Of a stretch of 64,000 bases of DNA, positions 1 through 64,000 are shown in pieces. The notes under the pieces are model-generated. The model was given only the letters and a program-made list of their open reading frames with translations. It made no database searches and was not told where the DNA came from. The first letter of the stretch is position 1. Every line of letters begins with the position of its first letter. Source of the DNA: Pseudomonas sp. WN033 (lineage in GTDB: Bacteria > Pseudomonadota > Gammaproteobacteria > Pseudomonadales > Pseudomonadaceae); contig NSKG01000001.1 of assembly GCA_002287035.1 (NCBI GenBank), positions 186,001-250,000 of the forward strand, read 5' to 3'. Position numbers and translations under genes: made by a program.

Positions 1-201
1 CAACCGATCGCCCTGACGCAATTCAGCCCCGGTTTCAGTGCGCAGCAATTGCAGCTCGGTATCCAGCGGCGGCGGTGCATGCAGGGTAACCTGACACCCG
101 GTGTCCATGGCACTGGCCAGCAAGCCGGAGACATAGCCGCCATTGCCGCTGTGCGGCGGGCCACAGAAACGCTGACGAATGATCACTGAACGAACCGACA
201 T
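1..201 (-). CDS. Unidentified protein, N-terminal part only
   Basis: An open frame of 67 codons starts at ATG 201 on the minus strand and runs off the left edge of the window without a stop. The visible N-terminus contains FCGPPHSGNGGYVSG, a Gly/Pro-rich stretch that resembles the substrate-binding loop seen near the start of some hotdog-fold thioesterase-like proteins; that resemblance is only from memory of the family. The rest (QVTLHAPPPLDTELQL) fits a beta-rich hotdog start. No function is assigned. It is transcribed in the same direction as kinB-algB but 97 bases downstream of the kinB stop, so it may or may not be part of that unit. Confidence 0.55.
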   Translation of the reverse strand, partial: MSVRSVIIRQRFCGPPHSGNGGYVSGLLASAMDTGCQVTLHAPPPLDTELQLLRTETGAELRQGDRL

Positions 202-298
202 GCTGACGCTCCAGTTAGGGCCAAAACCCCATGTTACTCTGCCTGGAAACACTGTGGAGCAGGCTTATGCCCGCCCATAAGTCAGACGCAGGTGATGA

Positions 299-2074
299 TC
301 AAAGTGGCAGACTGAAGAAGAACCGCGCGCCCTGCCCCGGCTGCGAATGCACGCCGATACGACCACCATGCAGCAAGACGATTTCCTTGCACAGCGCCAG
401 CCCCAGACCAGCCCCACCCTTGCGCTTGCCGACCTGAACAAAGGGTTCAAATACTCGCGCCTGCTGGCCGTAAGCGATTCCGTCACCCGTGTCCTCAACC
501 GCCAGCACTACCCGCTCGCCCTGGCGACCGGCCTGGAGACGGATACGCCCGCCGGCATGACTGTGGCGCAAGGCGTTGCCAAGCAGATTGTCCAGCACCC
601 GTTCGATCTGTAGCCGATCCAGCCGTACCCGAGGCAGCGGCGTGTCGACCTCGCAGCTAAGCTCAACGCGCTGCTGCGCCGCCACAGCCTCAAAGCGCTG
701 GCAGACCTGGTCGAACAGCTCGGCAATATCACAAGGCTCCAGCTCCAGTTGCTGCAGGCCACTCTGATAACGGGAGAAGTTGAGCAGATCGTTGATCAGC
801 AACAGCAGGCGCTGCATTTCCTCGTCGACAGTCCGCAACAAGTCGGCCTCACGCGAATCCTCGGTAAAATGCAGTCGCTCACAAAGCAAGGCAAATCCCA
901 TGTGCATGCCGGTGACAGGCGTGCGCAGCTCATGCGAGGCGCGCAGCACAAACTCGCTGCGCACCCGCTCAAAATCCCGCTGTTCGGTGACATCGCGCAG
1001 CACCATGACCGCACCACGAATCGGCTCATCCGCCTGACTAACCGGTGTCAGGCTGTAGGCCAGCAAGCGCTGTTCGCCTGCAACATCGACCTCGATATCC
1101 TCGGTAGCACTGGCCAGCCCCTGCCCCTGCAACACCTGACGCAACTGTTCATCGATCTGCGGTGTGCCGAGCAAGCCGCCGGGCATTTGCCCCAGCTCAG
1201 CCTGGGTCCAGCCCAGTTGCCGTTTGGCTACCGGATTGAAATGTTCTAACCGCCCGCCACGGTCAAAGATCAGCAAACCGTCATCAATACTATCGAGCAC
1301 GGCCTGCAAGCGGCGCTGCTCGGCCTGCAAGGCCTCGATATCACTGTTCTTGAACTCGCGCAGAGCTTCGGCCATAAAGCCAAAACGGCGGATCAAGGCT
1401 GCCAGCTCGGCAACCTTGGAGATCGGCAATGTGACCTGAAAGTCGCCGCGTCCGATCTGGTCAGCCGCCAGCGCCAGCGCCTCGATAGGCTCGGCGAAGT
1501 GACGGGCCACGCTGTGTGCGGTAACTAGCCCAATGAGCAGAACTGCCACGCCAATCCCGCCAAGCAGCCAGACGATTACCCAGGCATTCTCACGGGTCGC
1601 CTGTTCGCTGCTTTGCACCGCGTTGGCATACCGGGTCTGCATGCCATTGAGGCGATCACGCACAGCGGCAATCGAGCGCGCATATTCGTCATGACTGAAC
1701 AGCTCACTGCGTACCGACAGCGGCCGCTCAAGCAGATCGTCGTAGGTGGCATAGGCGCGGCGAATCTCACTGACGGCCTGACGGTCGGCATCTTCGATGG
1801 CCATGTCCGCGGCCCGGTTCAACCATTCGCGAAAACGCTGATCCGAGTCCTCCAGGGCTTGCATATCGAGCATTTCGGCAAGCAGCAAGGTGGTCTGTTT
1901 GCTCAGTTCATGCCCCATCATCTGGCTGGCCTGGAGAATACCCAGGTTGCGGGTCATCGCCTGCCCCTGGGATTTGGTCAGGCTGAGGACACTGAAAATC
2001 GCCAGCAGCAGGCCGACCAATGCCACCGTCAGCAATGCGCTGCTACTGAGAAACAGGCGCGAACGCAGTTTCAT
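299..2074 (-). CDS. kinB: Sensor histidine kinase KinB
   Basis: A 591-residue inner-membrane histidine kinase, the usual KinB size. Membrane segments lie at about 7-31 and 166-188 and enclose a periplasmic sensor region; a HAMP linker (about 189-245) is followed by a PAS domain (about 253-365). The dimerisation/phosphoacceptor helix carries His381 in ASHELRTP. The ATPase domain has the N box (LLGNALRHSH), G1 box (EDTGDGIAY) and G2 box (GAGLGLALCKEI). Its ATG overlaps the algB stop by four bases (ATGA), so the pair is translationally coupled. In Pseudomonas aeruginosa KinB acts on AlgB and restrains alginate and virulence programmes. Domain order, partner and overlap all agree with this identity. 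Confidence 0.9.
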   Translation of the reverse strand: MKLRSRLFLSSSALLTVALVGLLLAIFSVLSLTKSQGQAMTRNLGILQASQMMGHELSKQTTLLLAEMLDMQALEDSDQRFREWLNRAADMAIEDADRQAVSEIRRAYATYDDLLERPLSVRSELFSHDEYARSIAAVRDRLNGMQTRYANAVQSSEQATRENAWVIVWLLGGIGVAVLLIGLVTAHSVARHFAEPIEALALAADQIGRGDFQVTLPISKVAELAALIRRFGFMAEALREFKNSDIEALQAEQRRLQAVLDSIDDGLLIFDRGGRLEHFNPVAKRQLGWTQAELGQMPGGLLGTPQIDEQLRQVLQGQGLASATEDIEVDVAGEQRLLAYSLTPVSQADEPIRGAVMVLRDVTEQRDFERVRSEFVLRASHELRTPVTGMHMGFALLCERLHFTEDSREADLLRTVDEEMQRLLLLINDLLNFSRYQSGLQQLELEPCDIAELFDQVCQRFEAVAAQQRVELSCEVDTPLPRVRLDRLQIERVLDNLLGNALRHSHAGGRIRLQAGRQGERVVLAVEDTGDGIAYGQQARVFEPFVQVGKRKGGAGLGLALCKEIVLLHGGRIGVHSQPGQGARFFFSLPL

Positions 2075-3417
2075 AGGCCGAATTGTTTGCGCTTACGGTA
2101 CAGGGTGGAGGCGTCGATACCGAGGGTTCTGGCAGCCTGATCAAGGGTCTCACTGGCGGCCAGTACTGCGGCAATATGCGCTTTTTCCAGCGCTTCCAGG
2201 CTCATGTCGGCACCCACTCTTGGCACATCATCACGGGCCGAACCGTTGAGCCCCAGATGCTCAAGGCTAATGCATTCCCCCTGACAGATGATGCTGGCCC
2301 GCTCGATGACATTGCGCAGTTCGCGGATATTGCCCGGCCAACCGTAGCCCTGTAGCGCGGCACGCGCCTGATCGTCGAAGCCCTTGGCCGGACGGGCATA
2401 TTCGCTGACAAAGCGCGCCAGAAAACGTTCGGCCAGATCGAGGATATCCTCACGCCGATCGCGTAGCGCAGGCAGAGTCAGGGTAATAACGTTGAGCCGA
2501 TAGAGCAGGTCTTCGCGGAACTGACCTTCATTGACCATCGCCTGCAAGTCCAGATTGGTGGCGGCGAGAATGCGTACATTGGCCTGACGCGTGACCGGAT
2601 CGCCAACCCGTTCGTACTCGCGATCCTGAATGAAACGCAGCAGCTTTGGCTGCAAGGCCAGGGGAAAGTCACCGATCTCGTCGAGAAACAGCGTTCCGCC
2701 ATCGGCCTGATTGACCCGCCCCAGCGTGCTTTCACTGGCACCGGTGAACGCCCCCCGGGCATGCCCGAACAGCTCGCTCTCCATCAAGTCGGCACTCAGT
2801 GACGGACAGTTGATGGTAACCATGGCCTTATCGGCACGCTGGCTCCAGCCATGAATGGCGCGCGCCAGCTCTCCTTTGCCTGTACCCGACTCGCCAAGAA
2901 TGAGGATATTGGCATCGGTGCTGGCGACCTGGCGGGCCGTGTCGAGTACCGCCATCATCGCTGGGCTGGCCGATTGAAGTTCGCTGCGGGCCTGGCGTAC
3001 CTCGCCCTCCAACGCCTCTAGCCGGGCAGCCATATGCCGAACTTCCAGTTGCTGGGCGGCAGACAGTCGCAGTTGATCAGGGCCGCAGGGCTTGACCAGA
3101 TAATCGGCGGCGCCGGCCTGCATGGCATCCACGGCGGTGTCCACCGCCGAATGGGCCGTCACAATCACCACCCGCATCCAGGGGGCTTGCGCACGCATCT
3201 GCGCCAGCACATCGAGGCCGTTGTCATCGCCCAGCCTGAGATCGAGAAAACACAGGTCAAAGACCTGCTGCTGCAGAGCCGCGAGCGCCTGGGGCGCGCT
3301 GCTGGCGGTGCTAACCTGATAGCCCTCGTCTTCCAGACAGTAACGAAAGGTCCGCAGAATCGCGGCTTCATCATCGACCAGCAAAATACGTCCGTTGTCC
3401 GCGGTGGCGGCATCCAT
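2071..3417 (-). CDS. algB: NtrC-family response regulator AlgB
   Basis: A 448-residue sigma-54-class regulator: receiver domain (about 8-125) with acidic pair VDDE and phosphorylation site Asp59 in CFLDLRLG; AAA+ domain (about 155-385) with Walker A GESGTGKG, the sigma-54 contact motif GAFTGA and Walker B TLFLDEIGDF; C-terminal Fis-type helix-turn-helix (DQAARTLGIDASTLYRKRKQ). The receiver sequence is very close to AlgB of P. aeruginosa. An upstream ATG at 3471 is open, but the start at 3417 is chosen because an AGGAG stands eight bases before it and the protein then begins as AlgB does. It controls alginate and other envelope genes; a palindrome at 3465-3479 in its leader suggests binding close to its own promoter. 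Confidence 0.93.
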   Translation of the reverse strand: MDAATADNGRILLVDDEAAILRTFRYCLEDEGYQVSTASSAPQALAALQQQVFDLCFLDLRLGDDNGLDVLAQMRAQAPWMRVVIVTAHSAVDTAVDAMQAGAADYLVKPCGPDQLRLSAAQQLEVRHMAARLEALEGEVRQARSELQSASPAMMAVLDTARQVASTDANILILGESGTGKGELARAIHGWSQRADKAMVTINCPSLSADLMESELFGHARGAFTGASESTLGRVNQADGGTLFLDEIGDFPLALQPKLLRFIQDREYERVGDPVTRQANVRILAATNLDLQAMVNEGQFREDLLYRLNVITLTLPALRDRREDILDLAERFLARFVSEYARPAKGFDDQARAALQGYGWPGNIRELRNVIERASIICQGECISLEHLGLNGSARDDVPRVGADMSLEALEKAHIAAVLAASETLDQAARTLGIDASTLYRKRKQFGL

Positions 3418-3464
3418 GATGCAGGCTCCTTGTCGAGAGTTACCTGCGTTAGTCAACGAAAAAT

Positions 3465-3479
3465 CGTGCAAGTTGCACG
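3465..3479. promoter_or_regulatory. Palindrome CGTGCAA-G-TTGCACG, possible AlgB/enhancer site
   Basis: A perfect 7-1-7 palindrome lies in the gap between the divergent algB and DUF1328 genes. It is about 97 bases upstream of the -24 element at 3575, the normal distance for the enhancer site of an NtrC-class activator, and 48 bases upstream of the algB start. AlgB is the obvious candidate to bind it, which is inference. The half-site CGTGCAA recurs before the BON gene at 63971. Confidence 0.45.
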
Positions 3480-3574
3480 GCTGGCCGTCCGCAGATCATG
3501 CAGAACGCATGCCACACCAATCTCACTAAAAACGTAACTAGCTGATTAAAAAGGAATAAATAAAAGAATAAAGT

Positions 3575-3590
3575 TGGCATGCCGGTTGCG
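3575..3590 (+). promoter_or_regulatory. Sigma-54 (RpoN) promoter of the DUF1328 gene
   Basis: TGGCATG-CCGG-TTGCG matches the RpoN consensus TGGCACG-N4-TTGCW, with the invariant GG (3576-3577) and GC (3588-3589) exactly 12 bases apart. It predicts a start near 3601 and a leader of about 50 bases carrying AGGAG before ATG 3654. Confidence 0.7.
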
Positions 3591-3653
3591 ACAGATTAAC
3601 TACAGCCCGCCCGATGACTCGGCAGGCCTCACGAGAAAAAGGAGTAACTCACC

Positions 3654-3818
3654 ATGCTTAGCTGGGCTCTGACATTTCTGATCATCGCCATCATCGCCGC
3701 GGTTCTCGGCTTCGGTGGTATCGCCGGCACCGCAACTGGTATCGCCAAGATCCTGTTTCTGGTGTTTCTGGTGCTGTTCGTAGTGTCTCTGATTTTTGGT
3801 CGCCGACCTCGGGTCTGA
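3654..3818 (+). CDS. DUF1328 (YtjA-like) small membrane protein
   Basis: A 54-residue protein, the usual size of the DUF1328/YtjA family. It consists of two hydrophobic helices (about 3-21 and 30-49) joined by a Gly/Ala turn ([10 protein letters not shown]) and ends in the basic tail GRRPRV. An AAGGAG ribosome site precedes the ATG. Function in the family is not established; members are small inner-membrane proteins often listed as stress-induced. It has a well-formed RpoN-type promoter and a palindrome shared with the algB leader, so control by AlgB or another NtrC-class activator is likely but inferred. The gene is monocistronic and ends before a strong hairpin. Confidence 0.85.
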
Positions 3819-3841
3819 GGCTTATCAACCGCGCACAACAC

Positions 3842-3866
3842 ACAAACCCGCCACTGGCGGGTTTGT
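3842..3866. terminator. Bidirectional terminator hairpin
   Basis: An 11-base perfect stem (ACAAACCCGCC / GGCGGGTTTGT) with a 3-base loop lies between the converging DUF1328 and AEC transporter genes. A-rich and T-rich flanks let it serve either direction. Confidence 0.7.
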
Positions 3867-3875
3867 CGTTAGCAC

Positions 3876-4793
3876 TCAGAATAACAAGGTCACCATCAAT
3901 GGGATGTACAACAGCGCGAACAGTGTACTCAGCAATACCGTACCGGCCACCTGCCGGGGAGCGGTATCCAGCAGGGTGGCAATCACCACAGTATTGGCGG
4001 CAATCGGCGTGATCGAAATCAGTATTACCGCCTGATGCACCGCCGGGCCGTAAATACCCAGCCACTGGCTATCGAGCCAGCAGAACCCCAGCGCCAGCAA
4101 TGGCCAGCCAACGAACTTGCCCGAGAAAGCCAAGGCGCTGAAGCGCAGATTGCCGGCCAGCCCATGAAAGCTGAGGATGCTCATGCCGATAATCATCATG
4201 CCCAACACACTGTAGGCGCCGCGCAAGTTATCGAACAGCGGTAGAAAAATCGACGGCAGCGTGAACCCGGACAGATTCAACAGCACCGCCAGCACAAAAG
4301 CATACAGTGAAGGCAGACGCGCTACCTTGCGCAGACAATCGGCTACACCATAGCGTCCGCGCGCCGCCAGATAGAAGCCCAGCGAATTCTCGAACAAGGT
4401 GGTGCCAAGCATGCAGACGATATACAGGCTCAAGCCCTGCTCACCGAACAGCAGCAGTGCCAACGGAATACCAAAGTAACCGGTATTGCCACTGCCGACC
4501 GACACCGGAATCAGGTTGGCGCTGGCATCGCCCAGCCAGCGTCTGGCCAAAGGCAGGTGCAATAACGCATTGAGGCTGCACAGAGTGAAGGTCAGAACCG
4601 GCAGCAGGATCACGCTGGGGCTCAGGGGTGCGGTCATTACCCCGTAAAACACCACCGACGGGGTCAGGATATAGAGCATGATGCCGGCGATATGACTGCC
4701 GCTGGCATTGAGAAAGCGTCCGGCCAGCCAACCGAGGGCGATAGTGACATACAGCGGGAGTAGCTTGAACAACAAAGTCAGGGCTGCGGCCAT
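3876..4793 (-). CDS. AEC-family transporter (auxin efflux carrier type)
   Basis: A 305-residue integral membrane protein with about ten hydrophobic segments in two halves, the normal size and architecture of bacterial AEC permeases. The first half carries GWLAGRFLNASG and the family-typical polar/Pro break PSVVFYGV, and the central segment has GNTGYFGIPLALLLFG, matching the Asn/Gly-Pro motif of the family. Bacterial AEC proteins are secondary carriers, some for malate or malonate; substrate cannot be told here. It lies 25 bases downstream of tpm on the same strand, so the two may be co-transcribed, with the 3842 hairpin as terminator. Confidence 0.85.
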   Translation of the reverse strand: MAAALTLLFKLLPLYVTIALGWLAGRFLNASGSHIAGIMLYILTPSVVFYGVMTAPLSPSVILLPVLTFTLCSLNALLHLPLARRWLGDASANLIPVSVGSGNTGYFGIPLALLLFGEQGLSLYIVCMLGTTLFENSLGFYLAARGRYGVADCLRKVARLPSLYAFVLAVLLNLSGFTLPSIFLPLFDNLRGAYSVLGMMIIGMSILSFHGLAGNLRFSALAFSGKFVGWPLLALGFCWLDSQWLGIYGPAVHQAVILISITPIAANTVVIATLLDTAPRQVAGTVLLSTLFALLYIPLMVTLLF

Positions 4794-4818
4794 TCAGAAA
4801 TTCCAGTCAGGCAGACAC

Positions 4819-5484
4819 TCACACCGTTGGTGCCTGAATGGCATATACCCGTTCGCGCAGACTGGTCATGCCCTGCTCACGAAAAACCGGATGATCTGCC
4901 AACACGTCCGTGTCCTCCAGAACATCTATGCGACAACCAGTGAACAGTAGCCGCACCTCGTCATCCGGCACACTGAACGGCGGACCAGGACGCTGCTCCT
5001 GCGGATAATCCAGGGTAACCAGCAGCATGCGCCAGTCGCGCCCCAGCAAAGTACGCAAGTGCGCCACATAGCGTTCGCGCATATCCACCGGCAAGGCAAT
5101 CAGCGCCGCCCGGTCATACACCGCCCGCACACCATGCAAATGCTCAGGGCATAGGGCGAAAAAATCGCCACACAACAGCTCAAACCCCTGCCCGGCAAGA
5201 CAAGCAAAGTCGCCCCGCTGACTCCAGTGCAAATCCAGCCCCTGCTCCTGGGCAAAAGCGTCCAGCGCGCTGCGCGCCAGTTCCACCCCGATGACCGGAT
5301 GTCCCTGCTCGCGCAACCAGAGCATATCCAGACTTTTACCGCACAACGGCACCCAAACCGGCTCATCAGCAGCCAGCGCCAGACTCGGCCACCACCGGGT
5401 CAACAACGGATTGGTACTCTGCTTGTGGAACCCAATCTCGCCACGTTGCCAGCGTGCATGCCAGAAATCTGCTTCCATACTCAC
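4819..5484 (-). CDS. tpm: Thiopurine S-methyltransferase
   Basis: A 221-residue SAM-dependent methyltransferase of the TPMT family, beginning with the family signature FWHARWQRGEIGFHK. The SAM-binding strand is VWVPLCGKSLDMLWL, followed by GHPVIGVELA and the acidic/aromatic loop YDRAALIALP. In Pseudomonas Tpm methylates thiopurines and confers tellurite and selenite tolerance by making volatile methyl derivatives. Length agrees with the bacterial form. It is divergent from the antiporter gene, sharing a 113-base gap, and is followed by an AEC transporter that may share its transcript. Confidence 0.92.
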   Translation of the reverse strand: MSMEADFWHARWQRGEIGFHKQSTNPLLTRWWPSLALAADEPVWVPLCGKSLDMLWLREQGHPVIGVELARSALDAFAQEQGLDLHWSQRGDFACLAGQGFELLCGDFFALCPEHLHGVRAVYDRAALIALPVDMRERYVAHLRTLLGRDWRMLLVTLDYPQEQRPGPPFSVPDDEVRLLFTGCRIDVLEDTDVLADHPVFREQGMTSLRERVYAIQAPTV

Positions 5485-5597
5485 TCTCGTATTATTTAGT
5501 CGATTGACTATACAGCATTTTTCTCCACAGGCCGGAGCCTGCGTTATATAGTGGTCGCTTGTGTGTCACCCGCCTGCAAGGACCCTTCAGCCGCCCA

Positions 5598-7346
5598 ATG
5601 GATAGTATCAACACTCTGTTTCTGATCGGCGCCATTTTGCTGTGCGCCAGCATTCTTGCCAGTTCGCTGTCATCGCGACTGGGTATCCCCTTGCTGTTGG
5701 TGTTCTTGGTGATAGGGATGCTGGCTGGCGTCGACGGCCTGGGCGGCATCGTATTCGACAATGCCGACACCGCGTTCATGATCGGCAGTCTGGCACTGGC
5801 CATTATCCTGCTTGATGGCGGCATGCGCACCCGGGTAGAGAGCTTTCGGGTCGGACTATGGCCGGCCCTGTCACTGGCGAGCCTGGGGGTAGTAATCAGT
5901 GCCGCTCTGACAGGGGTGCTGACCGCCTGGCTGCTGGACCTGAGCTGGATGTACGGCTTGCTGCTGGGCGCCATCGTCGGCTCGACCGATGCCGCTGCGG
6001 TGTTTTCGCTACTACAGGGCAAGGGTCTGAACCTCAAACAGCGGGTCGGCGCTACCCTGGAAATCGAATCCGGCTCGAACGACCCCATGGCCATCTTCCT
6101 GACTATCGCCCTGGTCGAAAGCCTGGCCGCCGGGCAGGACAGCCTGAGCTGGAGCTTTCTGCTGATTCTGATTCAGCAGTTTGGGGTCGGCGGGGTTTGT
6201 GGTCTGGCCGGTGGTCTGTTACTGGCCTGGCTGGTCAACCGGGTTCACCTGGCCACCGGGCTGTATCCACTGCTGATTACCAGTGGAGCAATCCTGGTCT
6301 TCGCCGCCACCAACAGCATTGGCGGCAGCGGCTTTTTGGCCATTTATCTGACCGGTCTGGTACTGGGCAACCGCCGGGTCCACAACCTGCAGAACATCCT
6401 TCACGTTCAGGACGGGATGGCCTGGCTCAGCCAGATCGGCATGTTCCTGATGCTGGGGCTGCTGGTCACTCCCAGCGAAATGCTGCCGATCGCCCTGCCG
6501 GCAGTGGGCATCGCCCTGTTCCTGATTGTGGTCGCCCGCCCCATTGCGGTGCTGATCTGCCTGGCACCCTTTGTGTTTTCCTGGCGTGAGCGGCTGTTCA
6601 TCAGTTGGGTCGGTCTGCGCGGGGCGGTGCCGATCATCCTGGCGATCTTTCCGTTACTGGCCGGCCTTGAACAGGCTCAGTTGCTGTTCAATCTGGCGTT
6701 TGTGGTGGTGCTGGTGTCATTGCTGCTGCAGGGCTCGAGCCTGCCGCTGGCGGCCCGCTGGTGCAAGGTAGAAATTCCGCCGCAACCCGAACCACTGCAA
6801 CGTACCAGCCTGGACGTGGCAATCGATGGTGATTACGAGTTGCTGATCTACCAACTGGACAATGCCAACTGGTGCGTTGGGGTACAGTTGCGCGACCTGC
6901 ACATGCCGACCGACACCCGGATTGCTGCGCTATTTCGTGGCAGTCATCTGCTGCATCCAACCGGCAGCACCCGGCTGGCACTCAATGACGTGCTCTGCGT
7001 AGTCGGTCGGCCGCGCGATCTGCCGGCACTGTCAAAACTGTTCAGCAAAACCCAGGCGCCGCGCTATCTGGACTCACGCAAGTTCTTCGGTGACTTTATT
7101 CTCGAAGGTGATGCGACGCTGGGCGAGGTCGGCAAGTTCTATGGCTTCCCGGTTCCTGAAGAGCTGGCGAATCAGACCCTGGCAAGCTTCTTCAGCAAAC
7201 AGTTCGGCGGCCATCCAGTGGTCGGCGATACCATCGAGTGGGGCGGGCATACCTGGGTAGTCGCCGCCATGGACAACGACTGGATCCTCAAAGTCGGCCT
7301 GCGACTCGGTGACGGTTCAGGCAAGCCGCCGATGGGGTTTCTCTAG
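5598..7346 (+). CDS. cvrA: K+/H+ antiporter NhaP2/CvrA
   Basis: A 582-residue CPA1-type cation/proton antiporter. The N-terminal two thirds form 12-13 membrane helices with the exchanger hallmarks GSTDAAAVF and [13 protein letters not shown]; the last ~190 residues are a soluble TrkA-C-type regulatory domain ([20 protein letters not shown]) and a CorC/HlyC-like tail ([20 protein letters not shown]). NhaP2/CvrA proteins exchange K+ (and Na+ or Rb+) for protons and protect at low osmolarity. The frame is open upstream to 5559, but the start at 5598 gives [11 protein letters not shown], which aligns with the CvrA N-terminus. Confidence 0.9.
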
Positions 7347-7353
7347 GCAAAGT

Positions 7354-7438
7354 TGGCGCTCGCACAGGCGTAACGCTCCCCGGGTCAGGCACGAAACTCT
7401 GTGCAATCTTCTGGGAGTGTCGTGCGCCTGCGCGACAT
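7354..7438. repeat. Imperfect hairpin repeat, copy 1
   Basis: About 85 bases in which the left arm (GCGCTCGCACAGGCGTAACG) and right arm (CTGGGAGTGTCGTGCGCCTG) form an imperfect inverted repeat. A second diverged copy follows at 7478-7562. The right arms differ at only a few positions. Both lie in the 223-base gap after cvrA and before the eda stop and code for nothing evident. Confidence 0.6.
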
Positions 7439-7477
7439 AGAACCAACCGGCAGCACCGAGTCGTCAGGCAGTTTCAG

Positions 7478-7562
7478 CATTGCGCAGGCGCGCAACGCTA
7501 CCCAGGCTGTCTCCCCAACGCCTGAACTGGCCTTCTGGGGGTGTCGAGCGCCTGCGCGGCAT
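7478..7562. repeat. Imperfect hairpin repeat, copy 2
   Basis: The second unit of the pair, with a cleaner hairpin: GCGCAGGCGC on the left pairs with GCGCCTGCGC on the right, extended by CCCAG/CTGGG. It ends eight bases before the eda stop codon and, read on either strand, could end transcription of cvrA or eda or stabilise the 3' ends. Confidence 0.6.
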
Positions 7563-7569
7563 GGATTTC

Positions 7570-8214
7570 CTACGGCAGCAGGGCCAGCGACTCGCGGCAC
7601 AACTGGGTAATCCGCGCCCAGTCCTGGGCATCCACTGCGCTCTGCGGTGTCATCCAGGTACCACCAGCGGCCATCACATTGGCCATGGCCAGATAGCTGG
7701 GCAGATTGCTTAAAGTGATGCCGCCACTTGGGCAGAATCGGATATCGTGAAACGGCCCGGAGAAATACCGCAAGGCCGTTACCCCGCCGACAACCTCAGC
7801 AGGAAACAGCTTGAAGCGGCGATACCCGAACCGGTAACCCATGAGAATTTCCGACGGAGTGGCCACTCCTGGCAACAGCGGCACCGGGCTGTCCAGCCCC
7901 AGCGTCAGCAATTCTTCGGTACTGCCCGGGGTCACCACGAACTGGGCACCGGCATCCAGCACTGACTGAAACTGCCGGCCATCGAGCACGGTACCGGCAC
8001 CAATGCACAGCTCGGGGCGTTCACGGCGCAGCAGCTTGATCGCCGGCAGCCCCCATTCGGTACGCAGGGTGATTTCCAGAGTGCGGATACCGCCAGCGGC
8101 CAGCGCATCGGCCAGCGGCAGGATGTCGCTTTCACGGCGAATACTCATGACCGGCAGCAGCCGGGCTTGAGCCAACAAATTGTCTAGGGTTTGGGTATTG
8201 TCTGCCAGACTCAT
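7570..8214 (-). CDS. eda: 2-keto-3-deoxy-6-phosphogluconate aldolase
   Basis: A 214-residue class I aldolase that splits KDPG into pyruvate and glyceraldehyde 3-phosphate, the last step of the Entner-Doudoroff pathway. Family marks are the Glu-bearing LEITLRT strand, the phosphate-binding GAGTVLD and TPGSTEE loops, and the Schiff-base lysine in RFKLFPAE. The open frame extends 32 codons upstream, but ATG 8214 is chosen because it gives the usual length and lies 10 bases after the pgl stop. It is the last gene of the edd-pgl-eda operon. Confidence 0.93.
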   Translation of the reverse strand: MSLADNTQTLDNLLAQARLLPVMSIRRESDILPLADALAAGGIRTLEITLRTEWGLPAIKLLRRERPELCIGAGTVLDGRQFQSVLDAGAQFVVTPGSTEELLTLGLDSPVPLLPGVATPSEILMGYRFGYRRFKLFPAEVVGGVTALRYFSGPFHDIRFCPSGGITLSNLPSYLAMANVMAAGGTWMTPQSAVDAQDWARITQLCRESLALLP

Positions 8215-8224
8215 GCCTGTCCCG

Positions 8225-8935
8225 TCAGCCCTGTGGGCTGTAGTAAATGTCCAAAGGAGGCGCCAGAAACGCACTGATCGGCAGACCCGCGTCCCTAGAT
8301 TCCAGCGCACGAATCAACGTCCGGCGCTTATCGTCGCCGGAGATGGCCAGCAGTTGCAAGCCCGCCGTGCGCAGAGCACGGCCACTGAGGCTCAAGCGCT
8401 CTGCTCTGCCGGCCTGTGCCGGGATCGCCAGACACAGCTGCGGCGCATCTACGGCCAGCGCCTGGGCCAGCTTCGGCATACCCGGAAACAGCGAGGCAGT
8501 ATGCCCGTCACTGCCCATGCCCAGCACCACTACGTCCAGCGGCAACCAGCTTGCCAGATGCCGGTTCAACCACTGAGCATCGGCCTGCGGGCTGATGCCC
8601 TGATACAGCGGCATCCATTGGGCGGTCTCCAGCGCTTGCGGCAGACAGCGGCGCAACAACCCGGCATTGCTGTCCGGATGCTCGACCGGTACCCAGCGCT
8701 CATCCACCAGGGTGACCCGAATCCGCGCCCAATCCAAAGGCAAAGTCGCCAGATGGCGCAGAAACGGCTCCGGACTGCGTCCACCGGATAACGCCAGGCT
8801 GGCTACACCGCGCTCGGCCAAAGTGACGTTCAGTGCCGCTGCCACCCGGTTGGCCAGCTGTGCGGCCAGCTCATCCGGCCCTGCCGCCTGGAACAGTCCT
8901 ACCCCACTGGCGCAGGCCAGCGCCTCTAAAGTCAT
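8225..8935 (-). CDS. pgl: 6-phosphogluconolactonase
   Basis: A 236-residue DevB-type lactonase that hydrolyses 6-phosphogluconolactone to 6-phosphogluconate. Family motifs seen are [17 protein letters not shown] near the N-terminus, the [17 protein letters not shown] block and [17 protein letters not shown]. The start at 8935 is preferred over the longer frame because it overlaps the edd stop in an ATGA junction. The product feeds 6-phosphogluconate to Edd encoded just upstream. No zwf lies next to it, unlike the zwf-pgl-eda arrangement of many pseudomonads. Confidence 0.92.
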
Positions 8936-10764
8936 GCCCGGGACTCCTGATCGGTATCTCGCAGGCACTCAGTGAAACTGCTGCCACCCTCCTCTGCCGG
9001 GCTGATATGAGCACGCATGAAACCGAACAGTTCTCGCCCCCAGCCTCGCCGGATCGGCTCTTCATGCACCACCGGTTCACGCTGTTGCCAGACCGCGTCA
9101 GCTACCTCCGCCTGAAGCAGCCCACGCGACGCATCAAGAGTGACTTGATCCCCATCGCGCAAACGCGCCAAAGGGCCGCGATTATCTGCCTCTGGGCACA
9201 CATGAATCGCCGCTGGCACCTTGCCGGAGGCGCCGGACATACGCCCATCGGTAACCAGCGCCACCTTGAAACCACGATCCTGCAGCACGCCCAGATACGG
9301 CGTCAGCTTGTGCAACTCCGGCATACCATTGGCCCGAGGCCCCTGGAACCGCAATACGGCCACCAGATCACGCTCCAGCTCACCGGCCTTGAACGCCTCG
9401 ACGAAAGCTTCCTGGCTGTGAAAGATCCGGCACGGTGCACTGACCCGCCAGTGTTCGGGCTTGACCGCCGAGACCTTGATTACCCCGCGCCCCAGGTTGC
9501 CTTCGAGCAGCCGCAACCCGCCATCGACAGAAAACGGCTCGGCCTGGCTGCGCAGAATGCTGTCATCCAGACTCGCAGTCGGCCCGTCACGCCACTCCAG
9601 ACGCCCATCATTGAGTATCGGTTCCCGGGTATAGGCTTGCAGTCCCAGTCCTGCCACCGTCTGCACATCGGCATGCAGCAGTCCGGCATCGAGCAGTTGC
9701 CGGAACAGCCAGGCGGTGCCGCCAGCGGCCTGGAACTGGTTGATGTCGGCCTGACCGTTGGGATAGATCCGTGCCAGGGTCGGCACCACTTCGGACAGCG
9801 CCGCCATATCTTCCCAGCGCAGTTGCAGGCCGGCCGACTGACCAATAGCGACCAGATGCAGGGTCAGATTGGTCGAACCGCCAGTTGCCAGCAGCATGAC
9901 TACGGCATTGATCAGAGTCCGCTCATCGAACATCGCCATCAGATTCTGGCCGTTGCGCGCCAGCCGCGCAGCCTGCTCAGCGGCATGAACCGTCAGCGCA
10001 TCGCGCAGCGCAGTATTGGGATGAACGAAGGACGCCCCCGGCAGTTGCAGCCCCATGGCTTCGAGCAGAATCTGATTGGTATTGGCTGTGCCGTAAAAAG
10101 TGCAGGTGCCCGGGCCATGGTACGAGCGGCTTTCCGCCTCCAGCAGTTCCTCACGGCTGGCCTTGCCCTCGGCAAAGCGTTGACGCACGGCGGCCTTTTC
10201 GCTGTTGGGCAGGCCGCTGGGCATCGGCCCGGCTGGCACAAAGACCACCGGCAGGTGGGCAAAACGCAGGGCCCCCATCAGCAGACCCGGGACGATCTTG
10301 TCGCACACCCCCAAGCATAGCGCAGCATCGAACATGTTGTGCGACAACGCCACCGCCGTGGCCATGGCGATCACGTCGCGGCTGTGCAACGACAACTCCA
10401 TGCCGGGCTCGCCCTGAGTCACCCCGTCACACATCGCCGGCACCCCACCGGCGACCTGGCCAGTGGCACCGAACGCCCGCAGCGCCTGGCGAATCAGTTC
10501 CGGAAAGCGCTCGTAGGGCTGATGGGCCGACAGCATGTCGTTATAGGCTGTGACCATTGCCACATTGACCTCGTCCACCATACGCAAGCGGTCTTTGTCG
10601 GCTGCCGGACATGCCGCCATACCATGGGCCAGATTGCCACATGACAGCCGCCGGCGCCCACGAGGCAGCGCCGCCGCTTCAGTCATCTGACGCTGCCAGG
10701 CCTGATGCGACAACTGGCTGCGCTGACGAAGTCGCTCAGTCACCTCAATAACCCGTGGATGCAT
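8932..10764 (-). CDS. edd: Phosphogluconate dehydratase
   Basis: A 610-residue [4Fe-4S] dehydratase of the IlvD/Edd family that converts 6-phosphogluconate to KDPG. Visible marks are [20 protein letters not shown], the cluster region [19 protein letters not shown] and [18 protein letters not shown] with its cysteines, [13 protein letters not shown], and the C-terminal [25 protein letters not shown] 10764 ([12 protein letters not shown]) is chosen over the 13-codon-longer frame because GGAGG precedes it and the Edd N-terminus begins there. It is first in the edd-pgl-eda operon and divergent from pyruvate kinase across 122 bases, a natural site for HexR-type control. Confidence 0.95.
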
Positions 10765-10886
10765 GCCTCTTCCTCCCAGGCCTGGTACTCGACGGCCTGT
10801 CATGTTGGGTTGGTATGCTCTATTGTAAGCCGCAATGTACTGTTCTTTTCATTCAACTTTAGGGAAGACCTGAAGGAAGACTGCCA

Positions 10887-12338
10887 ATGTCTATACGTCG
10901 TACCAAGATTGTCGCCACCCTCGGCCCCGCCAGCAGCAGCCCCGAACGTATCGCCGCCCTGATTGATGCCGGCATGAATGTCGCCCGCCTGAACTTCTCC
11001 CACGGCAGTGCCGATGAACACCGCGAACGCGCCCGCCAGGTACGCGCCATCGCTGCTGAAAAGGGCTGCCATGTCGCCCTGCTCGGCGATCTGCAAGGCC
11101 CGAAAATCCGCATCGCCCGATTCGCCAATGGCCCGATCCAGCTGGAAGTCGGCGACCGCTTCCGGCTGTCGACCAACCATCCGCTGGATGGCGGCAATCA
11201 GGAGGTGGTGGGGATCGACTATCCCGAGCTGGTCAACGATTGCCAGGCCGGCGATGAACTGCTGCTCGACGATGGCCGGGTAGTCATGCGGGTCGACAGT
11301 GTCGGCAGCGATGAAGTGAGCTGCACCGTCACCGTGGCTGGCCCGCTGTCCAACCACAAAGGCATCAACCGCCGTGGTGGCGGGCTGTCGGCCGCCGCAC
11401 TGACCGACAAGGACCGGGCCGATATCATCCTGGCCGCCGAGTTGCAGATGGAGTATGTCGCCGTCTCCTTCCCGCGTGATGCCGCCGACATGGACCTGGC
11501 CCGCAGCCTGCTGGCCGACGCCCAGTCCCAGGCCTGGCTGGTGGCCAAGATCGAACGGGCCGAAGCGGTCGCCGATGACGAAGCGCTGGACGGCCTGATT
11601 CGCGCCAGCGACGGGGTGATGGTGGCGCGTGGCGATCTGGGGGTTGAGATTGGTGATGCCGAGCTGGTGGCGATCCAGAAACACATCATCAGCCGCGCCC
11701 GCAAACAGAACAAACTGGTGATCACCGCGACCCAGATGATGGAGTCGATGATTTCCAGCCCGCTGCCAACCCGCGCCGAAGTCTCCGACGTGGCCAACGC
11801 CGCGCTGGACTACACCGATGCCGTGATGCTCTCAGCCGAATCTGCCGCCGGGCAGTTCCCGGTCGAAGCCGTACAGGCCATGGCCCGTATCTGCCTGGGC
11901 GCGGAAAAACACCCGACCAGCCAGCGCTCTGGCCATCGCCTGTATCAGTCGTTCGAGCGCTGTGATGAAACCATCGCCCTGGCCGCCATGTACGCCGGCA
12001 ACCACTTCCCCGGAGTGACCGCGATCATCAGCCTGACCGACAGCGGCTTCACCCCGCTGATCATGTCGCGCATCCGCTCGCACCTGCCGATCTTCGCCCT
12101 CTCGCCCAACCCCCAGACGCTGGGCCGGGTCGCCCTGTTCCGAGGGGTTCAGGCCATCGCCTTCAACCCTGCCGAGCTAGCGTCGGAGGTGGTCAACCAG
12201 AAGGCCGTCGACGCCCTGTTGCAACACGGCCACGTCAAACCTGGCGACTGGGTGATCCTGACCAAGGGCGACAACTACAACGCCAGCGGTGGCACCAACT
12301 CGATGAAACTGCTGCAGGTGGGTGAGCAGTTGGTGTAA
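10887..12338 (+). CDS. pyk: Pyruvate kinase
   Basis: A 483-residue pyruvate kinase that turns phosphoenolpyruvate and ADP into pyruvate and ATP. Conserved blocks are RRTKIVATLGPASSSPERI, MNVARLNFSHGSADEHRERA, the Lys/Glu active-site stretch AWLVAKIERAEAV, MVARGDLGVEIGDAELV and the ATQMMESMISSPLPTRAEVSDVANA signature. Length and sequence suit the AMP/sugar-phosphate-responsive PykA (type II) of pseudomonads. It faces the Entner-Doudoroff operon, whose products it consumes. The ribosome site is GAAGGA in the short leader. A strong hairpin follows 33 bases after the stop. Confidence 0.95.
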   Translation: MSIRRTKIVATLGPASSSPERIAALIDAGMNVARLNFSHGSADEHRERARQVRAIAAEKGCHVALLGDLQGPKIRIARFANGPIQLEVGDRFRLSTNHPLDGGNQEVVGIDYPELVNDCQAGDELLLDDGRVVMRVDSVGSDEVSCTVTVAGPLSNHKGINRRGGGLSAAALTDKDRADIILAAELQMEYVAVSFPRDAADMDLARSLLADAQSQAWLVAKIERAEAVADDEALDGLIRASDGVMVARGDLGVEIGDAELVAIQKHIISRARKQNKLVITATQMMESMISSPLPTRAEVSDVANAALDYTDAVMLSAESAAGQFPVEAVQAMARICLGAEKHPTSQRSGHRLYQSFERCDETIALAAMYAGNHFPGVTAIISLTDSGFTPLIMSRIRSHLPIFALSPNPQTLGRVALFRGVQAIAFNPAELASEVVNQKAVDALLQHGHVKPGDWVILTKGDNYNASGGTNSMKLLQVGEQLV

Positions 12339-12370
12339 TTGCAGCAACAAGCGGTGCAGTACACAAAGAA

Positions 12371-12414
12371 AAACCCCGGTCCCAATCACCTTAACCGTGA
12401 ACGGGCCGGGGTTT
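12371..12414. terminator. Bidirectional terminator after pyk and the lipase gene
   Basis: AAACCCCGG-T-CCC pairs with GGG-CCGGGGTTT around a 19-base loop, flanked by A's on the left. It lies between the converging pyk and T6SS lipase genes. Confidence 0.65.
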
Positions 12415-12459
12415 CTCCAGCGGTTCAAGCCAAGCCACAACAATACGTACGTTAACTGA

Positions 12460-14622
12460 CTACCCCACCAACGCACCCTGTTCAATGCGCCCCCGGGCAG
12501 ACGGAAGTTGAGCCAATTGCACCTGCACCAGGTTTTCATCATGCGCCTGCCAGCGTGCCAACGCCTCGGATAAGCCATTCTCCGCAGACAGATTGCCATA
12601 GACATCCACCAGGCTGACTTGACGATAGTGCAGCCGAGTCACGCGCTGCTGCGTTTCATCCAGTTTGCGCATCTCGGCACGCAAGGCACTCATCGCCAGT
12701 TCCAGATTCCGATCCTGAGCCGAACTGCCAGTCAACTGCTGGCGGTAAGTCTCATGCAACTCACTCATCGCTTGCCGGTTCTGCGCCAGATACCCGTTCA
12801 ATACCTCCAGCTCACGCTCGGTGACCAGTGTGCCGCCACGTTCCTCGGTCTGTTGCCAGCGCCGCAGAGTGGCCCAGGTATGAGGAATGTAGCCAGCCAC
12901 CATGAAATGATCGGCTGCCTGTAGCAACTGATTGATGAACCCTGCCCTGACGGGCAGATCATTATTGCGATTAAGGCGTAGCGCCCGGCTGCATGCATTT
13001 TGCTCAATCAGGTCACAGCCTGGCTCCCAGAGCACCGAGGACTGCTGGCCCTGCCCCAAGTCAAGCGGCGTGAAATGCAGCAACTGGCCCTGATGCTGGT
13101 AGGGCTCACCGCCAAAACGCAGCAACCCTATGGTGAACAACACCGCACCACCAACCGGGTTGAACACGGCCAGTAGCCCGCCAGCACCCAGCCAGCGAGG
13201 CTTAACATTCATCCAGGGCGCAGGCAGGCTGGGTACCGGATCGTTATGGCTGACGATCCGGTAATGCTCTAGCGCAGCCGCACCTCTGACGAAGTCGGCA
13301 TCACCGGCACGCGGTGCGCCATAGGTGTAGAGTTGGACGTTGTATGTTTCATCCCGACTCCTGCGCAAAGCTTCTGCCAAAAGCTGGGCAATCGCTCCAC
13401 CTAGACTATGGCCACAGATCACCACTTTCTGGCCGTTGTAGAATTTCTGGAAGTATTTGAGGACAAAGCTCTTAATCGCTAAATACCCACCATAAAACCC
13501 GCGATGCACCTTGCCTTCACCCTCACGGAAGGCCACCTGCCGGGCATCGATATCGCGCAGAATATCCTCTTTGCTATCGACCTCAGTGCCGCGTACGGAT
13601 ATCAGCACAACGTCATCGTGGTGAGTGATAAAAGCCTGGGTATGGGTACCGCCATCGGCGTCATCGAAAAAGTGCAGCCGGGCCGGGTGTTCCTGATCAT
13701 CACCTAGGTCGGGATCGTTTTCGGCATACAGCGACGGGTCGAAAGGCAAAATCTCGAAACGCCGGGAATAGGCTACATCCTCATACAGCGGGTAATAGCG
13801 GCTGGACTGAGCAGGGTCTACCCGCCAGGCTTCCACGCCATTACCCAACGCAGTGGCAAAGAAATGCCCAGCGCTGGGGTCAAGAGGGAAACTGACCTGA
13901 TCCACGGGCCTGCTCGCCGGTTCCTGGCCGAAGGGGTTGTAGCTCATCGCCGCCATCAGGGCCAACTGGTAGAGATTGAGTGTACAGAAGCCGGAAGCGG
14001 TTGACAGCATCGGGCGCAACGCCCTTAGCGGCCGTACCTCCAGCACATAATGCCTGTTCGGCAACAGTCCCAGCCCAACGGGCTCTTCATGCAGGTAAGG
14101 TGCAGTGCGCATGGCCGCGATCACCCCGGCCTCGGGCGGGTAATGACGCGCAACCGCTGGCGGCAGGTGTGCGGCATGGCGTACCAGTTCGCGCACTTCA
14201 ACCTGGTAAAACGCATCGCCTCTGGATCTGGCCGGATTGTCCCGGGTACGGCTGGCATCGGCCTGAGCAAAGCGGGTTTGTTCGGCACGGACCTGGAGTT
14301 CGGTGATGGGGAGTTTGTATGATGAGCGAGTCATCAACCATCGATAATGATCTTCAGGACCTTTGTAGTCTTCCACTAACTGCAATGTGACTGGCCCTCG
14401 GAAAAAGTTATCAACCAGCCCAATGCCATCGGCATCCAGCTGTCCTTGATAACGCTGCCCAGCACAGTCCAGCAACTCAAAGTTCAAGCCGGCATAAGCC
14501 GCGCCATCACCCTGTTCATCCACCAACTGAAAACTGACCCAATGCCCACGCTGGGGACAAGCCAGCAACTCACTGCTGAGAAACACGTTATCGGCATCAT
14601 CCAGATGCTCATCATTCGCCAT
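12460..14622 (-). CDS. Class 3 lipase, probable T6SS phospholipase effector
   Basis: A 720-residue protein with a central lipase_3 (fungal-type) hydrolase domain, about residues 280-470. The nucleophile elbow is GHSLGGA with Ser406, Asp461 in SHNDPVPSLP is the likely acid, and His572 (AADHFM) a plausible third member. The N-terminal ~200 residues form a beta-rich region of unknown role; a hydrophobic stretch at about 478-501 could insert in a membrane; the C-terminal ~120 residues are helical. It is the last gene of a vgrG-DUF4123-lipoprotein-lipase series with AAGGAG before its ATG, the usual order for a VgrG-delivered lipase. Activity on phospholipids and delivery to rivals are inferred from context. 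Confidence 0.8.
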   Translation of the reverse strand: MANDEHLDDADNVFLSSELLACPQRGHWVSFQLVDEQGDGAAYAGLNFELLDCAGQRYQGQLDADGIGLVDNFFRGPVTLQLVEDYKGPEDHYRWLMTRSSYKLPITELQVRAEQTRFAQADASRTRDNPARSRGDAFYQVEVRELVRHAAHLPPAVARHYPPEAGVIAAMRTAPYLHEEPVGLGLLPNRHYVLEVRPLRALRPMLSTASGFCTLNLYQLALMAAMSYNPFGQEPASRPVDQVSFPLDPSAGHFFATALGNGVEAWRVDPAQSSRYYPLYEDVAYSRRFEILPFDPSLYAENDPDLGDDQEHPARLHFFDDADGGTHTQAFITHHDDVVLISVRGTEVDSKEDILRDIDARQVAFREGEGKVHRGFYGGYLAIKSFVLKYFQKFYNGQKVVICGHSLGGAIAQLLAEALRRSRDETYNVQLYTYGAPRAGDADFVRGAAALEHYRIVSHNDPVPSLPAPWMNVKPRWLGAGGLLAVFNPVGGAVLFTIGLLRFGGEPYQHQGQLLHFTPLDLGQGQQSSVLWEPGCDLIEQNACSRALRLNRNNDLPVRAGFINQLLQAADHFMVAGYIPHTWATLRRWQQTEERGGTLVTERELEVLNGYLAQNRQAMSELHETYRQQLTGSSAQDRNLELAMSALRAEMRKLDETQQRVTRLHYRQVSLVDVYGNLSAENGLSEALARWQAHDENLVQVQLAQLPSARGRIEQGALVG

Positions 14623-14640
14623 CAGAACACTCCTTATTCT

Positions 14641-15444
14641 TCATTCCTCGCAATTGGGATAAATCATGCACTCTCGCCCATCGGGCATTCTGAAGGGTTT
14701 GAAATCTGTGGTATTACCCCGGCAAAAACCATAGGGGTCGTCGAGGCCTCGCCCCATGCAACGCTTCCAGCCTTGAGGAAAGCGGATCCAATTGTCGTCC
14801 ACCGCCGGTCGCTCCTCTTCAGCCATCCCAATTACCAGCCGAACAGTTTTGCCCTCCGCCTCGTCACGCAAGATCAGCCCCCCCGCTCGCCGTTCCTGCA
14901 CTCCACCTTCGCTCTCTGCCCGGCATTGGAGTAGCTTGATAATATTTCGCTGTTGTCCATAAGTCCTGAACAGCCACATGCACTGCCCATTCAAAACCTT
15001 CGTCCCGGCCGACCATGTATTCGGGTATCCATCTGGCAGGCTCTTGCGGAACGACAACATTGCATGATCTTCGCTTGAGTCCATTTGATTCGGCGTTGCA
15101 TCAAGCCGCCACTTCCCCCGCAGATCCATCTTGACACTGCGCAGCTCCAACTCGCAGCCCTGCACCCGATACCCCAGCGGCACCTCAAAGGTCACCCGGT
15201 GTTCCTCGGCAACATAGTCGCTACGATAAATCCGCCGGTTCGGGCGCTTGCCGTTGATTCTCTCCGGCAAATCGCATTCAGCCTCCGCCACCGGCACGTA
15301 ATAGGCATCGGCCGTCAGCTTGAAATGCGCCGGCAGATCGGCCTCCAGAGTGAAACTCGGGTTACGCTCCAGGCTGCCGCAGCCGGTCAGCATCAGCAGT
15401 GCGGCTGACAAAGGGGTTAGCAGAGCTTTTATCGTTAATCGCAT
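14641..15444 (-). CDS. Lipoprotein, probable immunity protein of the lipase
   Basis: A 267-residue secreted lipoprotein: basic N-terminus, hydrophobic core and lipobox LTGC with Cys22. The mature part is rich in Cys and aromatic residues (CMWLFRTYG, GWKRCMGRG, GRECMIYPNCEE) and matches no family I know. It lies between the DUF4123 adaptor and the lipase, 19 bases before the lipase start, which is where periplasmic immunity lipoproteins of T6SS phospholipases are found; neutralising the lipase in the periplasm is therefore inferred. The 3' end is poor in G+C for this window (63 of 120 bases at 14641-14760 by hand count), consistent with acquired cargo. Confidence 0.65.
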   Translation of the reverse strand: MRLTIKALLTPLSAALLMLTGCGSLERNPSFTLEADLPAHFKLTADAYYVPVAEAECDLPERINGKRPNRRIYRSDYVAEEHRVTFEVPLGYRVQGCELELRSVKMDLRGKWRLDATPNQMDSSEDHAMLSFRKSLPDGYPNTWSAGTKVLNGQCMWLFRTYGQQRNIIKLLQCRAESEGGVQERRAGGLILRDEAEGKTVRLVIGMAEEERPAVDDNWIRFPQGWKRCMGRGLDDPYGFCRGNTTDFKPFRMPDGRECMIYPNCEE

Positions 15445-15460
15445 GCCTGAATTCTCCGGA

Positions 15461-16267
15461 TTACCTGCCAGCTACGCGCACATAGTGCTGCTGGGACGTT
15501 TCATTCATTTCTGGGTACCAGTGCCTGGGTATTTCGCCGTCATGGACTGATAGACTTTCGCGAACAAGAAAAACCAGTTGCTGCGAGGCATGCCATCCCC
15601 ACTGGCGGGCCAGGCCTGCCATCTGAGCCACCCAAACCGCAGGATCACGCTGCGCGGCAAGCCGGCTGTAGGCTTCAGGATGCTCACTCAGCAGGTAATG
15701 GCGCAGGTTGCTACACAACACTTCGTCATTCGACACTGCGTTTTCCAGCCAGGCCGGCTGCTTCGGCAGTGGATGTAGCCCCGGCCTGGGGTTGTCTTGC
15801 GTCCTGCAACCCTGCTCTGTCCTGACACAAAGACTCTCAACAGGTCCCAGAAATGCGGGGAGTTCCTCGTTCGACAATCGATTCAAGGCACGCAGCATTA
15901 CCCGGCAATCGTGAAGCCGATACAAAACCCGTGATGCACCACGATCGATAATCAGCCGTGCCTGCCAGTGGGTCGCCAGTTCATGCAAGCGGCCTGACGG
16001 CGCTGCGACCAACCACTCCCAGGTGTGTACGGATGCATTGAGCAAATCGGCCTGCGCGGCGCTGGCGCTCCCCAGTGCGTACAGGCAAGGACCCTGGTCC
16101 GCCAGCCTTTCAGCTACAGTGCCTGCATAGAGCTTTAGAGACTCCTTGCCTGCCAACGCTTCAATCTGCTCCTGATAGCAAGCCGATACATTGCTCGCAT
16201 CCATTACCAGATAAATCTCACGGGCATACTCGCCCTGCTCTGCAAGCCAGCCGTGTACGCAAGCCAT
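15461..16267 (-). CDS. DUF4123 T6SS effector adaptor (chaperone)
   Basis: A 268-residue protein with the DUF4123 pattern: YLVMDASNVSACYQEQ at the start, then CLYALG, the AAPSGRLHELATHWQARLII block and the Arg-rich VLYRLHDCRVMLRALNRL. DUF4123 (Tap/TEC) proteins hold an effector and load it on the C-terminus of the cognate VgrG, and are not themselves secreted. The start at 16267 is chosen because it overlaps the vgrG stop by one base (TAATG), showing translational coupling; the frame is open 15 codons further. The cargo is most likely the lipase two genes downstream. Confidence 0.8.
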   Translation of the reverse strand: MACVHGWLAEQGEYAREIYLVMDASNVSACYQEQIEALAGKESLKLYAGTVAERLADQGPCLYALGSASAAQADLLNASVHTWEWLVAAPSGRLHELATHWQARLIIDRGASRVLYRLHDCRVMLRALNRLSNEELPAFLGPVESLCVRTEQGCRTQDNPRPGLHPLPKQPAWLENAVSNDEVLCSNLRHYLLSEHPEAYSRLAAQRDPAVWVAQMAGLARQWGWHASQQLVFLVRESLSVHDGEIPRHWYPEMNETSQQHYVRVAGR

Positions 16268-18348
16268 TACTGCCCTCCTGCGGCACAAACACCGTCCAGA
16301 CAGGGGCCACATACCGGACAGAAATCGCTATCCAATTGGCTGGCCGTACGCATAATTGCATGTTGAGCGCTACTCAAAGTCATCAGGGGGTTACCCGGCT
16401 GCTCTGCAGGCGCAGCATGGACATCGCCAGGCAGTGCCGGCCGGGCTCTGGTCAGCCGCCCAGCCGCACCACCGGAGTTGATCCGAATACCGGGCCCGTT
16501 CAGGGTCACGCCACTGGGGTCGAGTTTGAGGAAGGAGCCGCCGCCTCTGGCTGTCAGCTCAATGCCAGCGTCGATGACCACCTTGTCGCCAGCGTAATAG
16601 TGAATCTCCCGGCCGCTGTCGATGAACTGCCCCTGCCCCAGCTTAATGTGCTGACTGCTGGCCACGGTCAGATGATCGTCGGCCTTGATCTCGGTCTTTC
16701 GGTCGGCGTGGGTGGTGTGGTGTTCTTCGGCCAGGTTCTCGCTGTAGCGGTTGGCTTCGATGCGTTCATGGCGTTCATGGCCAACGCGGATGCGTTGGTC
16801 GTGTTCAATGTCCTGGTCCCAGTCGCGCTGGGCATGGATAAAGATCTGCTCCTGTCCGGCCTTGTCTTCGATCCGCAGTTCGTTGAAGCCGTTGCCGCCA
16901 GGGCTGGAGAGGCTTTTGAACAGGCTGCGGGTTTTGTGTTCGGGCAGTGTATAGGGCACCGGGTGGGCGCTGTTGTACAGGCAGCCGGAGACCAGCGGTT
17001 GGTCGGGGTCGCCTTCGAGGAAGCTGACCAGTACTTCCATGCCGATGCGGGGGATGGTCACGGCGCCCCAGCCGTTGCCGGCCCAGCTACTGGCTACCCG
17101 CAGCCAGCAACTGGTGTTGGCGTCGGCCTGGCCTTCGCGGTCCCAGTGGAACTGGACCTTGATCCGGCCTTCGCTGTCGCAGTGGATGTCTTCACCTTCG
17201 GGGCCGGTGACTACGGCGGTCTGTTGGCCGAGGACCTTGGGTTTGGGGTGGTTCAGGGCCGGGCGGTAGGCGCTGTCCCAGGGGGTGGCGGTGAAGTGGT
17301 TGCGGTAGCCTTGGGTGAAGCCGTCATCGTTGTCGTTTGTGTTGTTTGTGTCATCACTGGTAATCGATTCTTCCAGCACCTGGGGTTGTTTGCCCTGGTG
17401 GTGGATGGTGGTGATCAGCCAGAGGTCGTTCCAGCTCTGGGTGGGATGGCCTTCGAGTTCGAGGAAGTGGCCGCTGCGCAGGCTCGGCTGGTCGCTGTCG
17501 CCGCTGGCCTGGCGGTAGTCGCTGCGGTGGCGTTCCAGGGCGCGGCGGGCCAGCTGTTTGCCGCTCTCGCGGTCTGTGAAGCGGCCGGGGTAGTCGTAGT
17601 CTTCCAGGTCCGGCAGCTGCTCACTGCGGGCTTCGCTTTCAAGCAGCAGGCGGGCTTTTTGATGGTCGTAGTCGCGGCGGCTGACCCGGCTGCTGCGGGT
17701 TTCCAGGCGTACGCCGAAGCGTTTGACTACCGGGTCGTCGGCGACCATGCCGTTGCCCTGGTCGAACCCGGTGGGTGCCAGGCGCGGAAAACCGGTCTGG
17801 TCATCGCCGAACACCAGCAGGTGGCCGTCCGGGCTGTGGCGGAAGTGGTAGTGGATGCCTTCTTCTTCACACAGGCGCTGGATGAAGTGCAGGTCGCTTT
17901 CGTCGTATTGGGTGCAGTATTCGCGTGCCGGGTAGTCGCTGCCGAGCTGGAACTGCCAGGCGTCGGACTGGATGCCGTGTTCGGGCAGGATCCGGGCGAT
18001 GATCTCGGGCACGCTCAGGTGCTGGAAGATGCGCTGGTTGTGGCGCAGGCCGAGGTAGTGCAGGTGCGGTACCAGTTCCAGTTGGTAGCGGGTCAGGCGT
18101 TGGCCGGATTCGCTGACGGCGGCGTGGTGGATCAGCCCGTGCAGGCCGCTGCCGTTGCCCAGGTCGAGCCAGGCGCTGTGCTGCAACAGGGCTTCGAGGT
18201 CGATGTCGGGCTGTTCGCTGACCAGTTGCAGCTCGATGCGGTAGCACTGGCTGATGGCCTCGCGGGCGGTAAAGGCCAGGACCTTGAAGTCGTGGTCGAG
18301 GCCGTCGAGGGTCAGGCTGAAATGGGCTTGATTGGCTGGGGCGAACAT
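16267..18348 (-). CDS. vgrG: Type VI secretion spike protein VgrG
   Basis: A 693-residue VgrG/Rhs-type spike. It starts with the gp27-like domain (FSLTLDGLDHDFKVLAFTAREAIS), continues through SDLHFIQRLCEEEGIHYHF and the gp5 OB-fold (AVVTGPEGEDIHCDSEGRIKVQFHWDREG is split here only by description), has SSWAGNGWGAVTIPRIGMEVLVSF, and ends with the needle repeats rich in H, K and G. After the needle (IRINSGG, about residue 620) there is a ~70-residue tail ending in a Cys cluster at 677, 680, 683 and 688. It heads a four-gene module with adaptor, lipoprotein and lipase. No other T6SS structural gene is in the window, so this is an orphan vgrG island. Confidence 0.9.
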   Translation of the reverse strand: MFAPANQAHFSLTLDGLDHDFKVLAFTAREAISQCYRIELQLVSEQPDIDLEALLQHSAWLDLGNGSGLHGLIHHAAVSESGQRLTRYQLELVPHLHYLGLRHNQRIFQHLSVPEIIARILPEHGIQSDAWQFQLGSDYPAREYCTQYDESDLHFIQRLCEEEGIHYHFRHSPDGHLLVFGDDQTGFPRLAPTGFDQGNGMVADDPVVKRFGVRLETRSSRVSRRDYDHQKARLLLESEARSEQLPDLEDYDYPGRFTDRESGKQLARRALERHRSDYRQASGDSDQPSLRSGHFLELEGHPTQSWNDLWLITTIHHQGKQPQVLEESITSDDTNNTNDNDDGFTQGYRNHFTATPWDSAYRPALNHPKPKVLGQQTAVVTGPEGEDIHCDSEGRIKVQFHWDREGQADANTSCWLRVASSWAGNGWGAVTIPRIGMEVLVSFLEGDPDQPLVSGCLYNSAHPVPYTLPEHKTRSLFKSLSSPGGNGFNELRIEDKAGQEQIFIHAQRDWDQDIEHDQRIRVGHERHERIEANRYSENLAEEHHTTHADRKTEIKADDHLTVASSQHIKLGQGQFIDSGREIHYYAGDKVVIDAGIELTARGGGSFLKLDPSGVTLNGPGIRINSGGAAGRLTRARPALPGDVHAAPAEQPGNPLMTLSSAQHAIMRTASQLDSDFCPVCGPCLDGVCAAGGQ

Positions 18349-18510
18349 GGCTTCAATCCTTGAAGTCGGGGGTCAAGTCGGTGCAGCAACGTCGCAGTGT
18401 AGAGATATTGAGCCTCAAGACAAGGGCAGCCCATGGCTATCACCTGGAAACTTGAACCACTTCATGCCTCATGGAAACACTCGGCATAATCGAGGCGAAC
18501 TGTGGCTGCA

Positions 18511-18545
18511 AAAAAGCCCACTCCGATATCGGCAGTGGGCTTTTT
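18511..18545. terminator. Terminator downstream of fumarase
   Basis: AAAAAGCCCACT pairs perfectly with AGTGGGCTTTTT around an 11-base loop. It lies 32 bases past the fumarase stop on the minus strand, with a T-run on that strand, and also insulates the vgrG module. Confidence 0.75.
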
Positions 18546-18576
18546 CTTTATCGCCTGTGGAACCGGCAGCGGTGCT

Positions 18577-20100
18577 TCAGATCTCTACGGCCAGGCTCTT
18601 GTCAGCAATCTTTTTCTGCCAGATCTGCGGGCCGGTGATGTGCGCCGACTCGCCGGTGGTATCAACCGCCACAGTGACCGGCATGTCCTTGACCTCGAAC
18701 TCGTAGATCGCTTCCATCCCCAGTTCGGGGAATGCCAGCACGTCGGCCTTCTTGATCGCCTGGGCCACCAGATAGGCGGCGCCGCCCACGGCCATCAGAT
18801 ACACAGCCTTGTGATCCTTGATCGCTTCGATGGCGATCGGGCCGCGCTCGGACTTGCCGATCATGCCCAGCAGGCCGGTCTGCTCGAGGATCTGACGGGT
18901 GAACTTGTCCATCCGGGTGGCGGTGGTCGGACCAGCCGGCCCCACAACCTCGTCACGCACCGGATCGACCGGACCGACGTAGTAGATGAAGCGACCTTTC
19001 AGGTCGACCGGCAGTTGCTCGCCCTTGTTGAGCATGTCGACCATGCGCTTGTGTGCGGCATCACGACCGGTCAGCATCTTGCCAGACAGCAGCACGGTTT
19101 CGCCGCTCTTCCAGCTCAGTACGTCTTCCGGGGTCACGGTGTCGAGGTTGACCCGGCGCACGCTGGAGCCCACTTCCCAGGTGATTTCCGGGTAGGCGTC
19201 CATCGGCGGCGCTTCGAGTACCGCCGGGCCGCTGCCATCGAGCACGAAATGCGCGTGACGGGTCGCCGCACAGTTGGGGATCATGCACACCGGCAGGCTG
19301 GCGGCGTGGGTCGGGTAGTCCTTGATCTTGACGTCCAGTACCGTGGTCAGGCCGCCCAGACCCTGGGCACCGATGCCCAGCGCGTTGACCTTGTCCATGA
19401 TCTCCAGTCGCAGTTCTTCAACCCGGTTCTGCGGGCCACGGGCACGCAGTTCATGGATATCAATCGAATCCATCAGCGATTCCTTGGCCAGTACTGCCGC
19501 CTTCTCGGCGGTCCCGCCGATACCGATGCCAAGCATGCCCGGCGGACACCAGCCAGCGCCCATAGTCGGTACAGTCTTGATCACCCAGTCGACGATTGAG
19601 TCGGAGGGGTTGAGCATGACCATCTTCGACTTGTTCTCGGAGCCGCCGCCCTTGGCCGCAACGTCGATTTCAACCTTGTCACCAGGGACGATCTGGTAAT
19701 GGATCACCGCCGGGGTGTTGTCTTTGGTGTTGGTCCGCTTGCCGGCCGGGTCCGCCAGAATAGAGGCGCGCAGTACGTTCTCCGGCAGGTTGTAGGCCCG
19801 GCGTACACCCTCATTGATCATGTCGTCCAGGCTCATGGTGGCGCCGTCCCAGCGCACATCCATGCCAATCTTGGCGAACACGGTGACGATACCGGTGTCC
19901 TGACAGATCGGCCGGTGACCGGTGGCGCACATGCGCGAGTTGATCAGAATCTGGGCCATGGCGTCACGGGCCGCCGGTGACTCTTCACGCTGATAGGCCT
20001 CGTGCACGGCCTGGATGAAGTCCACCGGGTGGTAGTAGGAAATGTACTGCAGCGCGTCGGCCACGCTCTGGATCAGATCGTCTTGCTTGATAACGGCCAT
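18577..20100 (-). CDS. fumA: Class I fumarate hydratase, [4Fe-4S]
   Basis: A 507-residue iron-sulfur fumarase interconverting fumarate and L-malate in the TCA cycle. Cluster cysteines are in RPICQDTGI, IPNCAATRH and TMGAGWCPPG; the C-terminal domain carries VGPVDPVRDEVVGPAGPTTA and the conserved ERGPIAIEAIKDH. The frame is open 29 codons upstream, but ATG 20100 is chosen because GAGGAG precedes it and MAVIKQDDLI fits the family start. The class I enzyme is oxygen-sensitive. It is divergent from the SadC-like gene, the same neighbour as in P. aeruginosa. Confidence 0.93.
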   Translation of the reverse strand: MAVIKQDDLIQSVADALQYISYYHPVDFIQAVHEAYQREESPAARDAMAQILINSRMCATGHRPICQDTGIVTVFAKIGMDVRWDGATMSLDDMINEGVRRAYNLPENVLRASILADPAGKRTNTKDNTPAVIHYQIVPGDKVEIDVAAKGGGSENKSKMVMLNPSDSIVDWVIKTVPTMGAGWCPPGMLGIGIGGTAEKAAVLAKESLMDSIDIHELRARGPQNRVEELRLEIMDKVNALGIGAQGLGGLTTVLDVKIKDYPTHAASLPVCMIPNCAATRHAHFVLDGSGPAVLEAPPMDAYPEITWEVGSSVRRVNLDTVTPEDVLSWKSGETVLLSGKMLTGRDAAHKRMVDMLNKGEQLPVDLKGRFIYYVGPVDPVRDEVVGPAGPTTATRMDKFTRQILEQTGLLGMIGKSERGPIAIEAIKDHKAVYLMAVGGAAYLVAQAIKKADVLAFPELGMEAIYEFEVKDMPVTVAVDTTGESAHITGPQIWQKKIADKSLAVEI

Positions 20101-20288
20101 GCTCGGACAGGCTCCTCTATATAGGCACCGGGCCATGCAACCAGGAAATTGCATACCGGGTTCACGGATAAGACAGGCCGTCTGCACCGCTTGAGGATAG
20201 CTGCGCCCAACGACCCGCCAGAAAACGGGGCTAGAGTATACCCGAGCTTGACGAGCAGGCCAGTGCCAAGGCTATAGCTTTATTCAAT

Positions 20289-20312
20289 GACTAGACAAAA
20301 GGACTAGGCAAA
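20289..20312. repeat. Short direct repeat GACTAGRCAAA in the fumarase/sadC gap
   Basis: Two 11-base copies (20289-20299 and 20302-20312) differing at one base, 13 bases apart, in the divergent 5' region. They could be a regulator site; nothing else supports that. Confidence 0.3.
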
Positions 20313-20369
20313 GCGCCTGAGCAGAGTTACATTGGCGTCAAAATGCCATCACGGAAAAGCAGGCATAAA

Positions 20370-21494
20370 ATGACGTCAATGGATCCCAATCAGGCCAAGT
20401 TCCAGGCCCTGCGCCTGCATCGTTTTTATATGGCCCAGCTAAATTACCTGGTCACCTATACCGTGATCTGCGCGTCCTGGCTGGCCGGTCAGTACCAGGC
20501 TTCGGCACCAATGCTGGCGGTCCACATTAGTCTGGGCGTGGCGACTCAACTGGGGTTCTACTGGCTAATCCGCAGCGGCCGCAACCTGCGCTATCGCGAC
20601 CCGAGCTTGACCAGTGGCCAGATCATCGTCGCCACCCTGCTGCTGACTTATCTGCTGGCCTACCTGGGCAGCTTTCGGGGCAGCCTGATCATGGTCTACC
20701 CGATCATCCTGATGTTTGGTGTATTCCAGCTCTCGCGCCGGGAATTTCTCAGCCATTCGCTGCTGGCTCTGGCTGGCTACGGCAGCCTGATAGCCTATGA
20801 CCACATCTACAACCCTGGCACCCAGGATTTACCCCTGAATCTGCTGCAGTGGTTCGTCCTGGCCTGCGTTCTGGGCTGGCTGAGCATGTTCTGCAGCTAT
20901 ATCCGTGAACTGCGTGAACGCCTGCAGCGCCGCCACCATACCCTGCAAGCCCACCAGGAAACCCTCAAGGGCATGATGGGACAACTGCAGAACCTGGCCA
21001 CCACCGATGCCCTGACCGGGCTGGCCAACCGCCGTTACTTCATCGACGAAACACGTCGCCGGATGGCCCTGCTTGGCCCGCGCCAGCAACTGGGTCTGGC
21101 GCTGATCGACCTTGATCATTTCAAGCGAATCAACGACCTTTATGGGCATGCTGTGGGTGATGAAGTGCTGCAACGCTTTGCCCAACTGGCCCGTGAAAAG
21201 CTGCGTAGCGACGATGTGATAGCCCGTTTTGGCGGTGAGGAGTTCATTATTCTGTTGAGTAACTGCGACCTGGAAACCCTGCACCAATGCGTGGAACGGA
21301 TTCGCCAGGCCTTCGCCAAGCTGCAGTTTTCCGGTTTGCCGGAAGATTACTCATGCACGCTGTCGGCCGGCCTGAGCGTGGTCCGCCCTGAAGACGATCT
21401 GGAAGAGCGCATCAACCAGGCCGACCAGGCGCTTTACCAGGCCAAGCAAAGTGGCCGCAACCGCTGCACCACCCACCAGGCAGCTTATGCCTGA
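20370..21494 (+). CDS. sadC: Diguanylate cyclase, SadC-like
   Basis: About 374 residues: an N-terminal block of five or six membrane helices (about 10-175), a short coiled coil (ERLQRRHHTLQAHQETLKGMM) and a C-terminal GGDEF domain. The catalytic loop is RFGGEEF (about residue 287) and a product-inhibition I-site RSDD lies five residues before it, so it should make cyclic di-GMP with feedback control. Its neighbours (fumarase, ferredoxin reductase, enoyl-CoA hydratase) are those of sadC in P. aeruginosa, although SadC there is longer. ATG 20370 is chosen for the AGG six bases before it; ATG 20343 is equally open. SadC raises c-di-GMP for surface attachment. Confidence 0.8.
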   Translation: MTSMDPNQAKFQALRLHRFYMAQLNYLVTYTVICASWLAGQYQASAPMLAVHISLGVATQLGFYWLIRSGRNLRYRDPSLTSGQIIVATLLLTYLLAYLGSFRGSLIMVYPIILMFGVFQLSRREFLSHSLLALAGYGSLIAYDHIYNPGTQDLPLNLLQWFVLACVLGWLSMFCSYIRELRERLQRRHHTLQAHQETLKGMMGQLQNLATTDALTGLANRRYFIDETRRRMALLGPRQQLGLALIDLDHFKRINDLYGHAVGDEVLQRFAQLAREKLRSDDVIARFGGEEFIILLSNCDLETLHQCVERIRQAFAKLQFSGLPEDYSCTLSAGLSVVRPEDDLEERINQADQALYQAKQSGRNRCTTHQAAYA

Positions 21495-22422
21495 ACTACG
21501 CATTGGCCCACAGCGGTTGCAGGTCGCCAGTGGCAGCAATCTGCTGGAAGAACTGCTCGCTGACGGCCAACCTGTCGCCTGGTCATGCCGCTCAGGACAC
21601 TGCCAGAGCTGTCTGGTTCAGGCCCAGCCAGGGCAAGCCCCCGAAGCAGCCTGCAGCGAACTTGATCCCGAACAGCAGGCCCAGGGCTGGCTACTGGCAT
21701 GCCAGTGCCAGGTCCAGCAGGACATGGACCTGCATCTGCTTGATCCGGCCCAGGATGGCCTACCGGCGCACATCAGTCGCATGGAATATCTGACTGAGAA
21801 CATCCTGCTCCTGGGTCTGCGCCCCGAGCGGCCACTACGCTATCAGGCCGGCCAGCACCTGAGCCTGTGGCTGGATGCGGAACTGGCCCGCCCCTACTCT
21901 ATCGCCAGTTTGCCGGGCGAGCCGGAATTGCAGTTTCATCTTGCACTCAAGGCTCAAGGTCAGTTTTCCCAGCGCATTCAGCGCATGAATATTGGCGAGC
22001 GGATTTATCTCGGCCGGGCCAACGGTCATTGCCATTACCAGAGCGACTGGCAGGACCGACCGTTACTGCTGCTCGGGCGTGGCACCGGCCTCTCACCACT
22101 CCAGGCCGTAGCCCGCGACGCCTTGAAACACGGGCATCGTGCCGCTATCGAACTGTGGCACTGGCACCCCGAAAGCGGCGACTGCTATCTGCGCTCCGAA
22201 CTGGAAGAGCTCGCCCGGGCACACCCCCAAACCCTGCGTCTGCACCTGCATCCACAGTCCCAGCTGTCCTCCGATATGGCCAGCCTGCGGCTTGCCTCAC
22301 GCCATACCCTGGCGCTAGTCTGCGGTCATCCCGAATTTGTCGAACAATGGCGCAAACCGCTGTTTATGGCTGGCCTGCCACGCCGGCAAGTATTCGACGA
22401 AGCCTTCGTGAGCCGCCAATAA
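21487..22422 (+). CDS. 2Fe-2S ferredoxin-NAD(P)H reductase family protein
   Basis: A 311-residue fusion: an N-terminal plant-type ferredoxin domain with cluster ligands in SCRSGHCQSC and ACQC, then an FAD-binding domain with the flavin motif RPYSIASLPG, then an NAD(P)H-binding domain (LLLGRGTGLSPLQAVARDAL). It should carry electrons from NAD(P)H through FAD to an iron-sulfur centre for an unknown oxygenase or acceptor. The start overlaps the end of the diguanylate cyclase gene by eight bases, so the two are co-transcribed. The natural partner is unknown; the domain order (ferredoxin first) is that of oxygenase reductases. Confidence 0.85.
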   Translation: MPELRIGPQRLQVASGSNLLEELLADGQPVAWSCRSGHCQSCLVQAQPGQAPEAACSELDPEQQAQGWLLACQCQVQQDMDLHLLDPAQDGLPAHISRMEYLTENILLLGLRPERPLRYQAGQHLSLWLDAELARPYSIASLPGEPELQFHLALKAQGQFSQRIQRMNIGERIYLGRANGHCHYQSDWQDRPLLLLGRGTGLSPLQAVARDALKHGHRAAIELWHWHPESGDCYLRSELEELARAHPQTLRLHLHPQSQLSSDMASLRLASRHTLALVCGHPEFVEQWRKPLFMAGLPRRQVFDEAFVSRQ

Positions 22423-22437
22423 GTCCAAGGAGCCACC

Positions 22438-23202
22438 GTGAGCCAGACCCTGCTGATCGACCGCAGCGATGCAGTCCTGACCCTGACCCTGAACCGCCCG
22501 GAAACCAAGAACGCCCTGACCCGTGAAATCTACAGCGGGCTGGCCGATGCCATTGATGCGGCTCAGGATGACCCGGCCATCCGCGCTATCGTCCTGCAGG
22601 GCAGCCAAAGCTGCTTCACCAGTGGCAACGACGTCAACGACTTCCTCAATGTACCGCCGGCCGGCCAGGACAGCCCGGTCTACCGCTTCCTCAGAGCCAT
22701 TCTCAGCTCAGAAAAGCCCCTGATCGCCGCGGTTAACGGCCCAGCGGTAGGCGTGGGTACTACCATGCTGCTGCATTGTGATCTGATCTATGTGGCCGAG
22801 GATGCCCGGCTGAAGATGCCTTTCGTCAACCTCGGTCTGTGCCCCGAAGCCGGCTCCAGCTTCCTGTTGCCGCGTCTGCTCGGTCATCCGCGCGCAGCCG
22901 AATTGCTGCTGTTGGGCGAAGAAATCAGTGGCCGACGTGCCGTTGAGATCGGCCTGGCCAATCATGCCCTGGCTACCGGCCAACCAGTACTGGACGCCGC
23001 CCGCCAGGCCGCCCTGCGACTGGCCGCGCAGCCGCCCAGCTCGGTCCGGCTAACCAAGCGCCTGCTCAAACAGCACAGCCAGAAACAGGCACAAGAGGTT
23101 ATGGAGCAGGAAGGCACCCACTTCGCCACCCTGCTACAGGGCCCGGATGCGCGTGAGGCGTTGAGTGCGTTTCTGGAGAAGCGCAAGCCGGTTTTTAGTT
23201 GA
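22438..23202 (+). CDS. Enoyl-CoA hydratase/isomerase family protein
   Basis: A 254-residue crotonase-fold protein. The oxyanion-hole segments are SCFTSGNDVNDF and NGPAVGVGTTMLLHCDL, and the catalytic region LGLCPEAGSSFLLPRLLG has Glu at the first acid position. It lies 15 bases after the reductase, likely in the same operon. It starts with GTG, supported by AAGGAG six bases before. The fold covers hydratases, isomerases and hydrolases of CoA esters; the precise reaction is not determined. Confidence 0.85.
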   Translation: MSQTLLIDRSDAVLTLTLNRPETKNALTREIYSGLADAIDAAQDDPAIRAIVLQGSQSCFTSGNDVNDFLNVPPAGQDSPVYRFLRAILSSEKPLIAAVNGPAVGVGTTMLLHCDLIYVAEDARLKMPFVNLGLCPEAGSSFLLPRLLGHPRAAELLLLGEEISGRRAVEIGLANHALATGQPVLDAARQAALRLAAQPPSSVRLTKRLLKQHSQKQAQEVMEQEGTHFATLLQGPDAREALSAFLEKRKPVFS

Positions 23203-23217
23203 ATCAACTCTGTGCAG

Positions 23218-23326
23218 GCCCTGTTACCGCTGAGCTGTTCTGGACACGCCGTGAACCCGTCCTTGGGGGCTCGTAGATGCCATCCCTGGCATCTAACGGT
23301 CCAGAACAGCTCAGCGGCAACAGGGC
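23218..23326. repeat. 109-base inverted-repeat element
   Basis: Two 27-base arms (23218-23244 and 23300-23326) are inverted copies with one mismatch. Between them is an inner 8-base hairpin (AGATGCCA/TGGCATCT) at 23275-23294. It fills the gap between the converging enoyl-CoA hydratase and phospholipase D-like genes, and could fold as a long hairpin that ends transcription both ways. It has no coding capacity and looks like a mobile non-coding repeat. Confidence 0.75.
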
Positions 23327-23353
23327 TTCTATCGCACCTTTGATCGGCGCCCC

Positions 23354-24511
23354 CTACCGACGAATCCCAAACCACAAAACCGCCAGCCGGTTGACCCAGC
23401 TCCACAGTCGTATTTTCAGCCGATGCCCCCAGCCCAAAGCCTTCCAGGCGCCCAGGCTCCACTCCCGACTCTGGGCGAAGTCACGCTGAAAGCAGTCGCG
23501 CACGGCGGCATTGAGTGACGGATCGACAACCTGCTGATTGGCTTCCAGATTCCAGTGCAGGGTCCAGTGATCGAAATTGCATGAACCCAGGCTGACCCAC
23601 TCATCAACCAGCACCATCTTCAGATGCAGAAACCGCGGCTGGTATTCGTAGAGCCGAACACCGGCCTTGAGCAAACCTGGGTAAAAGCGCTGCCCGGCAT
23701 AGCGAACCGGGGCGTTATCGGTAATCTGGCCACACAGCAGCAAACGCACATCCACCCCGCGTCGCGCCGCGCGCTTGAGCGCCCGCCGCACGCGCCAGCC
23801 TGGCAAAAAATACGGTGTTGCCAACCAGATCCGGGTTCGCGATCTTGAGACGGCCGCCAGCAGCGCCTGAACCACCTCGGTATGCTCACGGGCATCGGCA
23901 TAGGAGACCCTGGCATAGCCTGAAGCATCGGGCGCAGGTGGCGCCGGGACGCGCACCCGGTGCCATTTGGGTGGTGCCAGCCGCAGGCGCCGACCGGACA
24001 CCTGCCACTGCCGCTCGAACAACTCGGCCCAGTCATGCACCACCGGGCCACGCACCTCCAGCATCAATTCATGCCAGAGACTCTGGCGCTGATCCGGGCG
24101 GTAGAAGTCATCGGTCAGACCGGCCCCGCCGACAAACGCCAAGGTCTGATCAACGACCAGCAGCTTGCGGTGATCCCGGTGCAGATTGCCGCGCCCGGCC
24201 AGCCAGTACAGCGGATTGTAGAAACGCAGCTCAATCCCGGCCTGGAGCAGATACTGGCGATCGGTTGCGGACAGCTGCAGGCTGCCGAAGCCATCGAGCA
24301 AACAGCGCACCCGCACGCCGCGCGCCACAGCGCCGACCAGGCTATCGAGCACCTGACGGCTGGCCTGCCCGGAACTGATCAGATAAAGCTCAAGCTCAAT
24401 GCTGGTACGCGCCGCATCCATGGCCTGCAACATGCGCGGAAAGAAGCTCTCGCCATCGACCAACAACTCGAAGGTGTTGCCTTTACGCCATGGGTAGATA
24501 GGGCCAGCCAT
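23354..24511 (-). CDS. Phospholipase D family protein (cardiolipin synthase B-like)
   Basis: A 385-residue protein with two HKD motifs: HRDHRKLLVVD in the first half and HLKMVLVDEWVSLGSCNFD in the second. This paired arrangement and the lack of N-terminal membrane helices suit ClsB-type cardiolipin synthases, which transfer phosphatidyl groups between lipids. The frame is open to 24679, but ATG 24511 is chosen because it falls nine bases after the stop of the preceding gene with AAGG before it. It is second in a pair with an MBL-fold gene. Substrate is inferred from the family. Confidence 0.82.
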   Translation of the reverse strand: MAGPIYPWRKGNTFELLVDGESFFPRMLQAMDAARTSIELELYLISSGQASRQVLDSLVGAVARGVRVRCLLDGFGSLQLSATDRQYLLQAGIELRFYNPLYWLAGRGNLHRDHRKLLVVDQTLAFVGGAGLTDDFYRPDQRQSLWHELMLEVRGPVVHDWAELFERQWQVSGRRLRLAPPKWHRVRVPAPPAPDASGYARVSYADAREHTEVVQALLAAVSRSRTRIWLATPYFLPGWRVRRALKRAARRGVDVRLLLCGQITDNAPVRYAGQRFYPGLLKAGVRLYEYQPRFLHLKMVLVDEWVSLGSCNFDHWTLHWNLEANQQVVDPSLNAAVRDCFQRDFAQSREWSLGAWKALGWGHRLKIRLWSWVNRLAVLWFGIRR

Positions 24512-24519
24512 GCACCGCC

Positions 24520-25302
24520 TTAGGGAATCCGGTAATCCTCCTGCTCGAGCAGATCCATGCCACACTGCAATTGGCTGATCCAGTCGAGGAACGCCTTGAT
24601 CATAGCAGGCCCGACGAACGGCCGCCCGTGCTGCGGCACGATCATCGACGGGTTGAGGGTGCGAATCATGTTGGCCCACAACCGGCAGGCCTTGTTGCCA
24701 GCCATGTAGCGCCGATGAAAGCCCTCCATGCTGGGCACGTGGGCGGCGAAGTCGGTTACCGGCTCGGCATCATCAACCATTGAGGCGCCCATATCGCCGG
24801 AAAACAGAATACCGCTGACCGGATCGAAGAACTGCAGATTGCCCACCGAGTGGAGAAAATGCGCCGGCAATGCCTTGATCACGGTCTCGCCCAACGGAAT
24901 GGCCTGGCCACGATCCGGTACCGCGATCATCCGCTCCATGGTGCTGACCCCATGCCTGGCAGTCAGATAGCCGGCAGACAGGTGCGGTAGAAAGCGCGCC
25001 CACAGCCGTGAACAAACCACCTTGCAACGGGTATGCAGAAACCACTTGTCCAGCGAGGCGATGATATCCGGGTCCTGGTGCGAGGCAAACACATAGGTCA
25101 GATCCTGCAACGGAATATGCTGGCTGACTGCCAACGACAGAGGCATGTAGGTCAGATCGCCGCCCGGATCAAGCAAAGCATGCTGATCATGATCGATGAT
25201 CAGAAACTGGTTGGACTGGATACCGTCACCGGTCACCAACTGGTCGAAGCACAGTACCTTGTGCACGCCATTGTCGAACAGCACGCGCGGGGGATGGGCC
25301 AT
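24520..25302 (-). CDS. MBL-fold protein of the diiron ODP type
   Basis: A 260-residue metallo-beta-lactamase-fold protein. The metal motif is SHQDPDI, in place of the HxHxDH of hydrolases, and later ligands are in AHFLHSVGN, LFSGDMGAS and VPQHGRPF. This pattern is that of oxygen-binding diiron proteins related to flavodiiron NO/O2 reductases, but without a flavodoxin domain. An oxygen- or redox-sensing role is possible, not shown. The start at 25302 has AGGAG nine bases upstream. It forms a two-gene unit with the phospholipase D-like gene. Confidence 0.78.
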   Translation of the reverse strand: MAHPPRVLFDNGVHKVLCFDQLVTGDGIQSNQFLIIDHDQHALLDPGGDLTYMPLSLAVSQHIPLQDLTYVFASHQDPDIIASLDKWFLHTRCKVVCSRLWARFLPHLSAGYLTARHGVSTMERMIAVPDRGQAIPLGETVIKALPAHFLHSVGNLQFFDPVSGILFSGDMGASMVDDAEPVTDFAAHVPSMEGFHRRYMAGNKACRLWANMIRTLNPSMIVPQHGRPFVGPAMIKAFLDWISQLQCGMDLLEQEDYRIP

Positions 25303-25375
25303 AGCGTTGAACTCCTGTAACAAACCAGCCGCCGTTATACAGAACTGCCTACAAGTGAGTACTGACCTGCCTCAA

Positions 25376-25530
25376 GGAACCTCTGAAAAACTACCTGCGT
25401 TGGCAATACTGCGTTAAAAACAGCCTCAAAATGCTCATTTACACCGCGTAAACTGCGCTTTTTCGGCTGTTTTTGCGGGGCCGCCATCGGTATTGTCTTG
25501 CCTGCCTCGCCTACGTTTTTCGGCGGTTCC
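25376..25530 (-). mobile_element. 155-base MITE-like element, copy 1
   Basis: It is bounded by the direct repeat TCAA (25372-25375 and 25531-25534) and has imperfect terminal inverted repeats: AGGAACC-type ends followed by GAAAAAC within about 20 bases. Copy 2 at 59217-59371 is in the other orientation, has the same length and differs at about eight positions. Inner inverted repeats let it fold as one long hairpin. The element is too short for a transposase. The rest of the 335-base gap 25303-25637 holds only the olsB promoter region and GGAGG ribosome site. Confidence 0.85.
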
Positions 25531-25637
25531 TCAACCCTGACATCCGTCATTCAACTGCCATCAAAGTTTCACCGTCCTGACACGCCAGCTTCCTAGCATC
25601 GACACTGATGCTAATGGCTGCCTTGCGGAGGTACCCG

Positions 25638-26390
25638 ATGACAGATGCTGCGCTCGCGTTGGACACACAGGACAATCGTCACCTGCAGACCGAACTGGTC
25701 AAAGACCATGCCACCCTCAAAGAAGCGCTGGCACTGCGTTTCAAGGTCTTCAGCGAGGAATGCGGGGCCAGCCTGCCCAATGCCGACAGCGGCCTGGATC
25801 AGGACAGCTTCGACCTGCACTGCGAGCATCTGGTCGTGCGCGACCAATTCAGCGGCCAGGTGGTAGCCACCACCCGCCTGCTCGACAGCCAGCGGGCTCG
25901 CCATGCTGGTGGTTTCTATAGTGAAGGCGAGTTTCAACTGATCGGTCTTGGTGAACTGCGCGGCGATGTCCTTGAGATCGGCCGGACCTGCGTTCACCCC
26001 GACTACCGCAATGGCGCTACCATCGGAGTACTCTGGGCCGGGCTGGCACAACTGATGAACGAGCGCCAGTACGGCTACCTGATGGGCTGCGCCAGCATCG
26101 GCATGGGCGATGGCGGGATTCAGGCCCACGCCATCATGCAGCGACTGCGCGAGCGCTACCTGTGCCGCGACTGGCTCAACGCCATACCGCGCCTGCCAAT
26201 CCCCGAACGCGACCTGCCGGCCAACGTCACTGCTCAGTTGCCGCCACTGCTCAAGGCCTACATGCGCCTGGGCGCCAAGATCTGCGGCGAGCCCTGCTGG
26301 GATCCCGAGTTCAACGTTGCCGACGTGTTCATTCTGCTGCGCCGCGAACAGCTGTGCCCACGCTACGCCCGACACTTTAAGGCGGTATGA
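25638..26390 (+). CDS. olsB: L-ornithine N-alpha-acyltransferase OlsB
   Basis: A 250-residue GNAT-like acyltransferase, matching OlsB, which transfers a 3-hydroxyacyl chain from ACP to ornithine to form lyso-ornithine lipid. Marks are [13 protein letters not shown] at the start, [10 protein letters not shown], the core [14 protein letters not shown] and the C-terminal [22 protein letters not shown], all typical of the OlsB/hemolysin-like acyltransferase group. GGAGG stands seven bases before ATG 25638; the frame is open ten codons upstream. Its stop overlaps the olsA start (ATGA). Ornithine lipids are made mainly under phosphate limitation, but no Pho box was recognised. Confidence 0.88.
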
Positions 26391-27187
26391 ACAGCATGGG
26401 CATGAAACGGAGCTGGCGAGCCTTGTGCGTTGCCGGGTGGATCCTGACTGGGCTGTTACTAGCCACCTGGACAGCCCTGCTGCAACCGTTCAACCCTCGT
26501 TGGCTGGCAGCCCATCGTCAACGTCTGACCCGCCATTGGATGCGTACGCTGATCCGCCTGTTACCCCTGCGCATCCGCTGCCACGGCACGGCGCCCAACG
26601 GCACTACCCTTTGGGTCAGCAACCATGTGTCCTGGCTCGATATCGTGGTACTCGGCGCCCAGGCGCCGGTGCACTTTCTGTCCAAGGCCGAAGTCCGCCA
26701 CTGGCCGGTGATCGGCTGGCTGGCGGCTGCGGCCGGCACCCTATTCATCAAGCGCGGCCAGGGCAGCGGCTCGCAGTTGCAGGAGCAGTTGAGCCACGCG
26801 CTGAATCAGGGCCGCAGTCTGGTGCTGTTTGCCGAAGGCACGACTACTGCCGGCGATCAGGTGCGAACCTTCCATGCCCGCATGCTGGCCTGCGCGCTGA
26901 CTACCGGCACCCCGGTTCAACCGGTGGCTATCGCCTACCGCTACAAAGGTCAGCGTGACCAGTACGCGCCCTTTATCGGCGACGACGAGTTCACCCGCCA
27001 CCTGTGGCGGGTGCTCGGCTGCCCAGGCGTGATTGAGGTTGAGGTTTATTTTCTGCCGTTGCTGGCCAGCCAGGGCAACGAGCGCAACCAACTGGCCCGC
27101 CAGGCCCAGTCGGCAGTAGCTCAGGCGTTGGGACTGCCCGACAGCAGCGCGCGCAAATCCGGATCGGATTTCAAGGCCGCCGCCTGA
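26387..27187 (+). CDS. olsA: Lyso-ornithine lipid O-acyltransferase OlsA
   Basis: A 266-residue membrane-bound PlsC-type acyltransferase with one N-terminal membrane helix (about 12-32). The catalytic motif is NHVSWLD (HX4D) and the acceptor-binding motif is [19 protein letters not shown] is the fourth family block. It follows olsB with a four-base overlap, so it should finish ornithine lipid by adding the second acyl chain; an extra 1-acyl-glycerol-3-phosphate acyltransferase role is known for some OlsA proteins. The 3' end overlaps the convergent acpH gene by 67 bases. Confidence 0.88.
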
Positions 27188-27756
27188 GCGGCAGCATAGT
27201 CGATAACCTCGGGCATGAACGCCAGGAAGTCAGCCTCGAATCCGTCGTAGTCCCGCTCCAGCTCGAGCACCGAGCCGGCCAGCCGGTTGTCGCGGCGCAA
27301 GCGCCGCCCCATATTGGTCAGGGCTCGCTCCAGTTGCTCCAGCTCAGCATAACTGCTCAGCCAATCCTGCTCGGCCATGCGCCGGATCACCGGCCAGGCA
27401 TGCTCGGGGATCAGCGCCTGCTGGGCCAGTAAGCCGGCATACATCTGCTGGGTGAAAAGCTCAATCGACTGGGGTGAGAAGCGCGCCCAATGCCGTACCA
27501 GCAGGTGATCGTAGAACATGTCGACCATGATCCCGGCAAACCGCCGCCGCTCGCTGCTGACCCGAGCCTTGCTGGCCAGAACCAGCGGATGGCTGTCGGT
27601 AAAGACATCGATCCGCCGGTGCAGCCAGACCCCTTCACGCACCCCAGGTGGCAGGGCCAGGTTCGCCACCGGCCCCTTGACGAAATCGCCCAGCAGGCTG
27701 CCCAGCGCCTGCTGGGGCTGCGGTGGCCCCAACAGCAGATGGGCGAGGAAGTTCAT
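27121..27756 (-). CDS. acpH: Acyl carrier protein phosphodiesterase
   Basis: A 211-residue AcpH-type protein (DUF479), which removes the 4'-phosphopantetheine arm from ACP. Family marks are the start MNFLAHLLLG, LLGDFVKG, the HRRIDVFTDSH metal-binding region, and MVDMFYDHLLVRHW with more candidate ligands. Length agrees with the family. It overlaps the olsA 3' end on the other strand by 67 bases and starts one base into the stop of the coiled-coil gene (TGATG), so the pair is co-translated. Confidence 0.85.
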   Translation of the reverse strand: MNFLAHLLLGPPQPQQALGSLLGDFVKGPVANLALPPGVREGVWLHRRIDVFTDSHPLVLASKARVSSERRRFAGIMVDMFYDHLLVRHWARFSPQSIELFTQQMYAGLLAQQALIPEHAWPVIRRMAEQDWLSSYAELEQLERALTNMGRRLRRDNRLAGSVLELERDYDGFEADFLAFMPEVIDYAAAQAAALKSDPDLRALLSGSPNA

Positions 27757-28661
27757 CAGGGCTGCCCCACACGCTGCTGCAGGGTGTTGAGCTGGTTCTG
27801 CAGGGTGTTAAGGGTACGATTGGTCTGCAACCGGTAACTATCGATGGCCGCCAGCGCATCCTCAGTCGAATTCAGACGCTGGTCGATCTCGCTGCGCAAC
27901 ACCAGCATTTCCTGATCCAGGTTACGCGCCGAGGCCTGATTCGACAGGTTCTGCAGCGTACTTTGCTGACGCCGGAGCTGCTCAGCCTGCTCACCGATAC
28001 GCTGATCCAGACCCGCCAGCGCCCGAATCTCTTCACGCAGCCCTCCCAGCTCACCAGCCAGTGACTCATGCCGCTGACCACCTTGCTTCAGAGCTTCATC
28101 AAGGCTCCCCAGACGACCGTTCTGGGCTTCCAGGCGCTCCTGCAATTCATTGGCCTGACCACTGATGCCATCCAGACGCCGCTGCCGCGCCTCACCACTT
28201 TGCTGCAGACTGGCCAGGATGCTGGCTTGCTGCTCCAGCTTGCGGGTCAGTTCCTGCACGCCTTTTTCCAGCGCCGTCAGTTGCGCCGCACGAGCCTGTT
28301 CGGTTTCGCTCAGGGTAGACTCGGTAGCACTGACCTTGCCAGTGATGTCCTGAATCCGCCCAGCCGCCTCCTCGCTGATACGAGCAAAGCTGTTCTGGGT
28401 AGCCACCAACTGCTGCTGCAAACGGGTCTGCTGTTGATGGCTCCAATAACCCAGGCCCACCAGCCCAAGACTCAAGGCCGCACACAAAGCCCACAAGGCA
28501 CCATTGCCAGAGCCTTTGGGTTCACTGCGTACAGGCGAGCGCAACGGCTCGTTCGGCATCTCTTTAGCGGCCTTCTCCGCCTGGGGCTCCAGCGTGCCCG
28601 GCCGCTCATCTGCGGTCGCCCGGATACTGGGTAGCTCGCCCTCAAACTCACGATCTCTCAT
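27756..28661 (-). CDS. Membrane-anchored coiled-coil protein, function unknown
   Basis: A 301-residue protein: a hydrophilic N-terminus of ~52 residues, one membrane helix (about 54-71, GALWALCAALSLGLVGLGYW), and then ~220 residues of almost unbroken heptad-type sequence rich in Gln, Glu, Leu and Arg (for example LEKGVQELTRKLEQQASILA). No catalytic motif is visible. It is coupled to acpH by a one-base overlap. Topology suggests a cytoplasmic N-terminus and a periplasmic coiled coil. Similar genes are annotated only as hypothetical or ATPase-like in pseudomonads; I assign no function. Confidence 0.75.
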   Translation of the reverse strand: MRDREFEGELPSIRATADERPGTLEPQAEKAAKEMPNEPLRSPVRSEPKGSGNGALWALCAALSLGLVGLGYWSHQQQTRLQQQLVATQNSFARISEEAAGRIQDITGKVSATESTLSETEQARAAQLTALEKGVQELTRKLEQQASILASLQQSGEARQRRLDGISGQANELQERLEAQNGRLGSLDEALKQGGQRHESLAGELGGLREEIRALAGLDQRIGEQAEQLRRQQSTLQNLSNQASARNLDQEMLVLRSEIDQRLNSTEDALAAIDSYRLQTNRTLNTLQNQLNTLQQRVGQP

Positions 28662-28799
28662 TGACTCCCCTCAACTGCAAAAAAGAGCGCACCAAAGCAA
28701 TGCACGACGCACCACAAGATCACACGCCATAGCCTTTAGTGCCTGTTTCAGAACACTTTGACCGGCCCCAGGCGGCATAAATCCCCGGATCGACCAATC

Positions 28800-28815
28800 T
28801 GGTACATATTCTGCT
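28800..28815 (+). promoter_or_regulatory. Weak sigma-54-like element before the 119-residue gene
   Basis: TGGTACA-TATT-CTGCT has GG (28801-28802) and GC (28813-28814) at the correct 12-base spacing but three departures from consensus. It lies about 60 bases before ATG 28877. Confidence 0.3.
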
Positions 28816-28876
28816 TGCAAGCTTCTAACCTGGCTACCGGAACTGCTTTCCGAGCAGCACGAAAGGGAGAATCAGT

Positions 28877-29236
28877 ATGATCGCCGAAGCCCAGTTCAAT
28901 CGCGCCACCCTCGATTGTATGACTGCACTGCGCAGACGCCTGAAACAAAGCCTGGGGGTTACCATCCATCTGAGCGAACCGGATGCTGCCGAACACATGA
29001 TCGACCTCAGTCGCGACTGCACCCAGGACGACATCCGCGACCTGGGTAAACGTCTGGCCAGCATGCTGGAACCAATCGCCCCCGAGCCAGAGGAAGCGTT
29101 CGGTCTGCAGAGCGCGATTGCCGCGCGCCAACGCCAGATGAGCCAGCCCCGCGCCACTCGCCCACCCGAGCCTGCCCCCGCCAGCATGGGCACCGGCAGC
29201 GTGCGGATCTATCGTGGCCAGGTTATTCGCAGCTAA
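28877..29236 (+). CDS. Hypothetical protein, 119 residues
   Basis: A small soluble protein with no signal peptide or membrane helix. The first ~70 residues look helical and acidic (RRLKQSLGVTIHLSEPDAAEHMIDLSRDCTQDD), followed by a Pro-rich linker (RPPEPAPASMG) and a short basic end (VRIYRGQVIRS). It has a GGGAG ribosome site and its stop overlaps the stop of the convergent SDR gene by a few bases. I recognise no family. The N-terminal half could be a small protein-interaction domain; that is a guess. Confidence 0.75.
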   Translation: MIAEAQFNRATLDCMTALRRRLKQSLGVTIHLSEPDAAEHMIDLSRDCTQDDIRDLGKRLASMLEPIAPEPEEAFGLQSAIAARQRQMSQPRATRPPEPAPASMGTGSVRIYRGQVIRS

Positions 29237-30276
29237 CCCAGCGCGTGGCCTGCACGCTCGTTGCTACTCCAGGCATTTTCCAGGCCAGCCGGCATTCCGG
29301 CTTCCCACCAGCGGGCAAAGGCCTCAAGCCCATCAGCCACACTGACCTGAGGTTGATAACCCAACTGCGCCCGCGCAGCGTCGATGTTCAGATTGAAATC
29401 ACGCGCCATGACCGCCATCCCCAGCCGCAGGATAGCCGGCTCAGGCTGACCAGGAGTCAGGTGCGCACGCCATTCGGCCAGGCAGGCCATGCCGTAAGCC
29501 AGCGGATAGGGTACATGACGGGTCAATGCTGGCATGCCAAGACGCTCCAGCAAACGATTGAAAGTCGGCCAGAACGCCACCGGCTCGCCATTGCTGATGT
29601 TGTAGGCCTGACCCAACGCCGCTTCGGGGGCGCGAATGGCCAGATCCAGAGCCAGGTTGAGGTTCTCCACCGGCGTCAGGTCAACCTGATTTTCACCACG
29701 ACCAATGATCTTCAGACGCCCGCTTTGATGAGCCCGCAGCAAGCGTGGAAAGATGGCCGTGTCGCCAGCACCAATCACGAATCGCGGGCGTAGGGCAATC
29801 ACTTCGAGCCCCTGACGCCCGGCAGCGAAGACCTTCTGCTCGGCCAGATATTTGGTGGCCCCGTAATGGTCGAAAAACCGGGGCGGGACGAAGTCTTCGG
29901 TGATATCGCGGTGATCGCGGCCATCGAAATACATCGACGGCGACGACAGATGCACCAGCCGGCGTACCTTGCTACGCAGCGCAGCGGCCAGCACATGCTC
30001 GGTCGTGCGGACATTGGCATCGTGAAAATAGCTGTAAGGCCCCCAAGTGCCCACCGCACCGGCGCAATGCACGATGACCTCGCACCCCTCGGCCAGGCGC
30101 TCGGCAAACCCCGGGTCCAGCAGGTCTCCCGCCAGACACTCGGCGCCCCGCCGCTCAAGCCAGTTCAGCGACTCGGCCCGGCGACCGCTGCAACGTACCT
30201 CATAGCCCAGACTCAGGGCATGCACCGCAAAGCGGCCACCGATAAAACCACTGGCTCCGGTTACCAGAATTCGCAT
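29233..30276 (-). CDS. NAD(P)-dependent epimerase/dehydratase (extended SDR)
   Basis: A 347-residue extended short-chain dehydrogenase. The nucleotide-binding loop is TGASGFIGGRF, the acidic residue follows at GDLLDPGF, and the catalytic pair is YGATK; VHLSSPSMYFDG gives the Ser. The sequence is closest to the 3-beta-hydroxysteroid dehydrogenase/isomerase subgroup (RPRFVIGAGDTAIFPRLL), whose bacterial members act on sterol-like or other alcohols. Substrate is unknown. It stands alone, convergent with the 119-residue gene. Confidence 0.85.
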   Translation of the reverse strand: MRILVTGASGFIGGRFAVHALSLGYEVRCSGRRAESLNWLERRGAECLAGDLLDPGFAERLAEGCEVIVHCAGAVGTWGPYSYFHDANVRTTEHVLAAALRSKVRRLVHLSSPSMYFDGRDHRDITEDFVPPRFFDHYGATKYLAEQKVFAAGRQGLEVIALRPRFVIGAGDTAIFPRLLRAHQSGRLKIIGRGENQVDLTPVENLNLALDLAIRAPEAALGQAYNISNGEPVAFWPTFNRLLERLGMPALTRHVPYPLAYGMACLAEWRAHLTPGQPEPAILRLGMAVMARDFNLNIDAARAQLGYQPQVSVADGLEAFARWWEAGMPAGLENAWSSNERAGHALG

Positions 30277-30357
30277 TATTATTCTCCCTGTCGGGCTATG
30301 ACTTTCCCCACCTTACTCCGCAGCGCCAGCCGGTACCAGTGGCGCGACGCCATCGCC

Positions 30358-31254
30358 TCAGCCCTGGCCCGCCGCCAACAGTGCGCTGGCGCGCTGAGCC
30401 AGTTCTGCAGTCAGGGTATCCAGCAGCCGACCACCATGACGCCAGTAGTGCCAATACAACGGCACATCCACCACTGCCCCCGGGACCAACTGGCGCAAAG
30501 CGCCGCTGGCCAGTTCCGCCGGGATTTGCAGTGCCGGCACCATACCCCAGCCCATACCGGCACTGAGCAGACGAACAAATCCCTCGGACGATGGGCACAG
30601 GTGGTAGCGAAACTCACCGCCATAACCCAACCCGCTCAGAAACCGGTGCTGGAGCTGGTCATCCGGCCCAAAGACGATTGCCGGGGCGCGCCTGAGCGCC
30701 GCCTGACTCACCCCATCGGCGAAGTAGCGGGCTATGAACACCGGGCTGGCCACCGCCAGATAACGCATATTTCCCAAGGCCAACACCCGAGCACCAGCCA
30801 CTGGCTGGGCACTGGCGCATACGCAGCCGGCCACCTCACCGGCTCGCATGCGCCGCAACCCAACATCCTGATCATCGACCACCAACTCGAACTGCAAGGC
30901 TTCACGAATACTCAGCTCGGCAACCGCCTGGGCCCACCAGGTGGCCAGGCTGTCGGCATTCAAGGCAATGCGCAGACGCGGCGGCAGATCGTCTTCACCA
31001 GCCATCGGCACAGCCTCGCGCAAGTCGCGCTCCAACAACCGCACCTGCTGCACATGGTTGAGCAAACGTTGCCCGACCTCGGTGGCCTGGGGTGGATTCA
31101 GGCGTATCAGCACCGGAGCGCCGACCCGAGCCTCCAGCAACTTGACCCGCTGCGACACCGCTGATTGCGAAAGCCCCAGCACCTGGGCTGCCCGCTCAAA
31201 CCCGCCCTGCTCGATCACCGCCGCCAGGGCGGCCAACAACTTGTAATCCAGCAT
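30358..31254 (-). CDS. argP: LysR-family regulator ArgP (IciA)
   Basis: A 298-residue LysR regulator with an N-terminal winged helix-turn-helix (AAQVLGLSQSAVSQRVKLLE) and a C-terminal effector domain. The MLDYKLLAALAAVIEQGGFERAA start is that of ArgP/LysG, which senses arginine and lysine and drives export genes. It is divergent from argO across 96 bases, which must hold the shared operator. Pairing with a LysE-type exporter confirms the identity. Confidence 0.92.
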   Translation of the reverse strand: MLDYKLLAALAAVIEQGGFERAAQVLGLSQSAVSQRVKLLEARVGAPVLIRLNPPQATEVGQRLLNHVQQVRLLERDLREAVPMAGEDDLPPRLRIALNADSLATWWAQAVAELSIREALQFELVVDDQDVGLRRMRAGEVAGCVCASAQPVAGARVLALGNMRYLAVASPVFIARYFADGVSQAALRRAPAIVFGPDDQLQHRFLSGLGYGGEFRYHLCPSSEGFVRLLSAGMGWGMVPALQIPAELASGALRQLVPGAVVDVPLYWHYWRHGGRLLDTLTAELAQRASALLAAGQG

Positions 31255-31350
31255 AAAATTTCCTTATGTGATATCAGGATTATTTGTTTTTCTTATTCAA
31301 GAGTCCAGCGCAGACTCAGCAGCATCTTTCCTGTTACGAGTCCATCCGCC

Positions 31351-31968
31351 ATGCCCGTACTACACAGCTATTTCAACGGCCTGCTGGTCGCCGCCGGACT
31401 GATCATGGCAATCGGTGCCCAGAACGCCTTCGTCCTCGCTCAGGGGCTGCGCCGCGAACACCATCTGAGCGCCGCGTTGGTGTGCATGAGTTGCGATATC
31501 GTTCTGATTCTTGCCGGCACGCTGGGCCTGGCGGTACTGCTTCAACAATCGCCGCTGGCCATGGAAATCACTCGCTGGGGTGGGGTCGGGTTTCTTTGCT
31601 GCTATGCCTTTCTGGCCCTGCGCCGAGCGTTTTCCAGCCAGGCACTGGGAGCCGATCAACAGCCGCCACGCAGCCGCAAGGCGGTACTGCTGGCGACCCT
31701 GGCAGTGACCTTGCTCAACCCGCATGTCTATCTGGATACCGTGGTACTGATCGGCTCGATCGGCGCCCAGCAAAGTTGGCCACTACTGTTCGCTCTGGGC
31801 GCGGCCAGCGCCTCGATTATCTGGTTCTTCAGTCTGGCGCTGGGCGCCGCCCGGCTGGCTCCGTGGCTACAACGCCCATCGACCTGGCGCTGGATCGATC
31901 TGGGTGTGGCCGCCATGATGCTGAGCGTCGCCTGGAGCCTCGCCGCCCCAGCCCTGAAACAGCTCTGA
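31351..31968 (+). CDS. argO: Arginine/lysine exporter ArgO (LysE family)
   Basis: A 205-residue LysE-type amino acid exporter with about six membrane helices. Family marks are [20 protein letters not shown] in helix 1, [15 protein letters not shown] in helix 2 and [18 protein letters not shown] in helix 4. ArgO exports arginine and canavanine under ArgP control. The frame is open 62 codons upstream through the argP leader, but ATG 31351 is chosen since it gives the family length and start. Divergent to argP, and 92 bases before sodB. Confidence 0.92.
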
Positions 31969-32014
31969 ATCGCTATATCCCTACACTTGTTACGTGGATA
32001 GCAGACCGCACAGG

Positions 32015-32023
32015 TGCTATGAT
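32015..32023 (+). promoter_or_regulatory. Extended -10 promoter of sodB
   Basis: TG-C-TATGAT fits an extended -10 element 38 bases before the sodB ATG. No good -35 is seen at the normal distance. Confidence 0.4.
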
Positions 32024-32060
32024 CAGGCTCTTCCGTGCACCTGATAAATGGAGAAACACC

Positions 32061-32642
32061 ATGGCTTTTGAATTGCCTGCACTTCCTTACGAAAAGAACG
32101 CTCTGGAACCGCACATCTCCGCTGAAACCATTGAGTACCATTACGGCAAGCACCACAACACCTACGTGGTCAACCTGAACAACATGGTTCCCGGCACTGA
32201 GTTCGAAGGCAAGACCCTGGAAGAAATCGTCAAGAGCTCCAGTGGTGGTGTATTCAACAACGCCGCCCAGGTCTGGAACCACACCTTCTACTGGAACTGC
32301 CTGAGCCCGAACGGCGGTGGCCAGCCGACTGGCGCCCTGGCTGACGCCATCAACCAGGCTTTCGGCTCCTTCGACAAGTTCAAGGAAGAGTTCACCAAGA
32401 CTGCCATCGGCACCTTCGGTTCCGGCTGGGCCTGGCTGGTCAAGAAGTCTGACGGCTCCCTGGCCCTGGCCAGCACCATTGGCGCCGGCTGCCCGCTGAC
32501 CTCCGGTGACACCCCGCTGCTGACCTGCGACGTCTGGGAACACGCCTACTACATCGACTACCGCAACCTGCGTCCGAAGTACGTCGAGGCTTTCTGGAGC
32601 CTGGTCAACTGGGACTTCGTGGCCAAGAACCTCGCCGCCTGA
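32061..32642 (+). CDS. sodB: Iron superoxide dismutase
   Basis: A 193-residue Fe/Mn-type superoxide dismutase. The metal ligands are in [25 protein letters not shown] and the signature [13 protein letters not shown]. The Ala-Gln-Val block and the [13 protein letters not shown] segment point to the iron form, SodB, which is cytoplasmic. The true start is ATG 32061 with GGAG before it; a much longer open frame from 31284 is a chance read-through of argO in another frame. It is followed by a strong terminator and then bifA, the P. aeruginosa order. Confidence 0.96.
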
Positions 32643-32665
32643 TTTCCCCCGCTGATGCAGTACCT

Positions 32666-32689
32666 CACACCCCGCTTTTGCGGGGTGTG
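32666..32689 (+). terminator. sodB terminator
   Basis: A perfect 10-base stem (CACACCCCGC/GCGGGGTGTG) with a TTTT loop begins 24 bases after the sodB stop and is followed by a T-rich run. Confidence 0.8.
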
Positions 32690-32786
32690 TCATTTTATGG
32701 CAATGTCAAAGTGACTTTATTTTGACCTCGGCCCGACACGATGTTAATACTCTTGAATATCGAAGTGCTGCCTGCGGGTCAGAACG

Positions 32787-32821
32787 CTTGCATGATCATA
32801 ATAACTACTTGCATGATGCAA
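32787..32821. promoter_or_regulatory. Phased repeat and palindrome upstream of bifA
   Basis: CTTGCATGAT occurs at 32787-32796 and again at 32808-32817, 21 bases (two helical turns) apart. The second copy is part of the perfect palindrome TTGCAT-G-ATGCAA (32809-32821). It lies 37 bases before the bifA start and looks like a two-site operator. The binding protein is unknown. Confidence 0.45.
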
Positions 32822-32857
32822 GGATTGCCAACCACAAGCATTGGATAGAGCACTAAC

Positions 32858-34924
32858 TTGAAACTGGAGCGTCGGCACAGTCTTTCCATCAAACTGCTGC
32901 GTCTGGTCCTGATGTGGGCACTGCTGGTAGGTTTGATCCTCAGCTTTGCTCAGATCCTCTATGACCTGCGCAAGGAACGCAGTCTGATCGACAGCACAGC
33001 GACTCAGATCCTGGCCATGGCTCGTGATCCAGCCACTCAGGCGGTTTACAGTCTTGATCGGGAAATGGCCTTGCAGGTGGTCGAGGGTCTATTCGAGCAT
33101 CAGGCCGTGCGCTTTGCCTCTATCGGCCACCCCGACGAATCACCGCTGGCCATCAGAGAACGCCCCCTGATCGATACCCGCTCACGCGGATTGAGCGACT
33201 GGCTGTTCGGGGTTGACCAGGACTACACCATCAAGCTCTTTGGTCGCGCGCCCTACAATGAATACTACGGCGATCTGCGCATCACTCTGGATACTGCCCC
33301 CTACGGCCAGGAGTTCCTCCAGCGTTCACTGATCATCATGGTCTCCGGTACTCTACGGGCCATGGCCATGGCCTTTATGCTGTATCTGCTCTATCACATC
33401 CTGCTGACCAAACCGTTATCGCGGATTATTGAACACATCGCTGAAATCAACCCCGATCAACCGGGCAAGAATCTGATCCCGATGCTGCCAGGGCACGAAC
33501 GCAACGAACTGGGCATCTGGATCAACAAGGCCAATCAACTGCTCGATTCGATTGAGCGCAACAGCAGCCGACGCCGCGAAGCCGAGGCAAACCTGCTGCA
33601 CATGTCCCAGCACGACCATCTTACCGGCCTGCCCAATCGCAGCATGTTGCAGGAACAGCTCAATCGCATTCTCGCCGACGCAGGCCGCCGTCAGCGCGGC
33701 GTGGCCGTGCTGTGCTGCGGCTTGGATGACTTCAAGGAAGTCAACGAACAGTTCAGCTATCAAAGCGGCGACAGCCTGCTGGTGGCGGTGGCTGATCGCT
33801 TGCGCGCCAACAGCGCCCAGTTGGGCTGCCTGGCTCGCCTGGGTGGCGACCAGTTCGCTCTGGTCCAGACCGGCGTCAGCGAACCCTATGAAGCAGCCGA
33901 GCTGGCCCAGACCATTCTCGACGATCTGGTCCGCCCGTTCGAACTCGGCGCCCATACCGTAAGCTTACGCGCCACCATCGGTATCACCCTGTTCCCCGAC
34001 GATGGCGACAACGCCGAAAAGCTGCTGCAAAAAGCCGAACAGACGATGATGCTGGCCAAGGCCCGCTCGCGTAACCGCTACCAGTTCTACATTGCCAGCC
34101 TGGACAGTGAAATGCGTATTCGCCGCGAGCTGGAAAAGGATCTGCGCGGCGCACTGCAACGCAACGAATTTCACCTGCTCTACCAACCCCAGGTGTGTTT
34201 CGATACACATCAGGTAATCGGTGTCGAGGCCCTGCTGCGCTGGCAGCACCCCGAGCGCGGCCTGGTACCGCCAGATTTATTCATCCCCCTGGCCGAACAG
34301 AACGGCTCGATCATCGAAATTGGCGACTGGGTCCTCGACCAAAGCTGCCGTCAACTGCGTCAATGGCATGACAGCGGCTTCGGACACTTGCGGATGGCGG
34401 TCAATCTCTCGACCGTACAACTGCACCATGGCGAACTGTCCAAAGTCGTCACCAACCTGATGCAGCGCTACCAGCTCCCGGCCCAGAGCCTGGAGCTTGA
34501 AGTCACCGAGACCGGCCTGATGGAAGATATCAGCGCCGCCGCAGGACATTTGAACAGCCTGAAGAAGGCCGGGGTGCTGATCGCCATCGATGACTTCGGT
34601 ACCGGCTACTCGTCACTCAGCTACCTGCGCGGCCTGCCGCTGGACAAAATCAAGATCGACAAGAGCTTCGTGCAGGATGTGCTGGTCGATGTCGATGACG
34701 CCACCATCGTTCGCGCCATCATTCATCTGGCTCGCAGCCTCAACATGCAGGTAATCGCCGAAGGTGTGGAAACCCGGGAGCAGGAAGCCTATATCATCGC
34801 CCAGGGCTGCAATGAAGGTCAGGGCTATCTCTACAGCCGCCCCCTGCCTGCCAGCAGCCTGATCGACTGGCTACGCAGCTATCAGAGCGAGATGGCCAAG
34901 CAGACCGCGACCCAGGCCAACTGA
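32858..34924 (+). CDS. bifA: Cyclic di-GMP phosphodiesterase BifA
   Basis: A 688-residue membrane protein: helix at about 16-36, a periplasmic region, a second helix (about 165-185), HAMP-like linker, a GGDEF domain and an EAL domain. The GGDEF motif is degenerate, GGDQF (about residue 329), exactly the BifA variant, while the EAL domain is intact: EALLRWQ (about 455) and DDFGTGYSSLSYL. It should break down c-di-GMP and oppose the SadC-like cyclase encoded 11 kb away. It starts with TTG (MKLERRHSLSIKLL fits the family start), with only a poor ribosome site, which suggests low translation. Position next to sodB matches P. aeruginosa. Confidence 0.92.
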   Translation: MKLERRHSLSIKLLRLVLMWALLVGLILSFAQILYDLRKERSLIDSTATQILAMARDPATQAVYSLDREMALQVVEGLFEHQAVRFASIGHPDESPLAIRERPLIDTRSRGLSDWLFGVDQDYTIKLFGRAPYNEYYGDLRITLDTAPYGQEFLQRSLIIMVSGTLRAMAMAFMLYLLYHILLTKPLSRIIEHIAEINPDQPGKNLIPMLPGHERNELGIWINKANQLLDSIERNSSRRREAEANLLHMSQHDHLTGLPNRSMLQEQLNRILADAGRRQRGVAVLCCGLDDFKEVNEQFSYQSGDSLLVAVADRLRANSAQLGCLARLGGDQFALVQTGVSEPYEAAELAQTILDDLVRPFELGAHTVSLRATIGITLFPDDGDNAEKLLQKAEQTMMLAKARSRNRYQFYIASLDSEMRIRRELEKDLRGALQRNEFHLLYQPQVCFDTHQVIGVEALLRWQHPERGLVPPDLFIPLAEQNGSIIEIGDWVLDQSCRQLRQWHDSGFGHLRMAVNLSTVQLHHGELSKVVTNLMQRYQLPAQSLELEVTETGLMEDISAAAGHLNSLKKAGVLIAIDDFGTGYSSLSYLRGLPLDKIKIDKSFVQDVLVDVDDATIVRAIIHLARSLNMQVIAEGVETREQEAYIIAQGCNEGQGYLYSRPLPASSLIDWLRSYQSEMAKQTATQAN

Positions 34925-34930
34925 AGCGTT

Positions 34931-35863
34931 TCAGGCAGCCTGGACCAACGCCAGCAACAGCCAGCCACTGGCCGTAGCGCAAAGCAAAAACCCACCCAGA
35001 CTCAGCAGCGATGCCCGGCGCATGCGCCGGCTCAGATGCTCTTCGTGGTGATCCGACAACAGAAACGGCAGCCCCCGATGAGGTGGCTTGCCCAGCGCAT
35101 GCACCACCGGTGCCTGCCCCGCCACCCGGGCCTGACGTCGCGCCTCCTCACCGGCAGCCTGACGCACCTGCTCCCATTCGCGCTCATCCAGCCGGCCATC
35201 GCCATTACGGTCGAACCGACTGAGCAGATCCGGGTAGTCAGCTTTCCATTGGCTGATGATCTGGCGGGCAATGGCCTGTTCATCAAACGCCTCACGCCCA
35301 CCGCCACGGCTTTGAAACCAACCCAGGGCGTACAGGGTTTCGCCCTCCTGAAACCATTCTTCGGTATAGCGATAACGCCGCCCGAGCAGGCTGCTCATGA
35401 TCCCGGTACGCACCGAACGCCCGGCCGGCCAGCGTTGGCTACCTTCCCAGCGTTTACGTTGACGCGGATGCACTTCGGCCCCCAGCGGATTGATCCAGCA
35501 ACTACCGGTCGCATCGCGCAACAGAAACGGCCGTTCCGAGACGCCCTGCTCAACGGTGCGCCAGTTGCTGCTCTTGCCCGAACGACGGTATTCCTCGACC
35601 TGAAACCGATACCACAGGCATGAGGTTTCGCTGAGCGGCGACAACAGCGGGGCATGCCCGCCAGCATCGACCTGGCCCTGTAATTCGACCAGCCCCTGCG
35701 CCGCCGAGCGAATCCGCGAGGTCGGGGTATCTTCAATCCAGCGCGCCCGGCGCAGCCGGGTCAGCCAGTTGTACAACGTGATCAGCGTGAACAGCCCGGC
35801 TAACCCAACAGCCATGGCGTAATGCGGGTACGACAACAGCATGACGCCGTGCACATCAATCAT
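34931..35863 (-). CDS. GIDE-domain membrane protein with an EF-hand loop
   Basis: A 310-residue protein with membrane helices at about 15-35 and 284-306. Between them are a GIDE-type domain (about 50-190, SPLSETSCLWYRFQVEEYRR and WFQEGETLYALGWFQS), related to the non-RING part of mitochondrial MULAN ubiquitin ligases, and a canonical calcium-binding EF-hand loop at 218-229 (D218, N220, D222, G223, L225, E229). No RING domain is present, so it is not a ligase. Its start overlaps the lemA stop by four bases. A role with LemA in the membrane is likely; function is unknown. Confidence 0.8.
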   Translation of the reverse strand: MIDVHGVMLLSYPHYAMAVGLAGLFTLITLYNWLTRLRRARWIEDTPTSRIRSAAQGLVELQGQVDAGGHAPLLSPLSETSCLWYRFQVEEYRRSGKSSNWRTVEQGVSERPFLLRDATGSCWINPLGAEVHPRQRKRWEGSQRWPAGRSVRTGIMSSLLGRRYRYTEEWFQEGETLYALGWFQSRGGGREAFDEQAIARQIISQWKADYPDLLSRFDRNGDGRLDEREWEQVRQAAGEEARRQARVAGQAPVVHALGKPPHRGLPFLLSDHHEEHLSRRMRRASLLSLGGFLLCATASGWLLLALVQAA

Positions 35864-36447
35864 GAAAACAGAGCCCGGATATCCACATCGGCTTTTTCAG
35901 CCTCAGAAAATTGCAGCAGATCAGCCGCCGGAAAACTGAACATCCGTGCAATCAAAACATCGGGGAACTGTTCAATCCGCACGTTGTTGATGTTCACTGC
36001 CGCGTTATACAACTCACGCCGATCGGCAATACCATTCTCCAGACCGGTGATCCGCTCCTGCAGATGACGAAACGACTCATTGGCCTTGAGTTCAGGATAA
36101 TTCTCGGCCAAGGCAAACAACTGACCCAAACCGGCTCGCAGCACAGTTTCAGCCTGCCCCAACCCCTTGACGTCGGAACGCTCACGGGCCTGAGCCACGG
36201 CACCACGGGCAGCGACCACCCGTTCCAGCGTTTCCTGTTCATGCTGCATGTAGCGCCGGCAGGCCTCCACAAGTTTCGGCAACTCCTCATGACGCTGACG
36301 CAGCAGTACATCGATATTGGCCCAGGCCTGGCTGACCGCATGCTTAATGCTCACCAACTGGTTGTACAACACGATGGCATACAGCCCGGCAACTACCAGC
36401 ACGGCGATGATCACCCAGGTAACGGGATTGGTCAGATCCATTAGCAT
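35860..36447 (-). CDS. lemA: LemA family protein
   Basis: A 195-residue protein with one N-terminal membrane helix (about 9-27, VTWVIIAVLVVAGLYAIVLY) and a long helical cytoplasmic or periplasmic domain. Family marks are YNQLVSIKHAVSQAWANIDVLLRQRHEELPKL and the late block YPELKANESF with LQERITGLENGIADRRELYNAAV. LemA proteins are of unknown biochemical function and often occur beside GIDE-type or TPM-domain membrane proteins, as here. It is first in a two-gene operon with the GIDE/EF-hand gene. Confidence 0.9.
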   Translation of the reverse strand: MLMDLTNPVTWVIIAVLVVAGLYAIVLYNQLVSIKHAVSQAWANIDVLLRQRHEELPKLVEACRRYMQHEQETLERVVAARGAVAQARERSDVKGLGQAETVLRAGLGQLFALAENYPELKANESFRHLQERITGLENGIADRRELYNAAVNINNVRIEQFPDVLIARMFSFPAADLLQFSEAEKADVDIRALFS

Positions 36448-36606
36448 CTCCCTCTATCATTTGTCATTATCGGCATCTCTGCGGCTCCATTGCGCCAATT
36501 TCATGAGACGTTTTGCAACAGGCGGCACTGGATAATAGCCGCATTCGGCGCATAATAGGCAGCTTGCAACCTGCCCTTGTGCCGCACTACCTGGAAGGAT
36601 CCGAAA

Positions 36607-37725
36607 ATGTTGTTGCGCCGCTTCGTTGTCATGCTGGTACTGTTCTTTCTCGTGGTACTGGCCCTGGCCGCCTACAAAGGCTGGTCAATCTATCAGCAAA
36701 TCCAGATGTTCAGCGCACCGCAGCCCCCGATTCAGGTAGCAGCGGCGGCCGCAGAACAAAAACTATGGGAAACCCGTCTGCCTGCGATTGGTTCGCTGAC
36801 CGCCGCCCTTGGCGTGGAACTGACCGCCGAAGTCAGTGGCACCGTCGAACAGCTGCACTTCCACTCCGGACAGCGGGTCGAGGCCGGCCAGCCGCTGCTA
36901 AGCATGAACACCGCCGTGGAGCAGGCCAGCCTGAAAACCGCTCAGGCCCAGGCCGAACTGGCCCGACTCGAATTCAACCGGCAACAGAACCTGTTCGAGC
37001 GCCAGAGCATTTCCCGCAGTCAGTTCGACCAGGCCCGCTCTACCCTGCAACAGGCCAGCGCCCAGGTCGAAGAATTGCACGCCATCCTTGAGCGCAAACG
37101 CATCGTCGCACCGTTCAGCGGTCGCATCGGCATCAGCCAGATCGACCCCGGCGACTACCTGTCACCCGGCACCGTAATCGCCACATTGCAGAACCTCGAG
37201 GATTTGTTTGTCGACTTCTTCGTACCTGAACAGTTGTACCCGCAGTTGGCACTGGAGCAGTCGGTACTGGTGCGGGTTGGGGCCTATCCGGGCGAAGAAT
37301 TCAAGGGTCAGATCGCCGCCATCAACCCCCGAGTTGAGACCGGTTCGCGCAATTTGCAGGTCCGCGCCAAGGTCGGCAATCCGGATGAGCGCCTGCTGCC
37401 CGGCATGTTCGCCGACCTGGAAGTGGTGATGCCGACTCCCGAACCGCAGATCGTGCTACCGGAAACCGCCATCACCTACACCCTCTATGGCAACTCGGTA
37501 TACGTAGTCAAACCCCGGCAGGATGAGGCTGGCAACGAACTGAGTGACGAAGACGGCCAACCGCAACTGGAAGTCGAGCGACGGTTTGTCAAAAGCGGGG
37601 ACCGGCGAGCCGGTGAAGTGGTCATTCTCGAAGGGCTTGAAGCCGGCGAACTGGTCATCACTGCCGGTCAGCTCAAGCTGGATAACGGTGCGCATGTAAG
37701 CATCAACAACAGCAATCCCCTGTAA
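36607..37725 (+). CDS. mexV: RND efflux membrane fusion protein MexV
   Basis: A 372-residue periplasmic adaptor with one N-terminal membrane anchor (about 5-27) and no lipobox. It has the lipoyl half-motifs VSGTVEQLHFHSGQRVEAGQ and IVAPFSGRIGISQIDPGDYL flanking an alpha-hairpin, then beta-barrel and membrane-proximal domains. It links an RND pump to an outer-membrane channel. The start at 36607 has AAGGA before it. Location 12 bases before the pump gene and within the sodB-bifA neighbourhood matches mexVW of P. aeruginosa, where OprM is the outer channel; no channel gene follows here. Confidence 0.87.
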   Translation: MLLRRFVVMLVLFFLVVLALAAYKGWSIYQQIQMFSAPQPPIQVAAAAAEQKLWETRLPAIGSLTAALGVELTAEVSGTVEQLHFHSGQRVEAGQPLLSMNTAVEQASLKTAQAQAELARLEFNRQQNLFERQSISRSQFDQARSTLQQASAQVEELHAILERKRIVAPFSGRIGISQIDPGDYLSPGTVIATLQNLEDLFVDFFVPEQLYPQLALEQSVLVRVGAYPGEEFKGQIAAINPRVETGSRNLQVRAKVGNPDERLLPGMFADLEVVMPTPEPQIVLPETAITYTLYGNSVYVVKPRQDEAGNELSDEDGQPQLEVERRFVKSGDRRAGEVVILEGLEAGELVITAGQLKLDNGAHVSINNSNPL

Positions 37726-37737
37726 GGCGAACCCAGC

Positions 37738-40700
37738 ATGGCTTTTACCGATCCTTTCATCCGTCGCCCGGTACTGGCGACGGTGATCAGCCTGCTGATC
37801 GTCCTGCTCGGCCTGCAGGCTTTCACCAAGCTGACCATCCGCCAGTATCCACAACTGGAAAATGCCCTGATCACGGTGACCACCGCCTACCCCGGCGCTA
37901 ACGCTGAGGTCATTCAGGGTTACATCACCCAGCCGATCCAGCAAAGCCTGGCCAGCGCCGAAGGTGTCGATTACATCAACTCGGTCAGCCGCCAGAATTT
38001 CTCGGTTGTGCAGGTCTACGCCCGGCTGGGCGCCGATACCGACCGGCTGTTCACCGACATTATGTCCAAGGCCGCCGAAGTCCGTAACCAGTTGCCAGCC
38101 GAAGCCCAGGACCCGGTCATTAGCCGCCAGGCCGCCGACTCCACCGCGCTGATGTATATCAGTTTCTTCAGCGAGACCCTGACCAACCCGCAGATCACCG
38201 ACTATCTGTCGCGGGTGGTCCAGCCGCGTCTGGCGACCCTGCCCGGCATCGCCGAAGCCGAAATCCTCGGCCAGCAGAACTTCGCCATGCGCCTGTGGCT
38301 GGACCCGGTACGCATGGGCGCCCATGGGGTAACGGCCAGCGATATCAACCAGGCTGTCAGCCGCTACAACTTCCTCTCCGCCGCCGGTGAAACCAAGGGC
38401 GAGTACGTGGTGACCAGCGTCAACGCCTTCACCGACCTGAAAGATCCGGAAGCCTTTGCAGCCATCCCGATCAAGACTGACGGCGACACCCGGGTGCTGC
38501 TCAGAGATGTTGCCCGGGTCGAACTGGGCGCGGAAAGTTACGACGCCATCAGCTTCTTTGACGGCATACCCTCGGTCTATATCGGCATCCAGGGCACCCC
38601 CACCGCCAACCCGCTGGAGGCCATCCAGTATGTCCGCGAAGCCATGCCGCTGATTGAGGCGCAGTTGCCACCGGAGCTGAAGCTGTCGATTGCCTACGAT
38701 GCCACCGAGTTCATCCAGGCCTCTATCGACGAAGTGATAAACACCCTGGCCGAAGCCGTGGTCATCGTCATCGTGGTGGTATTTCTGTTCCTAGGCTCGC
38801 TGCGCTCGGTCCTGGTGCCGATCGTCACCATCCCGCTGTCGATGATCGGGGTCCTGTTTTTCATGCAGTTGATGGGCTACTCGATCAACCTGCTGACATT
38901 GCTGGCCCTGGTCCTGGCTATCGGCCTGGTGGTCGACGACGCCATCGTCGTGGTGGAAAACATCCATCGCCATATCGAAGAAGGCAAGCCGCCAGTGCAA
39001 GCGGCACTGGAAGGCGCGCGCGAGATCGCCATGCCGGTGGTGGCCATGACCATTACCCTGGCGGCGGTCTACGCTCCGATCGGTTTTCTCGAAGGCCTGA
39101 CCGGCGCGCTGTTCAAGGAGTTCGCCTTCACCCTGGCCGGCGCCGTGATCATTTCCGGCATCGTCGCCCTGACCCTGTCACCGATGATGTGCTCCAAGCT
39201 GCTGCGCCACGAGGAAAACCCCAGCGGGCTGGCTGCCCGCCTGGACAAACTGTTCGACGGCCTGCAGCAGCGTTACCGGCAACTGCTGCACCACAGCCTC
39301 AACACCAAGAGTGTCACTCTGACCTTTGGTGCTCTGGTACTACTGCTGATTCCGTTGCTGCTGGCCTTTACCCACAGCGAACTGGCCCCGGAAGAGGATC
39401 AGAGCATTATCTTCATGATGGCCAGCGCACCCAAGAGCGCCAACCTGGAGTACCTGACCCACTACACCGACGAACTGACCCGTAAACTCAAGGAATTCGA
39501 CGAGTATGAGTCGCACTTCCAGATCAACGGTTTCGACGGAGTACAGAGTGGTATCGGTGGCTTTCTGCTCAAGCCCTGGGATCAGCGCGAGCGCAGCCAG
39601 ATGGAGCTGCTGCCGATAGTCCAGCAGGAACTGGACAGCATCGCCGGCCTGCAGATCTTCGGCTTCAACCTGCCGTCGCTGCCCGGCACTGGTGACGGGC
39701 TGCCGCTGCAGTTCGTAATCAACACCCCCAACGATTACGAAACCCTGTTACAGGTTACAGAGCGAATCAAGCAACGGGCGCTGGAAACTGGCCAGTTCTA
39801 TTTTCTGGATATCGACCTGGCATTCGACAAGCCGGAGCTCACCGTGGAAATTGCCCGCGAGAAAGCCGCTCAAATGGGCGTATCGATGGAGGATATCGGC
39901 TCTACCCTGGCGACCTTGCTCGGTGAAGGGGAAATCAACCGCTTCACGATTGACGGGCGTAGCTACAAGGTAATCGCCCAGGTCGAGCGTCCATTTCGCG
40001 ACAACCGCGATTGGCTCAAGCACTACTACGTGCCTACCGTGGATGGCGACATGGTCGCGCTGGGTACCCTGATCACGCTGGGCGAGCAGGCCCGGCCAAC
40101 CCAGCTCAACCAGTTTCAGCAACTCAATGCAGCACGGATTCAGGGGGTTCCCGGTGTCAGCATGGGCGAGGCGCTGAAAACCCTGGAGCAGATCGCCGCG
40201 GAAGAACTACCCCAGGGCTTCACCGTCGATTATGCCGGCGGCGCGCGTCAGTTCAAGCAGGAGGGGGCAGCGCTCTACATCACCTTCGGTCTGGCGCTGG
40301 CGATCATCTATCTGGTTCTGGCTGCCCAGTTCGAAAGTTTCCGCGATCCGCTGGTGATCCTGGTGACGGTACCGCTGTCGATCTGCGGCGCTCTGATCCC
40401 GCTGTTCCTCGGGTTCTCGACCATGAATATCTATACCCAGGTGGGTCTGGTGACTCTGATCGGCCTGATCAGCAAGCACGGTATTCTGATCGTCGAGTTC
40501 GCCAACCAGTTGCAGCGTGAACAGGGCATGGCTCTGCGCGAAGCGGTCGAAGCCTCGGCGGCGATCCGCCTGCGTCCGGTCTTGATGACTACTGCGGCAA
40601 TGGTCTTCGCCATGATCCCGCTGCTGTTGGCCCAGGGCGCCGGTGCGGTCAGCCGTTTCGATATCGGCATGGTGATTGCCAGCGGCCTGACCATCGGCAC

Positions 40701-40767
40701 GCTATTCACCCTGTTCGTGCTGCCGGCGGTGTATCTGGCTATCAGTCGACAGCATCAGCACGCCTGA
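37738..40767 (+). CDS. mexW: RND multidrug efflux pump MexW
   Basis: A 1009-residue inner-membrane proton/drug antiporter with twelve helices and two large periplasmic loops. The charged residues of the proton relay are in helix 4 (LVVDDAIVVVENIHRH), and VRQYPQLENALITV-type N-terminal and AAQFESFRDPLVILVTVPLS C-terminal signatures are present (the first here is IRQYPQLENALITV). The family motif around GLISKHGILIVEFANQ is intact. Length is normal. It follows mexV with 12 bases between and should pump several antibiotics and dyes. Confidence 0.9.
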   Translation: MAFTDPFIRRPVLATVISLLIVLLGLQAFTKLTIRQYPQLENALITVTTAYPGANAEVIQGYITQPIQQSLASAEGVDYINSVSRQNFSVVQVYARLGADTDRLFTDIMSKAAEVRNQLPAEAQDPVISRQAADSTALMYISFFSETLTNPQITDYLSRVVQPRLATLPGIAEAEILGQQNFAMRLWLDPVRMGAHGVTASDINQAVSRYNFLSAAGETKGEYVVTSVNAFTDLKDPEAFAAIPIKTDGDTRVLLRDVARVELGAESYDAISFFDGIPSVYIGIQGTPTANPLEAIQYVREAMPLIEAQLPPELKLSIAYDATEFIQASIDEVINTLAEAVVIVIVVVFLFLGSLRSVLVPIVTIPLSMIGVLFFMQLMGYSINLLTLLALVLAIGLVVDDAIVVVENIHRHIEEGKPPVQAALEGAREIAMPVVAMTITLAAVYAPIGFLEGLTGALFKEFAFTLAGAVIISGIVALTLSPMMCSKLLRHEENPSGLAARLDKLFDGLQQRYRQLLHHSLNTKSVTLTFGALVLLLIPLLLAFTHSELAPEEDQSIIFMMASAPKSANLEYLTHYTDELTRKLKEFDEYESHFQINGFDGVQSGIGGFLLKPWDQRERSQMELLPIVQQELDSIAGLQIFGFNLPSLPGTGDGLPLQFVINTPNDYETLLQVTERIKQRALETGQFYFLDIDLAFDKPELTVEIAREKAAQMGVSMEDIGSTLATLLGEGEINRFTIDGRSYKVIAQVERPFRDNRDWLKHYYVPTVDGDMVALGTLITLGEQARPTQLNQFQQLNAARIQGVPGVSMGEALKTLEQIAAEELPQGFTVDYAGGARQFKQEGAALYITFGLALAIIYLVLAAQFESFRDPLVILVTVPLSICGALIPLFLGFSTMNIYTQVGLVTLIGLISKHGILIVEFANQLQREQGMALREAVEASAAIRLRPVLMTTAAMVFAMIPLLLAQGAGAVSRFDIGMVIASGLTIGTLFTLFVLPAVYLAISRQHQHA

Positions 40768-40775
40768 TAGCCCGT

Positions 40776-41024
40776 GGATCGCCACGGGCCTGCGCCCCTC
40801 GCGATGACGAAGTAAAACGGCAAGGCATGGGGACAGTGACTGGTGATTCTTGCCGCTGGCAAGACCCGGAGCACCACAGATTTTTGGCCCTTACGGTGAA
40901 GCCAGGAGATAAGAGCTGTAGCTCTGCAATGGCAGAGCGTGAAGGTAATTGGCCTACGGCTCGACACAGGAGCGTCGGCAGCACGCCCCATGTCATTGCG
41001 AGCCGCAAAGCGGCGTGGCCATCC
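40776..41024. repeat. Inverted-repeat element between mexW and rpoS
   Basis: The left arm (40776-40808, GGATCGCCACGGGC...GCGATGAC) and the right arm (40992-41024, GTCATTGCGAGCC...GGCCATCC) are imperfect inverted copies. Such GTCATTGCGAGCC / GGATNGCCACG arms are common in interspersed repeats of many Proteobacteria. The ~180 bases between code for nothing evident. It ends five bases before the rpoS stop codon, so it can also act as the rpoS and mexW terminator. Confidence 0.7.
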
Positions 41025-41028
41025 AGAC

Positions 41029-42030
41029 TTACTGAAACAGCGACTCCCCGGTCAGCCCATGCTGCTCGAGAATATCGCGCAGGCGCTTGAGCGCTTCGAC
41101 CTGAATTTGCCGTACCCGCTCGCGGGTCAGGCCGATCTCCCGGCCGACTTCTTCCAGCGTGCTGCTTTCATGGCCGCGCAAGCCGAAACGCCGGGTCACC
41201 ACCTCACGCTGTTTCTCGCTCAGCTCGGACAGCCACTGGTCGATGCTGGAGTTGAGGTCATCATCCTGCAGCAGTTCACAGGGATCGGTGACATGGTCGT
41301 CGGTCAGGGTGTCGAGCAGGGTCTTGTCCGAGTCAGGCCCCAGCGACATGTCCACCGAGGCCACCCTCTCGTTTAGCCCGAGCATGCGCTTGACATCCTC
41401 GACCGGCTTGTCGAGCAGTTGGGCAATTTCTTCTGGCGACGGCTCGTGATCGAGCTTTTGAGTCAGCTCACGCGCAGCGCGCAGGTAGATGTTGAGTTCT
41501 TTGACCACATGAATCGGCAGACGAATGGTGCGGGTCTGGTTCATGATCGCCCGCTCAATGGTCTGCCGGATCCACCAGGTGGCGTAGGTCGAGAAGCGGA
41601 AGCCGCGTTCCGGGTCGAATTTCTCGACCGCACGGATCAACCCCAGATTGCCCTCTTCGATCAGGTCAAGCAGGGTTAGCCCACGATTAACGTAGCGCCG
41701 GGCGATCTTCACCACCAGTCGCAGGTTGCTTTCAATCATGCGCTTGCGCCCGGCCGGGTCACCCTTCTGCGCCAGTCGCGCAAAGTGGACCTCTTCCTCG
41801 GGAGTCAATAGCGGGGAAAAACCGATTTCATTCAGATAAAGCTGGGTGGCGTCGAGTTGCTTGGTAAACTCGAACGCATTCTCGCGCTTGTGGTTACGCG
41901 GTGTTGCGGTCTTGGTGCGAGTATCAGAGCCTTCCATGTTGCCCTCCTCATCGTCCATGCCGTCGCCCTCGAATAGTACGACATCGTCCTCTACAACGTG
42001 TTCAGGCTCGTTATTATTATTGCGTGCCAT
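41029..42030 (-). CDS. rpoS: RNA polymerase sigma factor RpoS
   Basis: A 333-residue stationary-phase/general stress sigma factor. Regions are clear: 1.2 ([32 protein letters not shown]), 2.1-2.4 ([39 protein letters not shown] and [17 protein letters not shown] are the core, given here as two blocks), region 3, and 4.2 ([28 protein letters not shown]). Codon 1 is taken at 42030 (MARNNNNEP); an in-frame ATG at 42045 is possible. The start codon sits in a 13-base tandem duplication. nlpD lies directly upstream and in pseudomonads usually contains the main rpoS promoter. Confidence 0.95.
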
Positions 42031-42041
42031 TATTGCGTGCC
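42016..42041. repeat. 13-base tandem duplication over the rpoS start
   Basis: ATTATTGCGTGCC is present twice in direct tandem (42016-42028 and 42029-42041), spanning the rpoS ATG and its ribosome-site region. The length is not a multiple of three, so loss of a copy changes the leader and the alternative in-frame start at 42045. Confidence 0.8.
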
Positions 42042-42205
42042 CCATTCCAGTCGAATCACGATTCGGTACCAGATCCCGAAGGATCACAGCGGTCCCCCAC
42101 AACCTGTCAGCAGGCCAAAGTATCACCCTCCTGGTAACCCTCCTAAGCCTATCTGGCAGCCTGCCTATAATCTATGACAACCATATTGCGATTATTTACC
42201 GGCCC

Positions 42206-43078
42206 TCACAGTTTGGGTAAATACGTCAAAGGATCAACCGGTTGACCCCTGCGACGTATTTCAAAATGCAACTTCACCCTGTCAGTACCGGTGCTACCCA
42301 TCTCGGCGATCACCTGCCCCGCCTTGACCTGGTCCCCCTCATTGACCAACAGACGGTTATTGTGGGCATAAGCACTGAGATAGGTATCATCGTGCTTGAT
42401 GATAATCATCTCGCCATAACCGATGAGACCACGCCCGGCATAGACCACCGCACCGTCTGCAGCAGCCTTCACAGGCTGTCCCAATTGGCCGGCAATATCA
42501 ATCCCTTTATTCAAACTTCCGTTTGACTGAAACCGGGCGATCAACGGCCCTTGAGCTGGCCAGTTCCAACCGGACACCCGCGAAGGCACGCTGGGTGATG
42601 CTGGAGTGGCTGCTGGCGTAGCAGGACGGCTGGCCGGGGCCGGGGCGGTAGCTCTGGGCTGGGTGGCTGGAGCGGTTGTCCGGGGTGGCGTTGTCGCTGG
42701 CCGGCTAGTGGCTGCGGTCGTGGCTGGCCGCGCGGTTTGGGTAGTGCGCGCAGGCGTGCCGGCAGTACCTGGACGCAGGCTGATGCGCTGACCCGGGTAG
42801 ATGGTATAAGGCGCGTTGAGGTTGTTGTTGGCGGCCAGCGCACGCCAATCCCAGCCGTAGCGGAAGGCGATTTGATACAGCGTCTCACCGCGCTGCACGG
42901 TGTGCTGGCCGGAAGTGACCTGTTGCGCCGTCTGTGCCCGCTGGCCACCGCGGCTGCGGTCATCGATCGGTACCGTGGTCGACGGTCCTGCGCAGGCAGC
43001 CAGCAGCCCGGCCAGCAGCATCAACCCCAGCTGCCGCCCCCACGCCATTAGCGGTCCGCCCACCACAGACATCCCCAT
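42206..43078 (-). CDS. nlpD: Lipoprotein NlpD, amidase activator
   Basis: A 290-residue outer-membrane lipoprotein with lipobox LAAC (Cys29), a LysM domain (about 58-102, HTVQRGETLYQIAFRYGWDW), a Thr/Ala/Pro-rich linker (about 105-165) and a LytM/M23 domain. The LytM metal ligands are incomplete: SLNKGIDIAG replaces the His-x3-Asp motif, as in E. coli NlpD, so it should not cut murein itself but activate an amidase (AmiC type) at division. It is directly upstream of rpoS and downstream of pcm and a DUF368 gene. Confidence 0.92.
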   Translation of the reverse strand: MGMSVVGGPLMAWGRQLGLMLLAGLLAACAGPSTTVPIDDRSRGGQRAQTAQQVTSGQHTVQRGETLYQIAFRYGWDWRALAANNNLNAPYTIYPGQRISLRPGTAGTPARTTQTARPATTAATSRPATTPPRTTAPATQPRATAPAPASRPATPAATPASPSVPSRVSGWNWPAQGPLIARFQSNGSLNKGIDIAGQLGQPVKAAADGAVVYAGRGLIGYGEMIIIKHDDTYLSAYAHNNRLLVNEGDQVKAGQVIAEMGSTGTDRVKLHFEIRRRGQPVDPLTYLPKL

Positions 43079-43106
43079 GACCCATTCAGCTCCTAACGGT
43101 TCCGCA

Positions 43107-44051
43107 TCAACGCTCGGCCTGGCGTCCCCAATATTCCAGTGTCAACACTAATACCACGGCAAGCAGCATCAACGCCAACCCACCCTGCCAGTAGGCTGGC
43201 TCACCGGTGAGCTGCTGAAACTGGGCCGGCCAGACATTGCTCTGCACCAACGGTTCAAGCTGACCCTGTGAGTTCTCACGCCAGCTCAGGGTCTGCTTCC
43301 ACGGCCAGACTTTATTCAGCGAGCCAATCAACAAACCGGTCAGAAACGCCAGGGTGACACTGCGGGCATGGCTCAGCAGCCAGGACAGCAACCGCGAGAA
43401 ACTCAGCAAGCCGGCCACGCAGCCCAGAATGAAGATTGCCAGCAACCCGACATCGAAGTTTTTGACCGCCTGCAACACGCTGGCGTACAGCCCCAGCAGC
43501 AACAGAATGAAGCTACCGGAAATGCCAGGCAGAATCATCGCGCAGATAGCAATCGCTGCGCCCAGGAAGATCACCGGGCCGGTAACCGGTAACTGCAGCG
43601 GAACCGCCACGGTAATCAGATAGGCAAATACAGTGCCGAGCAGCAGAGCCAGCACGCTCCAGGCGCTCCAGCGTGGAATCTGCCGTCCAACCAGCAATAC
43701 CGAGACCACAATCAGACCAAAGAAGAACGACCAGATCAGTTGCGGGTGCTGTTCCAGCAAGTAACTGATCAGTCGTGCCAGACTGGCGATACTGGTAAAG
43801 ATGCCAGCCAGCAGAATGCACAGAAAGGTTCCGTCAATGGCCTGCCAGGTCTCGCGCACACGCCCACGGGCCAGCCACAGCAACTTGTTCGGCGTGCAGG
43901 CAGCAACCGCCGCCAGCAGCCGATCGTAGATGCCACTGATGAATGCGATAGTCCCGCCAGACACACCAGGCACCACATCCGCAGCGCCCATGGCCATGCC
44001 CTTGAGAAAAATGGCCAGAAAAGCCAGACCACGCTTGATCGGGTTACTCAA
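43107..44051 (-). CDS. DUF368 polyprenyl-phosphate transporter (PopT type)
   Basis: A 314-residue integral membrane protein with about eight to ten helices. The N-terminal signature is [21 protein letters not shown], repeated in the second half as [16 protein letters not shown], the inverted-repeat glycine/proline motifs of DUF368. Recent work on this family (PopT) shows recycling of undecaprenyl phosphate across the inner membrane; that role is taken from the family. Its start overlaps the pcm stop by four bases. In P. aeruginosa pcm is next to nlpD, so the insertion of this gene between them differs from that layout. Confidence 0.85.
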
Positions 44052-44722
44052 GAATTGATGGCTCCTGCCAACAAGGGAACAAAACGTACCGGTTCGACCT
44101 GCTGACGGATGAACTGTTCCCCGTCACGAATGATCAGGGTCAGGTATTGCTCACGCGCGCCTACCGGGATCACCATGCGGCCTCCGTCGGCCAGTTGTGC
44201 CAGCAGCTCGGCCGGCACTTCGGCCGGTGCTGCGGTAACCATGATCGCGTCATAGGGTCCGTACTGAGGCCACCCCCAGTTGCCATCGGCATGCCGAAAC
44301 ACCACGTTACGAATATTGATGTCCTTGAGCACCGCCTTGGCCCGCTCCTGTAGTGGCAGGATGCGTTCAACGGTAAAGACCCGTTCGACCACCTGAGCCA
44401 GAATCGCGGTCTGATAACCCGAGCCGGTACCGACTTCCAGCACCTTGTCCAGCGGCCCGCCACCGAGCAACAGCTCGGTCATACGCGCGACTATGTAGGG
44501 CTGCGACAGGGTCTGATTGTGGCCAATTGGCAATGCGGTATCTTCATAAGCCCGGTGCGCCAGCGCCTCATCAACGAACAGATGCCTGGGGGTACGGCGA
44601 ATCGCTTCGAGTACCTGCAAGTTGCGGATGCCCTCCTCGAACAGCCGTTCCAGCAAACGTTCGCGGGTACGCTGCGAGGTCATGCCAATGCCGTGTTTAT
44701 AAAGATCTTCGCGCACGCTCAT
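44048..44722 (-). CDS. pcm: Protein-L-isoaspartate O-methyltransferase
   Basis: A 224-residue SAM-dependent enzyme that repairs isoaspartyl residues in aged proteins. Marks are [21 protein letters not shown], the SAM loop [15 protein letters not shown] and [20 protein letters not shown]. Overlaps of four bases at both ends tie it to surE upstream and the DUF368 gene downstream, the standard surE-pcm-nlpD-rpoS stationary-phase set. Confidence 0.95.
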
Positions 44723-45471
44723 ATACCCAGGTCGTTCAGCCAGTCACCGAGGCGGTCGAATACCTCGAAATGGGTCTTGTCGATCCGCAGTGGCGTTACC
44801 GACACATAACCCTGCATAACCGCATGAAAATCGGTGCCGTCGCCACCATCCTCGGCATCGCCGGCCACCGAAATCCAGTAGCCTTCCTTGCCGCGCGGGT
44901 CGACCCATTTGACCGGTTTGGCAGCCCGCGCCCGGTGCCCCAACCGGGTTAGCTGAATGCCTTTGATATGCTCCAGCGGCAGGTTGGGAATATTGATATT
45001 GAGCACCGTTCGCGGCGGCAATTCAAGCTGCTCGTGGGCCGTTACCAGTTGCCGGGCGATGGCCGCAGCCGCTGGAAGATTGTCCGGCTGACGCCCGACC
45101 AGGGAAAAGGCCATGGCTGGTCGCGCCAGGAAACGTCCTTCCAGCGCCGCCGCCACCGTGCCCGAATAAAGCACGTCATCTCCGAGATTGGCGCCCAGGT
45201 TGATACCCGCGACCACCATGTCGACGCTATCGTCGAACAACGCATTGAGCCCCAGGTGCACGCAATCGGTCGGCGTACCATTCAAACCGATAAAACCGTT
45301 GTCCAGGGTGAACGGACGCAAGGGCTTGTCCAGGCTCAGAGCGCTGCTGGCACCGCTGCGGTCTTCGGCCGGAGCCACTACCACGCAGTCGGCATAATCC
45401 TCGAGCGCGCCATGCAGCGCCTTGAGTCCCGGCGCCAGTACGCCATCGTCATTGGCAATCAGAATACGCAT
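44719..45471 (-). CDS. surE: 5'/3'-nucleotidase SurE
   Basis: A 250-residue metal-dependent nucleotidase. The N-terminal [17 protein letters not shown] carries the Asp-Asp metal ligands, with Ser and Asn ligands in [15 protein letters not shown] and [19 protein letters not shown]. SurE removes phosphate from nucleoside monophosphates and helps survival in stationary phase. It joins truD by a one-base overlap and pcm by four bases. Confidence 0.95.
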
Positions 45472-46529
45472 CAGATATCACTTTGCAGGCTGCCCTGCGA
45501 GTTGCTGGTCAACTCAACCAGCTCACGCAATACCGCTGTAGCGAAACAGCCGGTCGGCAGGGTGAATTCAAGTTCAAGACAATCCGCTGACGGATAATGC
45601 CACGTCAGGCCGCTGATGGGGAGGCGCAAAACACGTCGCTCCTGCTTCAGGCCCGCGGCCGCCAGCCAGGCGACCAACTCGGGCTCGGCTGCCGCCTGCG
45701 TCAATTCCAGGGCCAGGGTATCGGCACCGACCGCTGGCTCGCCCTGCCCCCACAAGGGACCAGTGGGATGCAGATCCAGCGCGGCCAGGCGCGGGTCATC
45801 CGCTACCAGCTCAGTGGCCGGGAAATGGCTACGACTATCGGTAAAGGCCAACAGATCGCCGGGCAATACCTGATCCCAGCTTCCGGCCCCAACCCGCTCA
45901 GCCAACACCCGATTGAACAGCAGACTACGTGCGCTCGACAGCAGCCGCGAGCGCGTACCGCGGGCCGGTGGCAAGGCCGCGCGCTGAGCCCAACTGCGCG
46001 CCTGTTCGATATTGCCGCCCTGATGGCCAAAACGCTGGGGCCCGACATAGTTGGGCACACCGGCGACCGCCAGTTGCTGCAAACGCTGCTCCAGAGCTGC
46101 GCGATCGGCCTGCAGTTCATGCAGGCGAATGAGGAACCGGTTGGCGCTGTGAGCGCCACGTTGCAACTTGCGTCGATGCCGGCCCTGAGCGCTGCAACGC
46201 AGCTCATCCGACCACAGTGCGGACAGATCCGGGTCAGCCTTGCCCGGTAGTTGCACGCTGAACCATTGCCGAGTCAGGGCCTGGCGATCCTTGAGCCCGG
46301 CATAGCTGACATCACGCACAGCCACGCCCGTCGCCCGCGCCAGTCGGCGGGCCACTTCTTCGGTATTGAGACCGCGCTTTTCCAGCAGAAACCACAGATG
46401 CTCGCCCTCGCCGCTGAGCGGAATATCGAGCACTTCGGTTACCTGAAAGTCGTCCGGCGTAGCCTTGAGTCGCGCGCTACCACAAGGGGCACCCCAGGCC
46501 CGAGGGCCAAGTAGTTGCTCTTCGGTCAT
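45471..46529 (-). CDS. truD: tRNA pseudouridine(13) synthase TruD
   Basis: A 352-residue pseudouridine synthase of the TruD family, acting on uridine 13 of tRNA-Glu. The catalytic aspartate is in [19 protein letters not shown], and [16 protein letters not shown] plus [17 protein letters not shown] are further signatures. Length is normal. Starts four bases before the ispF stop and ends one base into surE, in the usual ispF-truD-surE-pcm operon. Confidence 0.95.
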
Positions 46530-46999
46530 CGGGGCAACAACAGGGCCACAGCGTGAACGGCGATACCCTCCTCCCGTCCGGTGAACCCCAGCTTTTCGGT
46601 AGTAGTGGCCTTGATGTTGACCTGATCGAGCTCAACGCCCAGATCAGCAGCGATATGAGCACGCATGCTCTCGATGTGTGACGCCATCTTCGGCGACTGG
46701 GCAACGATGGTGGCATCGACGTTGCCGACCTGCCACCCCTTATCCTGCACCAGGCTCAGCGCATGGCGCAGCAGCACCCGGCTATCGGCACCCTTGAAAC
46801 GGGGATCGGTATCAGGAAAGTGCCGACCGATATCGCCCAGCGCCGCAGCGCCGAGCAAGGCATCGGTCAGGGCATGCAACAATACGTCACCATCGGAGTG
46901 GGCAATCAGCCCATGGTGATGAGCAATCCGAACCCCACCCAGGGTAATGAAATCGCCATCCCCAAAGCGGTGAACATCGTAACCGTGACCTATGCGCAT
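46526..46999 (-). CDS. ispF: 2-C-methyl-D-erythritol 2,4-cyclodiphosphate synthase
   Basis: A 157-residue trimeric enzyme of the MEP isoprenoid pathway. Zinc ligands are in [14 protein letters not shown] and the phosphate-binding [25 protein letters not shown] block is intact; the end has [16 protein letters not shown]. ispD, often next to it, is not adjacent here. It is the first gene of the ispF-to-rpoS series. Confidence 0.95.
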
Positions 47000-47057
47000 T
47001 GCTTACCCCGCCTGCAGAAAACCGGGGGGTGATGTTACCCTGTTTACCCTCCACAAG

Positions 47058-47111
47058 GTAGGAGCGGCCTTGCTCCTGCCCCCTTGTTTCGCGGCTGCCA
47101 GGCGCCCCTAC
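47058..47111. repeat. REP-like inverted repeat before ispF
   Basis: GTAGGAGC-GGCCTT-GCTCCTGC is a short hairpin (47058-47079), and GTAGGAGCG also pairs at longer range with CGCCCCTAC (47103-47111). GTAGGAGCGG-type hairpins are typical of Pseudomonas REP sequences. It fills part of the 133-base gap between fghA and ispF. Confidence 0.6.
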
Positions 47112-47132
47112 TGAGGCTATTTACCGTGCGAC

Positions 47133-49159
<2,027 letters not shown>

Positions 49160-49214
49160 TCAATTGTGGATAATCTCCCAATCAACAAAACATTATTGCT
49201 AGTCAGGGATAATC

Positions 49215-50108
49215 ATGAACCAATGGGAAGGCATCGATGAGTTCGTTGCGGTCGCCGAACTGGGCCACTTCAGCGGCGCCGCCACACGTCTGGGCGTGTC
49301 CTCCTCACACGTCAGCCGCCAGGTAGCCCGGCTGGAAGATCGCCTGCAGACCCGCCTGTTCTACCGCAGCACCCGCCGGGTCAGCCTGACCGAAGCCGGC
49401 CAGACCTTCCTCCAGCACTGCCAGCGGCTGATCGATGCCCGCGATGAAGCCCTGCAGGCGATCACCGACCTGGGCGGCGAACCCAAAGGCCTGCTGCGCA
49501 TGACCTGCGCGGTCGCCTACGGCGAAAGCTTCATCATGCCGCTGGTCAACGAGTTCATGCAGCAGCATCCGCAACTGCGGATCGAGATGACCCTGACCAA
49601 TCAGACCCTGGACCTGCTGCACGGCAGTTACGACCTGGCAATCCGTCTGGGCCGGCTGCAGGACTCCAGCCTGATCGCCACCCGTCTGGCACCCCGACGC
49701 ATGTATCTGTGCGCCGCACCCAGCTACCTGGCTCGCTATGGCGCCCCGCACAGCCTGTCGGAACTGCCGAGGCACAACTGCCTGATCGGCAGCAGCGATA
49801 CCTGGACCTTCCAGCAGGATGGCCGCGAACTGCCGATCCGGGTACACGGCAACTGGCGCTGCAACAGCGGCCAGGCGGTATTGGATGCGGCGCTGCGCGG
49901 CTTCGGCCTATGCCAATTGCCGGATTACTATGTGCGCGAACACCTGCGCAGCGGCGCCCTGCGCGCCCTGCTCAACCAGCACCAGCCGCCACACACCGCG
50001 GTCTGGGCACTGTATCCCCAGCAGCGGCATCTGTCGCCCAAGGTCCGGCAACTGGTCGATCACCTCAAAGCCGGCCTGACACAACGTCCAGAATACCAAC
50101 AAGACTGA
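49215..50108 (+). CDS. gfnR: LysR-family regulator GfnR
   Basis: A 297-residue LysR regulator with N-terminal helix-turn-helix (GAATRLGVSSSHVSRQVARLEDRL) and a C-terminal effector domain with the CrgA/TrpI-type residues of the aldehyde-responsive subgroup. It is divergent from adhC-fghA. In P. aeruginosa the gene at this place is gfnR, which controls adhC-fghA in response to formaldehyde-glutathione; orthology is based on place and family. GGATAATC stands both at 49168-49175 and 49207-49214, just before its ATG, and may be part of the operator. Confidence 0.87.
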   Translation: MNQWEGIDEFVAVAELGHFSGAATRLGVSSSHVSRQVARLEDRLQTRLFYRSTRRVSLTEAGQTFLQHCQRLIDARDEALQAITDLGGEPKGLLRMTCAVAYGESFIMPLVNEFMQQHPQLRIEMTLTNQTLDLLHGSYDLAIRLGRLQDSSLIATRLAPRRMYLCAAPSYLARYGAPHSLSELPRHNCLIGSSDTWTFQQDGRELPIRVHGNWRCNSGQAVLDAALRGFGLCQLPDYYVREHLRSGALRALLNQHQPPHTAVWALYPQQRHLSPKVRQLVDHLKAGLTQRPEYQQD

Positions 50109-50126
50109 AAGCACTGCTTTGTGATG

Positions 50127-50150
50127 GTGCAACGCCAGCAAGCGTTGCAC
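50127..50150. terminator. Hairpin after gfnR
   Basis: GTGCAACGC pairs perfectly with GCGTTGCAC around a 6-base loop, 18 bases after the gfnR stop. No T-run follows (TAAAAGG), so termination is uncertain; it could also be an operator for the ammonium transporter gene. Confidence 0.4.
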
Positions 50151-50315
50151 TAAAAGGTAGAGCGGTCAGCCAGGCTATCCCACCCAGCTCCCGGCAAGTG
50201 CCCGGTTTAGCCACATCCGGCAACTTGGCACAGTTTTTTCATTCCTCCAGAGAAAGTTTAATTCCTGAAACTCACCAGCCCTGCTGGTCAACAACCCTCT
50301 GGGGAGCCAAAACCG

Positions 50316-51653
50316 ATGGATGGATTATCTATAGAAGTCGCCTACGCGCTGGATACCTTCTACTTTCTTATGTGCGCCGCCCTGGTGATGTGGATGGCCG
50401 CGGGCTTCGCAATGCTCGAAGCCGGACTGGTCAGGGCCAAGAACACCGTTGAAATCCTCAACAAGAATGCTCTGCTGTACGGCATCGCCTGCACCGTCTA
50501 CCTGCTGGTCGGCTACAACGTCATGTACCCAGACAGCCCGATCAGCTCGGTAATCCCTAATCTCGGCTTCCTGCTCGGTGAGGACAACAGTGCCGAGGCC
50601 GTGTTAGCCGGTGGTGATGACGCACCCTACTACTCGAACATGGCTGACTTCATCTTCCAGGCGGTATTTGCCGCCGCGACCATGTCGATCGTCTCCGGCG
50701 CCGTGGCCGAACGTATGCGCCTGTGGCCGTTCCTGGTGTTTGCTGTATTCATGGTCGGCTTCATCTACCCGGTCGAAGGCTACTGGAAATGGGGTGGCGG
50801 CTTCCTCGACCAACTGGGCTTCCAGGATTTCGCCGGCTCAGTCGTGGTGCACATGGCTGGTGCTGCCGCTGCTCTGGCTGCGGTGATTCTGGTTGGCCCG
50901 CGCAAAGGTCGCTACGGCAAGAACGGCGAAGTTTTCGCCATTCCCGGAGCCAACCTGCCACTGGCCACCCTCGGCATGTTCATCCTGTGGATGGGCTGGT
51001 TCGGCTTCAACGGCGGTTCGGAACTGAAGATCGCCAATGTCGAAGAGGCCAACGCAGTAGCCAAGATCTTCGTCAACACCAACGCCGCAGCCGCCGCCGG
51101 CATGGTCGTGGCAGCGCTGTTCTCCCGCGCCCTGTTTGGCAAGACCGACCTGACCATGACCATCAACGGCGCGCTGGCCGGTCTGGTTTCGATCACCGCC
51201 GAGCCGCTGGCACCAAGTGCCGGCCTGGCGGTAATGATCGGGGCCGTGGGTGGCATCGTCGTGGTGCTGTCGGTCCTGGCCCTGGACAAGTGCAAGCTGG
51301 ATGACCCGGTAGGCGCCATCTCGGTTCACGGCACCGCCGGTATCTGGGGTATCTTCGCAGTGCTGCTGAGCAACGAAGACGCCACTTTCTTCGGTCAGTT
51401 GATCGGCACCGTGGTGACCTTCGCCTGGATGTTCGGTATGTCCTTCATCGTACTGCTGGCTATCAAGGCAGTGATGGGGCTGCGGGTCAGCGAAGAAGAG
51501 GAACTGGTCGGCATGGATCTGGAAGAGTGTGGCATGTCGGCCTATCCGGAGTTTGCCCCGGCCAGCCAGCCGATGGTCACCCCGCCCAAGGCGCCGGGTG
51601 CCCACAGCGAGGAACCGCTCGCCAGCGACAGCCCACTGCCCACTGCCAAGTAA
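50316..51653 (+). CDS. amt: Ammonium transporter (Amt)
   Basis: A 445-residue membrane channel of the Amt/Rh family with about eleven helices. The twin pore histidines lie in GSVVVHMAGAAAAL and ISVHGTAGIWGI; the periplasmic gate region and FNGGSELKI block are normal. No N-terminal signal helix is seen and the soluble tail of ~45 residues is Pro/Ser-rich. No glnK or other PII gene lies next to it, unlike the common glnK-amtB pair. A weak sigma-54-like sequence at 50226-50241 (TGGCACA-GTTT-TTTCA) precedes it but lacks the -12 GC. Confidence 0.93.
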   Translation: MDGLSIEVAYALDTFYFLMCAALVMWMAAGFAMLEAGLVRAKNTVEILNKNALLYGIACTVYLLVGYNVMYPDSPISSVIPNLGFLLGEDNSAEAVLAGGDDAPYYSNMADFIFQAVFAAATMSIVSGAVAERMRLWPFLVFAVFMVGFIYPVEGYWKWGGGFLDQLGFQDFAGSVVVHMAGAAAALAAVILVGPRKGRYGKNGEVFAIPGANLPLATLGMFILWMGWFGFNGGSELKIANVEEANAVAKIFVNTNAAAAAGMVVAALFSRALFGKTDLTMTINGALAGLVSITAEPLAPSAGLAVMIGAVGGIVVVLSVLALDKCKLDDPVGAISVHGTAGIWGIFAVLLSNEDATFFGQLIGTVVTFAWMFGMSFIVLLAIKAVMGLRVSEEEELVGMDLEECGMSAYPEFAPASQPMVTPPKAPGAHSEEPLASDSPLPTAK

Positions 51654-51663
51654 CCGGTACACA

Positions 51664-51695
51664 GCAAAAAAGGGGCCGCAACGGCCCCTTTTTGC
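51664..51695. terminator. Bidirectional terminator between amt and the DUF4168 gene
   Basis: GCAAAAAAGGGGCCG pairs with CGGCCCCTTTTTGC around a short loop. A and T runs on both sides fit termination in either direction between converging genes. Confidence 0.85.
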
Positions 51696-51710
51696 ATGCC
51701 CGCCTCAGAC

Positions 51711-52103
51711 TCAGTTGTGCTGCTGGGCTCGCTGCTGCAGCTCAGGATCGGTTTGGATACGGGTGGCGATTTCGTTGTAACGCCCCACGTCCAGACCTTC
51801 ATCCTGCACGGCTTCGACCATTTTCTCCTGAGCTTCCAGTTGCAGTGACTGGGCCTCTTCCTGGTTGTCTACCTGACCCAGGCGCTGGGAGAAATCATCG
51901 CGAATCTCGTTGACCTTGCTTTCAGCACTGACAAACTTCTCAAGATCAGCATCACTGACCGGTCCGGCAGCCTGCTGCTCAGGCTGGCCATACTGCTGCC
52001 CGGCGGCCGGGTCCTGGGCCTGGGCCTGGGCCATGGCCATAGGGGCGGCAATGGCGAACGAAGCAAAACCCATGGCGATAGTCAGTTTTTTCAAAGTAGT
52101 CAT
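51711..52103 (-). CDS. DUF4168 periplasmic protein
   Basis: A 130-residue secreted protein. The first ~25 residues form a signal peptide (KKLTIAMGFASFAIAAPMAMAQA, cleavage near AMA-QA). The mature part is rich in Gln, Ala and Glu and helical (LEKFVSAESKVNEIRDDF), fitting DUF4168, whose role is unknown. The start at 52103 has AGGAG before it. It is divergent from a sensor kinase/NtrC-type regulator pair and has a sigma-54-like promoter, so it is a likely target of that system. Confidence 0.82.
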   Translation of the reverse strand: MTTLKKLTIAMGFASFAIAAPMAMAQAQAQDPAAGQQYGQPEQQAAGPVSDADLEKFVSAESKVNEIRDDFSQRLGQVDNQEEAQSLQLEAQEKMVEAVQDEGLDVGRYNEIATRIQTDPELQQRAQQHN

Positions 52104-52136
52104 GCACTTCTCCTTTGTTGAAGTCACCCAACACAA

Positions 52137-52152
52137 TCCAAGAGCCGTGCCA
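52137..52152 (-). promoter_or_regulatory. Sigma-54-like promoter of the DUF4168 gene
   Basis: On the minus strand TGGCACG-GCTC-TTGGA matches the -24 consensus at all seven bases; the -12 part departs at one base (GG for GC). It predicts a start about 20 bases before ATG 52103, with an AGGAG in the leader. Confidence 0.5.
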
Positions 52153-52249
52153 ATTCACCAACAAAAACAACAACGCAATGATTTTAAAGGAAAAAACAAT
52201 AAATACCGGAGATTTAAAGCACGCTTGGGCTGGCGATTCCCCCGGCAAT

Positions 52250-52261
52250 AATGTATACATT
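52250..52261. promoter_or_regulatory. Palindrome AATGTATACATT, possible enhancer site
   Basis: A perfect 12-base palindrome about 100 bases upstream of the -24 element at 52146-52152 and only 6 bases before the kinase ATG at 52268. Its place fits an enhancer for the DUF4168 gene and a self-repression site for the two-component genes; a TATACA -10 for the kinase could also explain it. Confidence 0.4.
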
Positions 52262-52267
52262 TTAAAC

Positions 52268-53788
52268 ATGAGCAAAAAATACCCGTTCAGATTCAACACA
52301 GTTACCCGCCCCGTTGGCCTGCGACGCTTGAGCAGCCTGCAACGTACCCTGCTGCTGTTTGTGGTCCTGCCTTTGCTGATCCTTACCGCTCTGGGCATCC
52401 GCTTTGGCCTGGGCCAGGCCAGCCAGTTTCAGGAGCAACGACTGAAGAACGACCTGGAGCTGATCGGCCGGGCAATCAGCATTCCCGTCGGTGCCGCACT
52501 GGGGCAGGATGATCGCCAGGCCATCGAACTGGCCCTGGGTTCAGTGTTTGTGCTTGGCGAGGTATATGGCGCCTCGGTGTTCGATGTCAACGGTAGCCGT
52601 ATCGCCTCGGCTGGCATTACCGAAAGCGACCTCAGCCGCACCACCATTCCCGAACGGATCGTCGCCACCGGGGAAAAGCAGGAAGCCTATAGTCGGGTGG
52701 CCGGGCGCGAGTTGTTCTCACACTTTCTACCTCTGTTCGACAACACCGGGCAGATCAAGGGTCTGATTCAAATCACCCGCCGTGCCAGCGACTTCAGCCG
52801 GGCACTGGACCAGTTGAAGATCATCGCCTGGCTGCTCTGGGGGCTGCTCGGGCTGAGCATCCTTGGCGCCGTGCTACTGGGTCATTACGGCGGCATTGGC
52901 CGGCATGTCGACAAGCTGCTGGCCCATATGCAACGCGTCGCCCAGGGCGATCATTCACACCGGGCCGCGCTGGAGGGTCCAAGCGAGGTCGCCACACTGG
53001 CCGCCGGCCTGAACCAGATGCTCGACAGCATCGAACGCACCCAGCGTGAGCTTGATGAACACAGGACAGCCGAAACCCAACTGTTGGCCCGGCTCAAGGA
53101 CAACGAAAAAATGGCCGCCATTGGCGGCATGGCCCGGGGCATCGCCCATGAACTGGGCGCGCCACTGAGCGTGATTGACGGCCGCGCCAGACGCCTGCAG
53201 CGCAGCGCTGAACTGGACGAGCAGCAGCAACGCCAGCTCGACGGCATCCGCTCTCAGGTAGCCCGCCTGACCCATACCGTGCGCCAACTCTTGGACTACT
53301 GCCGGCCCATGGCGCCGCAACCGCGCAGCCTGGAACCGGCCCTACTGATCGAAACCGTGACCGAAGCCATTCGCCCGGAACTGGAAGCCAGCGGCAAACA
53401 GCTCCAGACCGAGATTCCCGCCGGACTGCCGACTTTAACCGGCGACTCTGGACGCCTGGAGCTGGCCCTGCTCAACCTGTTGCGCAACGCTCTGCAGGCA
53501 GCCCGCCAAAGCATCCAGCTCAGCCTCCAGATGGAAGACGAGCGCTTGCTGATCCTGATCCGCGATGACGGCCCGGGGCTACCGCCCACGGTAGCAGTCG
53601 AGCAACTGTTGGAACCCTTCTTTACCACCAAATCCCCTGGCGAGGGCACTGGCCTGGGTCTGGCCATCGTCCAATCGGTTGCCGAAGAACACGGCGGCCA
53701 GCTGGAACTGAGCAACGCACCCCAGGGCGGCTGTCTGGTTCGCCTGAGCCTTGCATTGAATCCGGAGAAATCCCATGCCCCAACCTGA
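52268..53788 (+). CDS. Sensor histidine kinase
   Basis: A 506-residue membrane kinase: helix at about 26-46, a periplasmic domain (about 50-180) of the double Cache/PhoQ-like size, a second helix (about 185-204), HAMP, and a HisKA domain with His294 in GIAHELGAPLSVIDG. The ATPase domain has LLNLLRNALQAARQ (N box), IRDDGPGLPP (G1) and GEGTGLGLAIVQSVAEE. The start at 52268 (MSKKYPFRF) has no clear ribosome site; the upstream open frame is probably not coding. It overlaps the regulator gene by 14 bases. The signal is unknown. Confidence 0.85.
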   Translation: MSKKYPFRFNTVTRPVGLRRLSSLQRTLLLFVVLPLLILTALGIRFGLGQASQFQEQRLKNDLELIGRAISIPVGAALGQDDRQAIELALGSVFVLGEVYGASVFDVNGSRIASAGITESDLSRTTIPERIVATGEKQEAYSRVAGRELFSHFLPLFDNTGQIKGLIQITRRASDFSRALDQLKIIAWLLWGLLGLSILGAVLLGHYGGIGRHVDKLLAHMQRVAQGDHSHRAALEGPSEVATLAAGLNQMLDSIERTQRELDEHRTAETQLLARLKDNEKMAAIGGMARGIAHELGAPLSVIDGRARRLQRSAELDEQQQRQLDGIRSQVARLTHTVRQLLDYCRPMAPQPRSLEPALLIETVTEAIRPELEASGKQLQTEIPAGLPTLTGDSGRLELALLNLLRNALQAARQSIQLSLQMEDERLLILIRDDGPGLPPTVAVEQLLEPFFTTKSPGEGTGLGLAIVQSVAEEHGGQLELSNAPQGGCLVRLSLALNPEKSHAPT

Positions 53789-55154
53789 ACGCATTGTGCT
53801 GGTGGAAGATGACAGCGGCCTGCGTGAGTTGCTGCAGGAAGAACTCGAGGCCGAGGGCTATCAGGTCAGCGCCTGCGCCGATGCAGAACAGGGCGCACAG
53901 CTGCTGGCCGAAATGCAGCCAGACCTGTTGGTCAGTGATCTGCGCCTGCCCGGCGCTGACGGCCTGACCCTGCTGCAACCCAGCCGTCAGCTCAGCCGCC
54001 CACCGGCAGTATTGATCATCACCGCTTTCGGCTCGGTACAACAGGCGGTTCAGGCGCTCAAGGCCGGAGCCGATGACTTTCTGACCAAACCGCTGGAAAT
54101 GGACCATTTCCTCCTGACTGTCAGCCGGCTGCTGGAAAACCGTCGGTTGCGCACCGAAGTCCAGCGTTACCGCTCGATGCTCGCAGTCGAGCAGTTCAAC
54201 GGCATCGTCGGCCAGAGTCCGGCCATGCAGCAACTGTTTCACCAGATCCGCCAGATTGCCCCGGCCGACGGCCCGGTGCTGATCCAGGGCGAAAGCGGCA
54301 CCGGCAAGGAACTGGTCGCCCGCGCCCTGCACGACCTCAGCGCGCGCAAGGACAAGCCCTACCTTACGGTCAACTGCGGCGGCATACCTGGCGAGCTGAT
54401 GGAAAGCGAATTCTTCGGCCACGCCGCCGGAGCCTTCACCGGCGCCCGGCAGCAACGCGCCGGACTGTTCCAGCAGGCCAACGGCGGCAGCCTGCTGCTC
54501 GACGAACTCGGTGAAATGCCGCTGGCACTGCAGGCCAAGCTGCTCAGGGCCCTGCAGGACGGCCGCGTCCGCCCGGTCGGCAGCGATCATGAAATTCAGG
54601 TCGACGTGCGGGTCATTGCCGCCACCAACCGCAATCTGAGTGACGCAGTTGCCGCCGGCGAGTTCCGCGAGGATCTGTTCTACCGGCTGGAAACCTTCAC
54701 CCTCCAGGTGCCCCCGCTACGCGCCCGGGGCGATGATATCCAGCGTCTGGCCGAGCTGTTCCTGACCCGCTTCAACACCCGGCGCCAGCGACGCATTCGC
54801 GGCTTTACCGATGAAGCGCTGGCGCTGCTGCACAGTTATAACTACCCCGGCAATGTCCGCGAACTGGAAAACGCCGTTGAGCGGGCCGCCACTTTCTGCA
54901 GCGGTCCCTACATAGACGCCGCTGACCTGCCCCAGCGCATCCGTGACAACAGTGGTGAACAGGAAACGTCCAGCTCCAGTCAGTGCCCGGCCTTCAACCT
55001 CCCGCTCAACCAGGACCCGAGCGGCCTGCCCGACCTGGAAAGCGTCCAGCGCCAGTACATCCACCAGGTACTAAAAGCCACCGGCGGCAACAAGCGCAAG
55101 GCCGCCGAGATTCTCGGCATCACTCGTCGCACGCTGTATCGCTGGCTGGAATGA
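53775..55154 (+). CDS. Sigma-54-dependent response regulator, NtrC family
   Basis: A 459-residue activator: receiver with Asp55 in LLVSDLRLPGADG, AAA+ domain with Walker A GESGTGKE, GAFTGA, and Walker B SLLLDELGEM, and a Fis-type helix-turn-helix at the end (NKRKAAEILGITRRTLYRWLE). It drives RpoN promoters when phosphorylated, presumably by the kinase encoded just upstream. A candidate target is the divergent DUF4168 gene with its -24/-12 element. I do not recognise a named ortholog. Confidence 0.88.
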   Translation: MPQPERIVLVEDDSGLRELLQEELEAEGYQVSACADAEQGAQLLAEMQPDLLVSDLRLPGADGLTLLQPSRQLSRPPAVLIITAFGSVQQAVQALKAGADDFLTKPLEMDHFLLTVSRLLENRRLRTEVQRYRSMLAVEQFNGIVGQSPAMQQLFHQIRQIAPADGPVLIQGESGTGKELVARALHDLSARKDKPYLTVNCGGIPGELMESEFFGHAAGAFTGARQQRAGLFQQANGGSLLLDELGEMPLALQAKLLRALQDGRVRPVGSDHEIQVDVRVIAATNRNLSDAVAAGEFREDLFYRLETFTLQVPPLRARGDDIQRLAELFLTRFNTRRQRRIRGFTDEALALLHSYNYPGNVRELENAVERAATFCSGPYIDAADLPQRIRDNSGEQETSSSSQCPAFNLPLNQDPSGLPDLESVQRQYIHQVLKATGGNKRKAAEILGITRRTLYRWLE

Positions 55155-55236
55155 CTGACGATTCCGCTGCTGATTGACAGTGTCACCAGCGGAGTCTGGT
55201 GGCTAGTCTGGCGGCAACCACTACAGGAGTGTCGCC

Positions 55237-55920
55237 ATGGCTTTCGTCAAACCCTTCTTCGATGTCGGGCTGTTCAGCAACCGCGCTGAACAGCAGCAAC
55301 AATTCTGGTCCGAACAGGTCGGCCTGAGCCTGGACCACACCCTCAAGCTCGGTGGCGGCGTACTGCAACACCGCTACCAGGCCGACGCCGCCGTCATGAA
55401 AGTGAATGTCGCGCGCGATCCTCTGCCGCCTGGCGGCGACGGCCCGCTGCAACAAGTGCTGGTCGCCTGCTCTGACTGCACGTCAGTCGAATCGCTGCGC
55501 GACCCTGACGGCAATCGTATAACCCGGGTGCCACCAGGCCACAGAGGCATTCAGGGTCTGGCCGTGGAGCTGCAGGTAGCCGATGTGGCTGCCAGCAGTA
55601 CCTATTACCAACAAGTGCTAGGGCTGACCCTGCAAGCGCCTGGAATTCTCACCTGTGGCCAGGGCCTGGTGTTTCTGCAACAGGGTCAGCCCGCCACCCC
55701 CTCCGACCCAAAGCCCCTGGCAGCCACCGGCTTGCGCTACCTGACCCTGCAAGTGCCCGACTGTGACGCCGCCTATGCCCAGGCGATCGCCGCAGGAGCC
55801 ACCTCTGGCCGTGCGCCGGTGACGCTCGGCAGTACCGCACGGATTGCCTTCGTCATAGACCCCGACGGCCTCTGGATCGAACTGTCCGAGCGCGCCTCCT
55901 TGACTGGCAAAGCGGTCTGA
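55237..55920 (+). CDS. VOC family (glyoxalase-like) protein
   Basis: A 227-residue protein with two vicinal-oxygen-chelate modules (about 1-95 and 105-222). Segments such as FWSEQVGLSLDHTLKLG, LAVELQVADVAASSTYYQQVLG and AFVIDPDGLWIELSE show the fold, including the Glu metal ligand at the end of the second module. Proteins of this family act as dioxygenases, glyoxalases, or drug-binding resistance proteins; the substrate here is unknown. An AGGAG ribosome site is present. It is monocistronic, between the two-component pair and the macA operon. Confidence 0.78.
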   Translation: MAFVKPFFDVGLFSNRAEQQQQFWSEQVGLSLDHTLKLGGGVLQHRYQADAAVMKVNVARDPLPPGGDGPLQQVLVACSDCTSVESLRDPDGNRITRVPPGHRGIQGLAVELQVADVAASSTYYQQVLGLTLQAPGILTCGQGLVFLQQGQPATPSDPKPLAATGLRYLTLQVPDCDAAYAQAIAAGATSGRAPVTLGSTARIAFVIDPDGLWIELSERASLTGKAV

Positions 55921-56037
55921 TTGGCACCTGAGCTGGCGCATCTACGCACTCATTTACAGATTCTTTACCGAGCTCCAGCCCCCAGTTGACACTGGGGGCT
56001 TTACACTTGGCGCCAGGATCACTCTCTGGACCAAGCA

Positions 56038-57252
56038 ATGAGCGCCGCAAAACCCAATCGTAAACGTCGCACCCTATGGATCGTCGCCCTCGCCGTAGCG
56101 GCTACCGGCCTGTCTGGCTGGTACTGGATCAGCAATGGCCAGGGTAACCCCGAGTACACCGTTGTCAGCGTCACACGCGGTGATATCGAAGACAGCATCA
56201 CCGCCCTCGGAACTCTGGAGCCGCTCAATTATGTCGACGTGGGTACCCAGGTTTCCGGCCAGCTCAAGGTTCTGCATGTCGAACTCGGTGATCAGGTCGA
56301 GCAGGGGCAACTGCTGGCCGAGATCGATCCGACCGTGTATCTGGCCCGGGTAGAAGCCAGCACCGCGCAACTGGCCAACCAGCAGGCCCAGCTCAAGGAC
56401 CGCGAAGCCCAGCACGATCTGGCCCGACTGCAGGCCGAACGCCAGCGCAACCTGTTCCGTGAAGACGCCACCAGCCGCGAAGCACTCGAGACTGCCGAAG
56501 CCAGCCTGCGCTCAGCCGCCGCCCAGATCGATGTGCTCAAGGCTCAGATCCGCCAGACCGAATCAAGCCTCAAGGCCGACCAGGCCGATCTGGGCTATAC
56601 CCGGATCTACGCCCCGATGACCGGCACCGTGGTTCAGCAACTGGCCAACCAGGGCCAGACCCTGAACGCCAACCAGACCGCGCCGGTGGTAGTACAGATT
56701 GCCGACCTGTCGACCATGACCGTGCGCACCCAGGTATCCGAGGCCGACATCAGCCAGCTCCGCGTCGGCATGCCAGCCTACTTCTCCACTCTCGGCCAGC
56801 CGACCCGGCGTTGGGAGGGCGAGCTGCGCCAGATCCTGCCGACCCCGGAAGTGATCAACAACGTGGTGCTGTTCAACGCCCTGTTCGATGTGCCCAATCC
56901 TGGCGGCGACCTACTGCCGCAAATGAGCGCCCAGGTGTTCTTCGTTCGCGCCGCCGCTGACAATGTACTGACCGTGCCGGTATCTGCCCTGCGCCAAGTC
57001 AGCCGCCCCCAGCGTCAGGCCGACGGCGTGGACCAGAGTGAACAAGCCAGTCACGGCCGCCCCTATGAAGTACAGGTACTGGACGCCCAGGGCCGCCCGC
57101 AGAACCGCATGGTACGTATCGGCGTGCGCACTCGCGTGCTGGCCGAGGTTATCGACGGCCTGGAAGAAGGCGACCAGGTGGTAACCGGCAACCTGCGCAC
57201 CAGTGCCCAAAGCAGCCAGCCGCAGGGCGGCCCGCCGCGCAGGTTCATGTAA
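56038..57252 (+). CDS. macA: MacA-type efflux adaptor
   Basis: A 404-residue membrane fusion protein with one N-terminal helix (about 12-30, [18 protein letters not shown]). It has split lipoyl motifs ([20 protein letters not shown] and [15 protein letters not shown]), a long alpha-hairpin between, and a MacA-like beta-barrel ([17 protein letters not shown]). MacA binds MacB and an outer-membrane factor to export macrolides, toxins or siderophores; PvdR of pyoverdine export is the same type. It is followed two bases later by macB. Cargo is unknown, since no pyoverdine genes are seen. Confidence 0.88.
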
Positions 57253-57254
57253 TC

Positions 57255-59201
57255 ATGAGTACCCCACTGATCCGCCTCGAAGGCATCGGCAGAACCTACC
57301 GCAATGGCGAGCTGGCCACGACGGTGCTGCGCGACGTCAACCTGGATATCCAACAGGGCGAATTCGTCGCCATCATGGGTACCTCCGGCTCCGGCAAATC
57401 GACCCTGATGAATTTGCTCGGCTGCCTGGACAAACCCAGCACCGGACGCTACCTGTTCAATGGCGAGGATATAGCCCGGTTCAGCAGCGACGAGCTGGCC
57501 AGCCTGCGACGCAAGACCTTTGGCTTCATCTTTCAGAGCTATCACCTGATCCCCTCGGCCACCGCCACCGAGAACGTCGAGGTACCGGCCATCTACGCCG
57601 GCCTGCCGCGTGAACAACGGCACCAGCGGGCCCAGGAACTGCTTACCGAACTGGGCCTGGGCGAACGCCTGAACAATCGGCCCAGCCAGCTTTCCGGTGG
57701 TCAGCAGCAACGGGTATCGATCGCCCGGGCGCTAATGAACGATGCCCAGGTAATCCTGGCCGACGAACCCACTGGCGCACTCGACAGTCAAAGCGGCCGC
57801 GACGTGCTGGCCCTGCTCAAGCAACTGCACCAGCGCGGCAAAACCGTCATCGTGATCACTCATGACCGCGACGTGGCCAGCCACGCCGACCGGCTGATCG
57901 AAATCCGCGACGGCCAGATCATTCATGACAGCGGCAACCCAGCGCCGGAGCAACCGGCCCCAACCACACCTGCGACTGACGAAGATCACCACGCCAGCGC
58001 CGCCCTGGCCGATACCGGCGAGGCTGTGCGCATGGCCCTGCGGGCACTCAAGGCCAATCTGTTCCGTACCGTACTGACCCTGCTTGGTATCGTCATCGGC
58101 GTAGCCTCGGTGGTGGTGATGCTGGCGGTCGGCAACGGTGCCCGGCAGGAGGTTTTGGACCGCATCAGCTCGATGGGCACCAACCTGCTGCTGGTACGCC
58201 CCGGCGCGCCCAACACCCGGCGCTCGCAGGACGGCTCCACCAACACCCTGACCGTGCAGGATGCCGAACTGGCCGCTCTGGTCGACAACGTGGTCGCCGC
58301 TGTGCCGGAAATGAACGGCCGGGTCACAGTGCGCAGCGGTAACACCGACTACCAGACCCAGGTCACCGCCACCAGCGCCGACCTGCCCATCGCCCGCGAC
58401 TGGCCGGTGGCCTCGGGCGTGTTCATCAACGACGAGGACGACCAGCGCTATGCTGCTGTCGCCGTGCTCGGGCGTACCGTGGCCACCAATCTGTTCGGCA
58501 ACGCCGACCCGATTGGTGAATACGTGCTGATGAACAATGTCCCGTTCCAGGTCATCGGGATCATGAGTGAAAAAGGCGCCGCCCCATGGGGAGCCGATCA
58601 GGACGACGTAGTCTTCGTCCCACTCAACACCGGCAGCCTGCGCCTGATCGGCCAGCGCTACCTGAACTCGATCACCGTCATGATCGACGATCTGCGCCAG
58701 GCAGATGCCACCCAGGAAGCGGTGTTCCAGGCCATCCTGCAGTCGCATGCCGGGGTCGAAGACTTCCAGATCCGTAACATGGCCTCACTGCTGGAAAACG
58801 TCGCCCAAACCCAGAACACCTTCACCGTGCTGCTCGGCTCGATCGCCGCCATTTCCCTGCTGGTAGGCGGCATCGGAGTAATGAACATCATGCTGGTCAA
58901 CGTCACCGAACGCACCCGCGAAATCGGCATCCGGGTCGCCACCGGTGCCCGTACCAGCAACATCCTCCAACAGTTCATCGTCGAGGCCGTGGTGGTCTCG
59001 GCCATTGGCGGCGCCCTGGGCGTGATCGGCGGCCTGGCCTTTGCCGGCGGCCTGCAGTTCTTCGGCACCGCCATCCAGTTCACAACCGGCCCGGTACTGC
59101 TGGCCTTCGGCTGCGCTTTCGCTACCGGCCTGATCTTTGGCTACATGCCCGCCCACAAGGCGGCGCACCTTGACCCTGTGGTGGCTCTCAGTGCGGATTA
59201 A
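57255..59201 (+). CDS. macB: MacB-type ABC transporter (ATPase/permease)
   Basis: A 648-residue fusion of an ATP-binding domain and four-helix permease. The ATPase has Walker [17 protein letters not shown], the signature [15 protein letters not shown] and Walker [13 protein letters not shown]. The membrane part begins with helix about 275-295, then a large periplasmic domain (FtsX/MacB type) with [17 protein letters not shown], and three C-terminal helices. It powers the MacA-outer-membrane channel. The 5' end follows macA by two bases; the 3' end is 15 bases before a MITE-like insertion. Confidence 0.92.
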
Positions 59202-59216
59202 ACCAGCTCTTCTTAA

Positions 59217-59371
59217 GGAGCCTCTGAAAAACGTAGGCGAGGCAGGCAAGACAATACCGATGGCGGCCCCGCAAAAACAGCCGAAAAAGCGGAGTTTACG
59301 TGGTGTAAATGAGCATTTTGAGGCTGTTTTTAACGCAGTATTGCCAACACAGGTAGTTTTTCAGCGGTTAC
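59217..59371 (+). mobile_element. 155-base MITE-like element, copy 2
   Basis: It is flanked by TTAA on both sides (59213-59216 and 59372-59375), matching the TYAA target duplication of copy 1. Length and about 95% of bases are shared with copy 1 in reverse orientation. An internal 10-base inverted repeat (AAAAACAGCC at 59273-59282, GGCTGTTTTT at 59322-59331) gives it a long hairpin form. It sits between macB and the mature part of the outer-membrane factor gene and has an open frame in phase with that gene. Confidence 0.88.
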
Positions 59372-60750
59372 TTAAACCGACTCTGATCTCTGCAGCACTG
59401 GCCCTCAGCGGCTGCGCCATCAACGCGCCGCTGCCTGATGCACAGATTGCTGCACCGGCCCAGTGGAGCCAGCCGGCCGATCAGTCCAGTTGGCCGACCA
59501 GCGCCACCTGGGATAGCTACGGCTCAGCCGAGCTCCAGACGCTGCTGCAACGCGCCCGCACCAACAACCTGGACCTGGCCAGCGCCGCCAGCCGCCTGGT
59601 GCAGGCCGATGCCCAATTGCGTCAGACCGGCGCCAGCCTGCTACCGCAGGCCAGCGGTGGTCTGGGCACCACCCGCAGTGACAGCAGTCGTACCGATGCC
59701 AATGGCGACAGCAGCCGCACCAGCTACAGCGCCAACCTGAATGTCAGCTATGAAGTCGACTTCTGGGGCCGCAACCGCAATCTGGTAGAGTCGGCCCGCG
59801 CCAGCCTGGACGCCAGCCGCTTCGACTACTCGACCCTGATGCTCAGCATCGAGGCCAGCGTCGCCAACACCTGGTTCCAGCAGTTGGAAACCGAACGCCG
59901 CCTGCTCCTGGCGCGCGAGAATCTGGCCGCCGCCGAGCGGGTACTGGAACTGGTCGAAGCGCGTTACCGCTATGGCGCTGCCGATAGTCTGGAACTCAGC
60001 CAGCAACGTACGCTGGTTACCCAACAGCGGGCCAGCCTGCCAAGCCTGGAGCAACAGCAACTGGTCCTGCGTAACGCCATGGCCCTGCTGCTCGGCGAAG
60101 CGCCAGACGCCGACCTGCCGGTGCCCGGCGATCTGCAAAGCCTCCAGTTTCCGGCCATCGAAGCCGGCTTGCCGGCCGAACTGTTGCAGCGCCGCCCGGA
60201 CATCCGCGCCAGCGAAAGCCGGCTGGTCGCCGCTAATGCCGATCTTGGTGCCGCCCGCGCAGCCCTGTACCCCAGCATTCAGTTGACCGGCCAGTACGGC
60301 GCCCAAAGCCTGGCGCTCTCGACCCTGGTCAACAACCCAGTCACCAGTTGGTCACTGGCCGCCGGCCTGACCCAACCAATCTTCCAGGGCGGACGCCTGC
60401 GCGCCCAGGTAACCCAGGCCGAAGCCCGGCAGGAAGAACTGCTGATCGACTATCAGCGCAGCATATTGAGTGCCTTTGGCGAGGTGGACACCGCCCTTGG
60501 CGCCCTGCGTCAGGCTCAGGTGCGTCACGACTATCTGGCCCAGGCCACCGAAGAAGCCGAACTGGCCTTCCGCCTGGCCGAAACCCGTTACCGGGCGGGC
60601 GCCATCACCCTGCAAACCCTGCTCGACACCCAACGTACCCTGTTCCAGAGCCAGGACAGCCTGACCCAGCAGCGCTCCGCCTGGCTGCAGGCCAGCGTTG
60701 ATCTGTTCCGGGTGCTGGGGGGCGGCTGGGCCGATAGCAGCGATAGTTGA
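59341..60750 (+). CDS. Outer-membrane efflux lipoprotein (NodT/OprM type)
   Basis: A ~469-residue outer-membrane factor. The mature protein starts at the Cys of the lipobox LSGC and has the two repeated coiled-coil/beta halves of the TolC/NodT family (LLQRARTNNLDLASAASRL, GLGTTRSDSS, SWSLAAGLTQPIFQGGRL). It is the channel partner of MacA-MacB. No ATG lies near the signal peptide: an in-frame TTG at 59341, inside the MITE-like insertion, gives MPTQVVFQRLLKPTLISAAL and a credible lipoprotein signal. An ATG further up in the element (near 59260) is in frame too. The native start seems to have been replaced by the element. Confidence 0.85.
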   Translation: MPTQVVFQRLLKPTLISAALALSGCAINAPLPDAQIAAPAQWSQPADQSSWPTSATWDSYGSAELQTLLQRARTNNLDLASAASRLVQADAQLRQTGASLLPQASGGLGTTRSDSSRTDANGDSSRTSYSANLNVSYEVDFWGRNRNLVESARASLDASRFDYSTLMLSIEASVANTWFQQLETERRLLLARENLAAAERVLELVEARYRYGAADSLELSQQRTLVTQQRASLPSLEQQQLVLRNAMALLLGEAPDADLPVPGDLQSLQFPAIEAGLPAELLQRRPDIRASESRLVAANADLGAARAALYPSIQLTGQYGAQSLALSTLVNNPVTSWSLAAGLTQPIFQGGRLRAQVTQAEARQEELLIDYQRSILSAFGEVDTALGALRQAQVRHDYLAQATEEAELAFRLAETRYRAGAITLQTLLDTQRTLFQSQDSLTQQRSAWLQASVDLFRVLGGGWADSSDS

Positions 60751-60793
60751 GTGGGCGCGCATGCGCCCCCCAAAGCCCGATGTGAAACCGCCG

Positions 60794-62242
60794 TCATTGC
60801 GCTTCGCGCCGGGCCTGAGCCAGCTTCCAGAGCAACACACTGACCAGCAGGGCCGCACCCAGGTTGTAGAGCATCCCTGCCACAAAAGCCGATGCGTACA
60901 GACCCGCCGGAGCCCCCTCACCGGCTGCCAGTGCCATGCCAAACAGAATTCCGACCACAGCCACGCCCAGCGCAGCACCGACCTGCTGGATCGTCGAAAT
61001 AACGCCCGATGCCATGCCGGCTTGAGCCTCATCAACAAAGCCCAACACCAGATTCAGCAGCGGCGTCATGATCAAGCCCTGGCCTACCCCCATCACGATC
61101 AGTACCGGAATCAGGCGAATAGGCTGCAAGTCTGCGCCAGCCAGCTGCACCTGCACGATCAACCCTGCGATAGATATGGCATAGATCAGCGCCCCCGCAA
61201 CAATGGCGCGAATCCCCCAGCTTGCGACCAGACGCGGAGCCGCCAGCGAGGCAACTACAAAGCCCACACTGCAAGGCGCAAAGATACTGCCCGCCACAAA
61301 GGGGTCCAGCCCCAATCCTGACTGCACCAGCAACGCAAAGCATAGAAAGAAGGAACTGGACGTGGAGTACACCAAAAGCACCAGCAACGCGCCCAGCGCA
61401 AAACGTCGCTGACCCAACAGGTGCATATCCACCAGCGGCAGATGACCTGCCAAGCGTCTTTTCTCCTGCTGACGATAAAAAGCCAGCAACAATATGGCCG
61501 CGGCAACAAGTGCCCATAGGCTCCATGCGGGCCACTGCTGCCCCGGACCTTCAATCAACGGCACCAACAGCAGCGCCAGCCCAGCGCTGACCAACACCAC
61601 CCCAGCCCAATCCAAAGCCGGGCGCTGCGGTGCGCGTGATTCGGGAATATGCCGTGCCGCCGCCATGGCCAAAAAGCCAATCGGCACATTGATCAGAAAA
61701 ATACTGCGCCAACCCAGGCCAAACAGGTCGGCATGCACCAGCCAGCCGCCCAGCACTTGCCCTGCAATGGCAGCCAGACCCAGCGTCATGCCCAGCAGCC
61801 CGAAAGCACGACGACCATCGTTGCCATCGAAATTGACGCGAATGGAAGCATAGACCTGCGGAAACAACAAAGCAGCCGCCAGCCCCTGGATTACCCGCGC
61901 AGCGATCAAAAGCTCGGCGCTGGGCGCCAGTCCACATAAAGCGGACGCGCCCGTAAAGCCGGCCATACCAATAACAAACAAGCAACGACGTCCGAACAGA
62001 TCGCCCAGCCGACCGCCAGTAATCAGCAGTACACCAAACGCCAATTCGTAGCCGGCCACGATGAAACCGATCTGCGCGAAGCTGGCGCCAAGATCGGCCT
62101 GCATGCTGGGAATGGCAACATTGACCACGAACAAGTCGAAGATCGTGACGAAACCGGCGAGAAGCAGCACGGACAACCCCAACCAGGGTGGACCATTGAA
62201 AGCGTGTGTAGGCAACGTTGAAGGACAGGAATTTGAGTTCAT
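60794..62242 (-). CDS. MFS multidrug exporter, DHA2 (14-helix) type
   Basis: A 482-residue drug/proton antiporter with about fourteen membrane helices. Motif A is GGRLGDLFGRRCLF; helix 1 has the DHA2-type DLFVVNVAIPSMQADLG, and LGLAAIAGQVLGGWLV fits motif C of exporters. Family members such as EmrB and QacA expel dyes, disinfectants or uncouplers; the substrate is unknown. It is divergent from a helix-turn-helix regulator across 99 bases, a common pair for locally regulated efflux. Confidence 0.87.
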   Translation of the reverse strand: MNSNSCPSTLPTHAFNGPPWLGLSVLLLAGFVTIFDLFVVNVAIPSMQADLGASFAQIGFIVAGYELAFGVLLITGGRLGDLFGRRCLFVIGMAGFTGASALCGLAPSAELLIAARVIQGLAAALLFPQVYASIRVNFDGNDGRRAFGLLGMTLGLAAIAGQVLGGWLVHADLFGLGWRSIFLINVPIGFLAMAAARHIPESRAPQRPALDWAGVVLVSAGLALLLVPLIEGPGQQWPAWSLWALVAAAILLLAFYRQQEKRRLAGHLPLVDMHLLGQRRFALGALLVLLVYSTSSSFFLCFALLVQSGLGLDPFVAGSIFAPCSVGFVVASLAAPRLVASWGIRAIVAGALIYAISIAGLIVQVQLAGADLQPIRLIPVLIVMGVGQGLIMTPLLNLVLGFVDEAQAGMASGVISTIQQVGAALGVAVVGILFGMALAAGEGAPAGLYASAFVAGMLYNLGAALLVSVLLWKLAQARREAQ

Positions 62243-62341
62243 CTTGCGTATCCAGAGTAGGAAGACGCGAGCATTCTCAAATCCTCTTTAAACAATTACA
62301 ATTTAACCATTTATGCTATTACTAAAAGAAACCTGATAATC

Positions 62342-63151
62342 ATGCGAACCTTGGAAAGAACCCGCCATGATCTGGCCGCGTTCCTGCGAGCACGCCGTGA
62401 ACGCTTGTCACCCGCAGATGTAGGTCTGCCCAGCGGCGGGCGGCGGCGCACGCCAGGACTGCGGCGCGAAGAAGTGGCCGCGCTAGCAGGGGTCGGCCTG
62501 ACCTGGTACACCTGGCTTGAACAGGGGCGTGACATTGGCGTATCTGCAGCGTTTCTGGATAGCCTGGCCAGGGTATTGAAACTGGATGCCGCCGAACGCC
62601 GCCACCTGTTCCTGCTGGCCCATGATCGCCCCCCTGCCGAACCGGGCAAGACCTGGTGCGTATTACCGCCACTGGTTCGACGCCTGATGCATGACCTGCC
62701 GCACCCGGCTTATGTGCTTAATTTGCGCTGGGACATTCTGGGCTTCAACGCACCTGCCGATCAGCTTTTCGGTTTCGACGCACACCAGCCTGAGCGACGC
62801 AACCTGCTTTGGCTACTGTTCAACGATCCACGATTGATTGAACGCTTTGCAGCCTGGGAAGAGCAGGCACCTCAGATGCTCTCAAGCTTCCGACGTGACT
62901 TTGCCCGTGCCACCCAGGAAGCCGATATACATGCACTGGTGACCGAGCTGGAACGGATATCACCCGACTTCAAAACCTGGTGGCGCCAGCATGAAGTACA
63001 TGCGCCGTGCACTGGCGTACGCAGACTGGTGATCGACGGCCAGGTGCAAGACTTTGAGCACACCTCGCTAACCATCGACGAAGACCGGCACCTGAAACTG
63101 GTGGTCTATGCGCGGCAGCTTCCAGAAGCTGACACACAGCAGTCATCATGA
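62342..63151 (+). CDS. XRE-type regulator with MmyB-like ligand domain
   Basis: A 269-residue regulator: N-terminal Cro/C1 helix-turn-helix (LRREEVAALAGVGLTWYTWLEQGRDIGVS) and a C-terminal MmyB-type PAS-like domain (YVLNLRWDILGFNAPADQLFG, LRNLLWLLF-like block RRNLLWLLFND, and FEHTSLTIDEDRHLKLVVY). The family binds fatty acids or similar ligands. It is divergent from the MFS exporter and is likely its regulator. The start at 62342 has no strong ribosome site. Confidence 0.85.
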   Translation: MRTLERTRHDLAAFLRARRERLSPADVGLPSGGRRRTPGLRREEVAALAGVGLTWYTWLEQGRDIGVSAAFLDSLARVLKLDAAERRHLFLLAHDRPPAEPGKTWCVLPPLVRRLMHDLPHPAYVLNLRWDILGFNAPADQLFGFDAHQPERRNLLWLLFNDPRLIERFAAWEEQAPQMLSSFRRDFARATQEADIHALVTELERISPDFKTWWRQHEVHAPCTGVRRLVIDGQVQDFEHTSLTIDEDRHLKLVVYARQLPEADTQQSS

Positions 63152-63156
63152 ACAAA

Positions 63157-63189
63157 AAAGGCCCCATCGGCGTATGCCGTGGGGCCTTT
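63157..63189. terminator. Bidirectional terminator between the XRE regulator and csbD
   Basis: AAAGGCCCCA pairs with TGGGGCCTTT, continued by an inner CGGC/GCCG pair and a GTAT loop. It lies between converging genes with A and T runs on the outside. Confidence 0.8.
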
Positions 63190-63208
63190 GGTTTGCTCTA
63201 CCCTGTGA

Positions 63209-63406
63209 TCAGAGCTTGTCGCTGAAGTCGCGCAGCTCCTGCTGGGCCTTCTCCTTGGTCCAGCCATAACGTTCTTGCAGCTTGCCGGCCAGATAATCGC
63301 TGTGGCCTTCGGTTACATCCAGATCGTCGCTGGTCAAGTTGCCCCAACGCTCCTGAATCCGGCCGCGCAACTGCTTCCACTTTCCCTTGATGATGTCGCT
63401 GTTCAT
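63209..63406 (-). CDS. CsbD family stress protein
   Basis: A 65-residue, highly charged protein of the CsbD family, starting MNSDIIKGKWKQLRGRIQERWG and with the later DYLAGKLQERYGWTKEKAQQ. CsbD proteins are abundant under general stress, function unknown. AGGAGG precedes ATG 63406; an 18-codon longer frame is not used. It lies 57 bases after the BON gene, with a hairpin in the gap, likely in the same transcript. Confidence 0.9.
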   Translation of the reverse strand: MNSDIIKGKWKQLRGRIQERWGNLTSDDLDVTEGHSDYLAGKLQERYGWTKEKAQQELRDFSDKL

Positions 63407-63429
63407 GCTGCCTCCTGGCCGATTGAACC

Positions 63430-63450
63430 GGGCCGGGAGTTTCCCGGCCC
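63430..63450 (-). terminator. Intercistronic hairpin between BON and csbD genes
   Basis: GGGCCGGGA and TCCCGGCCC form a perfect 9-base stem with a 3-base loop. No T-run follows on the minus strand, so it is probably an mRNA stability or partial termination element rather than a full terminator. Confidence 0.6.
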
Positions 63451-63463
63451 ACGGTGTCATGAC

Positions 63464-63820
63464 TTATTCGGCTACTTGCAGAGCGTCAGCGGCAACGTCC
63501 TGGACGCCCTCGATGTTCCGGGCAGTGCTGATGGCCAGATCACGCTCGGCCTCGGTGGCCACCACACCCGACAGCGTCACCACGCCCTGCTTGGTCTCAA
63601 CCCCGATCTCCATCGCGCTCAAAGCCGATTCGGCAACGAAGCTGGATTTGACCTTACCGGTGATCCAGGTATCCGAAACACTCTGCTGAGCAGAGTCCAT
63701 GGCATCAGCAGCCCTGTCGCGGGTAGTGTATTCATCGGCATGTACGCTGGCGGACATGGCAAGACCCAGCGCAGCGGCAGTCAGGGTGGCAATGGCAAAA
63801 CCTTTGGTAGACGTTTTCAT
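63464..63820 (-). CDS. BON-domain periplasmic protein
   Basis: A 118-residue secreted protein with a signal peptide (about 1-28, ending near SVHA-DE) and one BON domain (SDTWITGKVKSSFVAESALS and GVVTLSGVVATEAERDLAI). It resembles OsmY-type proteins that bind membranes and help under envelope stress. The start at 63820 has AGGAG eight bases before. A sigma-54-like promoter (63890-63905) lies upstream, and csbD follows, so this seems an RpoN-driven stress pair. Confidence 0.9.
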   Translation of the reverse strand: MKTSTKGFAIATLTAAALGLAMSASVHADEYTTRDRAADAMDSAQQSVSDTWITGKVKSSFVAESALSAMEIGVETKQGVVTLSGVVATEAERDLAISTARNIEGVQDVAADALQVAE

Positions 63821-63889
63821 GGATTCAACTCCTGTTGCTTTCCAGTCAACTCTGCAACTCAAAACAAGCTGCAGGCTCACAGGGACTGT

Positions 63890-63905
63890 CGCAAGCCCTG
63901 TGCCA
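63890..63905 (-). promoter_or_regulatory. Sigma-54-like promoter of the BON-csbD pair
   Basis: On the minus strand TGGCACA-GGGC-TTGCG has the invariant GG and GC at 12-base spacing and differs from consensus at only two weak positions. It predicts a start near 63878 and a leader of about 58 bases. Confidence 0.65.
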
Positions 63906-63970
63906 ACTCGACAAACAACATAAAATCAATATTTTTCAATAACTTAAAGAAAACACCAAACTATCTGAAT

Positions 63971-63984
63971 CGTGCAATTCACCG
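63971..63984. promoter_or_regulatory. Imperfect palindrome with half-site CGTGCAA
   Basis: CGTGCAA-TTCACCG repeats the exact half-site of the palindrome at 3465-3479 and is partly symmetric. It is about 66-79 bases upstream of the -24 element of the BON gene, a normal enhancer distance. The match may be by chance since the half-site is only seven bases. Confidence 0.35.
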
Positions 63985-64000
63985 AATCGGCTCGCCTCCG

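Follow-up and report, generated by a model that had tools for sequence, protein, structure and literature searches.

A MITE lying in frame near the start of a NodT-type outer-membrane channel gene in Pseudomonas sp. WN033, and its family in Pseudomonadaceae

Introduction

When a small mobile element comes to lie across the beginning of a gene, does the gene receive a new start from the element, or does it keep its old start and read through? The question is raised by the last gene of a macA-type, macB-type, NodT-type channel cluster in Pseudomonas sp. WN033, which lies in the 64-kb stretch of DNA analysed here (contig NSKG01000001.1, positions 186,001 to 250,000; "the window"; all coordinates are those of the window). 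A first-pass annotation had suggested that a MITE-like element rebuilt the start of this gene.

Results and Discussion

The locus and the element

The features of the locus are collected in Table 1. The channel protein is matched by TIGR01845 (NodT-type outer membrane factor) with 362.6 bits, above that model's curated cut-off of 210.05, and the LSGC lipobox that the first-pass annotation read in it is present. The best NCBIfam match of MacB (NF007826, 672.8 bits) is below its equivalog cut-off of 966, as is that of MacA (NF008606, 318.8 bits, cut-off 342), so "MacAB-type" is the right wording: the exporter named earlier stands as a type, not as a set of equivalogs.

Table 1. Features of the channel locus and of the element, in window coordinates
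Feature	Position	Strand	Remarks
Second MITE copy in the window	25376..25530	-	TTGA duplication; copy L002; 95% identical (G000:C1:211378-211530)
macA-type gene	56038-57252		order: macA-type, macB-type, NodT-type channel
macB-type ABC transporter gene	57255..59201	+	648-aa ORF; precedes the channel gene and overlaps it
NodT-type outer-membrane channel gene	59191..60750	+	519 aa from GTG 59191; open frame, stop-free
GTG, ancestral channel start	59191..59193	+	in frame; overlaps macB stop by 11 nt
Left TTAA target-site duplication	59213..59216	+	
MITE, 155 bp	59217..59371	+	ends GGAGCCTCTGAAAAAC / GTTTTTCAGCGGTTAC
In-frame ATG inside MITE, possible alternative start	59260..59262	+	anti-Shine-Dalgarno duplex -7.5 kcal/mol at 12 nt
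Inner palindrome of MITE	59273..59331	+	arms 59273-59288 and 59316-59331; 16 nt, 88% complementary
In-frame TTG inside MITE, start proposed in the first-pass annotation	59341..59343	+	anti-Shine-Dalgarno duplex -5.6 kcal/mol at 11 nt
Right TTAA target-site duplication	59372..59375	+	
Lipobox LSGC	59404..59415	+	Cys is residue 75 counted from GTG 59191

The element at the channel start is real: its ends are inverted (59213-59375, 20-nt arms, 85% complementary), the TTAA duplication that flanks it is perfect, and it belongs to a repeated family. Being short and multicopy, with terminal inverted repeats and a target-site duplication, it is a MITE. The element and one duplication together add 155 + 4 = 159 bp, or 53 codons, and because this gain is a stop-free multiple of three the channel frame reads through the element. 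A consensus scan found neither a promoter-like nor a terminator-like site in 59000-59600, and we therefore reject the MITE as a source of either; the earlier suggestion that it perhaps supplies a promoter finds no support in that interval. Three further ideas were also rejected: a known structured RNA (a single chance hit that stays under the gathering score), strong mRNA structure (251-nt fold, z -1.21; 23 of 200 shuffles fold equally well), and a counterpart of the element peptide among solved structures (only ribosomal protein eS7, in seven weak matches of E 0.3-0.42).

The ancestral start codon precedes the element

The channel frame is open from 59134, and three in-frame start codons lie upstream of the MITE (TTG 59137, TTG 59170 and GTG 59191), contrary to the earlier statement that the only in-frame starts are inside it. 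The first base of the last of these is 8 nt ahead of the macB stop codon (59199-59201). Of 58 genomes searched, the window's own included, 27 others have a close ortholog beside macB (L030-L056); the element is present in none of these 27 junctions, and in all 27 a start codon (22 GTG, 5 ATG) stands at precisely this position, 8 nt before the macB stop. The gene therefore does have a normal start codon, which the first-pass annotation had denied it, and the orthologs without the element start at the equivalent upstream place. This conservation is more than a by-product of the MacB sequence, because the codon choices at the overlapping MacB residue both preserve the start codon: where that residue is serine it is written AGT in 23 of 23 cases (window included), as against 47 of 647 serine codons elsewhere in the macB segments, and where it is asparagine it is AAT in 5 of 5, as against 190 of 600.

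The natural empty site can be seen in Halopseudomonas phragmitis (L030), where a single TTAA lies within a gene that has a 21-residue leader. The lipobox cysteine falls at residue 17-24 in 26 of the 27 relatives parsed; in the other (L040) the automatic parse to residue 8 is wrong, and inspection by eye puts LSAC at 18. The idea that the element rebuilt the gene start thus holds for the N-terminal coding region, which has been rebuilt, and not for the start codon, whose supply by the element is unneeded with the ancestral GTG still in frame.

The internal codons of the first-pass annotation do exist in frame, TTG 59341 lying 24 residues before the lipobox cysteine and ATG 59260 giving a longer leader of 51 residues. 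Their matches to the anti-Shine-Dalgarno sequence compare with those of the upstream codons as follows: the best duplex of GTG 59191 is -6.0 kcal/mol and ends 2-3 nt before the start (11% of random positions equal it), and that of TTG 59170 is -6.4 kcal/mol at 4-5 nt; the duplex of ATG 59260 is equalled by only 2.1% of random positions and that of TTG 59341 by 15%. Strength of duplex alone favours the internal ATG. Spacing, conservation and the overlap with macB, taken together, favour the ancestral GTG, with probable translational coupling to macB.

Probable read-through from the ancestral start and its alternatives

The MITE inserted in frame, and we think it fairly probable that the gene is read through from the ancestral GTG, yielding an extended leader and the same mature channel as before. 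A 155-bp member of a YTAR-targeting family entered the NodT-type gene early in its coding sequence and duplicated the TTAA that is single in the empty site; translation from GTG 59191 would then run through the open frame of the MITE, which would encode an extension of the signal-peptide n-region and give a leader of 74 residues (cysteine at 75 of 519 aa) where H. phragmitis has 21. Judging from the lipobox, lipoprotein signal peptidase would remove this whole leader at LSGC, and the mature lipoprotein should be unchanged because the sequence from the cysteine onward is untouched by the insertion. The strongest hydrophobic stretch of the predicted product is the original signal core (11-residue mean up to 1.98), and a weaker one (up to 1.45) lies in the element part of the leader. 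Read-through is also suggested by other predicted proteins that carry the element peptide (P0122/P0129, P0125, P0131 and P0132, the last itself a NodT/OEP channel), in which there is a methionine before the element, a signal core after it, and no methionine between the two.

Two points stand against read-through from the GTG, and each lends something to an alternative. One is that the Shine-Dalgarno match of ATG 59260, though distant, is stronger than that of the GTG and is indeed the best of the candidates tested. Translation might accordingly start now inside the MITE, at TTG 59341 or at this ATG, with the element supplying a working start; both codons are in frame, and the TTG leader would be of nearly ordinary length. 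We nevertheless consider this unlikely, given that the ancestral GTG survives in frame, that the duplexes of both internal starts end as far as 11-12 nt before them, that the scan of 59000-59600 showed no promoter-like site, and that the channel P0132 has the same arrangement without any methionine inside its element part.

The other point is the leader itself, which at 74 residues far exceeds those of the relatives. Such a leader could slow or block export, in which case the insertion would have damaged a gene now heading to loss while other channels substitute for it; the genome has five matches to the channel protein, itself included, and the element's absence from the other 27 junctions agrees with this. 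The filled allele is seen in the window's genome only, and no homologue among the 120 listed has the element part at the channel site, since each covers 89% of the 519-aa query at most. One scan of genome contigs gave relatives with an identity no higher than 44%, and these were left out. Damage of this kind seems quite improbable all the same: the frame is preserved without a stop, other predicted exported proteins have the same arrangement, and the mature part differs from that of H. phragmitis by 66 synonymous and 7 nonsynonymous changes (dN/dS 0.032; 0.079 for 481 codons of macB). This low ratio is a weak sign that the gene may still work, because the divergence from H. phragmitis may largely predate the insertion. 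Synonymous divergence between the two is 0.22 in the channel (59374-60747), about twice the 0.108 of the macB end (57756-59198).

Copies of the element in the genus and beyond

The genome of the window has 28 matches to the MITE (query with short flanks) and that of H. phragmitis, the nearest relative among the genomes compared, has 34 (query the element alone); at least one match occurs in 21 of 37 genus genomes, own included. Further afield, the element peptide is matched (E <= 0.001) in 206 of 298 sampled Pseudomonadaceae genomes, again counting its own. Thirteen plasmid records also have the central palindrome, and in one of them the match takes in at least 80% of the element. Leaving partial copies aside, we examined 42 near-full copies, 19 from the window's genome and 23 from H. 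phragmitis, and found both ends in 41 of them. The commonest lengths are 140 bp (18 copies) and 155 bp (5 copies). The target-site duplications follow YTAR for the most part; 12 of the 41 copies have a perfect one, and 31 have one with no more than a single mismatch. Adding 4 to the length gives a multiple of three in 24 of 41; 25 have a sense frame without a stop from one end to the other, and 18 combine the two. These counts come from copies sharing descent and are thus not independent.

Exact matches to the MITE end number 21 in the window's genome and none is paired at IS length, so that an autonomous partner IS was not found there by this one strict pattern in a 23-contig draft. Four elements of the same genome (L020, L021, L023 and L024) have the same central palindrome and terminal repeats other than those of L001-L019, as if core and ends were exchangeable.

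In four of the 42 near-full copies (L001, L154, L155 and L164) the element is traversed by a frame that has 120 or more codons on one side. Only the window copy, L001, is a clear fusion among these 42 copies of the two genomes surveyed, and the other three, which resemble chance or antisense frames, were rejected; per copy, then, fusion is rare. Elsewhere, L187, L188 and L180 were rejected as fusions, the element there preceding a downstream gene with its own start, and further long frames that stay open across the element in whole genomes look antisense and were not counted.

The element peptide in other predicted proteins

A search with residues 8-62 of the channel product (55 residues), limited to candidates of 0.55-1.75 times 519 aa, gave 24 candidate proteins, 21 of them at E <= 0.01; all 21 have the same element peptide in the same frame. 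They are predictions, many from metagenomes. By eye, the peptide lies within 35 residues of the start in nine, within 7 of the end in three, and internally in nine. Host domains are recognised on both sides of the insert in the CobT-type P0139 (422 bits, two stretches), in P0137 (DHOR, two) and in P0122 (CrtC, two), and a DAO domain is recognised across the insert of P0126. P0122 and P0123 each have two copies of the element peptide in one predicted protein, and the Cas1 match of P0123 is confined to the part between its two copies.

Two proteins were set aside as clear signal-peptide cases, P0138 for a methionine between element and core, and P0128 for a missing N-terminus. At another locus (L190, G096:C18:23115-23252) a predicted signal peptide seems to be interrupted by the element in its hydrophobic core instead of its n-region. 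The MITE is absent before the signal core in the 14 relatives of P0132 whose N-termini we looked at (L236-L249). Two channels of this type (L246 from G124 and L247 from G298) have another palindromic repeat, GGAGCGAGCTCTGCTCGCGAA plus its reverse complement, in frame between start and signal core, which looks like a REP-type repeat.

As a control, an antisense-frame query (41 residues of copy L149) gave no candidate; it is a weak control, being shorter than the 55-residue sense query. The 21 proteins yield no rate of in-frame insertion, because they were gathered with a sense-frame query and out-of-frame insertions, which break genes, would not show. No selection at the peptide level was detected among 39 distinct in-frame copies, by codon positions or by pN/pS: differences at the three positions are nearly flat (0.085, 0.114 and 0.111), and pN/pS is 0.57, a value that the pattern of collecting itself lowers through pN.

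Insertions in acetoacetyl-CoA synthetase

The MITE also lies in frame inside the acetoacetyl-CoA synthetase gene of three genomes, at one site in G021 (L176) and at another in G010 (L178) and G032 (L177). The two halves of the gene at the second site are 0-9 bp apart, by match coordinates, in 26 other genus genomes. The G010 and G032 inserts differ by 0 synonymous and 3 nonsynonymous changes, as against a dS of 1.157 in the rest of the gene, and vertical inheritance of the insert is thus rejected. The two inserts resemble each other much more closely than do the flanking parts of the gene, which is better explained by homogenisation or by independent recent insertions at this spot.

A wider reading of the family

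With the 4-bp duplication, the two commonest lengths (140 and 155 bp) are each divisible by three, and often one frame has no stop throughout; the element could thereby add a peptide of some 44-51 residues to host proteins. It is possible, if rather less than an even bet, that this Pseudomonadaceae family is a frame-neutral protein-inserting element for which signal-peptide n-regions are a safe harbour, and that survival of the host gene, not any function of the peptide, maintains its frame neutrality. We propose n-regions as the harbour because a peptide added there would be removed with the leader. The channel gene shows how a mobile element can reside inside a gene with the predicted mature protein unaltered, and one widespread element in Pseudomonadaceae would account for inserts of some 44-51 residues and for overlong leaders among predicted proteins. 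For the channel gene itself the reading is corrected, the old start being kept, not replaced, and its leader offers a natural experiment on the tolerance of signal-peptide n-regions.

Comparison with known systems

In the open-licence PMC literature, as far as the available excerpts go, we recognised no description of this MITE family as in-frame protein inserts. One known element of similar build is MITEPsy1 of Pseudomonas syringae (PMC3189936), which in the accessible part of that report has the 4-nt duplication CTAG or YTAA and is related by its authors to ISPsy2 (IS5). The two have in common an end motif (...CCTCTGAAAAA...) and 4-nt duplications, and by this likeness, not via a transposase, the present MITE can provisionally be placed near IS5. 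They differ in that MITEPsy1, of 100 nt, inserted 104 nt and according to its authors changed the frame, whereas the present element is 155 bp long (140 bp most commonly in the family) and adds 159 bp in frame. Another P. syringae MITE, of 102 bp, reportedly inactivates genes, in the portion of the text at hand (PMC6053426).

Other small mobile elements do occur in frame. The enterobacterial RU repeats have open frames fused to genes, one of them in a predicted signal peptide, according to the excerpt available, and differ from the present MITE in their sizes (127, 168 and 103 bp) and hosts (PMC2759123); Coxiella QMITE1 and QMITE2, MITEs sometimes in frame in genes, differ in size (300-400 and 150-190 bp) and in their direct repeats, as given in the section available (PMC5896051). 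In behaviour the family most closely resembles the Rickettsia palindromic elements, which the accessible text describes as small mobile elements, some 150 bp long, that contain an open frame and occur in frame within protein-coding genes (PMC10969869). Like them, the present MITE is found in frame in unrelated proteins (the 21 predicted proteins and the acetoacetyl-CoA synthetase of three genomes); unlike them, it has another host group, several of its cases lie in signal-peptide n-regions, and it duplicates a YTAR target. The likeness that we draw from these descriptions is one of behaviour.
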